Assembly (NCBI GenBank): GCA_020055645.1
Contig: CM034546.1
Span: forward strand, 63,488,001-63,552,000
Origin: Tomocerus qinae
Lineage: Eukaryota > Arthropoda > Collembola > Entomobryomorpha > Tomoceridae
DNA: 64,000 bases
Direction of reading: 5' to 3'
Within the stretch, counting starts at the first letter, position 1; each line of letters opens with the position of its first letter. The translations under genes were made by a program, and so were the position numbers. Under the pieces are notes generated by a model, which had not been told where the DNA came from, ran no database searches, and worked only from the letters and a program-made list of their open reading frames with translations. Shown here one piece after another: positions 1 to 64,000 of the stretch.

Positions 1-234
1 GCCGCTTTCCTAATAATGATGTTTTGTTTACATTGTTTCTCTCTATTTCCATGAAAATATAACCCTTTTTATTACCCAAAATCGTAACATTTACTTAAAG
101 CTTTTTGTTTTCTAAAATTAGCAAACCTTATATTATACATGTTTATTTTGTAGTTTCAATGGTACTTACGAACATTAATGTTTAAACTAGTATGCTAACA
201 TAAAAATGCCAAACTAATTTGCCATTATATAAGT
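1..234. other. AT-rich leader, nothing recognised
   Basis: Plain AT-rich sequence before the first minisatellite. I see no open frame of note, no RNA gene and no terminal repeats. Confidence 0.5.
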
Positions 235-1030
235 AGCATATTAAAATAACATAAAATGTTAAACTAATGTTAAGATAACATAAATTGTAAAACTAATGTT
301 AAGATAACATAAATTGTAAAACTAATGTTAAGATAACATAAATTGTAAAACTAATGTTAAGATAACATTAATTGTTAAACTAATGTTAAGATAACATAAA
401 TTGTTAAACTAATGTTAAGATAACATAAATTGTTAAACTAATGTTAAGATAACATAAATTGTTAAACTAATGTTAAGATAACATAAATTGTTAAACTAAT
501 ATTAAGATAACATAAATGGTTAAGCTAATATTAAGATAACATAAATTGTTAAACTAATATTAAGATAACATAAATTGTTAAACTAATATTAAGATAACAT
601 AAATTGTTAAACTAATATTTAGATAACATAAATTGTTAAACTGATATGTTAAAATTAATAACAAATTGTTTAAGTAGTACTTCACAATAACAGAATTGGT
701 TAACATAATACATCACGATGACTAAAATTGCTAAACTAATACTTTACGATAACTAAAATTCCTAAACTAATGCTTAATGCTTCGCCATAACTAAAATTCC
801 TAAACTAATACTTCACGATATTTAAAATTCCTAAAGTAATCCTTCACGATAACGTGATAGGCTAAATTAATACGTCAACATAACATGATAGGGTAAATTA
901 ATACGGCACGATAATATTATAGGCTAAACTAATAAGTCACGATAACATGATATGCTAAACTAATACGTCACAATAACTTGATTGGCTAAGCTATTCACTT
1001 GCGATGACATAAATTGTTACACTAATAGTT
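235..1030. repeat. 29-bp minisatellite with a decaying right half
   Basis: Tandem copies of a 29-bp unit containing TTAAGATAACATAAATTG followed by TTAAACTAATG or a one-base variant. Copies from about 240 to 640 are nearly uniform, with small blocks of shared variants (AATGTT in the left part, AATATT further right). From about 640 to 1,030 the units become loose, about 30 bp long, with a core like CACGATAACTAAAATTCC, yet the period can still be followed. No coding potential is seen. The gradient suggests that slippage or exchange has refreshed only the left part. Confidence 0.9.
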
Positions 1031-1332
1031 GAAAGCACCATAGTATAAAGTAAACTGCCACTTTTGTATACAGACTTTCAAAAGATGGTTATAAAGAAAA
1101 AATCATTAATCTACTTCCCTATTTAACTACTTTACTAAGTACCCACTTTCCTTTTAACGGGAATTTCTAGCGAAATGTTTTGCTTCATATAAATATTAAA
1201 GTAAATGATTCTAAGTCGCAAAAATCTCATTTTAAATTTTGTAAAAATTGACATTATTGAAATAGAGTACATAACATGTGTACATACCTGCTTGCTGAAA
1301 TAAATCCCTTCGTTTCAAATATTCTATTCATT
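1031..1332. other. Spacer downstream of the GTPase stop codon
   Basis: Unique AT-rich sequence between the minisatellite and the stop codon of the minus-strand GTPase gene; it would hold that gene's 3' untranslated region. On the minus strand, CAG followed by GTATGT near 1284-1290 looks like a splice donor, but it lies beyond the stop codon and may be chance. No clear AATAAA was found on the minus strand close to the stop. Confidence 0.4.
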
Positions 1333-3156
1333 TCACAATAATTTAAATTTCTTACAAAGTGATATCAACGCCGATCTTGCAATTTGAGGCATATTTTTAA
1401 CAGATACCACCATGTTTTTCATAAACGATTTTTCCTGTATCTCATTTATACATTCAAAAGCTTTATTTATATCTTTGCCATTGTGTTTTAGCTGAGACAG
1501 ATGTATAACAACATCGTCTATTTCAGTTGGTTTTAATATGATATCTGCATTGTTGTTGCTAATTATGGCTTCCAGCATTTCAATCTCCTTTTGGTAAGAG
1601 GCTTTGCTGATTATCATTCCATCCAATGTTGCAGTACTTCCTCCATGAGTGATTTTATTCTGCTCTTCCCGAATTAAATGATCCATGTACTCTAACAAGG
1701 CATCATTGTATGGAGTTATTGCATTGTGCTTCAGAAAGCATGCAAATTTTGCAGACGCAGTTTGAATTTCCCCTAATTCACAATCATATTCGTCAATTTC
1801 CTTCTGGAGGTCTTCAATAAGTTTTTTCTTCACCTCTGTTGCTTTGCAGTTTTTTTCCAGCATTTTTTGTACAGATTGGTTTACAACCTGTAGTATAATC
1901 ACCTCCGAATCATAATAGCAGTGCAAATGTAATTGGTAGCCATGTTTACATATTTTGCAGATTCTTGTTTTCGTGTCCATGGCCCAACAGTGCATCAATT
2001 TGGGGTTGTTAGTTGTATTTGCTACGACACCACCTATATAGCAATGGTCATGGCATATTTTGGTGTATTTTATTTGTTTTACCTTATCCTCACCGTACAC
2101 TTCAGTGCATGCATTATCTGTACATACGGTTTTTGGGTGGTTAGCTTTCGTTATTACCAATTGGGGTTTGTTGTATTTAACCTTTGTTTGTAAATCTTTG
2201 ATATTCTCTTTTGTGACCATAATTTCGTCCAACTGTTGTTGGATAACTGCCTTTTTAATCTGAATATTTTTAGTTGTTTCAGCTAGAGGACCTGTTAGTT
2301 TAAGTACTATTTGTCGAGCATGATTGAGGTTCAACGTACTTTGTGTTGCGTGTGGTTTAAGTCTGTTTACATGTAACAACATTCTCAGCGTCTCATGGAT
2401 AGATTTTTCCCAACTTTTTGAAAAATTTTCTCTCTCATCTTGAGTAAATGAAACAGGCGATTTCTTGTTCTTGACAGCAGCTAAGAATCGGTATGCCTCG
2501 CTATCGAAACAGTATAATGTGGTTGAGTCAATTGGAATGTTCACACTGTCGTTTTCATTAAGCAATTTTTTGAGAGCTGGCAATGTTTCTCCTGGTCGGT
2601 AGAAGGTTGAACGGGAGTTGGTGAAACAAAACATAATATTTTGACTTGCATCTTTATGAAGATACGTCAAAAGCTCCTTAATACAAAATCGAAACATGAG
2701 GGTTAGCCGTGCATTGTTTGGTTTAAGAAGAATGCATATTCCATGAATTACTGGCAATAAGGACAAAGTAGTCAAGATATTTTCAAAGTTTTTTTTATCT
2801 TGTTCTACACCTCTAGTGTCGCCAATGCCGGGTGTATCAATAAGTTTAATAGTTATGTCTGCAACAGGAAAACTATATATTTTGCAACCTTGTGTCGCGG
2901 ATTGCCCTGCAGATTGTACTTCGTTGGTATCGTTACCAGTCGAAACAGTTATCTCCGCATAATTCTTGTCACATACTATAAATGTGGATGGAATTAATGT
3001 GATTAAATCCTTTTTCTCTGCTTCTTGCAAAGTTTCGTTATTTAGGAAATTAACGAAACCATTTATCCATGTAGATTTGCCTACACCTGTCTCCCCAAGA
3101 AGAAGGATGTTCATATCCTTAGTAAAATATTGGTTGTCCTTGCTCTGGTCTTCCAT
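1333..3156 (-). CDS. AIG1/septin-like P-loop GTPase with C-terminal Cys/His cluster
   Basis: Predicted 607-residue GTP-binding protein in one uninterrupted frame. The G1 motif GETGVGKS lies at residues 21-28, a conserved GQSATQ with a possible G2 threonine at about 84-89, and the G3 motif DTPG at 107-110 followed by IGDTRG. TNSR at 179-182 sits where a G4 motif is expected but is not a canonical NKxD. A helical, charged stretch (about 290-330) leads to a Cys/His cluster (C345, C350, C368, H369, H371, C372, C390, C400, C403, H405, H410, H412) that probably binds zinc; a second coiled-coil-like stretch follows at about 425-480. The layout matches a poorly characterised invertebrate GTPase family related to AIG1/IMAP proteins; substrate and role are unknown. 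The frame stays open upstream of the chosen Met to a stop about 48 bases away, with a possible splice acceptor there, so a 5' exon is possible. No signal peptide or membrane segment is evident. Confidence 0.8.
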   Translation of the reverse strand: MEDQSKDNQYFTKDMNILLLGETGVGKSTWINGFVNFLNNETLQEAEKKDLITLIPSTFIVCDKNYAEITVSTGNDTNEVQSAGQSATQGCKIYSFPVADITIKLIDTPGIGDTRGVEQDKKNFENILTTLSLLPVIHGICILLKPNNARLTLMFRFCIKELLTYLHKDASQNIMFCFTNSRSTFYRPGETLPALKKLLNENDSVNIPIDSTTLYCFDSEAYRFLAAVKNKKSPVSFTQDERENFSKSWEKSIHETLRMLLHVNRLKPHATQSTLNLNHARQIVLKLTGPLAETTKNIQIKKAVIQQQLDEIMVTKENIKDLQTKVKYNKPQLVITKANHPKTVCTDNACTEVYGEDKVKQIKYTKICHDHCYIGGVVANTTNNPKLMHCWAMDTKTRICKICKHGYQLHLHCYYDSEVIILQVVNQSVQKMLEKNCKATEVKKKLIEDLQKEIDEYDCELGEIQTASAKFACFLKHNAITPYNDALLEYMDHLIREEQNKITHGGSTATLDGMIISKASYQKEIEMLEAIISNNNADIILKPTEIDDVVIHLSQLKHNGKDINKAFECINEIQEKSFMKNMVVSVKNMPQIARSALISLCKKFKLL

Positions 3157-3300
3157 CCCGGACCGAAAAGTTGAATCGGAAACTTCGTCAATACTGGATA
3201 CCTAGCAATATGTCAATAATGATCCAATTCTGTTCGTCTTATTATACTTCATAAAAAAGAATATTATCTTACTAGAAATAAGACCGTCCTACAGGCGGGG
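3157..3300. other. Upstream region of the GTPase gene
   Basis: Short stretch 5' of the GTPase start on the minus strand. Reading minus-ward, the frame runs into TAG about 48 bases before the ATG, inside TATTGCTAG, which could be a splice acceptor. No TATA box stands out. Confidence 0.35.
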
Positions 3301-3400
3301 AATACCTATCGAATCTACACAACAACAGTATGCCAAATTACATATCATTCAACCAAACAGCCAAATTTTTTATAGTAAATGTATGAAGTCCTATAATCAA
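3301..3400 (+). repeat. Dispersed repeat core, copy 1, leading into an 18-bp minisatellite
   Basis: About 100 bp that aligns with 8953-9050. Shared landmarks in order are AATAC(C/T)TA(C/T)CGAATC, CCAAATT, ACAGCCAA and AGTAAATGT(A/T)TGAA followed by TCCT. Both copies run straight into 18-bp tandem units containing TCATTTTA. This points to one element family that carries a tandem core; non-autonomous elements of this build are known in bivalves and other invertebrates, but I cannot name the family. Confidence 0.6.
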
Positions 3401-3488
3401 CGCTTCCGGTCATTATAAAGAACTCTGTCGCTTTAAATAACTTCGTCACTCTGAATCTCCAGTCATTTTAATATGGATACCTATTTAC
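3400..3488. repeat. Degenerate 18-bp minisatellite, left part
   Basis: Worn units of about 18 bp such as CTGTCGCTTTAAATAACT and AGTCATTTTAATATGGAT. The array is cut by the Mutator-like element that begins at 3489 and resumes at about 4761. Confidence 0.6.
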
Positions 3489-4760
3489 GGGGCTTTCAAA
3501 GTAATTCTTTGGGCAGTAAATAAATGTTTTGGGGCAGTTTTTTTAATTGGCAGTAACCGGTATTGCTAGAGGGCCTTAAAACAAATGCATTAGGCAGTAG
3601 AACCCATGAAAATGGCAGTAATACAAAATTGTATTTTACATAGTATTTTTGTAGAATAGATTTACATGTCTACATAAATCTTACAACTTGGACGCTTAAG
3701 AATATTGTTAGTGGGTATCCTGATAATGCATTTATCTAAAGGTAACGAACTTATTGGTATGTACCTGCTTTACATAAGATTGTATTATCATGTGTGTCTT
3801 ATCTTGTTTGAGTCTGAATGCTGCTGTTTTATACTTCCACCTCAGTTTGAAAGCAATACTGAAACTATAAAGACTGACTAACAAGTCAGAGAATGGCTTC
3901 CCAACTTACATATTATTCTAGTGATTCCGACACTGACTCAGAACGTGAAAATACTAACTTAAATAAAAAGGAAAATTGACTGGATTCTTTTAAAAACGTA
4001 TAATAAAGAAGAAGACGCATTGTCCGAAATTGAAAGTGATTGGTCAATTCGTTATAAAAATATTAACCAAGGGTGCAAAGTTATTTATTTTTTTTGCAAG
4101 GGCAATAAAAAATGGCCACGTAAGCGAAAGTTAGAAGTTAAAAGTGTTGTAAATTTATGGGAAATAACTGTACCCATTTTCACTTCGCTAAAAAACTAAC
4201 ACATGAAGCAGAAAACGAAATCATCAATTTAGTTGAAGGGGGAATAAATACACCGAAGCAAGCAATCAAACAATTAGAAGGCAGGGTAGACACGGTTCCT
4301 ACAACTATGCAGTTAACAAACTTTTTACAACGTGTTAAAAAAAGACTGATGATCATATCATTTACACCAGTCAGTTGGAAGAATTCTGTGTTGCCCATAG
4401 TCAACAACCAGAAAATGAAGATGAATGTTACGTTGTGAGCTACACTGACGGCGAGGACGACCTGCAGGTGTAACTAAAGCTCTAGTGAAACCATGAATCA
4501 TGACTGATATGATCTTTTCCTTTATTTACTATCTATTACTATTACATAATATTGACAAATAATCATGCTTGATTTTCTTTTTGAATTTACTTTTGACTGA
4601 ATATTAGAAATAAATAACATTTTTGTGTTACTGCCAATAATATTATTTTTACTGCCTATCGCATTTGTTTCTTACTGCCCCGAAAAATTAAAAAAACTGC
4701 CGATAAAAAACTGCCTAAAAGAATTGTTTTTACTGCCCAAAGAATTATTTTGAAAGCCCC
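3489..4760 (+). mobile_element. Mutator-like (MULE) DNA transposon remnant, 1,272 bp
   Basis: The ends are inverted copies: GGGGCTTTCAAA at 3489 and its complement ending at 4760, matching over about 31 bp with one difference. Inside each end lie spaced GGCAGT motifs pointing inward, at least five on the left (to about 3625) and six on the right (from about 4625), as expected of transposase-binding sites. Between them is decayed coding sequence resembling the N-terminal zinc finger of MULE transposases. The flanks ATACCTATTTA (3477-3487, one extra base before the element) and ATAAAAATTTA (4761-4771) agree at 8 of 11 positions and may be an old target duplication of MULE length. The element is too short to encode a full transposase. 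Superfamily assignment rests on the finger and the duplication length, so it is tentative. Confidence 0.65.
3893..4471 (+). pseudogene. Broken MULE transposase N-terminal zinc-finger region
   Basis: Starts around ATGGCTTCC (3893) and crosses more than one frame. One frame (about 3979-4200) reads WSIRYKNINQGCKVIYFFCK; another (4157-4438) continues with CTHFHFAKKLTHEAENEI and then INTPKQAIKQLEGR. Together these give a C..C...HxH arrangement followed by a short helical segment, as in the FLYWCH/WRKY-GCM1-like DNA-binding domains of MULE transposases. An early stop and a frameshift disrupt it, and no DDE catalytic domain follows. The 93-residue open frame alone is not a gene. Confidence 0.5.
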
Positions 4761-5040
4761 ATAAAAATTTATCCTTTTAATATGCCCCGTCAATTAAATA
4801 AGTCTGTCATTGTAAATAATCCCGCATTTTTAAAAAACCCGCCATTTTAGAGAACCACGTTATTTTAAATAACCACGTTGTTGTAAATAACCACGTTGTT
4901 TTAATCAACTCGGATTCAATCGTTTTGCTTCAAGTAAGCATAGTTATATTTATAGTCGTTATTTTAGTCCAATCTACTACTTAATTCAGCCCTGTCATTT
5001 TAATTAACTCCGCTATTTTAATCCTCCTCATTATGTAGTT
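4761..5040. repeat. Degenerate 18-bp minisatellite, right part
   Basis: Continuation of the worn 18-bp array beyond the Mutator-like element, with units such as CACGTTATTTTAAATAAC and CACGTTGTTGTAAATAAC. Units decay into unique sequence by about 5,040. Confidence 0.6.
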
Positions 5041-5205
5041 TTTCGAATCTACCAAAAATTCACACAATAAAAAATATTTGCTTTCCGTTAGGTGGACTAA
5101 ATTGTAATACTGTAAAAACAATTAATAAACCCATAAACCAAAGCACAAAAAGCACCATTAGTAGGCATAAAACGAATTTTAACCAAAAAATTGAACTCTT
5201 GACAT

Positions 5206-5516
5206 CAAGCACGTATCCAGGAATTTGACCTAGGGGCAGGGTTTCGGTGGATAAAATAGCATGGATATTTTAAAATGGACAAAATCAATTTCTTCCTGGA
5301 TAAATTAATTTCGTCCAGAACAAAGGTGGACAAATTTGGTTTCATCCAGGACAATATACAACCCTACCTAGGGTAGGCCCACCAAAATATATTGATGAAA
5401 TCATGGTATATTCGGGCGAAGCGCGAAAAGTTTTGGATTTTTTTTACCTTTTTTGACAAAAAATCGCCATTTGTGGTTACTTGGGGGGCCCGGGCCCCCC
5501 TCTGGATACGTGCTTG
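5206..5516. mobile_element. Short non-autonomous DNA transposon (MITE), about 311 bp
   Basis: The 15-bp terminal inverted repeat CAAGCACGTATCCAG stands at 5206-5220 with its exact complement at 5502-5516. Inside the right end is a GC-rich palindrome, GGGGGGCCCGGGCCCCCC (5483-5500). There is no coding capacity. The flanks hold the similar words CTTGACATC and CTTAACATC, but they are not perfectly adjacent to the ends, so the duplication length is unsure. The build resembles hAT-type MITEs. Confidence 0.55.
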
Positions 5517-6616
5517 CTTAACATCACTTTTACATTTACTATTATTAAATGAATAACAGATGCTTAAAGCATTTACCAGGTAACTGTGAATTGGTTAGCC
5601 ATTTGGACCAGTTGTTACTATGTAATAGGCACTGAAATCGCAACCAAAACTTTGTCTCCCATTTAAAACACATGGGAAAATTTGACTTGAGTTTTGAAAA
5701 CAATCGAAAGCTGTCGAAAACCCAAAATTATTTTAAAGAGTCGGCCTGGCCTAACATCTGAGGATTAAGCTTACTTAAAACAAAAGTGCCAAACCGTGCA
5801 AACTCAAAGAAGTCAAAAATAAGCGACAAAATGTGAAATTACCCGACATCCACTTAAAATATGCTCGAAAACGTGTCATAAGGTTAAATTAATCTACAAA
5901 GGAATCATTTCAGAGCCGCCAAAGCATCTATAATGGCTATTGGTATCACGAAAGTCAAAAAAACATATCACGTGTAAACCTTCATTTTTCTTTGAGCGGT
6001 ATATTATTGGTTTAATATTATTAAATTATGCCGATATGAGATTAAAAATTTTCCAAATTTGTAACTTCTGTGGTTAAGACGTAATTTGGGACCAAATACA
6101 AATAGTTCACTTTAATTATGATTGTTCGGATGAGTTACAAGGTGACTTTCAGGTAAACTGCCGATAAATGGCATTTATAAAAAAATTAGTGAATTATTGT
6201 GCTAGCACTGAGTTCATTAGTGCTTTCAATGAACCAGTGTTGGGGTCAGCTCAAGCCTTATTTCGTTTGCTGAAAGAAGAGTTTCGCACCGTTTCTCACC
6301 TCTGTTTGTTGGACAGCCGGGAAATGTGTGAAATTGTGGAAAATGAGAGAAGTAAAATTAAAAAATTAGAATTTTGGTGTCATTTTCTCTCTATTTCCCA
6401 AAATTCATATTACCCACACCGTTTTGACACCCGTAGTTCCCAATACAAAATGGGAAACTTCCTGCTAGTGGTATTAATCGAAATATTGGCTGACAAGTAA
6501 TGCTCTGAACTTGAACTTGAAGAATAATAAACTCTTTGAGGATCAATCATAATCCAATCAACAATCAATCAATACTGATCACAATTCAAAATAAAGAAAT
6601 GGATTAATGTTGACTA
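5517..6616. other. Gene-poor stretch with one doubtful open frame
   Basis: Mostly unique AT-rich DNA. A 110-codon open frame (6168-6500, plus strand) resembles no family I know and is probably chance. Inside it, CACTG-A-GTTCATT (6206-6218) and AATGAAC-C-CAGTG (6228-6239 region) form a hairpin of about 12 pairs with a nine-base loop. Confidence 0.4.
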
Positions 6617-6985
6617 GGGTGAAGCTGTACAAAAAATGCAGTAAATCATGGAGAACAAAGCAATGGAACGAGTATAATATCTCAGTATTGACAATTAAAA
6701 TCATTGAGAAAATTTTTTAGGAAATTCAAAGGGATGTTGAAAAAGTCAAATTTTTTCATTACGATAATAGAATATATTGAAAGTTTAAAAAAAATTCAAA
6801 TGAGAATAATAAAAATGTCTCAAAATATGCCACACAAGTTAGAGTTGCATCGGAGACAGGGTAATCCTACGAAAATGGTGCAATTTTTTCCATCGTGAGA
6901 TGTTTTGGCACTTCCGAGATAAGTCGTTCAAAATTTATCAAAAAATGTTATTTCAACCGCAATAAGTACAGGGTTTCATAACGGG
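6617..6985 (+). repeat. Dispersed repeat, copy 1 (direct)
   Basis: About 370 bp matching 10,850-11,233 in the opposite orientation. Shared words in order include TGTACAAAAAATG, GAGTATAA or AAGTATAA, TCAAATTTTTTCAT, TTCAAATGAGAATAA, TTGCATC and TTTATC(A/G)AAAAATG. Short open frames in both copies share a Leu-His ... GNPTK motif, but both copies are small and diverged, so I treat them as a dispersed repeat and not as genes. Confidence 0.6.
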
Positions 6986-7261
6986 CATAAAAGCGAATCA
7001 GGTTAACCCTTCAGGGCCTGAATTTTTTTGGAAAATCGTTTTTAAATTTTTACCAAGTGTTAAGAATGAAAAAGTTATGGTCAATTATAATTTTGACGCA
7101 TATCGAGTGAAAGGTCACTGAGAAATTTCATGTGTCCATATCGAAACGAAAGCCTTTTGGTTGCTAAATAATACCTGAACATTTTGGGCTGCGGCTAACT
7201 TTACTAAAGGGCACGTATAATTTATCATCACATTCACTCCATGAGTAACCAAATATGCTTT
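6986..7261. other. Unassigned spacer
   Basis: Unique AT-rich sequence between a dispersed repeat and the 21-bp minisatellite. No feature supported. Confidence 0.4.
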
Positions 7262-7710
7262 ACATATAAGCATATACGCCCTATATATAAGCAGATATGC
7301 CCTATATATAAGCAGATATGCCCTATATATAAGCATATATGCCATATATATAAGCATATATGCCCTATATATAAGCATATATGCCATATATATAAGCATA
7401 TACGCCCTATATATAAGCATATACGCCCTATATATAAGCATATATGCCCTATATATAAGCATATATGCCCTATATATAAGCATATACGCCCTATATATAA
7501 GCCTATACGCCCTATATATAAGCCTATACGCCCTATATATAAGCCTATACGCCCTATATTTAAGCATATACGCCCTATATATAAGCATATACGCCCTATA
7601 TATAAGCATATACGCCCTATATATAAGCATATACGCCCTATATATAAGCATATATGCCCTATATATAAGCATATACGGCCCCTATATCAGCATATACGCC
7701 CTATGCAATT
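7262..7710. repeat. 21-bp minisatellite
   Basis: About 21 head-to-tail units whose core reads CATATACGCCCTATATATA followed by AG. Variants swap ATACGCC for ATATGCC or GCATATA for GCCTATA, in small runs. Because 21 is a multiple of three and the unit lacks stops, long open frames arise on both strands (plus 7241-7849, minus 7115-7672); they are artefacts of the repeat and not genes. Confidence 0.93.
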
Positions 7711-7719
7711 AGTGCATCC

Positions 7720-7802
7720 AGTCCCGGGAAATCAGTCTCGGGAATTCCCGGGAGTCTCGAGACTTATTTCCCGAGACTGGCTGACTCTGTCTCGGGAAAT
7801 CC
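7720..7802. repeat. GC-rich inverted-repeat cluster
   Basis: CAGTCTCGGGAA (7733-7744) faces TTCCCGAGACTG (7768-7779), with the palindrome AGTCTCGAGACT (7753-7764) in the loop and further CCCGGGAA and CTCGGGAA words on each side. It abuts the 21-bp minisatellite. It could be the end of a foldback element; no partner end was found. Confidence 0.6.
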
Positions 7803-8952
7803 TCGAAAATTTAAACATTTTATTCAGCAAAATTTCGAATAAGAAATAACTTTAAAAATTTTTGAAATTATTGATTTTTTAAATGCTGGCTTGAAAGGTA
7901 TTAGTAATTTCAATTTCACTATATAATGTTGGCGAAAAACCTACAATTAAAAATAGATTTAATCGGATTATAAACTTTCCCAGTATGTACCCTAAAATCT
8001 ACCCTAATCAAACATAATCAAAATGGAAAAATGATGATAAAATTATTAATTATTGCAGTAAATTGCCACGTAGCCAAAGTTACAATTAAATGAAAGTAAC
8101 ATAAAAATCAGTACATGGTATAAAAGTCATAGAAAATGGAAATATTATTGTGTAATATGAAAGGGAGATTTGAAGCTACCTCAAATTCAAATCAGTTTCA
8201 TATGTAGCGAATGTCATAGGAAAACGCAAAAATCCACAAAAAGGTAACCTTTTTCATGCCCTGACAAAAATAAGAAACAGACATGTTCTAAATAACTTGC
8301 AGTTTTTCCTTTTCTTAATACATTGTCATCATAGTTATATTTTGGCTTTTAGCAGACTATAATTTCTTTATTTGGGGGGAGGGGGTGGCTTAAAATTGTC
8401 GTGATCTACTCATTGCGATCTTTTGAATGAGAAGCCTATTCCAAAGCCTATTCCAAAGTGCGCCATTATGCTATAAATTAGCATGTACGATTATTATGAC
8501 CCTAACATGGGGCATAATATATAATAGATCAGAAAAGCTTTCTGTAATAGTAATTTAAATAATTATTTGCAATTGTGTTACCTGATACAGTTGATTTCTC
8601 TCCCAAGTTTAGTGCAAAAGTATTAAGGTGTTAGTGTACCCCTCTTCCTTTTATATAGTGTGTGAAAGAATTAAATACAGATAACATTAAACCTTCAAAT
8701 CATTAAACATTATGAAAATTGATAACACATTTTTACGAACATGAATAATCAAAGTTAGGCAGCACTGTTAGCACAGATTAAGGATACATGTGTGATAATA
8801 TTATTACTGGTAATGGGTAACCCTTAATAGGGATGGTAGATCATGAGTATGCATTATTCGTCAAAAAAATATGAAAATTAACAGATTAAAATGTTTAAAA
8901 AATTAGTTTCTGTATTGCTACAACATCCTACGGACATACAGAAACAAAATAC
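7803..8952. other. Unassigned AT-rich stretch
   Basis: About 1.15 kb without convincing coding sequence, terminal repeats or RNA genes. It contains a G-rich run (about 8375-8390) and a small direct repeat of AAGCCTATTCC at about 8431-8456. Confidence 0.45.
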
Positions 8953-9050
8953 AATACTTACCGAATCAACGTAATATAATGGTTCACCAAATTCATCACC
9001 ATTTAACAAAACAGCCAATTAAAGTAAATGTTTGAACTCCTTTCATCAGG
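8953..9050 (+). repeat. Dispersed repeat core, copy 2, leading into an 18-bp minisatellite
   Basis: Aligns with 3301-3400 over about 100 bp (AATACTTACCGAATC, CCAAATT, ACAGCCAA, AGTAAATGTTTGAA). As in copy 1, it is followed by 18-bp units with TCATTTTA. The second copy shows that core and minisatellite travel or duplicate together. Confidence 0.6.
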
Positions 9051-9099
9051 GACTGATTTATCATTAATATTATATGAACACAATACATAATTTTAATCA

Positions 9100-9352
9100 C
9101 CTTGTCATTTTACATCACACCGTAATTTTACATCATTCCGTAATTTTACATCATTTCGTCATTTTACATCCTTCCGTCATTTTACAATATTCCGTCATTT
9201 TACATCATTCCGTCATTTTACATCATTCCGTCATTTTACATCATTCCGTCATTTTACATCATTCCGTCATTTTACATCATTCCGTCATTTTACATCATTC
9301 CGTCATTTTACATCATTCCGTCATTTTACATCATTCCGTCATTTCATATTGC
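9100..9352. repeat. 18-bp minisatellite, block A
   Basis: About 14 units of CCGTCATTTTACATCATT, the first few imperfect and the later ones uniform. The 18-bp period gives a spurious open frame with a six-residue repeat. Confidence 0.93.
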
Positions 9353-9958
9353 CCCATATTTGTAAATAGATATGTCATAGTTTTAAATAAAGTCGTTATA
9401 TATAATAACGCCGTTATATATAATAACGCCGTTATATATAATAACGCCGTTATATATAATAACGCCGTTATTTTTAATAACGCCGTTATATATAATAACG
9501 CCGTTATATATAATAACGCCGTTATTTTTAATAACGCCGTTATTTTTAATAACGCCGTTATTTTTAATAACGCCGTTATTTTTAATAACGCCGTTATTTT
9601 TAATAACGCCGTTATTTTTAATAACGCCTTTATTTTTAATAACGCCTTTTTTTTAATAACGCCGTTATTTTTAATAACGCCGTTATTTTTAATAACGCCG
9701 TTATTTTTAATAACGCCTTTATTTTTAATAACGCCTTTTTTTTAATAACGCCGTTATTTTTAATAACGCCTTTTTTTTAATAACGCCGTTATTTTTAATA
9801 ACGCCGTTATTTTTAATAACGCCGTTATTTTTAATAACGCCGTTATTTTTAATAACGCCGTTATTTTTAATAACGCCGTTATTTTTAATAACGCCGTTAT
9901 TTTTAATAACGCCGTTATTTTTAATAACGCCGTTATTTTTAATAACGCCGTTATTAAA
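9353..9958. repeat. 18-bp minisatellite, block B, near-palindromic units
   Basis: After three or four transitional units the array changes to CCGTTATATATAATAACG, then to CCGTTATTTTTAATAACG, about 31 units in all, with some units one base shorter. The 18-bp phase is kept from block A. Each junction contains ATAACG-C-CGTTAT, a palindrome of 12 pairing bases around one central base. Open frames on both strands (plus 9074-9745, minus 9725-10054) come from the repeat. Confidence 0.93.
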
Positions 9959-10254
9959 AATGTTAGACATGTCCTTTTGAATGTTCCATGTAGAATAAAA
10001 TCCTGTAAAAATAACGACTAATTGGTGATTGAATATATTTGTCCTGAAATACACTGAAATAATGCGCTCAAAGTCCTAACTAATTTCACTTTTAGTGATA
10101 TATAAACCGAATTTCAAGCAATAACCTGACCTGTTAATAATGATAATATCGATTTGCCTAGTAAAAATAAGTTATTTCAAGTTACAGTTGCAAGTTACAC
10201 ACCAAAAATGTTCCATGTTGTCTCATTCTTCTCCGAACTGACCGTCCTCTCAGA
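9959..10254. other. Unassigned spacer
   Basis: Unique AT-rich DNA between the minisatellite and the LINE fragment; nothing recognised. Confidence 0.4.
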
Positions 10255-10807
10255 GCCTGCCATGCCGTCCTCTCAAAACCTAGGCTATGAGAGGAACCTC
10301 TCGCAGCCTAGGCTATCACGGTGAAAGCCCATGTCCTCCAGCCCATGTCCTCCTCCAGCCTACGACACATATATGCGGCTTACCCGAGGATGAAGACGAA
10401 ACAAAAGAAATAACAGAAACAAAAGTTATAACCCTGTGCCAAAACTTAGGACTGCCCAACGTTGACTTTGTCGAGATGAAAAGGATTGGAAAAAAAGGTA
10501 AAAAGCCCAGACCAGTACTACTGCGACTAACTCGAGCAAAAAAATACATAAACTATTTGCAAATAAAATGAAATTGAAGAATGATGACAATTTTAAAAAC
10601 GTGTACATCAACCAGGAACTAACCAAAGCAGACGCGGCAAACGAGATAATTCTAAGAGATGTGGCCAGAGATGAAAAAAGCAGAAATAAAAATCTAGTGA
10701 CGAGAATTACCAACGAAATCCGTACAACAACCGTAAATAGAATAACAGAATGGTACCGAGTATCCAAAGAAGAAAAAGTTCACAAAGTTGAAGACGGTAA
10801 CCAATAA
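10255..10807 (+). pseudogene. LINE ORF1-like fragment
   Basis: Two frames that overlap by four bases (10,287-10,571 and 10,568-10,807) read as one protein with a frame change near 10,565. The first carries GLPEDEDETKEITETK, then LCQNLGLPNVDFVEMKRIGK and RPVLLRLTRAKKY. The second carries VYINQELTKADAANEI and a basic tail. This matches the RNA-recognition and C-terminal part of L1-type ORF1 proteins, which bind LINE RNA (GLPED, KRIG, RPVL and DLT-like landmarks). No reverse transcriptase follows. An AATAAA overlaps the end of the frame, as in a truncated retrocopy. The upstream sequence repeats CCTAGGCTAT and CCCATGTCCTCC. A host gene with an ORF1-like domain is less likely. Confidence 0.6.
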
Positions 10808-10849
10808 AAATTATTATTCATTCAAATCAAAATGCTATTTTCACGCACG

Positions 10850-11233
10850 TAACCTTTTTCAATTTCCTGCCCTTATTTTGGTTGTAAAATGTCATTTTTC
10901 GATAAACATTTAACGTCAATATCTCAAAAGTCCCGAAATATCCCACGGCAGAGAAAATTGCTTTTGTTTTGTCGGATTCCCGTGCCTTTGATGCAAGTCC
11001 AACTGGAGTGGTATATTTTTATTCTCATTTGAAGTTTTTTTGAAAATTTTCATTTTATTCCAAAAATAGGAGTAGTTATGAAAAAATTTGATATCTTTAC
11101 CAATCTTCAACACCCCATTGATTTTCTATAAAATATTCCGCAATGATAGTATTTGCTATTTCGGAGTTATACTTGTCTTATTGTTTAGCCACCCTTGATT
11201 TTCTACATTTTTTGTACAACTTCACTCCCATCT
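10850..11233 (-). repeat. Dispersed repeat, copy 2 (inverted)
   Basis: Reverse-complement partner of 6617-6985, so the two copies face each other across about 3.9 kb of minisatellites and the LINE fragment. The 65-codon minus-strand frame here (10,916-11,113) shares LHQRHGNPTK with LHRRQGNPTK of copy 1. Divergence is substantial, including several indels. Confidence 0.6.
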
Positions 11234-11649
11234 TTTACAGGGGCTTAGATACAGTGGAAAATTTTTGTAAACCACTTATTATCATAGTTTAATAAATTTT
11301 CAATGTTTTGATACTATTTAGAAGTTATTCTAAAACAAATTTAACTCATTGGTCGATAGTATATGGAAATTCACTATAGTCTGCCTTCGGGAACTTTTTG
11401 GAGACTCTAAAAGGATGCTAGAAAGTCCCTGGGGACCTTGTAGCCCCTACAGTTGCTAAAAAGTCTCCTAGAATTTGATTTGGGGTTGCCCAGTTCGCGG
11501 TGAAAGGGACACTAATCCCTTTACATGGCGGAGGCTTGCCTGCTTAAAGAAAAGGACTTCGCTGGCAAAATATATTCTACTAAAAAATGAAAAACTGGAG
11601 TGGTTACGGTCTTCATTATTTAATCGAATAGGCCAGGAAGAAGTTTAGT
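11234..11649. other. Unassigned, partly GC-richer stretch
   Basis: No gene recognised. A GC-richer block at about 11,490-11,575 stands out from the AT-rich surroundings and may be part of an old retroelement or SINE, but no diagnostic box was found. Confidence 0.35.
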
Positions 11650-11955
11650 ATTTTTTTATTATTATGGCTGACGCCCCTCTCGGGCTATTGCCTATGGAGC
11701 CAGTAGGTTTACATAAAAGATAGATATTTTAAGTAATTATTACAGAGAAATGCGAACATTTACATTGGTAATAGATATAATTTTAGTTTAATTTAAGTAC
11801 AAAAATCTAGAAATTCAATAAATCTACTAACACCAAGACCCTCCCATTCAAAGGGACCCAAGAATCCGTGGGAAGTCCCAATCCCCACACAAGGCGGGAG
11901 TGACGAACCCAGAAATCCCGAAACCCCGCTATAAAAACACTACATGAGGGATTAA
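11650..11955 (-). mobile_element. Probable LINE 3' end, 5'-truncated
   Basis: Read on the minus strand, a GC-richer segment with GGGACTTCCC and CCTTTGAATGGGAGGG leads into AT-rich DNA, then a conserved-looking end (CTGGCTCCATAGGC, CCCGAGAGGGGCGTC) and a terminal AATAATAA run with a short A-tract at about 11,655. Tails made of such short repeats are usual at the 3' ends of CR1- and I-like LINEs. No coding sequence remains, so the clade is not assignable. Confidence 0.4.
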
Positions 11956-12147
11956 TCTGTTGGGTGTCAAAATATGTATTTGCTTATTTATGACTACATT
12001 ATTTTAGTTATATAATTTAAGTGATTCATTAATGTTACACTTATTTAGCTATTCTTAATTATTTTATACTTATTTTTGTTATTATTACGACGTTACTGTT
12101 CAATAAGATCTAGATATCATTTTAACATACTTTCATATTTAACATTT
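11956..12147. other. Unassigned spacer
   Basis: AT-rich DNA leading into the 38-bp minisatellite; no feature supported. Confidence 0.4.
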
Positions 12148-12631
12148 ATTAGATAACCATTAATTTTTCTGTTACACTTGTTATTAGATGGCTAATTTAC
12201 TTTTCAGAAAAATTCGCTAGTAGATACGGCTGATTATTTTTAGTAGCATTATATAGTAGATATGGATGATTTATTTTTCAGTAACATTCGCTAATAGATA
12301 TGGCTGATTCACTTTTCCGTAGCAATGGTTAGTAGATATTGCTGACTTACTTTTCAGTAACATTGGTTAGTAGATATGGCTGATTTACTTTTCAGTAGCA
12401 TTGGTTAGTAGATATGGCTGATTTACTTTTCGGTAACATTTGTTAGTAGATATGGCTGATTTACTTTTCAGTAACATTTGTTCGTAGATATGGCTGATTT
12501 ACTTTTCAGTACCATTTGTTAGTAGATATGTTTGATTTACTTTGCAGTAAAATTTGTTAGTAGACATAGCTCATTTACTTTTCAGTAACATTTATTAGTA
12601 GATATTGCTGATTTACTTTTCAGTAACATTT
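12148..12631. repeat. 38-bp minisatellite, left part
   Basis: About 12 units with the core AGTAGATATGGCTGATTTAC followed by TTTTCAGTAACATTTGTT. The first units are worn, the later ones uniform. The array is cut at 12,631 by a transposon and resumes at 15,440 with the matching part of the unit. Confidence 0.9.
12628..12631. repeat. Target-site duplication ATTT, left copy
   Basis: ATTT directly before the terminal repeat, repeated at 15,440-15,443. Undisturbed units of the same minisatellite show the uninterrupted word CATTTATTAGTAG, which supports a 4-bp duplication. Confidence 0.65.
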
Positions 12632-13898
12632 GACGGGCTCAGTAGGATAGGGTCTTAGATATTAGCAAACAAATAATAAATTTTTAGCCTGTCTAAAGGA
12701 TGAGCTTATGGAATTGCAATGTCTGTTAGGCAACAGGATAACCCCGGAATATTGATTGTTAACCCTTTCAGCTGGGCAGGGAATTTAATTTTTTTAACGT
12801 TACTATGGGTATCTTTAATAAGTTATTTGAACTTATAATGGGCAACTAACACAAACGATCTCTACCCAAACCGTATGACACATCTAAATGCTAGGTTTCC
12901 CAAAGCGGGCGGTTTTCCTGGATATTATAATCTAATCTGGGTTGTCAAATGTTAGCTCTCAATCAAAATTAAATATTTTAGTAAATTGTAACATTTAAAA
13001 TTCTATTGATCATGAACAATATTATATTAATACAGTATATTAATGCAATTCACATTTAGCTAAGGATATTATTACAGAAAATTGAGAGAGGAGATCAATC
13101 TTTCCTCGAATTGACCGACGAATTACAAAAGAGTTGAATACACTCAAAACCAAACTTATTGTCTTTCAAATGATTTCATAATAGTAATTAATTATTATAC
13201 ATTTGCATGTCAGCTAAATCAATTCCTCGAGCTTTATCGTTGTGTTCTAGTCTATAGGTTTTATTTTATATTGCTCCGTTCTTCGGTAAGGTAAAGTGTC
13301 GGTCATTCCGAGCGTGCTCTTCTCTAGTAGAGATGGTCGCGACCTTTTTATCTTTCCATCGATGACTACCCCGTTGCTCATATGGCTCGTAAAAGGGTGG
13401 ACACCTCAACATTGTAATTTTTCTTTAACGAGTTTCGTAGGGGGATTTTTCCTATTCGATTTTAAAGTTTCAGCGTTTTGCTGCAAGCAAATTCAAGGTT
13501 TAGGGGATTGAAAAAATTGTCAGTGTAAACCGTATGGTTATTCATAAAATATTTTTCAGTTAATTCTATAAAAATGTCACCACCGTACCCAAATTTTTAG
13601 TGACAAGCTCTTTTAATAATTCATCGCCTTCGTATATTTTGCAAGCAGTATAAATTCCATAAGCACATCCATGCACTTATCTAATAGATTCTGCATTTTT
13701 AGAGTCTTTGTAGATTGACCACTGATTTATTTTGACCTTGACCTTTCTGACTGAGTCATCAAACAAACCCAATCCGTCGCGACGTTTTCTTTGTCTTTGC
13801 TGGGACATTTTCGAAATTTATTTGGTGATAATTAAAAGTTAATTGGACAGATAATGATTTTTTACCACGAAATTCTAATTTTATCTTTGACTAGAAAT

Positions 13899-14097
13899 GG
13901 ACTGGGAACTATAGTTCCCAGTCCGTAGTAAGGATGCTGCCAGTGGTGGGTATTAAAGTTCCCAACCCATAGTAACAAAAATATTATTCTGGGAAGTATA
14001 GTCCCCAGGCCGTCTTAACGATATGACCTTTTCTGGGAACTATATTTCCCAGTCCGTTTCATAGCAATCAATTTTGTTGGGAACTAAAGTACCCGAG
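13899..14097. repeat. Five-copy hairpin repeat, about 44-bp spacing
   Basis: The first copy (13,899-13,924) is a perfect 26-bp palindrome: GGACTGGGAACTA followed by its exact complement. Related, less perfect palindromes follow at about 13,947-13,969, 13,989-14,008, 14,033-14,052 and 14,077-14,097, all on the pattern CTGGGAACTATAGTTCCCAG and most followed by a CCGT-like word. The even spacing and repeated folding suggest recombination or protein-binding units within the transposon. Confidence 0.85.
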
Positions 14098-14178
14098 CCA
14101 GCCTAAAGTGTTAAAAGAGTAACATGCCTCGAATTTGCCACTCTATAGTAACGCATTTATTTAATATCAACTCCATTA

Positions 14179-14377
14179 CAAGGTAGAGACATAGGGGGGG
14201 TGTCCCTAATTTTTGCACCCAATTCGTATTATACTTACTACCACAAAGAAGTAGCACCCAAACCAAATTACCATGATTACTTTCGGCTTTAACGCTTAGT
14301 TATCTGTGGCAGTATAAGTAGGGTAGAATTCGAATTGGGTCCAAAATCGGGAAATATCCCTCTATGCCTTCACCTTG
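14179..14377. mobile_element. Foldback MITE with TA duplication, nested
   Basis: Bounded by TA on each side (14,177-14,178 and 14,378-14,379). The ends CAAGGTAGAGACATAGGG and the complement of CCCTCTATGCCTTCACCTTG agree over about 20 bp with a few differences. The inner parts continue as inverted repeats (CACCCAATTCG against CGAATTGGGT; TATACTTACTACCACA against TGTGGCAGTATAAGTAGG), so the whole 199 bp can fold on itself. TA duplications fit a Tc1/mariner-type relative. Confidence 0.65.
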
Positions 14378-15439
14378 TAAAAGAGGTTACTGTAAGTGAT
14401 GGACTAGTTCGGCCAAAAAACTTAATGTAGTCCATTTTATAACTTCATGTATAATTCCAAACAAAATATTCTTTATACATTCCGCCTACAAAACTATTTT
14501 CCAAGCCAAAAATTTACAATTACACAAGCTATGATCTACTTACTCTTAATTGATTCAGTATTAGAAGACTGGAGTCAGTGGTGAATTATTTATCAAAATA
14601 ATTTATCTTCCTTTAGAAGATTTCCAAGAGAGTTACATTTGGAAAAATCTTATACTGATACGCAGCTGGTGACCACATGATATTTTGTGATAATTTGTCT
14701 CTCACTGCTACAGCTTTAAATATTTCCTCGATTAAATGACATCAAAGCTGTGAAAACAACTTCAACTATCAAACAGTGCCATCCAACAATCGGTTGAAAA
14801 CTAAACCAAAATATTTTCCAAAAATGATGTCAAAAATTCCCTTCCAGCCAAACTGTCCTAAACCTTCTGGTTTAGGTTCCTCTGGTTTAAGGTTTAATTC
14901 TAGACGTTCTAAAATGATCTGAGGAATCGGCCTTCTTTGAAATTCAAAAATGCATTCCTATTTGCAGTTTCCTAGACTTAATTTTATGATTTATCTTGAT
15001 TTTTTTACTCCCTTCCATTTTTGTACATTTAAGACCGAAATATTTTGCATGCCCATTTCTGAATAATATCTTAATACATTTGCCAGTCTAGAAAATAATA
15101 GTAACTGTTTTTTCAAATTGATTGTCTTTTTTGTTATCCAACCGCATCCCAGCATTGCAGGTTCAATCCCATTGTGATGTCATGAGATTAACAGGGTCGA
15201 AAAAATCAACTAGCTACAAATAAGTTGCAAAATCATAAGCTGTGGAGTGCTATGATTAGGGACCTGTCCTTATCTAACTGCAGCGCTCGCAAAAATAGGC
15301 AGTGGTAACTTTTAAACACAATTGCTTGGTGTTGTAATGACTTTCACATATAGGGCGGGCTTCAGCTACTGTCAAAATTAGGGTTACTATGGTATTTTTT
15401 TCTGCAAATATCTAAGGCCCTTATCCTACTGAGCCCGTC

Positions 15440-15520
15440 ATTTATTAATAGATATTGCTGATTTACTTTTCAGTAACAATTCTTAGCAGATATGGCTTAT
15501 TTGCCTTTCAGTAATATTTA
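15440..15520. repeat. 38-bp minisatellite, right part
   Basis: Continuation of the 38-bp array after the TIR transposon, about two worn units, the first beginning with the duplicated ATTT. It runs almost directly into a relic of the 1.35-kb satellite. Confidence 0.8.
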
Positions 15521-15528
15521 GTATTTAA

Positions 15529-15695
15529 ATAACCATGATTTGTCATTCGCTTACATTCACCACAACTTACAAGTGATTTATATCTCCATGTATTACAAAT
15601 ATTGCAAATGCATCAGCTGAATAAAGTTATGAACTACTCAAAACGTATGATTGCCGACTCTCGTTCAAACACGCACACTGCACTAGTCTCCATCT
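15529..15695 (+). repeat. Diverged relic of the 1.35-kb satellite, left edge
   Basis: Aligns with the satellite segment that starts AACCATGATTTGTCATTCGC and runs to the ACACGCACAC region, but with clearly more substitutions and indels than any copy within the array. It lies outside the homogeneous array, which starts at 15,882. Confidence 0.75.
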
Positions 15696-15881
15696 ATAGT
15701 TTCTGAATAGTAATGGATGGAGTACAATGTTAATAGCGAAACCAGAAAGTCAAGCGAACTATTTGATTATTTAACTATTTGACCTATTGGATTTTGAAAA
15801 ATCGGGAGAAAATATTAGCATTTAGGATGAGTAGTGTATAGTTTATCGAATTTAGTCGATTTCAGAGATAATGCTTTTTAA

Positions 15882-18800
15882 ATTTTGCAAAAATTAATTA
15901 CATAATAGGAACTGTATAATTCTTCTTTCCTTAATAATTTTTATCTACAAAACCTATGAGATTACACTGAGTCCTGAACTGTCCAATTGATAACGATAAA
16001 GTAGGGAAACACATGGCATATTTGGGTTGAAGGAAACTGGAAACAATGGGATTTGAAACTAATAGTTTCACCTAAAAACACCTACAAATATATTTATCAT
16101 ACACTCAATCATATTATCCTAGGCCCTACAAATGCCTGCCGATGTTTTTGTCAAATCATTTCCTAAATTAGCTCTAATTAATAGAATGGTGCTCATTTCA
16201 ATAACCATGATTTGTCATTCGCCTACATCTACCTCAACTCACAAATGAGTGATATCTCCATGTATTACAAATATTGCAAATGCATCAGCTGAATGAAGCT
16301 ATGAACTACTCAAAACGTATGATTGCCGTCTCTCGTTAAAACACGCACACAGGGCACTACACAAACCAACAAATGAAATGGTTTGTAACTTCAACTTCAG
16401 TTCTGACAACCCAAAGCTATAACGCAATTTAAAATGCAACCAGGGAACGCTACATTATCCCACAAAATCCGCATGATTAATTTCATAATAAACACTGTTT
16501 TTAAAAGACTTTCAAACTTATTCGAAACTATAAGTAAACGTTAAAACATTGTTGAGTCATTTCCAGTCATTCTAAAATATTCAAAATTATTCGGAAAGTT
16601 GCGAAAAGTATGGTTTAACTAAAATTTATTCAATTTCCTCTTTATGAGATTTTTAAACATAAATAATCAAAGAAGCATAATTATTTAATACAGCGTTATG
16701 ATAAGCTGTAATGTAATAAATAAAAGTTTTTCCAACTAAAAAAGCTGCATTAAACAATCCTATCTTATCTACACATTCATGTATAAAACAATATCTTACT
16801 TTGTTTCCCATTGTTGTTTTTGTAAATAATGTTTTAATTTTGTCAATTATTCGTTTTAAAATTAATTAAATGATAAAAAGAAACAAGCTACAAATGGGGC
16901 GATATGATTAACAGGTTGGGTACGCAAACATTCCACATTTTTATTTAAGTCTCTTTAGTATTGTTTAGCATGCTATTGAACATTTAAGTCCAGTTTTTAT
17001 ACTTCTCACTGACAAGCTGATATGTCAGGCTGTTTGTGTCACACTGCTGTAATTTTTTAAACCTCAATGGTTTTTTATAATTGTAGTTTCAGTTTAATTT
17101 AAAGGATCTAAAAGATAAAGACACCTATTTACAGCATATTACAAACCATTCATATTTATATATGTATTAAATGGGCAGCGTCGTTTAGCAGGGGCGTCGC
17201 AGATGTTGAATTAACCACTATGCAAAAAGCCCATATTTTGCAAAAATTAATTACATAATAGGAAATGTATAATTCTTCTTTCCTTAATAATTTTTATCTA
17301 CAAAACCTATGAGATTACACTGAGTCCTGAACTGTCCAATTGATAACGATAAAGTAGGGAAACACATGGCATATTTGGGTTGAAGAAACCTGGAAACAAT
17401 GGGATTTGAAACTAATAGTTTCACCTAAAAACACCTACAAATATATTTATCATACACTCAATCATATTATCCTAGGCCCTACAAATGCCTGCCGATGTTT
17501 TTGTCAAATCATTTCCTAACTTAGCTCTAATTAATAGAATGGTGCTCATTTCAATAACCATGATTTGTCATTCGCCTACATCTACCTCAACTCACAAATG
17601 AGTGATATCTCCATGTATTACAAATATTGCAAATGCATCAGCTGAATGAAGCTATGAACTACACAAAACGTATGATTGCCGTCTCTCGTTAAAACACGCA
17701 CACAGGGCACTACACAAACCAACAAATGAAATGGTTTGCAACTTCAACTTCAGTTCTGACAACCCAAAAACTATAACGCAATTTAAAATGCAACCAGGGA
17801 ACGCTACATTATCCCATAAAATCCGCATGATTAATTTCATAATAAACACTGTTTTTAAAAGACTTTCAAACTTATTCGAAACTATAAGTAAACGTTAAAA
17901 CATTGTTGAGTCATTTCCAGTCATTCTAAAATATTCAAAATTATTCGGAAAGTTGCGAAAAGTATGGTTTAACTAAAATTTATTCAATTTCCTATTTATG
18001 AGATTTTTAAACATAAATAATCAAAGAAGCATAATTATTTAATACAGCGTTATGATAAGCTGTAATGTAATAAATAAAAGTTTTGCCAACTAAAAAAGCT
18101 GCATTAAACAATCCTATCTTATCTACACATTCATGTATAAAACAATATCTTACTTTGTTTCCCATTGTTGTTTTTGTAAATAATGTTTTAATTTTGTCAA
18201 TTATTCGTTTTAAAATTAATTAAATGATAAAAAGAAACAAGCTACAAATGGGGCGATATGATTAACAGGTTGGGTACGCAAACATTCCACATTTTTATTT
18301 AAGTCTCTTTAGTATTGTTTAGCATGCTATTGAACATTTAAGTCCAGTTTTATACTTCTCACTGACAAGCTGATATGTCAGGCTGTTTGTGTCACACTGC
18401 TGTAATTTTTAAACCTCAATGGTTTTTTATAATTGTAGTTTCAGTTTAATTTAAAGGATCTAAAAGATAAAGACACTATTTACAGCATATTACAAACCAT
18501 TCATATTTATATATGTATTAAATGGGCAGCGTCGTTTAGCAGGGGCGTCGCAGATGTTGAGATTAACCACTATGCAAAAAGCCCATATTTTGCAAAAATT
18601 AATTACATAATAGGAAATGTATAATTCTTCTTTCCTTAATAATTTTTATCTACAAAACCTATGAGATTACACTGAGTCCTGAACTGTCCAATTGATAACG
18701 ATAAAGTAGGGAAACACATGGCATATTTGGGTTGAAGAAACCTGGAAACAATGGGATTTGAAACTAATAGTTTCACCTAAAAACACCTACAAATATATTT

Positions 18801-19400
18801 ATCATACACTCAATCATATTATCCTAGGCCCTACAAATGCCTGCCGATGTTTTTGTCAAATCATTTCCTAACTTAGCTCTAATTAATAGAATGGTGCTCA
18901 TTTCAATAACCATGATTTGTCATTCGCCTACATCTACCTCAACTCACAAATGAGTGATATCTCCATGTATTACAAATATTGCAAATGCATCAGCTGAATG
19001 AAGCTATGAACTACACAAAACGTATGATTGCCGTCTCTCGTTAAAACACGCACACAGGGCACTACACAAACCAACAAATGAAATGGTTTGCAACTTCAAC
19101 TTCAGTTCTGACAACCCAAAACTATAACGCAATTTAAAATGCAACCAGGGAACGCTACATTATCCCATAAAATCCGCATGATTAATTTCATAATAAACAC
19201 TGTTTTTAAAAGACTTTCAAACTTATTCGAAACTATAAGTAAACGTTAAAACATTGTTGAGTCATTTCCAGTCATTCTAAAATATTCAAAATTATTCGGA
19301 AAGTTGCGAAAAGTATGGTTTAACTAAAATTTATTCAATTTCCTCTTTATGAGATTTTTAAACATAAATAATCAAAGAAGCATAATTATTTAATACAGCG
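15882..19400 (+). repeat. 1.35-kb satellite array, left segment (units 1-3)
   Basis: Units begin, by the arbitrary landmark ATTTTGCAAAAATTAATTAC, at 15,882, 17,234 and 18,587, so the period is 1,352-1,353 bp. The third unit is cut by the Transib element at CAGCG (19,396-19,400) and resumes at 23,708. Unit 1 carries variants (TTTGTAACTTC, CAAAGCTATAAC, CCCACAAAATCC) that are rare in the interior but return near the right edge. The short frames (about 65 codons, minus strand) are open only in a few copies, so the unit is non-coding. Confidence 0.95.
19396..19400. repeat. Transib target-site duplication CAGCG, left copy
   Basis: CAGCG precedes the element (one extra C before the heptamer) and recurs at 23,708-23,712. 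Unoccupied satellite units read TAATACAGCGTTATG with a single CAGCG, which proves the 5-bp duplication. Five GC-rich bases are the rule for Transib. Confidence 0.93.
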
Positions 19401-19401
19401 C

Positions 19402-19440
19402 CACAATGTACATTTTCGTTCTCAAAATGTGACATAATTC
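19402..19440 (+). repeat. Transib left terminal inverted repeat with heptamer CACAATG
   Basis: Begins CACAATG, the usual Transib terminal heptamer (CACWATG). About three quarters of positions match the right end, including CATTTTC, AAAAT and GACATAATTC. An A-tract (CTCAAAATG) starts 12 bases after the heptamer. Confidence 0.9.
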
Positions 19441-20807
19441 CGTAGATGGCTATACTTAGATATTTACAACGATATATAAAATTATTTTTTGTCTATGATA
19501 GTTAAGAAATCATATCAGCGAATGAAAACGTACTTAGTCATAACAAGTTGAACCAACCGACATCCGGTGGGAAAGTCACCCGACAACTGGATATAGAAAT
19601 GTGGATGTAAAAATTTTGGTAGTAAAACGAAGTAGGCCTTTTAAAATCAAAATAATAATAGAATAATAAAATAATAAAAGAGTAGCAGAGAAATGTCCCT
19701 GATTATTAAAACCCGAATGTCGATACAAAATAATGGCATCATTTAAAGTTTAGTATAAAAAGCTATTTACCATTTGTTAAATATTTAAGTTGTTCATGTT
19801 TTATTGATTTCGTAAGTTTATCAATGTTGTATGGCGCTGATATTAAGTCAGCTTAGCACAGTGACTCCAGCCAGCAGCTGAGAAAGTATAATTAGAAAAA
19901 TAAGCAAAAATTCTTTCAAACTGATTAAATTTCCCAATAACTATCGCATTACGTATTACATTGTTTTAACCTCGGATCCATTCATTGAGTTGCTCAATGA
20001 AAAAGACAGTGCCTTTCCTTTAGGGAAAATGAGACTGGTTTGGTGTGGAAACCTATACCACACACATCGCATTGTTTTTAAAAGGAGAAGTCACTTTCTT
20101 TTTTATTTTTGACTCAACGAATAATGGAGCCAAAGTTAAAAGAATCATATATTAAATATTACTACTTTTTTCATACTTAAAGAAAATCAAATATTGAAAA
20201 ACGACATACATAGTGGTAGTAGCTAATTTAAATTAGATTGGTTGTTATTAGATTAGAATTAAGGGTCCAACATCCAATAAAAACTTATATGACAAATATG
20301 AACAACTAAATGGTGGAAGTTACCTTTAAAATCACTCAGTTTAGTTTATGTAGAAATAAATGTGTCTCAAAAACGTATGCAAGCGCAAGACATGATGCCA
20401 TATAGTTAACATTAAATTAATTACCTATCTTGTATAGTGTAAATCTAATAGTAATGCATAAATTAAAAAACCTAAACCATGATTTTTTACTGCTCATATT
20501 AAAATCAATTGTCTCCCTCTGGTGGGAAACTTTGTTGAAAAAATAATTGAAAATTGTCTCTTTGGTTTATTTTTTAGTAGGAATTTAATGCTTTATTAAA
20601 GCCATAAAACTTTTATTAACAACTTTATACGAGCACATTAAAATAAATTAATTGAGATATTACAAATCTAAGAGATGTAAAAATTGGTAACAATCTGTAT
20701 CGCCTTACATATTGGCAGATTAACTTAAGATTGTAAGGTAAAGTTAATTATGAAATAAAGCTAGGATAAATAAATGGTCAAGCAGGTCAGATTATTTTGC
20801 TTCTTCT

Positions 20808-21863
20808 CTAAATATTTGGAATTGAAAAAATTTCGTCCTCACAATCAAGAATAATGTCATCTAACTCTATTTCGTAGGAATCTTCTTCATTGTGTTCTAA
20901 AAATAGAACTTCGCCACTTCTTTCCGTTTCAACACATTCCGGTAAATCTAATAAATCCATAACTTCATTCGGATATGGTAATCTTTTTTGAGACTTCAGT
21001 CGGTTATTCAACGACAAACTTGAAATTAATGGATCGGATGTATCCAGTGATCTGCAAAATACATCCCACAAATTGTCTTTTCTGCTGGTTTTACGAGCAT
21101 TAAAAAGTCTGTATCTTTTATAGTATTTATTCCGAGATTCTCCACCCTCTTCACCCATGACCCCCAATGGCAAAACGCTGTTTTTAATGATATCTCCTCC
21201 ATGAATTAACACCTTGTGCACTGTAACAGGTAAATAGAACCAGTCATAGTGGAGAAGATAAAATTCATATAAATTCTTGCAAAAAATGTCAAACCTTTCT
21301 GCATGTATTGGTAGATGAGCAGAAAGTGTGATTAGGATTGTTCGCAAATCCTTAATTAAACGGACATTTAGACCTAAAATATCAGCAAATTCTTCAAAAT
21401 TTGCAAAAGCTCTTCTTGCTGTATTTCCGTCGTTACTGTTGCCACTTCCCCCAGGATTTGGGTAATCGACTCTTAATCCCATTTTTTGCGACAGCGTTTC
21501 CTGTAAATGTATTTTACGGTCTTTGTATTCGGATTTATTGCATCTCCATTTCTTTTTTTCCAATTTATATGAAAGGTGAAGGCAGAATTCAAAAAACCGT
21601 ATCCATGCATGAAGAAGAGAAATTCCATATTGTAAGGAATCGGGTGTTGATTTAAATTTTTTTGTGCCCACATTTTTCGAAATATTAAAATCACTAGGAT
21701 TAGATTTGCAGAGTGGGCATGTCTGTACTGAAACAGTTTTAAGAACTGTGCTTAAAACTTTTCCATCGACGATAGTCATGTGCATCTCAAAATTAATTTT
21801 TAATTTGTGTTCCTTGTTTAGTTCAATTTCAAAAGAGGTTAAATTTTCAATTTCATCATCCAT
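20808..21863 (-). pseudogene. Transib transposase, C-terminal part (second D, E, zinc residues)
   Basis: A 351-residue frame covering the second half of a RAG1-like DDE transposase. TIVDGKV holds the second catalytic Asp (residue 33). CPLC (Cys49, Cys52) matches the RAG1 zinc-binding CxxC, and HKVLIHG (His216, His221) matches its HxxxxH partner. The catalytic Glu is in GEEGGESRNK (Glu242), followed by YYKRYRLFNARK and a TSDPLISSL segment, which parallels RAG1 ESGNK ... RRFRKMNAR ... TSKYL. GSGNSNDGNTARR (about 138-151) matches the Transib/RAG1 GN(T/F)AR(R/K) motif. The Met used here is only the first ATG after a frame change near an A7 run (about 21,870); it is not a true start. Confidence 0.88.
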
Positions 21864-21986
21864 AAGTTTTTTTCAAGCTTGATCAAATCAGAGTTTTCTT
21901 TCACGAATTTCAATTTTACAGGGCGACAAAATCTTATTGACTGAGGAGTCTAATTTTGCCAGTACACTGTACCTGGATCTTCCTCA
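21864..21986 (-). pseudogene. Frameshifted linker of the Transib transposase
   Basis: The 123 bp between the two long frames still code, in a third frame, for Transib-like residues: TTLIPLMLTSNDEED begins inside the end of the first frame, then VYWQN, one TAG stop, and SIRFCRPVKLKF. These match the family segment (PL.L ... WQN ... RFCRPI) that lies between the two catalytic Asp residues. So the gap is a pair of frame changes plus a stop, and not an intron. One frame change lies at a homopolymer A run and could be a sequencing error. Confidence 0.7.
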
Positions 21987-22994
21987 TCATTGGAAGTCAA
22001 CATAAGAGGAATTAGTGTAGTTGCAAATAAATGAGTCATTTGGTTGCCCTGAATCTGTTTCTCCAAATTTGATTTTGTACTGTGACTGGCCTGAACTTCC
22101 ATCAAAACCCCAGGAACAAATTAATACACAATCAGAAAAAATTTTCCCTTTGCTTTGGAGGTCATTAAATATGCTTTCAGGATTAATGTCAATAATGCGC
22201 CGAGCTGTATGTTGTAGCCAATCCTGTAGTGGCACAGAAGCAATTGTTTCTGAAATTTGCAATGTTTGTATAGCTGGACGACAATTTAATTTTTCCATTG
22301 CAATAATGTTGTAGTTGGGCAAAAAGTTGTACCCACTCTTTTTTGCGCAATCTCTAATTTTGTTATAGACAGAAACAGAAATACCTGTATCCAAAATTAA
22401 AGCCAAGGCAGATGTAGGGGAACATTTTTTAAAGCCATCGGGTGTAGAGTTGATTTTTTTAAGATTTTTTTTCGCCCGATTTGGAGTCATTAAAGACTTC
22501 TTAATAATGCTTGCAAAGGGTCTTTTACTAGGGGATCTTTTTGCTAATTGTGCGGTAGCTTTCAGTATTTGATCAGTTGGCATTTTTTCCACCAATATTA
22601 CTAAGGCATTTATATGTCGCAGTTTTTGTCGTTCGCCTTTGTCCGACCAATCTTTTGACGGACGACCAGCATTTTTCTTTGAAATTTTTGGCTGTAAATT
22701 TGTTTTTACTCGAAATTTTTTGGTCAACCAATCAGAATGTTTGATTTTGAAATTCTCCCAAGATAATTTTTCAGCTTTAATGATTTTACAGTAGTCACTT
22801 TTTACCTTTGCGATTCGCCGTTGAATTATTGTCTTTTCCTTTGCAGAGATGTTTTCTTCCAATTGCGGCAAAAGCTTTCCCATGCAGTCTTCGGTTATTT
22901 GTCTCGAATTCCTGCCATTTTTTCTAAAAATTTCTATGAGATCTTCATGCGTGGTGTTCGTATCGAAATAATCTTCGTCATAGTAAGCTGCCAT
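21987..22994 (-). pseudogene. Transib transposase, N-terminal part with first catalytic Asp
   Basis: A 335-residue frame starting MAAYYDEDYF. A basic, Lys-rich N-terminal half (about 60-190) includes the GRPSKDWSDKGERQK segment that precedes the DNA-contacting region in Transib proteins. A middle part (SALALILD ... VYNKIRDCAKKSGYNFLPNY) follows, and then CSWGFDGSSGQSQYK with the first catalytic Asp at residue 298 (22,101-22,103), corresponding to the family motif WGCDGS..S.YK and to RAG1 Asp600. The last 17 or so residues (from about NYTN) are out of frame relative to the family. The start is supported by its position and by the length of the whole protein. Confidence 0.85.
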
Positions 22995-23667
22995 AGTAAA
23001 ATGTCCACCAAGACGAAAATACTTTATGCGTCTTAAAAATAAAACCGTTTGTCAAATGAACAACAAAGCGTCAAGTTGATTTCATGGTTTTTGTCTGCAT
23101 TGCGAAAACAGGATACGATTAACATGACATTGAATTTAGAATTTTTTATTTGGGTGGGGCTAAAATAGTTAATTTTCACACTATTATAAGTTATTTATTA
23201 GTAACATTTTGTTTTCAGCGAATTTCGTTAAGCAAAATATATTTTTTCAACAAAAAGTATAAATAGGTATGAGTTTCGCGGGTTAAGCAGGGAAATCTAC
23301 AAATAAGAATGATATAAGGTTCATATGGCTGTCGGGTACCTTTTCAGACTCACTCCCAAATTTTAACCATGCCAAACTCGGCTTACGAAAAATTTCGGTT
23401 AAATTTGATTTCATGAAAAAATTCTGCAGGGTCATTTCTACATTTTTGATTCAACTTCAAGCCCCCGTACTTTGGAGTACAGAGTTAAAACCTTAAATGA
23501 AGTTTATAATGTGAAATCCCACACAAAAATATTTTAAGGTTTACTTTGGTCGTATTTTTACTTTGCTTAACGATAATAAAATTCAATAAAATTTAAAATC
23601 AACATGGTTTAGACATTTATTTGTCATTTTAAATAATAAAACATTGAAAATCAATAAATATTTTTGC

Positions 23668-23707
23668 GAATTATGTCGAATTTTAAGCATAGAAAATGGA
23701 CACTGTG
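23668..23707 (-). repeat. Transib right terminal inverted repeat with heptamer CACAGTG
   Basis: Read inward from 23,707 it starts CACAGTG, then TCCATTTTC, and ends GACATAATTC, matching the left end at about three quarters of positions. CACAGTG is identical to the consensus heptamer of vertebrate recombination signal sequences. Confidence 0.9.
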
Positions 23708-23712
23708 CAGCG
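23708..23712. repeat. Transib target-site duplication CAGCG, right copy
   Basis: The CAGCG immediately after the right heptamer continues as TTATGATAAGCTG, exactly as in empty satellite units. Confidence 0.93.
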
Positions 23713-26700
23713 TTATGATAAGCTGTAATGTAATAAATAAAAGTTTTTCCAACTAAAAAAGCTGCATTAAACAATCCTATCTTATCTACACATTCATGTA
23801 TAAAACAATATCTTACTTTGTTTCCCATTGTTGTTTTTGTAAATAATGTTTTAATTTTGTCAATTATTCGTTTTAAAATTAATTAAATGATAAAAAGAAA
23901 CAAGCTACAAATGGGGCAATATGATTAACAGGTTGGGTACGCAAACATTCCACATTTTTATTTAAGTCTCTTTAGTATTGTTTAGCATGCTATTGAACAT
24001 TTAAGTCCAGTTTTATACTTCTCACTGACAAGCTGATATGTCAGGCTGTTTGTGTCACACTGCTGTAATTTTTAAACCTCAATGGTTTTTTATAATTGTA
24101 GTTTCAGTTTAATTTAAAGGATCTAAAAGATAAAGACACTATTTACAGCATATTACAAACCATTCATATTTATATATGTATTAAATGGGCAGCGTCGTTT
24201 AGCAGGGGCGTCGCAGATGTTGAATTAACCACTATGCAAAAAGCCCATATTTTGCAAAAATTAATTACATAATAGGAAATGTATAATTCTTCTTTCCTTA
24301 ATAATTTTTATCTACAAAACCTATGAGATTACACTGAGTCCTGAACTGTCCAATTGATAACGATAAAGTAGGGAAACACATGGCATATTTGGGTTGAAGA
24401 AACCTGGAAACAATGGGATTTGAAACTAATAGTTTCATCCAAAAACACCCACAAATATATTTATCATACACTCAATCATATTATCCTAGGCCCTACAAAT
24501 GCCTGCCGATGTTTTTGTCAAATCATTTTCCTAACTTAGCTCTAATTAATAGAATGGTGCTCATTTCAATAACCATGATTTGTCATTCGCCTACATCTAC
24601 CTCAACTCACAAATGAGTGATATCTCCATGTATTACAAATATTGCAAATGCATCAGCTGAATGAAGCTATGAACTACACAAAACGTATGATTGCCGTCTC
24701 TCGTTAAAACACGCACACAGGGCACTACACAAACCAACAAATGAAATGGTTTGCAACTTCAACTTCAGTTCTGACAACCCAAAACTATAACGCAATTTAA
24801 AATGCAACCAGGGAACGCTACATTATCCCATAAAATCCGCATGATTAATTTTCATAATAAACACTGTTTTTAAAAGACTTTCAAACTTATTCGAAACTAT
24901 AAGTAAACGTTAAAACATTGTTGAGTCATTTCCAGTCATTCTAAAATATTCAAAATTATTCGGAAAGTTGCGAAAAGTATGGTTTAACTAAAATTTATTC
25001 AATTTCCTCTTTATGAGATTTTTAAACATAAATAATCAAAGAAGCATAATTATTTAATACAGCGTTATGATAAGCTGTAATGTAATAAATAAAAGTTTTT
25101 CCAACTAAAAAAGCTGCATTAAACAATCCTATCTTATCTACACATTCATGTATAAAACAATATCTTACTTTGTTTCCCATTGTTGTTTTTGTAAATAATG
25201 TTTTAATTTTGTCAATTATTCGTTTTAAAAATTAATTAAATGATAAAAAGAAACAAGCTACAAATGGGGCAATATGATTAACAGGTTGGGTACGCAAACA
25301 TTCCACATTTTTATTTAAGTCTCTTTAGTATTGTTTAGCATGCTATTGAACATTTAAGTCCAGTTTTATACTTCTCACTGACAAGCTGATATGTCAGGCT
25401 GTTTGTGTCACACTGCTGTAATTTTTAAACCTCAATGGTTTTTTATAATTGTAGTTTCCAGTTTAATTTAAAGGATCTAAAAGATAAAGACACTATTTAC
25501 AGCATATTACAAACCATTCATATTTATATATGTATTAAATGGGCAGCGTCGTTTAGCAGGGGCGTCGCAGATGTTGAATTAACCACTATGCAAAAAGCCC
25601 ATATTTTGCAAAAATTAATTACATAATAGGAAATGTATAATTCTTCTTTCCTTAATAATTTTTATCTACAAAACCTATGAGATTACACTGAGTCCTGAAC
25701 TGTCCAATTGATAACGATAAAGTAGGAAACACATGGCATATTTGGGTTGAAGAAACCTGGAAACAATGGGATTTGAAACTAATAGTTTCATCTAAAAACA
25801 CCCACAAATATATTTATCATACACTCAATCATATTATCCTAGGCCCTACAAATGCCTGCCGATGTTTTTGTCAAATCATTTCCTAACTTAGCTCTAATTA
25901 ATAGAATGGTGCTCATTTTCAATAACCATGATTTGTCATTCGCCTACATCTACCTCAACTCACAAATGAGTGATATCTCCATGTATTACAAATATTGCAA
26001 ATGCATCAGCTGAATGAAGCTATGAACTACACAAAACGTATGATTGCCGTCTCTCGTTAAAACACGCACACAGGGCACTACACAAACCAACAAATGAAAT
26101 GGTTTGCAACTTCCAACTTCAGTTCTGACAACCCAAAAACTATAACGCAATTTAAAATGCAACCAGGGAACGCTACATTATCCCATAAAATCCGCATGAT
26201 TAATTTCATAATAAACACTGTTTTTAAAAAGACTTTCAAACTTATTCGAAACTATAAGTAAACGTTAAAACATTGTTGAGTCATTTCCAGTCATTCTAAA
26301 ATATTCAAAATTATTCGGAAAGTTGCGAAAAGTATGGTTTAACTAAAATTTATTCAATTTCCTCTTTATGAGATTTTTAAACATAAATAATCAAAGAAGC
26401 ATAATTATTTAATACAGCGTTATGATAAGCTGTAATGTAATAAATAAAAGTTTTTCCAACTAAAAAAGCTGCATTAAACAATCCTATCTTATCTACACAT
26501 TCATGTATAAAACAATATCTTACTTTGTTTCCCATTGTTGTTTTTGTAAATAATGTTTTAATTTTGTCAATTATTCGTTTTAAAATTAATTAAATGATAA
26601 AAAGAAACAAGCTACAAATGGGGCAATATGATTAACAGGTTGGGTACGCAAACATTCCACATTTTTATTTAAGTCTCTTTAGTATTGTTTAGCATGCTAT

Positions 26701-29700
26701 TGAACATTTAAGTCCAGTTTTATACTTCTCACTGACAAGCTGATATGTCAGGCTGTTTGTGTCACACTGCTGTAATTTTTAAACCTCAATGGTTTTTTAT
26801 AATTGTAGTTTCAGTTTAATTTAAAGGATCTAAAAGATAAAGACACTATTTACAGCATATTACAAACCATTCATATTTATATATGTATTAAATGGGCAGC
26901 GTCGTTTAGCAGGGGCGTCGCAGATGTTGAATTAACCACTATGCAAAAAGCCCATATTTTGCAAAAATTAATTACATAATAGGAAATGTATAATTCTTCT
27001 TTCCTTAATAATTTTTATCTACAAAACCTATGAGATTACACTGAGTCCTGAACTGTCCAATTGATAACGATAAAGTAGGGAAACACATGGCATATTTGGG
27101 TTGAAGAAACCTGGAAACAATGGGATTTGAAACTAATAGTTTCATCTAAAAACACCCACAAATATATTTATCATACACTCAATCATATTATCCTAGGCCC
27201 TACAAATGCCTGCCGATGTTTTTGTCAAATCATTTCCTAACTTAGCTCTAATTAATAGAATGGTGCTCATTTCAATAACCATGATTTGTCATTCGCCTAC
27301 ATCTACCTCAACTCACAAATGAGTGATATCTCCATGTATTACAAATATTGCAAATGCATCAGCTGAATGAAGCTATGAACTACACAAAACGTATGATTGC
27401 CGTCTCTCGTTAAAACACGCACACAGGGCACTACACAAACCAACAAATGAAATGGTTTGCAACTTCAACTTCAGTTCTGACAACCCAAAACTATAACGCA
27501 ATTTAAAATGCAACCAGGGAACGCTACATTATCCCATAAAATCCGCATGATTAATTTCATAATAAACACTGTTTTTAAAAGACTTTCAAACTTATTCGAA
27601 ACTATAAGTAAACGTTAAAACATTGTTGAGTCATTTCCAGTCATTCTAAAAATATTCAAAATTATTCGGAAAGTTGCGAAAAGTATGGTTTAACTAAAAT
27701 TTATTCAATTTCCTCTTTATGAGATTTTTAAACATAAATAATCAAAGAAGCATAATTATTTAATACAGCGTTATGATAAGCTGTAATGTAATAAATAAAA
27801 GTTTTCCAACTAAAAAAGCTGCATTAAACAATCCTATCTTATCTACACATTCATGTATAAAACAATATCTTACTTTGTTTCCCATTGTTGTTTTTGTAAA
27901 TAATGTTTTAATTTTGTCAATTATTCGTTATAAAGATTAATTAAATGATAAAAAGAAACAAGCTACAAATGGGGCAATATGATTAACAGGTTGGGTACGC
28001 AAACATTCCACATTTTTATTTAAGTCTCTTTAGTATTGTTTAGCATGCTATTGAACATTTAAGTCCAGTTTTATACTTCTCACTGACAAGCTGATATGTC
28101 AGGCTGTTTGTGTCACACTGCTGTAATTTTTAAACCTCAATGGTTTTTTATAATTGTAGTTTCAGTTTAATTTAAAGGATCTAAAAGATAAAGACACTAT
28201 TTACAGCATATTACAAACCATTCATATTTATATATGTATTAAATGGGCAGCGTCGTTTAGCAGGGGCGTCGCAGATGTTGAATTAACCACTATGCAAAAA
28301 GCCCATATTTTGCAAAAATTAATTACATAATAGGAAATGTATAATTCTTCTTTTCCTTAATAATTTTTATCTACAAAACCTATGAGATTACACTGAGTCC
28401 TGAACTGTCCAATTGATAACGATAAAGTAGGGAAACACATGGCATATTTGGGTTGAAGAAACCTGGAAACAATGGGATTTGAAACTAATAGTTTCATCTA
28501 AAAACACCCACAAATATATTTATCATACACTCAATCATATTATCCTAGGCCCTACAAATGCCTGCCGATGTTTTTGTCAAATCATTTCCTAACTTAGCTC
28601 TAATTAATAGAATGGTGTTCATTTCAATAACCATGATTTGTCATTCGCCTACATCTACCTCAACTCACAAATGAGTGATATCTCCATGTATTACAAATAT
28701 TGCAAATGCATCAGCTGAATGAAGCTATGAACTACACAAAACGTATGATTGCCGTCTCTCGTTAAAACACGCACACAGGGCACTACACAAACCAACAAAT
28801 GAAATGGTTTGCAACTTCAACTTCAGTTCTGACAACCCAAAACTATAACGCAATTTAAAATGCAACCAGGGAACGCTACATTATCCCATAAAATCCGCAT
28901 GATTAATTTCATAATAAACACTGTTTTTAAAAGACTTTCAAACTTATTCGAAACTATAAGTAAACGTTAAAACATTGTTGAGTCATTTCCAGTCATTCTA
29001 AAATATTCAAACTTATTCGGTGCGAAAAGTATGGTTTAACTAAAATTTATTCAATTTCCTATTTATGAGATTTTTAAACATAAATAATCAAAGAAGCATA
29101 ATTATTTAATACAGCGTTATGATAAGCTGTAATGTAATAAATAAAAGTTTTTCCAACTAAAAAAGCTGCATTAAACAATCCTATCTTATCTACACATTCA
29201 TGTATAAAACAATATCTTACTTTGTTTCCCATTGTTGTTTTTGTAAATAATGTTTTAATTTTGTCAATTATTCGTTATAAAGATTAATTAAATGATAAAA
29301 AGAAACAAGCTACAAATGGGGCAATATGATTAACAGGTTGGGTACGCAAACATTCCACATTTTTATTTAAGTCTCTTTAGTATTGTTTAGCATGCTATTG
29401 AACATTTAAGTCCAGTTTTATACTTCTCACTGACAAGCTGATATGTCAGGCTGTTTGTGTCACACTGCTGTAATTTTTAAACCTCAATGGTTTTTTATAA
29501 TTGTAGTTTCAGTTTAATTTAAAGGATCTAAAAGATAAAGACACTATTTACAGCATATTACAAACCATTCATATTTATATATGTATTAAATGGGCAGCGT
29601 CGTTTAGCAGGGGCGTCGCAGATGTTGAATTAACCACTATGCAAAAGCCCATATTTTGCAAAAATTAATTACATAATAGGAAATGTATAATTCTTCTTTC

Positions 29701-32700
29701 CTTAATAATTTTTATCTACAAAACCTATGAGATTACACTGAGTCCTGAACTGTCCAATTGATAACGATAAAGTAGGGAAACACATGGCATATTTGGGTTG
29801 AAGAAACCTGGAAACAATGGGATTTGAAACTAATAGTTTCACCTAAAAACACCTACAAATATATTTATCATACACTCAATCATATTATCCTAGGCCCTAC
29901 AAATGCCTGCCGATGTTTTTGTCAAATCATTTCCTAACTTAGCTCTAATTAATAGAATGGTGCTCATTTCAATAACCATGATTTGTCATTCGCCTACATC
30001 TACCTCAACTCACAAATGAGTGATATCTCCATGTATTACAAATATTGCAAATGCATCAGCTGAATGAAGCTATGAACTACACAAAACGTATGATTGCCGT
30101 CTCTCGTTAAAACACGCACACAGGGCACTACACAAACCAACAAATGAAATGGTTTGCAACTTCAACTTCAGTTCTGACAACCCAAAACTATAACGCAATT
30201 TAAAATGCAACCAGGGAACGCTACATTATCCCATAAAATCCGCATGATTAATTTCATAATAAACACTGTTTTTAAAAGACTTTCAAACTTATTCGAAACT
30301 GTAAGTAAACGTTAAAACATTGTTGAGTCATTTCCAGTCATTCTAAAATATTCAAACTTATTCGGTGCGAAAAGTATGGTTTAACTAAAATTTATTCAAT
30401 TTCCTATTTATGAGATTTTTAAACATAAATAATCAAAGAAGCATAATTATTTAATACAGCGTTATGATAAGCTGTAATGTAATAAATAAAAAGTTTTTCC
30501 AACTAAAAAAGCTGCATTAAACAATCCTATCTTATCTACACATTCATGTATAAAACAATATCTTACTTTGTTTCCCATTGTTGTTTTTGTAAATAATGTT
30601 TTAATTTTGTCAATTATTCGTTATAAAGATTAATTAAATGATAAAAAGAAACAAGCTACAAATGGGGCAATATGGATTAACAGGTTGGGTACGCAAACAT
30701 TCCACATTTTTATTTAAGTCTCTTTAGTATTGTTTAGCATGCTATTGAACATTTAAGTCCAGTTTTATACTTCTCACTGACAAGCTGATATGTCAGGCTG
30801 TTTGTGTCACACTGCTGTAATTTTTAAACCTCAATGGTTTTTTATAATTGTAGTTTCAGTTTAATTTAAAGGATCTAAAAGATAAAGACACTATTTACAG
30901 CATATTACAAACCATTCATATTTATATATGTATTAAATGGGCAGCGTCGTTTAGCAGGGGCGTCGCAGATGTTGAATTAACCACTATGCAAAAAGCCCAT
31001 ATTTTGCAAAAATTAATTACATAATAGGAAATGTATAATTCTTCTTTCCTTAATAATTTTTATCTACAAAACCTATGAGATTACACTGAGTCCTGAACTG
31101 TCCAATTGATAACGATAAAGTAGGGAAACACATGGCATATTTGGGTTGAAGAAACCTGGAAACAATGGGATTTGAAACTAATAGTTTCACCTAAAAACAC
31201 CTACAAATATATTTATCATACACTCAATCATATTATCCTAGGCCCTACAAATGCCTGCCGATGTTTTTGTCAAATCATTTCCTAACTTAGCTCTAATTAA
31301 TAGAATGGTGCTCATTTCAATAACCATGATTTGTCATTCGCCTACATCTACCTCAACTCACAAATGAGTGATATCTCCATGTATTACAAATATTGCAAAT
31401 GCATCAGCTGAATGAAGCTATGAACTACACAAAACGTATGATTGCCGTCTCTCGTTAAAACACGCACACAGGGCACTACACAAACCAACAAATGAAATGG
31501 TTTGCAACTTCAACTTCAGTTCTGACAACCCAAAACTATAACGCAATTTAAAATGCAACCAGGGAACGCTACATTATCCCATAAAATCCGCATGATTAAT
31601 TTCATAATAAACACTGTTTTTAAAAGACTTTCAAACTTATTCGAAACTGTAAGTAAACGTTAAAACATTGTTGAGTCATTTCCAGTCATTCTAAAATATT
31701 CAAACTTATTCGGTGCGAAAAGTATGGTTGAACTAAAATTTATTCAATTTCCTATTTATGAGATTTTTAAACATAAATAATCAAAGAAGCATAATTATTT
31801 AATACAGCGTTATGATAAGCTGTAATGTAATAAATAAAAGTTTTTCCAACTAAAAAAGCTGCATTAAACAATCCTATCTTATCTACACATTCATGTATAA
31901 AACAATATCTTACTTTGTTTCCCATTGTTGTTTTTGTAAATAATGTTTTAATTTTGTCAATTATTCGTTATAAAGATTAATTAAATGATAAAAAGAAACA
32001 AGCTACAAATGGGGCAATATGATTAACAGGTTGGGTACGCAAACATTCCACATTTTTATTTAAGTCTCTTTAGTATTGTTTAGCATGCTATTGAACATTT
32101 AAGTCCAGTTTTATACTTCTCACTGACAAGCTGATATGTCAGGCTGTTTGTGTCACACTGCTGTAATTTTTAAACCTCAATGGTTTTTTATAATTGTAGT
32201 TTCAGTTTAATTTAAAGGATCTAAAAGATAAAGACACTATTTACAGCATATTACAAACCATTCATATTTATATATGTATTAAATGGGCAGCGTCGTTTAG
32301 CAGGGGCGTCGCAGATGTTGAATTAACCACTATGCAAAAAGCCCATATTTTGCAAAAATTAATTACATAATAGGAAATGTATAATTCTTCTTTCCTTAAT
32401 AATTTTTATCTACAAAACCTATGAGATTACACTGAGTCCTGAACTGTCCAATTGATAACGATAAAGTAGGGAAACACATGGCATATTTGGGTTGAAGAAA
32501 CCTGGAAACAATGGGATTTGAAACTAATAGTTTCATCTAAAAACACCCACAAATATATTTATCATACACTCAATCATATTATCCTAGGCCCTACAAATGC
32601 CTGCCGATGTTTTTGTCAAATCATTTCCTAACTTAGCTCTAATTAATAGAATGGTGCTCATTTCAATAACCATGATTTGTCATTCGCCTACATCTACCTC

Positions 32701-35700
32701 AACTCACAAATGAGTGATATCTCCATGTATTACAAATATTGCAAATGCATCAGCTGAATGAAGCTATGAACTACACAAAACGTATGATTGCCGTCTCTCG
32801 TTAAAACACGCACACAGGGCACTACACAAACCAACAAATGAAATGGTTTGCAACTTCAACTTCAGTTCTGACAACCCAAAACTATAACGAAATTTAAAAT
32901 GCAACCAGGGAACGCTACATTATCCCATAAAATCCGCATGATTAATTTCATAATAAACACTGTTTTTAAAAGACTTTCAAACTTATTCGAAACTATAAGT
33001 AAACGTTAAAACATTGTTGAGTCATTTCCAGTCATTCTAAAATATTCAAAATTATTCGGAAAGTTGCGAAAAGTATGGTTTAACTAAAATTTATTCAATT
33101 TCCTCTTTATGAGATTTTTAAACATAAATAATCAAAGAAGCATAATTATTTAATACAGCGTTATGATAAGCTGTAATGTAATAAATAAAAGTTTTTCCAA
33201 CTAAAAAAGCTGCATTAAACAATCCTATCTTATCTACACATTCATGTATAAAACAATATCTTACTTTGTTTCCCATTGTTGTTTTTGTAAATAATGTTTT
33301 AATTTTGTCAATTATTCGTTATAAAGATTAATTAAATGATAAAAAGAAACAAGCTACAAATGGGGCAATATGATTAACAGGTTGGGTACGCAAACATTCC
33401 ACATTTTTATTTAAGTCTCTTTAGTATTGTTTAGCATGCTATTGAACATTTAAGTCCAGTTTTATACTTCTCACTGACAAGCTGATATGTCAGGCTGTTT
33501 GTGTCACACTGCTGTAATTTTTAAACCTCAATGGTTTTTTATAATTGTAGTTTCAGTTTAATTTAAAGGATCTAAAAGATAAAGACACTATTTACAGCAT
33601 ATTACAAACCATTCATATTTATATATGTATTAAATGGGCAGCGTCGTTTAGCAGGGGCGTCGCAGATGTTGAATTAACCACTATGCAAAAAGCCCATATT
33701 TTGCAAAAATTAATTACATAATAGGAAATGTATAATTCTTCTTTCCTTAATAATTTTTATCTACAAAACCTATGAGATTACACTGAGTCCTGAACTGTCC
33801 AATTGATAACGATAAAGTAGGGAAACACATGGCATATTTGGGTTGAAGAAACCTGGAAACAATGGGATTTGAAACTAATAGTTTCACCTAAAAACACCTA
33901 CAAATATATTTATCATACACTCAATCATATTATCCTAGGCCCTACAAATGCCTGCCGATGTTTTTGTCAAATCATTTCCTAACTTAGCTCCTAATTAATA
34001 GAATGGTGCTCATTTCAATAACCATGATTTGTCATTCGCCTACATCTACCTCAACTCACAAATGAGTGATATCTCCATGTATTACAAATATTGCAAATGC
34101 ATCAGCTGAATGAAGCTATGAACTACACAAAACGTATGATTGCCGTCTCTCGTTAAAACACGCACACAGGGCACTACACAAACCAACAAATGAAATGGTT
34201 TGCAACTTCCAACTTCAGTTCTGACAACCCAAAACTATAACGCAATTTAAAATGCAACCAGGGAACGCCACATTATCCCATAAAATCCGCATGATTAATT
34301 TCATAATAAACACTGTTTTTAAAAGACTTTCAAACTTATTCGAAACTGTAAGTAAACGTTAAAACATTGTTGAGTCATTTCCAGTCATTCTAAAATATTC
34401 AAACTTATTCGGTGCGAAAAGTATGGTTGAACTAAAATTTATTCAATTTCCTATTTATGAGATTTTTAAACATAAATAATCAAAGAAGCATAATTATTTA
34501 ATACAGCGTTATGATAAGCTGTAATGTAATAAATAAAAGTTTTTCCAACTAAAAAAGCTGCATTAAACAATCCTATCTTATCTACACATTCATGTATAAA
34601 ACAATATCTTACTTTGTTTCCCATTGTTGTTTTTGTAAATAATGTTTTAATTTTGTCAATTATTCGTTATAAAGATTAATTAAATGATAAAAAGAAACAA
34701 GCTACAAATGGGGCAATATGATTAACAGGTTGGGTACGCAAACATTCCACATTTTTATTTAAGTCTCTTTAGTATTGTTTAGCATGCTATTGAACATTTA
34801 AGTCCAGTTTTATACTTCTCACTGACAAGCTGATATGTCAGGCTGTTTGTGTCACACTGCTGTAATTTTTAAACCTCAATGGTTTTTTATAATTGTAGTT
34901 TCAGTTTAATTTAAAGGATCTAAAAGATAAAGACACTATTTACAGCATATTACAAACCATTCATATTTATATATGTATTAAATGGGCAGCGTCGTTTAGC
35001 AGGGGCGTCGCAGATGTTGAATTAACCACTATGCAAAAAGCCCATATTTTGCAAAAATTAATTACATAATAGGAAATGTATAATTCTTCTTTCCTTAATA
35101 ATTTTTATCTACAAAACCTATGAGATTACACTGAGTCCTGAACTGTCCAATTGATAACGATAAAGTAGGGAAACACATGGCATATTTGGGTTGAAGAAAC
35201 CTGGAAACAATGGGATTTGAAACTAATAGTTTCATCTAAAAACACCCACAAATATATTTATCATACACTCAATCATATTATCCTTAGGCCCTACAAATGC
35301 CTGCCGATGTTTTTGTCAAATCATTTCCTAACTTAGCTCTAATTAATAGAATGGTGCTCATTTCAATAACCATGATTTGTCATTCGCCTACATCTACCTC
35401 AACTCACAAATGAGTGATATCTCCATGTATTACAAATATTGCAAATGCATCAGCTGAATGAAGCTATGAACTACACAAAACGTATGATTGCCGTCTCTCG
35501 TTAAAACACGCACACAGGGCACTACACAAACCAACAAATGAAATGGTTTGCAACTTCAACTTCAGTTCTGACAACCCAAAACTATAACGAAATTTAAAAT
35601 GCAACCAGGGAACGCTACATTATCCCATAAAATCCGCATGATTAATTTCATAATAAACACTGTTTTAAAAGACTTTCAAACTTATTCGAAACTATAAGTA

Positions 35701-38700
35701 AACGTTAAAACATTGTTGAGTCATTTCCAGTCATTCTAAAATATTCAAAATTATTCGGAAAGTTGCGAAAAGTATGGTTTAACTAAAATTTATTCAATTT
35801 CCTCTTTATGAGATTTTTAAACATAAATAATCAAAGAAGCATAATTATTTAATACAGCGTTATGATAAGCTGTAATGTAATAAATAAAAGTTTTTCCAAC
35901 TAAAAAAGCTGCATTAAACAATCCTATCTTATCTACACATTCATGTATAAAACAATATCTTACTTTGTTTCCCATTGTTGTTTTTGTAAATAATGTTTTA
36001 ATTTTGTCAATTATTCGTTATAAAGATTAATTAAATGATAAAAAGAAACAAGCTACAAATGGGGCAATATGATTAACAGGTTGGGTACGCAAACATTCCA
36101 CATTTTTATTTAAGTCTCTTTAGTATTGTTTAGCATGCTATTGAACATTTAAGTCCAGTTTTATACTTCTCACTGACAAGCTGATATGTCAGGCTGTTTG
36201 TGTCACACTGCTGTAATTTTTTAAACCTCAATGGTTTTTTATAATTGTAGTTTCAGTTTAATTTAAAGGATCTAAAAGATAAAGACACTATTTACAGCAT
36301 ATTACAAACCATTCATATTTATATATGTATTAAATGGGCAGCGTCGTTTAGCAGGGGCGTCGCAGATGTTGAATTAACCACTATGCAAAAAGCCCATATT
36401 TTGCAAAAATTAATTACATAATAGGAAATGTATAATTCTTCTTTCCTTAATAATTTTTATCTACAAAACCTATGAGATTACACTGAGTCCTGAACTGTCC
36501 AATTGATAACGATAAAGTAGGGAAACACATGGCATATTTGGGTTGAAGAAACCTGGAAACAATGGGATTTGAAACTAATAGTTTCATCTAAAAACACCCA
36601 CAAATATATTTATCATACACTCAATCATATTATCCTAGGTCCTACAAATGCCTGCCGATGTTTTTGTCAAATCATTTCCTAACTTAGCTCTAATTAATAG
36701 AATGGTGCTCATTTCAATAACCATGATTTGTCATTCGCCTACATCTACCTCAACTCACAAATGAGTGATATCTCCATGTATTACAAATATTGCAAATGCA
36801 TCAGCTGAATGAAGCTATGAACTACACAAAACGTATGATTGCCGTCTCTCGTTAAAACACGCACACAGGGCACTACACAAACCAACAAATGAAATGGTTT
36901 GCAACTTCAACTTCAGTTCTGACAACCCAAAACTATAACGCAATTTAAAATGCAACCAGGGAACGCTACATTATCCCATAAAATCCGCATGATTAATTTC
37001 ATAATAAACACTGTTTTTAAAAGACTTTCAAACTTATTCGAAACTATAAGTAAACGTTAAAACATTGTTGAGTCATTTCCAGTCATTCTAAAATATTCAA
37101 AATTATTCGGAAAGTTGCGAAAAGTATGGTTTAACTAAAATTTATTCAATTTCCTCTTTATGAGATTTTTAAACATAAATAATCAAAGAAGCATAATTAT
37201 TTAATACAGCGTTATGATAAGCTGTAATGTAATAAATAAAAGTTTTTCCAACTAAAAAGCTGCATTAAACAATCCTATCTTATCTACACATTCATGTATA
37301 AAACAATATCTTACTTTGTTTCCCATTGTTGTTTTTGTAAATAATGTTTTAATTTTGTCAATTATTCGTTATAAAGATTAATTAAATGATAAAAAGAAAC
37401 AAGCTACAAATGGGGCAATATGATTAACAGGTTGGGTACGCAAACATTCCACATTTTTATTTAAGTCTCTTTAGTATTGTTTAGCATGCTATTGAACATT
37501 TAAGTCCAGTTTTATACTTCTCACTGACAAGCTGATATGTCAGGCTGTTTGTGTCACACTGCTGTAATTTTTAAACCTCAATGGTTTTTTATAATTGTAG
37601 TTTCAGTTTAATTTAAAGGATCTAAAAGATAAAGACACTATTTACAGCATATTACAAACCATTCATATTTATATATGTATTAAATGGGCAGCGTCGTTTA
37701 GCAGGGGCGTCGCAGATGTTGAATTAACCACTATGCAAAAGCCCATATTTTGCAAAAATTAATTACATAATAGGAAATGTATAATTCTTCTTTCCTTAAT
37801 AATTTTTATCTACAAAACCTATGAGATTACACTGAGTCCTGAACTGTCCAATTGATAACGATAAAGTAGGGAAACACATGGCATATTTGGGTTGAAGAAA
37901 CCTGGAAACAATGGGATTTGAAACTAATAGTTTCATCTAAAAACACCCACAAATATATTTATCATACACTCAATCATATTATCCTAGGCCCTACAAATGC
38001 CTGCCGATGTTTTTGTCAAATCATTTCCTAACTTAGCTCTAATTAATAGAATGGTGCTCATTTCAATAACCATGATTTGTCATTCGCCTACATCTACCTC
38101 AACTCACAAATGAGTGATATCTCCATGTATTACAAATATTGCAAATGCATCAGCTGAATGAAGCTATGAACTACACAAAACGTATGATTGCCGTCTCTCG
38201 TTAAAACACGCACACAGGGCACTACACAAACCAACAAATGAAATGGTTTGCAACTTCAACTTCAGTTCTGACAACCCAAAACTATAACGCAATTTAAAAT
38301 GCAACCAGGGAACGCTACATTATCCCATAAAATCCGCATGATTAATTTCATAATAAACACTGTTTTTAAAAGACTTTCAAACTTATTCGAAACTATAAGT
38401 AAACGTTAAAACATTGTTGAGTCATTTCCAGTCATTCTAAAATATTCAAAATTATTCGGAAAGTTGCGAAAAGTATGGTTTAACTAAAATTTATTCAATT
38501 TCCTCTTTATGAGATTTTTAAACATAAATAATCAAAGAAGCATAATTATTTAATACAGCGTTATGATAAGCTGTAATGTAATAAATAAAAGTTTTTCCAA
38601 CTAAAAGCTGCATTAAACAATCCTATCTTATCTACACATTCATGTATAAAACAATATCTTACTTTGTTTCCCATTGTTGTTTTTGTAAATAATGTTTTAA

Positions 38701-41700
38701 TTTTGTCAATTATTCGTTATAAAGATTAATTAAATGATAAAAAGAAACAAGCTACAAATGGGGCAATATGATTAACAGGTTGGGTACGCAAACATTCCAC
38801 ATTTTTATTTAAGTCTCTTTAGTATTGTTTAGCATGCTATTGAACATTTAAGTCCAGTTTTATACTTCTCACTGACAAGCTGATATGTCAGGCTGTTTGT
38901 GTCACACTGCTGTAATTTTTAAACCTCAATGGTTTTTTATAATTGTAGTTTCAGTTTAATTTAAAGGATCTAAAAGATAAAGACACTATTTACAGCATAT
39001 TACAAACCATTCATATTTATATATGTATTAAATGGGCAGCGTCGTTTAGCAGGGGCGTCGCAGATGTTGAATTAACCACTATGCAAAAAGCCCATATTTT
39101 GCAAAAATTAATTACATAATAGGAAATGTATAATTCTTCTTTCCTTAATAATTTTTATCTACAAAACCTATGAGATTACACTGAGTCCTGAACTGTCCAA
39201 TTGATAACGATAAAGTAGGGAAACACATGGCATATTTGGGTTGAAGAAACCTGGAAACAATGGGATTTGAAACTAATAGTTTCATCTAAAAACACCCACA
39301 AATATATTTATCATACACTCAATCATATTATCCTAGGCCCTACAAATGCTCAGCCGATGTTTTTGTCAAATCATTTCCTAACTTAGCTCTAATTAATAGA
39401 ATGGTGTTCATTTCAATAACCATGATTTGTCATTCGCCTACATCTACCTCAACTCACAAATGAGTGATATCTCCATGTATTACAAATATTGCAAATGCAT
39501 CAGCTGAATGAAGCTATGAACTACACAAAACGTATGATTGCCGTCTCTCGTTAAAACACGCACACAGGGCACTACACAAACCAACAAATGAAATGGTTTG
39601 CAACTTCAACTTCAGTTCTGACAACCCAAAACTATAACGCAATTTAAAATGCAACCAGGGAACGCTACATTATCCCATAAAATCCGCATGATTAATTTCA
39701 TAATAAACACTGTTTTTAAAAGACTTTCAAACTTATTCGAAACTATAAGTAAACGTTAAAACATTGTTGAGTCATTTCCAGTCATTCTAAAATATTCAAA
39801 ATTATTCGGAAAGTTGCGAAAAGTATGGTTTAACTAAAATTTATTCAATTTCCTCTTTATGAGATTTTTAAACATAAATAATCAAAGAAGCATAATTATT
39901 TAATACAGCGTTATGATAAGCTGTAATGTAATAAATAAAAGTTTTTCCAACTAAAAAAGCTGCATTAAACAATCCTATCTTATCTACACATTCATGTATA
40001 AAACAATATCTTACTTTGTTTCCCATTGTTGTTTTTGTAAATAATGTTTTAATTTTGTCAATTATTCGTTATAAAGATTAATTAAATGATAAAAAGAAAC
40101 AAGCTACAAATGGGGCAATATGATTAACAGGTTGGGTACGCAAACATTCCACATTTTTATTTAAGTCTCTTTAGTATTGTTTAGCATGCTATTGAACATT
40201 TAAGTCCAGTTTTATACTTCTCACTGACAAGCTGATATGTCAGGCTGTTTGTGTCACACTGCTGTAATTTTTAAACCTCAATGGTTTTTTATAATTGTAG
40301 TTTCAGTTTAATTTAAAGGATCTAAAAGATAAAGACACTATTTACAGCATATTACAAACCATTCATATTTATATATGTATTAAATGGGCAGCGTCGTTTA
40401 GCAGGGGCGTCGCAGATGTTGAATTAACCACTATGCAAAAAGCCCATATTTTGCAAAAATTAATTACATAATAGGAAATGTATAATTCTTCTTTCCTTAA
40501 TAATTTTTATCTACAAAACCTATGAGATTACACTGAGTCCTGAACTGTCCAATTGATAACGATAAAGTAGGGAAACACATGGCATATTTGGGTTGAAGAA
40601 ACCTGGAAACAATGGGATTTGAAACTAATAGTTTCATCTAAAAACACCCACAAATATATTTATCATACACTCAATCATATTATCCTAGGCCCTACAAATG
40701 CCTGCCGATGTTTTTGTCAAATCATTTCCTAACTTAGCTCTAATTAATAGAATGGTGCTCATTTCAATAACCATGATTTGTCATTCGCTCACATCTACCT
40801 CAACTCACAAATGAGTGATATCTCCATGTATTACAAATATTGCAAATGCATCAGCTGAATGAAGCTATGAACTACACAAAACGTATGATTGCCGTCTCTC
40901 GTTAAAACACGCACACAGGGCACTACACAAACCAACAAATGAAATGGTTTGCAACTTCAACTTCAGTTCTGACAACCCAAAACTATAACGCAATTTAAAA
41001 TGCAACCAGGGAACGCTACATTATCCCATAAAATCCGCATGATTAATTTCATAATAAACACTGTTTTTAAAAGACTTTCAAACTTATTCGAAACTATAAG
41101 TAAACGTTAAAACATTGTTGAGTCATTTCCAGTCATTCTAAAATATTCAAAATTATTCGGAAAGTTGCGAAAAGTATGGTTTAACTAAAATTTATTCAAT
41201 TTCCTCTTTATGAGATTTTTAAACATAAATAATCAAAGAAGCATAATTATTTAATACAGCGTTATGATAAGCTGTAATGTAATAAATAAAAGTTTTTCCA
41301 ACTAAAAAAGCTGCATTAAACAATCCTATCTTATCTACACATTCATGTATAAAACAATATCTTACTTTGTTTCCCATTGTTGTTTTTGTAAATAATGTTT
41401 TAATTTTGTCAATTATTCGTTTTAAAATTAATTAAATGATAAAAAGAAACAAGCTACAAATGGGGCAATATGATTAACAGGTTGGGTACGCAAACATTCC
41501 ACATTTTTATTTAAGTCTCTTTAGTATTGTTTAGCATGCTATTGAACATTTAAGTCCAGTTTTATACTTCTCACTGACAAGCTGATATGTCAGGCTGTTT
41601 GTGTCACACTGCTGTAATTTTTAAACCTCAATGGTTTTTTATAATTGTAGTTTCAGTTTAATTTAAAGGATCTAAAAGATAAAGACACTATTTACAGCAT

Positions 41701-44700
41701 ATTACAAACCATTCATATTTATATATGTATTAAATGGGCAGCGTCGTTTAGCAGGGGCGTCGCAGATGTTGAATTAACCACTATGCAAAAAGCCCATATT
41801 TTGCAAAAATTAATTACATAATAGGAAATGTATAATTCTTCTTTCCTTAATAATTTTTATCTACAAAACCTATGAGATTACACTGAGTCCTGAACTGTCC
41901 AATTGATAACGATAAAGTAGGGAAACACATGGCATATTTGGGTTGAAGAAACCTGGAAACAATGGGATTTGAAACTAATAGTTTCATCTAAAAACACCCA
42001 CAAATATATTTATCATACACTCAATCATATTATCCTAGGCCCTACAAATGCCTGCCGATGTTTTTGTCAAATCATTTCCTAACTTAGCTCTAATTAATAG
42101 AATGGTGCTCATTTCAATAACCATGATTTGTCATTCGCCTACATCTACCTCAACTCACAAATGAGTGATATCTCCATGTATTACAAATATTGCAAATGCA
42201 TCAGCTGAATGAAGCTATGAACTACACAAAACGTATGATTGCCGTCTCTCGTTAAAACACGCACACAGGGCACTACACAAACCAACAAATGAAATGGTTT
42301 GTAACTTCAACTTCAGTTCTGACAACCCAAAGCTATAACGCAATTTAAAATGCAACCAGGGAACGCTACATTATCCCACAAAATCCGCATGATTAATTTC
42401 ATAATAAACACTGTTTTTAAAAGACTTTCAAACTTATTCGAAACTGTAAGTAAACGTTAAAACATTGTTGAGTCATTTCCAGTCATTCTAAAATATTCAA
42501 ACTTATTCGGTGCGAAAAGTATGGTTTAACTAAAATTTATTCAATTTCCTATTTATGAGATTTTTAAACATAAATAATCAAAGAAGCATAATTATTTAAT
42601 ACAGCGTTATGATAAGCTGTAATGTAATAAATAAAAGTTTTTCCAACTAAAAAAGCTGCATTAAACAATCCTATCTTATCTACACATTCATGTATAAAAC
42701 AATATCTTACTTTGTTTCCCATTGTTGTTTTTGTAAATAATGTTTTAATTTTGTCAATTATTCGTTATAAAGATTAATTAAATGATAAAAAGAAACAAGC
42801 TACAAATGGGGCAATATGATTAACAGGTTGGGTACGCAAACATTCCACATTTTTATTTAAGTCTTTAGTATTGTTTAGCATGCTATTGAACATTTAAGTC
42901 CAGTTTTATACTTCTCACTGACAAGCTGATATGTCAGGCTGTTTGTGTCACACTGCTGTAATTTTTAAACCTCAATGGTTTTTTATAATTGTAGTTTCAG
43001 TTTAATTTAAAGGATCTAAAAGATAAAGACACTATTTTCAGCATATTACAAACCATTCATATTTATATACGTAATAAATGGGCAGCGTCGTTTAGCAGGG
43101 GCGTCGCAGATGTTGAATTAACCACTATGCAAAAAGCCCATATTTTGCAAAAATTAATTACATAATAGGAAATGTATAATTCTTCTTTCCTTAATAATTT
43201 TTATCTACAAAACCTATGAGATTACACTGAGTCCTGAACTGTCCAATTGATAACGATAAAGTAGGGAAACACATGGCATATTTGGGTTGAAGAAACCTGG
43301 AAACAATGGGATTTGAAACTAATAGTTTCATCTAAAAACACCCACAAATATATTTATCATACACTCAATCATATTATCCTAGGCCCTACAAATGCCTGCC
43401 GATGTTTTTGTCAAATCATTTCCTAACTTAGCTCTAATTAATAGAATGGTGCTCATTTCAATAACCATGATTTGTCATTCGCCTACATCTACCTCAACTC
43501 ACAAATGAGTGATATCTCCATGTATTACAAATATTGCAAAATGCATCAGCTGAATGAAGCTATGAACTACACAAAACGTATGATTGCCGTCTCTCGTTAA
43601 AACACGCACACAGGGCACTACACAAACCAACAAATGAAATGGTTTGCACCTTCAACTTCAGTTCTGACAACCCAAAACTATAACGCAATTTAAAATGCAA
43701 CCAGGGAACGCTACATTATCCCATAAAATCCGCATGATTAATTTCATAATAAACACTGTTTTTAAAAGACTTTCAAACTTATTCGAAACTATAAGTAAAC
43801 GTTAAAACATTGTTGAGTCATTTCCAGTCATTCTAAAATATTCAAAATTATTCGGAAAGTTGCGAAAAGTATGGTTTAACTAAAATTTATTCAATTTCCT
43901 CTTTATGAGATTTTTAAACATAAATAATCAAAGAAGCATAATTATTTAATACAGCGTTATGATAAGCTGTAATGTAATAAATAAAAGTTTTTCCAACTAA
44001 AAAAGCTGCATTAAACAATCCTATCTTATCTACACATTCATGTATAAAACAATATCTTACTTTGTTTCCCATTGTTGTTTTTGTAAATAATGTTTTAATT
44101 TTGTCAATTATTCGTTATAAAGATTAATTAAATGATAAAAAGAAACAAGCTACAAATGGGGCAATATGATTAACAGGTTGGGTACGCAAACATTCCACAT
44201 TTTTATTTAAGTCTCTTTAGTATTGTTTAGCATGCTATTGAACATTTAAGTCCAGTTTTATACTTCTCACTGACAAGCTGATATGTCAGGCTGTTTGTGT
44301 CACACTGCTGTAATTTTTAAACCTCAATGGTTTTTTATAATTGTAGTTTCAGTTTAATTTAAAGGATCTAAAAAGATAAAGACACTATTTTCAGCATATT
44401 ACAAACCATTCATATTTATATATGTAATAAATGGGCAGCGTCGTTTAGCAGGGGCGTCGCAGATGTTGAATTAACCACTATGCAAAAAGCCCATATTTTG
44501 CAAAAATTAATTACATAATAGGAAATGTATAATTCTTCTTTCCTTAATAATTTTTATCTACAAAACCTATGAGATTACACTGAGTCCTGAACTGTCCAAT
44601 TGATAACGATAAAGTAGGGAAACACATGGCATATTTGGGTTGAAGAAACCTGGAAACAATGGGATTTGAAACTAATAGTTTCATCTAAAAACACCCACAA

Positions 44701-47700
44701 ATATATTTATCATACACTCAATCATATTATCCTAGGCCCTACAAATGCCTGCCGATGTTTTTGTCAAATCATTTCCTAACTTAGCTCTAATTAATAGAAT
44801 GGTGCTCATTTCAATAACCATGATTTGTCATTCGCCTACATCTACCTCAACTCACAAATGAGTGATATCTCCATGTATTACAAATATTGCAAATGCATCA
44901 GCTGAATGAAGCTATGAACTACACAAAACGTATGATTGCCGTCTCTCATTAAAACACGCACACAGGGCACTACACAAACCAACAAATGAAATGGTTTGCA
45001 ACTTCCAACTTCAGTTCTGACAACCCAAAACTATAACGCAATTTAAAATGCAACCAGGAACGCTACATTATCCCATAAAATCCGCATGATTAATTTCATA
45101 ATAAACACTGTTTTTAAAAGACTTTCAAACTTATTCGAAACTGTAAGTAAACGTTAAAACATTGTTGAGTCATTTCCAGTCATTCTAAAATATTCAAACT
45201 TATTCGGTGCGAAAAGTATGGTTTAACTAAAATTTATTCAATTTCCTCTTTATGAGATTTTTAAACATAAATAATCAAAGAAGCATAATTATTTAATACA
45301 GCGTTATGATAAGCTGTAATGTAATAAATAAAAGTTTTTCCAACTAAAAGCTGCATTAAACAATCCTATCTTATCTACACATTCATGTATAAAACAATAT
45401 CTTACTTTGTTTCCCATTGTTGTTTTTGTAAATAATGTTTTAATTTTGTCAATTATTCGTTATAAAGATTAATTAAATGATAAAAAGAAACAAGCCACAA
45501 ATGGGGCAATATGATTAACAGGTTGGGTACGCAAACATTCCACATTTTTATTTAAGTCTCTTTAGTATTGTTTAGCATGCTATTGAACATTTAAGTCCAG
45601 TTTTATACTTCTCACTGACAAGCTGATATGTCAGGCTGTTTGTGTCACACTGCTGTAATTTTTAAACCTCAATGGTTTTTTATAATTGTAGTTTCAGTTT
45701 AATTTAAAGGATCTAAAAGATAAAGACACTATTTTCAGCATATTACAAACCATTCATATTTATATATGTATTAAATGGGCAGCGTCGTTTAGCAGGGGCG
45801 TCGCAGATGTTGAATTAACCACTATGCAAAAAGCCCATATTTTGCAAAAATTAATTACATAATAGGAAATGTATAATTCTTCTTTCCTTAATAATTTTTA
45901 TCTACAAAACCTATGAGATTACACTGAGTCCTGAACTGTCCAATTGATAACGATAAAGTAGGGAAACACATGGCATATTTGGGTTGAAGAAACCTGGAAA
46001 CAATGGGATTTGAAACTAATAGTTTCATCTAAAAACACCCACAAATATATTTATCATACACTCAATCATATTATCCTAGGCCCTACAAATGCCTGCCGAT
46101 GTTTTTGTCAAATCATTTCCTAACTTAGCTCTAATTAATAGAATGGTGCTCATTTCAATAACCATGATTTGTCATTCGCCTACATCTACCTCAACTGCAC
46201 AAATGAGTGATATCTCCATGTATTACAAATATTGCAAATGCATCAGCTGAATGAAGCTATGAACTACACAAAACGTATGATTGCCGTCTCTCGTTAAAAC
46301 ACGCACACAGGGCACTACACAAACCAACAAATGAAATGGTTTGCAACTTCAACTTCAGTTCTGACAACCCAAAACTATAACGCAATTTAAAATGCAACCA
46401 GGGAACGCTACATTATCCCATAAAATCCGCATGATTAATTTCATAATAAACACTGTTTTTAAAAGACTTTCAAACTTATTCGAAACTATAAGTAAACGTT
46501 AAAACATTGTTGAGTCATTTCCAGTCATTCTAAAATATTCAAAATTATTCGGAAAGTTGCGAAAAGTATGGTTTAACTAAAATTTATTCAATTTCCTCTT
46601 TATGAGATTTTTAAACATAAATAATCAAAGAAGCATAATTATTTAATACAGCGTTATGATAAGCTGTAATGTAATAAATAAAAGTTTTTCCAACTAAAAA
46701 AGCTGCATTAAACAATCCTATCTTATCTACACATTCATGTATAAAACAATATCTTACTTTGTTTCCCATTGTTGTTTTTGTAAATAATGTTTTAATTTTG
46801 TCAATTATTCGTTTTAAAATTAATTAAATGATAAAAAGAAACAAGCTACAAATGGGGCAATATGATTAACAGGTTGGGTACGCAAACATTCCACATTTTT
46901 ATTTAAGTCTCTTTAGTATTGTTTAGCATGCTATTGAACATTTAAGTCCAGTTTTATACTTCTCACTGACAAGCTGATATGTCAGGCTGTTTGTGTCACA
47001 CTGCTGTAATTTTTAAACCTCAATGGTTTTTTATAATTGTAGTTTCAGTTTAATTTAAAGGATCTAAAAGATAAAGACACTATTTACAGCATATTACAAA
47101 CCATTCATATTTATATATGTATTAAATGGGCAGCGTCGTTTAGCAGGGGCGTCGCAGATGTTGAATTAACCACTATGCAAAAAGCCCATATTTTGCAAAA
47201 ATTAATTACATAATAGGAAATGTATAATTCTTCTTTCCTTAATAATTTTTATCTACAAAACCTATGAGATTACACTGAGTCCTGAACTGTCCAATTGATA
47301 ACGATAAAGTAGGGAAACACATGGCATATTTGGGTTGAAGAAACCTGGAAACAATGGGATTTGAAACTAATAGTTTCATCTAAAAACACCCACAAATATA
47401 TTTATCATACACTCAATCATATTATCCTAGGCCCTACAAATGCCTGCCGATGTTTTTGTCAAATCATTTCCTAACTTAGCTCTAATTAATAGAATGGTGC
47501 TCATTTCAATAACCATGATTTGTCATTCGCCTACATCTACCTCAACTCACAAATGAGTGATATCTCCATGTATTACAAATATTGCAAATGCATCAGCTGA
47601 ATGAAGCTATGAACTACACAAAACGTATGATTGCCGTCTCTCGTTAAAACACGCACACAGGGCACTACACAAACCAACAAATGAAATGGTTTGCAACTTC

Positions 47701-50700
47701 AACTTCAGTTCTGACAACCCAAAACTATAACGCAATTTAAAATGCAACCAGGGAACGCTACATTATCCCATAAAATCCGCATGATTAATTTCATAATAAA
47801 CACTGTTTTTAAAAGACTTTCAAACTTATTCGAAACTATAAGTAAACGTTAAAACATTGTTGAGTCATTTCCAGTCATTCTAAAATATTCAAAATTATTC
47901 GGAAAGTTGCGAAAAGTATGGTTTAACTAAAATTTATTCAATTTCCTCTTTATGAGATTTTTAAACATAAATAATCAAAGAAGCATAATTATTTAATACA
48001 GCGTTATGATAAGCTGTAATGTAATAAATAAAAGTTTTTCCAACTAAAAAAGCTGCATTAAACAATCCTATCTTATCTACACATTCATGTATAAAACAAT
48101 ATCTTACTTTGTTTCCCATTGTTGTTTTTTGTAAATAATGTTTTAATTTTGTCAATTATTCGTTTTAAAATTAATTAAATGATAAAAAGAAACAAGCTAC
48201 AAATGCAATATGATTAACAGGTTGGGTACGCAAACATTCCACATTTTTATTTAAGTCTCTTTAGTATTGTTTAGCATGCTATTGAACATTTAAGTCCAGT
48301 TTTATACTTCTCACTGACAAGCTGATATGTCAGGCTGTTTGTGTCACACTGCTGTAATTTTTAAACCTCAATGGTTTTTTATAATTGTAGTTTCAGTTTA
48401 ATTTAAAGGATCTAAAAGATAAAGACACTATTTACAGCATATTACAAACCATTCATATTTATATATGTATTAAATGGGCAGCGTCGTTTAGCAGGGGCGT
48501 CGCAGATGTTGAATTAACCACTATGCAAAAAGCCCATATTTTGCAAAAATTAATTACATAATAGGAAATGTATAATTCTTCTTTCCTTAATAATTTTTAT
48601 CTACAAAACCTATGAGATTACACTGAGTCCTGAACTGTCCAATTGATAACGATAAAGTAGGGAAACACATGGCATATTTGGGTTGAAGAAACCTGGAAAC
48701 AATGGGATTTGAAACTAATAGTTTCATCTAAAAACACCCACAAATATATTTATCATACACTCAATCATATTATCCTAGGCCCTACAAATGCCTGCCGATG
48801 TTTTTGTCAAATCATTTCCTAACTTAGCTCTAATTAATAGAATGGTGCTCATTTCAATAACCATGATTTGTCATTCGCCTACATCTACCTCAACTCACAA
48901 ATGAGTGATATCTCCATGTATTACAAATATTGCAAATGCATCAGCTGAATGAAGCTATGAACTACACAAAACGTATGATTGCCGTCTCTCGTTAAAACAC
49001 GCACACAGGGCACTACACAAACCAACAAATGAAATGGTTTGCAACTTCAACTTCAGTTCTGACAACCCAAAACTATAACGCAATTTAAAATGCAACCAGG
49101 AACGCTACATTATCCCATAAAATCCGCATGATTAATTTCATAATAAACACTGTTTTTAAAAGACTTTCAAACTTATTCGAAACTATAAGTAAACGTTAAA
49201 ACATTGTTGAGTCATTTCCAGTCATTCTAAAATATTCAAAATTATTCGGAAAGTTGCGAAAAGTATGGTTTAACTAAAATTTATTCAATTTCCTCTTTAT
49301 GAGATTTTTAAACATAAATAATCAAAGAAGCATAATTATTTAATACAGCGTTATGATAAGCTGTAATGTAATAAATAAAAGTTTTTCCAACTAAAAAAGC
49401 TGCATTAAACAATCCTATCTTATCTACACATTCATGTATAAAACAATATCTTACTTTGTTTCCCATTGTTGTTTTTGTAAATAATGTTTTAATTTTAACA
49501 ATTATTCGTTTTAAAATTAATTAAATGATAAAAAGAAACAAGCTACAAATGGGGCAATATGATTAACAGGTTGGGTACGCAAACATTCCACATTTTTATT
49601 TAAGTCTCTTTTAGTATTGTTTAGCATGCTATTGAACATTTAAGTCCAGTTTTATACTTCTCACTGACAAGCTGATATGTCAGGCTGTTTGTGTCACACT
49701 GCTGTAATTTTTAAACCTCAATGGTTTTTTATAATTGTAGTTTCAGTTTAATTTAAAGGATCTAAAAGATAAAGACACTATTTACAGCATATTACAAACC
49801 ATTCATATTTATATATGTATTAAATGGGCAGCGTCGTTTAGCAGGGGCGTCGCAGATGTTGAATTAACCACTATGCAAAAAGCCCATATTTTGCAAAAAT
49901 TAATTACATAATAGGAAATGTATAATTCTTCTTTCCTTAATAATTTTTATCTACAAAACCTATGAGATTACACTGAGTCCTAAAACTGTCCAATTGATAA
50001 CGATAAAGTAGGGAAACACATGGCATATTTGGGTTGAAGAAACCTGGAAACAATGGGATTTGAAACTAATAGTTTCACCTAAAAACACCTACAAATATAT
50101 TTATCATACACTCAATCATATTATCCTAGGCCCTACAAATGCCTGCCGATGTTTTTGTCAAATCATTTCCTAACTTAGCTCTAATTAATAGAATGGTGCT
50201 CATTTCAATAACCATGATTTGTCATTCGCCTACATCTACCTCAACTCACAAATGAGTGATATCTCCATGTATTACAAATATTGCAAATGCATCAGCTGAA
50301 TGAAGCTATGAACTACACAAAACGTATGATTGCCGTCTCTCGTTAAAACACGCACACAGGGCACTACACAAACCAACAAATGAAATGGTTTGCAACTTCA
50401 ACTTCAGTTCTGACAACCCAAAACTATAACGCAATTTAAAATGCAAACCAGGGAACGCTACATTATCCCATAAAATCCGCATGATTAATTTCATAATAAA
50501 CACTGTTTTTAAAAGACTTTCAAACTTATTCGAAACTGTAAGTAAACGTTAAAACATTGTTGAGTCATTTCCAGTCATTCTAAAATATTCAAACTTATTC
50601 GGTGCGAAAAGTATGGTTTAACTAAAATTTATTCAATTTCCTCTTTATGAGATTTTTAAACATAAATAATCAAAGAAGCATAATTATTTAATACAGCGTT

Positions 50701-53700
50701 ATGATAAGCTGTAATGTAATAAATAAAAGTTTTTCCAACTAAAAAAGCTGCATTAAACAATCCTATCTTATCTACACATTCATGTATAAAACAATATCTT
50801 ACTTTGTTTCCCATTGTTGTTTTTGTAAATAATGTTTTAATTTTGTCAATTATTCGTTATAAAGATTAATTAAATGATAAAAAGAAACAAGCTACAAATG
50901 GGGCAATATGATTAACAGGTTGGGTACGCAAACATTCCACATTTTTATTTAAGTCTCTTTAGTATTGTTTAGCATGCTATTGAACATTTAAGTCCAGTTT
51001 TATACTTCTCACTGACAAGCTGATATGTCAGGCTGTTTGTGTCACACTGCTGTAATTTTTAAACCTCAATGGTTTTTTATAATTGTAGTTTCAGTTTAAT
51101 TTAAAGGATCTAAAAGATAAAGACACTATTTTCAGCATATTACAAACCATTCATATTTATATATGTATTAAATGGGCAGCGTCGTTTAGCAGGGGCGTCG
51201 CAGATGTTGAATTAACCACTATGCAAAAAGCCCATATTTTGCAAAAATTAATTACATAATAGGAAATGTATAATTCTTCTTTCCTTAATAATTTTTATCT
51301 ACAAAACCTATGAGATTACACTGAGTCCTGAACTGTCCAATTGATAACGATAAAGTAGGGAAACACATGGCATATTTGGGTTGAAGAAACCTGGAAACAA
51401 TGGGATTTGAAACTAATAGTTTCATCTAAAAACACCCACAAATATATTTATCATACACTCAATCATATTATCCTAGGCCCTACAAATGCTCTGCCGATGT
51501 TTTTGTCAAATCATTTCCTAACTTAGCTCTAATTAATAGAATGGTGCTCATTTCAATAACCATGATTTGTCATTCGCCTACATCTACCTCAACTCACAAA
51601 TGAGTGATATCTCCATGTATTACAAATATTGCAAATGCATCAGCTGAATGAAGCTATGAACTACACAAAACGTATGATTGCCGTCTCTCGTTAAAACACG
51701 CACACAGGGCACTACACAAACCAACAAATGAAATGGTTTGCAACTTCAACTTCAGTTCTGACAACCCAAAACTATAACGCAATTTAAAATGCAACCAGGG
51801 AACGCTACATTATCCCATAAAATCCGCATGATTAATTTCATAATAAACACTGTTTTTAAAAGACTTTCAAACTTATTCGAAACTATAAGTAAACGTTAAA
51901 ACATTGTTGAGTCATTTCCAGTCATTCTAAAATATTCAAAATTATTCGGAAAGTTGCGAAAAGTATGGTTTAACTAAAATTTATTCAATTTCCTCTTTAT
52001 GAGATTTTTAAACATAAATAATCAAAGAAGCATAATTATTTAATACAGCGTTATGATAAGCTGTAATGTAATAAATAAAAGTTTTTCCAACTAAAAAAGC
52101 TGCATTAAACAATCCTATCTTATCTACACATTCATGTATAAAACAATATCTTACTTTGTTTCCCATTGTTGTTTTTGTAAATAATGTTTTAATTTTGTCA
52201 ATTATTCGTTTTAAAATTAATTAAATGATAAAAAGAAACAAGCTACAAATGGGGCAATATGATTAACAGGTTGGGTACGCAAACATTCCACATTTTTATT
52301 TAAGTCTCTTTAGTATTGTTTAGCATGCTATTGAACATTTAAGTCCAGTTTTATACTTCTCACTGACAAGCTGATATGTCAGGCTGTTTGTGTCACACTG
52401 CTGTAATTTTTAAACCTCAATGGTTTTTTATAATTGTAGTTTCAGTTTAATTTAAAGGATCTAAAAGATAAAGACACTATTTACAGCATATTACAAACCA
52501 TTCATATTTATATATGTATTAAATGGGCAGCGTCGTTTAGCAGGGGCGTCGCAGATGTTGAATTAACCACTATGCAAAAAGCCCATATTTTGCAAAATTA
52601 ATTACATAATAGGAAATGTATAATTCTTCTTTCCTTAATAATTTTTATCTACAAAACCTATGAGATTACACTGAGTCCTGAACTGTCCAATTGATAACGA
52701 TAAAGTAGGGAAACACATGGCATATTTGGGTTGAAGAAACCTGGAAACAATGGGATTTGAAACTAATAGTTTCATCTAAAAACACCTACAAATATATTTA
52801 TCATACACTCAATCATATTATCCTAGGCCCTACAAATGCCTGCCGATGTTTTTGTCAAATCATTTCCTAACTTAGCTCTAATTAATAGAATGGTGCTCAT
52901 TTCAATAACCATGATTTGTCATTCGCCTACATCTACCTCAACTCACAAATGAGTGATATCTCCATGTATTACAAATATTGCAAATGCATCAGCTGAATGA
53001 AGCTGTGAACTACTCAAAACGTATGATTGCCGTCTCTCGTTAAAACACGCACCCAGGGCACTACACAAACCAACAAATGAAATGGTTTGCAACTTCAACT
53101 TCAGTTCTGACAACCCAAAACTATAACGCAATTTAAAATGCAACCAGGAACGCTACATTATCCCATAAAATCCGCATGATTAATTTCATAATAAACACTG
53201 TTTTTAAAAGACTTTCAAACTTATTCGAAACTATAAGTAAACGTTAAAACATTGTTGAGTCATTTCCAGACATTCTAAAATATTCAAAATTATTCGGAAA
53301 GTTGCGAAAAGTATGGTTTAACTAAAATTTATTCAATTTCCTCTTTATGAGATTTTTAAACATAAATAATCAAAGAAGCATAATTATTTAATACAGCGTT
53401 ATGATAAGCTGTAATGTAATAAATAAAAGTTTTTCCAACTAAAAAAGCTGCATTAAACAATCCTATCTTATCTACACATTCATGTATAAAACAATATCTT
53501 ACTTTGTTTCCCATTGTTGTTTTTGTAAATAATGTTTTAATTTTGTCAATTATTCGTTTTAAAATTAATTAAATGATAAAAAGAAACAAGCTACAAATGG
53601 GGCAATATGATTAACAGGTTGGGTACGCAAACATTCCACATTTTTATTTAAGTCTCTTTAGTATTGTTTAGCATGCTATTGAACATTTAAGTCCAGTTTT

Positions 53701-56700
53701 ATACTTCTCACTGACAAGCTGATATGTCAGGCTGTTTGTGTCACACTGCTGTAATTTTTAAACCTCAATGGTTTTTTATAATTGTAGTTTCAGTTTAATT
53801 TAAAAAGGATCTAAAAGATAAAGACACTATTTACAGCATATTACAAACCATTCATATTTATATATGTATTAAATGGGCAGCGTCGTTTAGCAGGGGCGTC
53901 GCAGATGTTGAATTAACCACTATGCAAAAAGCCCATATTTTGCAAAAATTAATTACATAATAGGAAATGTATAATTCTTCTTTCCTTAATAATTTTTATC
54001 TACAAAACCTATGAGATTACACTGAGTCCTGAACTGTCCAATTGATAACGATAAAGTAGGGAAACACATGGCATATTTGGGTTGAAGAAACCTGGAAACA
54101 ATGGGATTTGAAACTAATAGTTTCAATTAAAAACACCTACAAATAAATTTATCATACACTCAATCATATTATCCTAGGCCCTACAAATGCCTGCCGATGT
54201 TTTTGTCAAATCATTTCCTAACTTAGCTCTAATTAATAGAATGGTGCTCATTTCAATAACCATGATTTGTCATTCGCCTACATCTACCTCAACTCACAAA
54301 TGAGTGATATCTCCATGTATTACAAATATTGCAAATGCATCAGCTGAATGAAGCTGTGAACTACTCAAAACGTATGATTGCCGTCTCTCGTTAACACACG
54401 CACACAGGGCACTACACAAACCAACAAATGAAATGGTTTGCAACTTCAACTTCAGTTCTGACAACCCAAAACTATAACGCAATTTAAAATGCAACCAGGG
54501 AACGCTACATTATCCCATAAAATCCGCATGATTAATTTCATAATAAACACTGTTTTTAAAAGACTTTCAAACTTATTCGAAACTATAAGTAAACGTTAAA
54601 ACATTGTTGAGTCATTTCCAGTCATTCTAAAATATTCAAAATTATTCGGAAAGTTGCGAAAAGTATGGTTTAACTAAAATGTATTCAATTTCCTCTTTAT
54701 GAGATTTTTAAACATAAATAATCAAAGAAGCATAATTATTTAATACAGCGTTATGATAAGCTGTAATGTAATAAATAAAAGTTTTTCCAACTAAAAAGCT
54801 GCATTAAACAATCCTATCTTATCTACACATTCATGTATAAAACAATATCTTACTTTGTTTCCCATTGTTGTTTTTGTAAATAATGTTTTAATTTTGTCAA
54901 TTATTCGTTATAAAGATTAATTAAATGATAAAAAGAAACAAGCTACAAATGGGGCAATATGATTAACAGGTTGGGTACGCAAACATTCCACATTTTTATT
55001 TAAGTCTCTTTAGTATTGTTTAGCATGCTATTGAACATTTAAGTCCAGTTTTATACTTCTCACTGACAAGCTGATATGTCAGGCTGTTTGTGTCACACTG
55101 CTGTAATTTTTTAAACCTCAATGGTTTTTTATAATTGTAGTTTCAGTTTAATTTAAAGGATCCAAAAGATAAAGACACTATTTACAGCATATTACAAACC
55201 ATTCATATTTATATATGTATTAAATGGGCAGCGTCGTTTAGCAGGGGCGTCGCAGATGTTGAATTAACCACTATGCAAAAAGCCCATATTTTGCAAAAAT
55301 TAATTACATAATAGGAAATGTATAATTCTTCTTTCCTTAATAATTTTTATCTACAAAACCTATGAGATTACACTGAGTCCTGAACTGTCCAATTGATAAC
55401 GATAAAGTAGGGAAACACATGGCATATTTGGGTTGAAGAAACCTGGAAACAATGGGATTTGAAACTAATAGTTTCATCTAAAAACACCTACAAATATATT
55501 TATCATACACTCAATCATATTATCCTAGGCCCTACAAATGCCTGCCGATGTTTTTTGTCAAATCATTTCCCTAAGCTTAGCTCTAATTATAATAGAATGG
55601 TGCTCATTCTCTAATAAATTCCATGATTTGTCATCGTCGCCTCACATCTACCTCAACTCACAAATGAGTGATATCTCCATGTATTACAGAATATTGCAAA
55701 ATGCATCAGCTGAATGAAGCTATGAACTACTCAAAACGTAAGATTGCCGTCTCTCGTTAAAACACGCACACAGGGCACTAGACAAACCAACAAATGAAAT
55801 GGTTTGTAACTTCAACTTCAGTTCTGACAACCCAAAGCTATAACGCAATTTAAAATGCAACCAGGGAACGCTACATTATCCCACAAAATCCGCATGATTA
55901 ATTTCATAATAAACACTGTTTTTAAAAGACTTTCAAACTTATTCGAAACTATAAGTAAACGTTAAAACATTGTTGAGTCATTCCAGTCATTCTAAAATAT
56001 TCAAAATTATTCGGAAAGTTGCGAAAAGTATGGTTTAACTAAAATTTATTCAATTTCCTATTTATGAGATTTTTAAACATAAATAATCAAAGAAGCATAA
56101 TTATTTAATACAGCGTTATGATAAGCTGTAATGTAATAAATAAAAGTTTTTCCAACTAAAAAAGCTGCATTAAACAATCCTATCTTATCTACACATTCAT
56201 GTATAAAACAATATCTTACTTTGTTTCCCATTGTTGTTTTTGTAAATAATGTTTTAATTTTGTCAATTATTCGTTTTAAAATTAATTAAATGATAAAAAG
56301 AAACAAGCTACAAATGGGGCAATATGATTAACAGGTTGGGTACGCAAACATTCCACATTTTTATTTAAGTCTCTTTAGTATTGTTTAGCATGCTATTGAA
56401 CATTTAAGTCCAGTTTTATACTTCTCACTGACAAGCTGATATGTCAGGCTGTTTGTGTCACACTGCTGTAATTTTTAAACCTCAATGGTTTTTTATAATT
56501 GTAGTTTCAGTTTAATTTAAAGGATCTAAAAGATAAAGACACTATTTACAGCATATTACAAACCATTCATATTTATATATGTATTAAATGGGCAGCGTCG
56601 TTTAGCAGGGGCGTCGCAGATGTTGAATTAACCACTATGCAAAAAGCCCATATTTTGCAAAAATTAATTACATAATAGGAAATGTATAATTCTTCTTTCC

Positions 56701-59700
56701 TTAATAATTTTTATCTACAAAACCTATGAGATTACACTGAGTCCTGAACTGTCCAATTGATAACGATAAAGTAGGGAAACACATGGCATATTTGGGTTGA
56801 AGAAACCTGGAAACAATGGGATTTGAAACTAATAGTTTCATCTAAAAACACCTACAAATATATTTATCATACACTCAATCATATTATCCTAGGCCCTACA
56901 AATGCCTGCCGATGTTTTTGTCAAATCATTTCCTAACTTAGCTCTAATTAATAGAATGGTGCTCATTTCAATAACCATGATTTGTCATTCGCCTACATCT
57001 ACCTCAACTCACAAATGAGTGATATCTCCATGTATTACAAATATTGCAAATGCATCAGCTGAATGAAGCTGTGAACTACTCAAAACGTATGATTGCCGTC
57101 TCTCGTTAAAACACGCACCAGGGCACTACACAAACCAACAAATGAAAATGGTTTGCAACTTCAACTTCAGTTCTGACAACCCAAAACTATAACGCAATTT
57201 AAAATGCAACCAGGGAACGCTACATTATCCCATAAAATCCGCATGATTAATTTCATAATAAACACTGTTTTTAAAAGACTTTCAAACTTATTCGAAACTA
57301 TAAGTAAACGTTAAAACATTGTTGAGTCATTTCCAGTCATTCTAAAATATTCAAAATTATTCGGAAAGTTGCGAAAAGTATGGTTTAACTAAAATTTATT
57401 CAATTTCCTCTTTATGAGATTTTTAAACATAAATAATCAAAGAAGCATAATTATTTAATACAGCGTTATGATAAGCTGTAATGTAATAAATAAAAGTTTT
57501 TCCAACTAAAAAAGCTGCATTAAACAATCCTATCTTATCTACACATTCATGTATAAAACAATATCTTACTTTGTTTCCCATTGTTGTTTTTGTAAATAAT
57601 GTTTTAATTTTGTCAATTATTCGTTTTAAAATTAATTAAATGATAAAAAGAAACAAGCTACAAATGGGGCAATATGATTAACAGGTTGGGTACGCAAACA
57701 TCTCCACATTTTTATTTAAGTCTCTTTAGTATTGTTTAGCATGCTATTGAACATTTAAGTCCAGTTTTATACTTCTCACTGACAAGCTGATATGTCAGGC
57801 TGTTTGTGTCACACTGCTGTAATTTTTAAACCTCAATGGTTTTTTATAATTGTAGTTTCAGTTTAATTTAAAGGATCTAAAAGATAAAGACACTATTTAC
57901 AGCATATTACAAACCATTCATATTTATATATGTATTAAATGGGCAGCGTCGTTTAGCAGGGGCGTCGCAGATGTTGAATTAACCACTATGCAAAAAGCCC
58001 ATATTTTGCAAAAATTAATTACATAATAGGAAATGTATAATTCTTCTTTCCTTAATAATTTTTATCTACAAAACCTATGAGATTACACTGAGTCCTGAAC
58101 TGTCCAATTGATAACGATAAAGTAGGGAAACACATGGCATATTTGGGTTGAAGAAACCTGGAAACAATGGGATTTGAAACTAATAGTTTCACCTAAAAAC
58201 ACCTACAAATATATTTATCATACACTCAATCATATTATCCTAGGCCCTACAAATGCCTGCCGATGTTTTTGTCAAATCATTTCCTAACTTAGCTCTAATT
58301 AATAGAATGGTGCTCATTTCAATAACCATGATTTGTCATTCGCCTACATCTACCTCAACTCACAAATGAGTGATATCTCCATGTATTACAAATATTGCAA
58401 ATGCATCAGCTGAATGAAGCTGTGAACTACTCAAAACGTATGATTGCCGTCTCTCGTTAAAACACGCACACAGGGCACTACACAAACCAACAAATGAAAT
58501 GGTTTGCAACTTCAACTTCAGTTCTGACAACCCAAAACTATAACGCAATTTAAAATGCAACCAGGGAACGCTACATTATCCCATAAAATCCGCATGATTA
58601 ATTTCATAATAAACACTGTTTTTAAAAGACTTTCAAACTTATTCGAAACTATAAGTAAACGTTAAAACATTGTTGAGTCATTTCCAGTCATTCTAAAATA
58701 TTCAAAATTATTCGGAAAGTTGCGAAAAGTATGGTTTAACTAAAATGTATTCAATTTCCTCTTTATGAGATTTTTAAACATAAATAATCAAAGAAGCATA
58801 ATTATTTAATACAGCGTTATGATAAGCTGTAATGTAATAAATAAAAGTTTTTCCCAACTAAAAAAGCTGCATTAAACAATCCTATCTTATCTACACATTC
58901 ATGTATAAAACAATATCTTACTTTGTTTCCCATTGTTGTTTTTGTAAATAATGTTTTAATTTTGTCAATTATTCGTTATAAAGATTAATTAAATGATAAA
59001 AAGAAACAAGCTACAAATGGGGCAATATGATTAACAGGTTGGGTACGCAAACATTCCACATTTTTATTTAAGTCTCTTTAGTATTGTTTAGCATGCTATT
59101 GAACATTTAAGTCCAGTTTTATACTTCTCACTGACAAGCTGATATGTCAGGCTGTTTGTGTCACACTGCTGTAATTTTTAAACCTCAATGGTTTTTTATA
59201 ATTGTAGTTTCAGTTTAATTTAAAGGATCCAAAAGATAAAGACACTATTTACAGCATATTACAAACCATTCATATTTATATATGTATTAAATGGGCAGCG
59301 TCGTTTAGCAGGGGCGTCGCAGATGTTGAATTAACCACTATGCAAAAAGCCCATATTTTGCAAAAATTAATTACATAATAGGAAATGTATAATTCTTCTT
59401 TCCTTAATAATTTTTATCTACAAAACCTATGAGATTACACTGAGTCCTGAACTGTCCAATTGATAACGATAAAGTAGGGAAACACATGGCATATTTGGGT
59501 TGAAGAAACCTGGAAACAATGGGATTTGAAACTAATAGTTTCATCTAAAAACACCTACAAATATATTTATCATACACTCAATCATATTATCCTAGGCCCT
59601 ACAAATGCCTGCCGATGTTTTTGTCAAATCATTTCCTAACTTAGCTCTAATTAATAGAATGGTGCTCATTTCAATAACCATGATTTGTCATTCGCCTACA

Positions 59701-62700
59701 TCTACCTCAACTCACAAATGAGTGATATCTCCATGTATTACAAATATTGCAAATGCATCAGCTGAATGAAGCTATGAACTACTCAAAACGTAAGATTGCC
59801 GTCTCTCGTTAAAACACGCACACAGGGCACTAGACAAACCAACAAATGAAATGGTTTGTAACTTCAACTTCAGTTCTGACAACCCAAAGCTATAACGCAA
59901 TTTAAAATGCAACCAGGGAACGCTACATTATCCCACAAAATCCGCATGATTAATTTCATAATAAACACTGTTTTTAAAAGACTTTCAAACTTATTCGAAA
60001 CTATAAGTAAACGTTAAAACATTGTTGAGTCATTTCCAGTCATTCTAAAATATTAAAAATTATTCGGAAAGTTGCGAAAAGTATGGTTTAACTAAAATTT
60101 ATTCAATTTCCTATTTATGAGATTTTTAAACATAAATAATCAAAGAAGCATAATTATTTAATACAGCGTTATGATAAGCTGTAATGTAATAAATAAAAGT
60201 TTTGCCAACTAAAAAAGCTGCATTAAACAATCCTATCTTATCTACACATTCATGTATAAAACAATATCTTACTTTGTTTCCCATTGTTGTTTTTGTAAAT
60301 AATGTTTTAATTTTGTCAATTATTCGTTATAAAGATTAATTAAATGATAAAAAGAAACAAGCTACAAATGGGGCAATATGATTAACAGGTTGGGTACGCA
60401 AACATTCCACATTTTTATTTAAGTCTCTTTAGTATTGTTTAGCATGCTATTGAACATTTAAGTCCAGTTTTATACTTCTCACTGACAAGCTGATATGTCA
60501 GGCTGTTTGTGTCACACTGCTGTAATTTTTAAACCTCAATGGTTTTTTATAATTGTAGTTTCAGTTTAATTTAAAGGATCCAAAAGATAAAGACACTATT
60601 TACAGCATATTACAAACCATTCATATTTATATATGTATTAAATGGGCAGCGTCGTTTAGCAGGGGCGTCGCAGATGTTGAATTAACCACTATGCAAAAAG
60701 CCCATATTTTGCAAAAATTAATTACATAATAGGAAATGTATAATTCTTCTTTCCTTAATAATTTTTATCTACAAAACCTATGAGATTACACTGAGTCCTG
60801 AACTGTCCAATTGATAACGATAAAGTAGGGAAACACATGGCATATTTGGGTTGAAGAAACCTGGAAACAATGGGATTTGAAACTAATAGTTTCATCTAAA
60901 AACACCCACAAATATATTTATCATACACTCAATCATATTATCCTAGGCCCTACAAATGCCTGCCGATGTTTTTGTCAAATCATTTCCTAACTTAGCTCTA
61001 ATTAATAGAATGGTGCTCATTTCAATAACCATGATTTGTCATTCGCCTACATCTACCTCAACTCACAAATGAGTGATATCTCCATGTATTACAAATATTG
61101 CAAATGCATCAGCTGAATGAAGCTATAACCTACTCAAAACGTATGATTGCCGTCTCTCGTTAAAACACGCACACAGGGCACTACACAAACCAACAAATGA
61201 AATGGTTTGTAACTTCAACTTCAGTTCTGACAACGCAAAGCTATAACGCAATTTAAAATGCAGCCAGGGAACGCTACATTATCCCACAAAATCCGCATGA
61301 TTAATTTCATAAAAAACACTGTTTTGGAAAGACTTTCAAACTTATTCGAAACTATAAGTAAACGTTAAAACATTGTTGAGTCATTTCCAGTCATTCTAAA
61401 ATATTAAAAATTATTCGGAAAGTTGCGAAAAGTATGGTTTAACTAAAATTTATTCAATTTCCTATTTATGAGATTTTTAAACATAAATAATCAAAGAAGC
61501 ATAATTATTTAATACAGCGTTATGATAAGCTGTAATGTAATAAATAAAAGTTTTGCCAACTAAAAAAGCTGCATTAAACAATCCTATCTTATCTACACAT
61601 TCATGTATAAAACAATATCTTACTTTGTTTCCCATTGTTGTTTTTGTAAATAATGTTTTAATTTTGTCAATTATTCGTTATAAAGATTAATTAAATGATA
61701 AAAAGAAACAAGCTACAAATGGGGCAATATGATTAACAGGTTGGGTACGCAAACATTCCACATTTTTATTTAAGTCTCTTTAGTATTGTTTAGCATGCTA
61801 TTGAACATTTAAGTCCAGTTTTATACTTCTCACTGACAAGCTGATATGTCAGGCTGTTTGTGTCACACTGCTGTAATTTTTAAACCTCAATGGTTTTTTA
61901 TAATTGTAGTTTCAGTTTAATTTAAAGGATCCAAAAGATAAAGACACTATTTACAGCATATTACAAACCATTCATATTTATATATGTATTAAATGGGCAG
62001 CGTCGTTTAGCAGGGGCGTCGCAGATGTTGAATTAACCACTATGCAAAAAGCCCATATTTTGCAAAAATTAATTACATAATAGGAAATGTATAATTCTTC
62101 TTTCCTTAATAATTTTTATCTACAAAACCTATGAGATTACACTGAGTCCTGAACTGTCCAATTGATAACGATAAAGTAGGGAAACACATGGCATATTTGG
62201 GTTGAAGAAACCTGGAAACAATGGGATTTGAAACTAATAGTTTCATCTAAAAACACCCACAAATATATTTATCATACACTCAATCATATTATCCTAGGCC
62301 CTACAAATGCCTGCCGATGTTTTTGTCAAATCATTTCCTAACTTAGCTCTAATTAATAGAATGGTGCTCATTTCAATAACCATGATTTGTCATTCGCCTA
62401 CATCTACCTCAACTCACAAATGAGTGATATCTCCATGTATTACAAATATTGCAAATGCATCAGCTGAATGAAGCTATAACCTACTCAAAACGTATGATTG
62501 CCGTCTCTCGTTAAAACACGCACACAGGGCACTACACAAACCAACAAATGAAATGGTTTGTAACTTCAACTTCAGTTCTGACAACGCAAAGCTATAACGC
62601 AATTTAAAATGCAGCCAGGGAACGCTACATTATCCCACAAAATCCGCATGATTAATTTCATAAAAAACACTGTTTTGGAAAGACTTTCAAACTTATTCGA

Positions 62701-62706
62701 AACTTT
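23708..62706 (+). repeat. 1.35-kb satellite array, right segment (rest of unit 3 to partial unit 32)
   Basis: Unit starts by the landmark ATTTTGCAAAAATTAATTAC: 24248, 25603, 26956, 28307, 29653, 31001, 32347, 33698, 35046, 36398, 37747, 39096, 40448, 41798, 43142, 44495, 45839, 47190, 48538, 49888, 51236, 52587, 53937, 55288, 56652, 58003, 59355, 60706, 62057. The mean period over the whole array, less the Transib insertion, is about 1,350 bp. The last unit stops at about 62,706. Copies differ mostly by linked point variants and one-base indels. Each unit has a GC-richer, CpG-containing core (GGCAGCGTCGTTTAGCAGG, then GGCGTCGCAGATG) in AT-rich DNA. I find no conserved frame, no 5S or snRNA sequence and no clear pol III boxes, so it is best called a macro-satellite. 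Confidence 0.95.
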
Positions 62707-63240
62707 AAGTCAAATTTGAAACATCTTAATCATTCTAACATGTTTGTAACTATTAACAAAGTTGCGACAATTATTCTTTACCAAATAATATTAGGTTTAA
62801 AATTAATGTGCACCGTTGACATAATTATTCACAGATATATGATTTTTAAATGCAGCTTATGATAAACTGCAAAGTGACAAATGAAACTCTTTTCAACTGA
62901 AAAAATGCATTAAACATTTCTTTCTTAACTACAGTTTCATGTGTAATACAATATCTCATTTTGATACTATTGTTGTTCGTGTATACAATTTTTTTCCGTC
63001 AGTCATTATACAAAATTAAATAACTGATAAAAAGAAACAAACTTTAAATGGATCGTTTCGATTAGCAGTTTGTTTGCTTAAATATTCTACATTTTTATGT
63101 AAACTGCTTTAATATTGTTTTGCATGCTATTCAATATTTAAGTCTATTTTCATACTTTTGATTTATATACTGCTTTGTCAAGCTGTTTGTGTTGCTTGGT
63201 TGTAATTTTCAAACATCATTTCATATTTCTTTTATTTAAA
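62707..63240 (+). repeat. Highly diverged satellite copy, right edge
   Basis: At about 62,706 the near-identical array changes abruptly into a copy that keeps the order of landmarks but differs at many sites: GCTTATGATAAACTGC for GCGTTATGATAAGCTG, GATAAAAAGAAACAAACT, TTGCATGCTATTCAATATTTAAGTC, and CAAGCTGTTTGTGTTGC. The alignment fades at about 63,240. This is an old edge copy not reached by the homogenisation of the array. Confidence 0.85.
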
Positions 63241-64000
63241 TGGTTTGAAAGACGATGAAATTAAGTGTGGGATTAATGTCGATGTAATTACTTAACCAAT
63301 GAGATCTTGGACATTAAACAGCGAACAATTATTGTCAGGATATTCTAATTTACAATCATTTCCACTAATGTATATGTTTCCATCTGCAATTCTCATTTGC
63401 GCTATTGCTCGGATTTTATTAAACCACCGTATTGTCGTTAGTACCAAGTAATCCGATTTTTGGGTTTACATAACTTAAATACAGTACTGAAAGAAGACTT
63501 TTTAACCCTATTTAGGTCCTCCTTAACTAACGCTTTTTGAAAACTCTCAAAAAGGTTGCCTTTTCCCCAGCTTGATTTTCGTCCTGCCTATTCCAATTAC
63601 AAATGGTAATACAATTTGCTTACTCTAATATTTTGAATTGTGACACCCAACTCATTCTGTGGTCTTTCTTGTCTGACTAGAGCGTATTGTGGATGTTAGT
63701 GGGAGAGTACAACATATACTATTGATGAGTATAGATATACTACCGCTCAAGCCGCGAGGACTTACTTGCAGTGACTCCCTGAACAGCTTTATTGTTCGGA
63801 GAAGCCACCCATTTGTCCGGTAGACGTACAAAATGATAGCAGAGACGACAAGGGCAACCCCGGTAACTCATCCACATGAATGAGAAACTTGCTCAGGTGT
63901 TTGAATCTCAAATAGCTCAAAGCTGGGCATTTAGCCTCATGGTGGACCGATGTCCCGACGCTTAATGCGCACAGAGGGCATAGCGGAGACGAATGATTTC
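63241..64000. other. Unassigned right end, G+C rising after 63,690
   Basis: Unique sequence beyond the satellite. From about 63,690 the DNA is clearly richer in G+C than the rest of the window (words such as AAGCCGCGAGGACTTAC, AACCCCGGTAACTC, CCGATGTCCCGACGC). Neither strand gives a long open frame or a family I recognise. It could be the edge of a retroelement or of a gene continuing past the window. CTTTTTGA and TCAAAAAG form a small hairpin at about 63,531-63,552. Confidence 0.35.

Follow-up and report, generated by a model that had tools for sequence, protein, structure and literature searches.

The window, a stretch of 64,000 nucleotides from Tomocerus qinae, carries a Transib DNA transposon of 4.3 kb, spanning 19402-23707, inside one unit of a 1351-bp satellite. 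The features of the locus are as follows.

15523-63218, forward strand: 1351-bp satellite array with decayed edges, holding the insertion and 30 empty sites
19396-19400, forward strand: left copy of the target duplication, CAGCG (from the sequence and the 30 empty satellite sites)
19401, forward strand: extra C between the left duplication and the heptamer, palindromic to the flank G
19402-19408, forward strand: left end heptamer CACAATG, on the 3' side of the transposase gene
19402-19440, forward strand: left terminal inverted repeat, CACAATGTACATTTTC...GACATAATTC
20808-21872, reverse strand: C-terminal open stretch of the transposase, 354 aa stop to stop, with the second catalytic D (21765-21767) and the E (21138-21140)
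21873-21986, reverse strand: central part of the transposase gene, interrupted here but open in the 37.67M copy
21987-23051, reverse strand: N-terminal open stretch of the transposase, 354 aa stop to stop, with the first catalytic D (22101-22103)
23668-23707, reverse strand: right terminal inverted repeat, read inward, CACAGTGTCCATTTTC...GACATAATTC
23701-23707, reverse strand: right end heptamer CACAGTG (inward), on the 5' side of the transposase gene
23708-23712, forward strand: right copy of the target duplication, CAGCG (from the sequence and the empty satellite sites)

The two terminal inverted repeats have 14 of their 16 outermost bases in common, and the inner GACATAATTC is common to both. 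The array surrounding them (~15.5-63.2 kb), whose 29 whole units are on average 99.4% identical to the consensus, preserves the target as it was before the insertion: the unoccupied site AATTATTTAATA-CAGCG-TTATGATAAGCTG occurs exactly 30 times, a 31st match being the right junction itself, while in 100 shuffles of the window the 18-base empty site was matched 0.05 times on average and once at most. The joined flanks of the element match 30 near-full array stretches with 98.2-100% identity, the weaker matches (81% and 91%) corresponding to the decayed array edges; a search with one satellite unit gave at least 4 matches, all to the left of the element, and missed the right-hand units in the window. 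A sequence-only reading of this DNA had described a right end reading CACAGTG inward, identical to the vertebrate RSS heptamer, and a left end reading CACAATG, and both are present (23707-23701 and 19402-19408). It had also claimed a CAGCG duplication proved by about 30 empty satellite sites, which holds with 30 exact sites, except that the left duplication does not touch the heptamer: the extra C at 19401 had been overlooked. CACAGTG or CACTGTG has two occurrences in the window, at 19857 and 23701, where ~8 are expected at equal base frequencies and ~3 at the G+C of the window; since the motif is not rare by itself, 23701-23707 is identified as an element end by the duplication, by the empty sites and by the sister copies. 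Scans of the window with Rfam (gathering scores) and for tRNAs gave no matches.

The search for other copies with the same inverted repeats, which had been set beforehand, found two near-full sisters, C1:37665072-37669395 and C1:84260567-84264880, with the same two heptamers as the window copy and with target duplications of their own (CAACG and CAGGG). CACAATG and CACAGTG form the ends of 3/3 near-full copies, and both ends of the element are reproduced by two dispersed sisters, whose junctions were read from the assembly. Between the window copy and the 37.67M copy, 100 of 4298 aligned bases differ, which indicates fairly recent movement. In all three near-full copies of the family the transposase frame is interrupted, and the analysis found no copy that could be a functional source.

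The C-terminal stretch of the transposase matches 6pqn_A, an entry named DNA-mediated transposase, with E = 1.2e-50 over residues 2-312 of the stretch, and the N-terminal stretch, whose plausible start Met lies at 22992-22994, with E = 3.5e-9 over residues 211-339; for the first of this pair, the best-scoring RAG1L and RAG1 chains reach 7.8e-4 and 2.3e-3, respectively. The Pfam RAG1 model scores weakly (E = 8.7e-4, 18 bits, under the cut-off of 25). We take the 6pqn chain to be the HzTransib transposase of Helicoverpa zea. The motifs WGFDG, IVDGK and EEGGESRNK align with its D, D and E, at chain positions 109, 208 and 419, each of them 17 below the published D126, D225 and E436 (available part of PMC6941560). 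No frame of at least 150 aa, stop to stop, other than the two transposase halves exists in the element, and among such frames, unspliced, neither a RAG2-like partner nor convergent RAG1L and RAG2L genes were seen. The window copy is decayed, with its transposase gene interrupted and its catalytic residues in place.

We consider, with a probability of about 95%, that the locus is a copy, now decayed, of an autonomous Transib element that entered a unit of a pre-existing satellite array by cut-and-paste transposition. The ends, the duplication, the empty sites, the sister copies, the kinship of the transposase, its catalytic residues and its interrupted gene are all shown here. On this account a DDE transposase, supplied by the window copy before its decay or by another copy, recognised ends starting with CACANTG, cleaved at the outer border of the heptamer, probably by a nick and a flank hairpin by analogy with HzTransib and RAG biochemistry, and attached the two ends to the target strands at points staggered by 5 bp, which produced the CAGCG duplication. 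Counted against it is the left duplication lying one base away from the heptamer, a gap that plain single-step insertion does not predict. The Transib identity proposed from the sequence is confirmed by the match to 6pqn_A, the CAC-first ends and the 5-bp duplications of the sister copies; this is a kind of element already known in insects and related to the RAG recombinase of antibody-gene shuffling.

It compares with the closest known systems as follows: (i) with Hztransib (Helicoverpa zea; PDB 6pqn series) it shares transposase homology with D/D/E at matching places, as well as terminal inverted repeats and a 5-bp duplication (available part of PMC1852546), but it has another host, is 4.3 kb long versus 3518 bp, has an interrupted transposase and carries one extra base at the left junction; (ii) like the Transib families with RSS-like heptamers (as far as the accessible text of PMC8355894 goes) it has CAC-first heptamers and a single RAG1-core-like gene, but neither a convincing nonamer nor a 12/23 spacer pair; (iii) with the RSS of RAG1-RAG2 and with ProtoRAG it has in common CACAGTG at one end and DDE chemistry by descent, but it lacks a visible RAG2-like frame and a nonamer rule, and the protein similarity of its transposase to RAG1 is marginal. 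Transib families with RSS-like heptamers were reportedly described by Kapitonov and Jurka in 2005.

The weight that had been placed on a perfect V(D)J heptamer is not sustained by the rest of the genome. Five pattern searches, with heptamer bases 4 and 5 open, the family bases behind fixed and up to 3 mismatches allowed (none in one of the five), gave 53 distinct Transib ends, and the proposed tally of the two heptamers came out at 20 CACAGTG against 18 CACAATG, the remainder being 8 CACACTG, 2 CACATTG, 1 CACAGTA and 4 decayed. Among these ends CACAGTG is the commonest of several heptamer forms used by Transibs in this genome. The fifth base is A, G, C or T across the genome and differs between ends and copies, also within families; the two heptamers are swapped in the 58.91M copy, from a related subfamily, and CACAGTG stands at both ends in 5/24 complete elements. 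Given this variability, we reject the idea that CACAGTG marks a particularly close relationship to RAG. As for the nonamer, no 12/23 pair (ACAAAAACC after a 12- or 23-bp spacer) was found at the ends of the window element, the best scores being 6/9 at spacer 23 (left) and 24 (right), with uncorrected shuffle p values of ~0.02 and ~0.05, and 5/9 and 4/9 at spacers 11-13 (p ~0.10 and 0.53). The Transib nonamer AAAAAAATC, used in the same comparison, fits another family, 126.7M, at 7/9 and 8/9 with spacer 22. A literature search for a Transib heptamer CACAATG found no paper; Transib heptamers identical to the RSS heptamer are already in print (available parts of PMC6941560 and of PMC8355894, the latter for some families). 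The reading of the locus as a RAG-like (RAGL) transposon, or as an exceptional Transib bearing a V(D)J-type signal and a close stand-in for the RAG ancestor, can point to the consensus RSS heptamer and to the sub-cut-off Pfam RAG1 score, but it is already contradicted: the protein fits Transib far better, the two transposase halves are the only frames of at least 150 aa, there is no nonamer pair at 12/23 and the fifth heptamer base is not constant within families.

The extra C at 19401 is absent from both sister copies and from all 30 empty sites. A target origin is thereby rejected, since 30/30 empty sites read CAGCGT. Across the genome we tabulated 24 complete Transib insertions, whose 5-bp duplication has C as its first base in 15 and G as its last in 17, and matches at 4/5 bases in one (59.25M); a GC bias of the target has been reported for Transib and RAG (accessible text of PMC8289069). 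The table omits loci with a duplication or an end that is missing, decayed or beyond the sequence covered: L012, L013, L018, L020 (= L075), L022, L023, L059, L060, L062, L077, L078, L079-L083, L085, L087, L088, L089 and the 12.0M and 86.9M copies. Among these, L012 (86% over 332 bases) has a left heptamer CACAGTG with a C directly before it and no right end within 1.8 kb beyond the left end, three possible duplications having been tried, and the ends of L018, L020, L022 and L023 could not be cleanly parsed.

In the 24 insertions, 43/48 junctions are exact; the other 5/48, spread over 4 elements, show 1-2 additional bases, which are palindromic to the flank in every case. When up to 3 additional bases are tolerated on either side, the chance of a false 5-bp duplication is ~16 in 1024 for each undecided element. 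A simple point insertion or sequencing slip, with the other extra-base junctions unrelated, would be trivial for one base in one copy, but it is unlikely: the indel rate inside the elements of one sampled family (4 events over 9 copies and 561 columns) predicts 0.04 inserted junctions in 48, where 5 are seen, although this rate comes from one family and from copies of differing age. Still less probable is a 6-bp duplication, CAGCGT, with the base beside the left heptamer mutated from T to C. Duplications of other lengths occur occasionally with such enzymes, but T stands at that place in all 30 empty sites of the window, the 42.00M and C2:0.96M copies would both require the same kind of mutation in that position, once more yielding C, and exact 6-bp duplications occur in 0/24 insertions. 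A donor flank base carried along is disfavoured, because the duplications mostly end in G on either side and G would be expected, not C.

We are left with two readings, hairpin resealing and a duplicated heptamer C, which we consider about equally likely as the origin of the extra C. The first base of the heptamer may have been duplicated, by repair of the integration gap or by later slippage and with no hairpin, a credible account at somewhat under even odds; it accounts for the four single-base additions no less well than the palindrome, since all four are C, the base with which the element itself begins. Indeed, the flank base is G in all four, so that both readings predict the same base and these cases discriminate weakly between them. 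The sole junction that separates them is the right end of the 64.40M copy, with an extra GT palindromic to the flank (AAC, then GT) instead of the C or CA that heptamer duplication would give, although this junction belongs to a single old copy, which shares 92.9% identity with the C2:2.740M copy. Tentatively, and at rather less than an even chance, the extra C and the four other extra-base junctions could instead be natural 'open-and-shut' joints with 1-2 palindromic (P) nucleotides: the transposase would cut one end, leaving a hairpinned flank as RAG does, and this flank would be rejoined to the same end with the P nucleotides added. Among the titles listed by literature searches on open-and-shut, hairpin, P-nucleotide and footprint junctions, none deals with such joints in Transib.

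Some of the omitted loci have lost sequence at the right end: the heptamer exactly in L078, with TACCT intact on both sides, 9 bp beside CACCA in L077 and ~196 bp beside ATAAT in the 12.0M copy. These losses fit resealing after a one-ended cut, and plain microhomology deletions too.

As a Transib, the window copy adds little beyond one more family. The heptamers of this family vary at the one base that separates CACAATG from the RSS form CACAGTG, which speaks against inferring descent from one matching G. If the open-and-shut reading is true, an arthropod germline preserves remnants of a V(D)J-type intermediate. Should the extra-base junctions be upheld in more copies, ordinary assemblies alone would let the hairpin-resealing scars of a RAG relative be counted, and such scars would directly record chemistry that this relative has in common with V(D)J recombination.

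The 4.3-kb Transib element of the window lies inside one unit of a long satellite array, and its junctions can be laid out as follows.

Features of the element and its surroundings (window positions)
15523-63218: satellite array, 47 kb, 1351-bp unit, 31% GC, without long frames
19396-19400: left target duplication, CAGCG, read from the sequence
19401: single extra C between left CAGCG and left heptamer
19402-19408: left heptamer, CACAATG, read from the sequence
23701-23707: right end, CACTGTG as written, read from the sequence
23708-23712: right target duplication, CAGCG, directly after the right end

Both flanks belong to one unit of the 1351-bp satellite (mean identity to consensus 99.4% over 29 whole units), in which the site TACAGCGTTATGATAAGC has 31 matches with up to three mismatches: 30 are exact and one, with a single mismatch, is the right junction. 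With these 30 exact sites, the unoccupied target and its 5-bp duplication are established directly. The sequence-only reading was therefore right about the CAGCG duplication with some 30 empty sites, and the ends CACAATG and CACAGTG are borne out; it overlooked the C at 19401 between left duplication and heptamer. Transib occupies only one of the satellite units in the window, so either the element inserted after the array had been amplified, or the amplification did not spread it. To the left of the satellite lie several short-unit tandem arrays, with units of 18, 21, 29-31 and 38 bp, at 241-993, 7264-7704, 9104-9955 and 12165-12632.

Searches of the genome with the outer 300 bases of each side recovered two near-full copies (at 37.67 and 84.26 Mb), one diverged left end (16.495 Mb, 86% identity), one partial left stretch (71.797 Mb, 75%) and eight right ends (69-71%). 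The proposed check on the ends of other copies gave the same two heptamers as in the window: both near-full copies start with CACAATG and end with CACTGTG, and have CAACG in one case and CAGGG in the other directly next to these heptamers. The window and 37.67 Mb copies differ at 100 of 4298 aligned bases. On its minus strand the window copy has two open stretches of 354 codons each, both matching the solved Transib-type transposase chain 6pqn_A (E = 1.2e-50 and 3.5e-9), and all three catalytic residues line up. RAG1L (7.8e-4) and RAG1 (2.3e-3) chains come next for the first stretch; for the second, no RAG1 chain is among the matches listed up to E = 1. The catalytic residues described for Hztransib, D126, D225 and E436 (PMC6941560), each differ by the same 17 positions from their aligned counterparts in the chain, by hand count on the alignments. 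The window copy's gene is interrupted; the 37.67 Mb copy is open across this interruption, yet has a stop elsewhere, and the 84.26 Mb copy also has a stop. Transposase matches fall on sequence C1 (140 of 334 Mb, 42% of the genome) in 34/40 cases in one search and 52/58 in another, these being fragments that overlap between searches and are not independent. PF00379, the arthropod cuticle family, has 114 matches in this genome and none in 14 control genomes, on which ground the host is regarded as an arthropod.

The V(D)J-type heptamer claimed for the right end is present, but fails as a distinction, since CACAGTG is the commonest form among 53 distinct Transib ends: CACAGTG 20, CACAATG 18, CACACTG 8, CACATTG 2, CACAGTA 1 and four decayed (TTCAGTG, GACAGTG, GTTAGTG, ATATGTG). 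This tally, from five pattern searches (12, 23, 7, 7 and 7 ends, less 3 duplicates), is informative mainly on bases 4 and 5, the patterns having fixed the others. In a related subfamily, 6/7 ends of one kind carry CACAATG and 6/7 of the other kind CACAGTG, both exceptions belonging to a single element, at 58.91 Mb, with its two heptamers swapped; in the family of the 23-end search, one kind of end reads CACAATG in six copies and CACAGTG in three. CACAGTG at one Transib end is thus usual, but not fixed, in this genome. The G tends to occur at the transposase 5' end (3/3 copies in the window's family; in the other subfamily, two of the three copies that carry a transposase, these three being C9, 129.0M and 58.91M). 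Unbroken frames of 782, 774 and 766 codons, measured between stops, occur in three other Transib lineages (L056, L057, L058), in each case between ends that adjoin exact 5-bp duplications; CACAGTG stands at both ends of two of them, and the third has CACATTG and CACACTG.

The Transib nonamer is AAAAAAATC. A 12/23 nonamer pair was looked for at both ends of the window copy and none was found, the best matches being 6/9 at spacer 23 (left) and 6/9 at spacer 24 (right), with p ~0.02 and ~0.05, uncorrected for four tests per end. An inner block, GACATAATTC, is common to both ends at nearly equal distance from each, so the ends are symmetric. At locus L058 (474-5727), A-rich nonamers occur at both ends, 22 bp from the heptamer, and agree with the Transib nonamer at 7/9 and 8/9 bases.

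Of 24 complete insertions tabulated across several of the genome's Transib families, 19 show an exact 5-bp duplication immediately next to both heptamers, one matches at 4/5 duplication bases and four carry extra bases; an exact 6-bp duplication was found in 0/24. By junction, 43/48 are exact and five have additions.

Extra bases at Transib junctions
Window copy, left: C
42.00 Mb copy, right (inward): C
C2:0.96 Mb copy, left: C
64.40 Mb copy, left: C; right (inward): GT

Each of the five additions reads as the reverse complement of the flank bases next to it. Interior indels in one sampled family (4 events across 9 copies and 561 columns, a rate of 0.00079 per site and copy) predict 0.04 inserted junctions in 48 versus the 5 observed, a rough yardstick since families differ in age.

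For RAG, PMC5520896 describes hairpinning as a reversible step that yields open-and-shut joints, and Hztransib forms flank hairpins (PMC6941560); a one-ended cut with hairpin resealing may thus account for all five junctions (probability about 0.38). The extra C could instead be a duplicate of the heptamer's first C, a reading we place somewhat short of even odds: it accounts for the four C cases as well as resealing does, and only the GT at the right of the 64.40 Mb copy tells it from hairpin resealing. Some Transib copies have lost one end beside an intact target duplication: the heptamer only (L078, right), 9 bp (L077, right) or ~196 bp (12.0 Mb copy, L091/L092).

The left-junction oddity, missed by the sequence-only reading, is small and testable, and the element itself is a real but ordinary Transib copy of a known kind.
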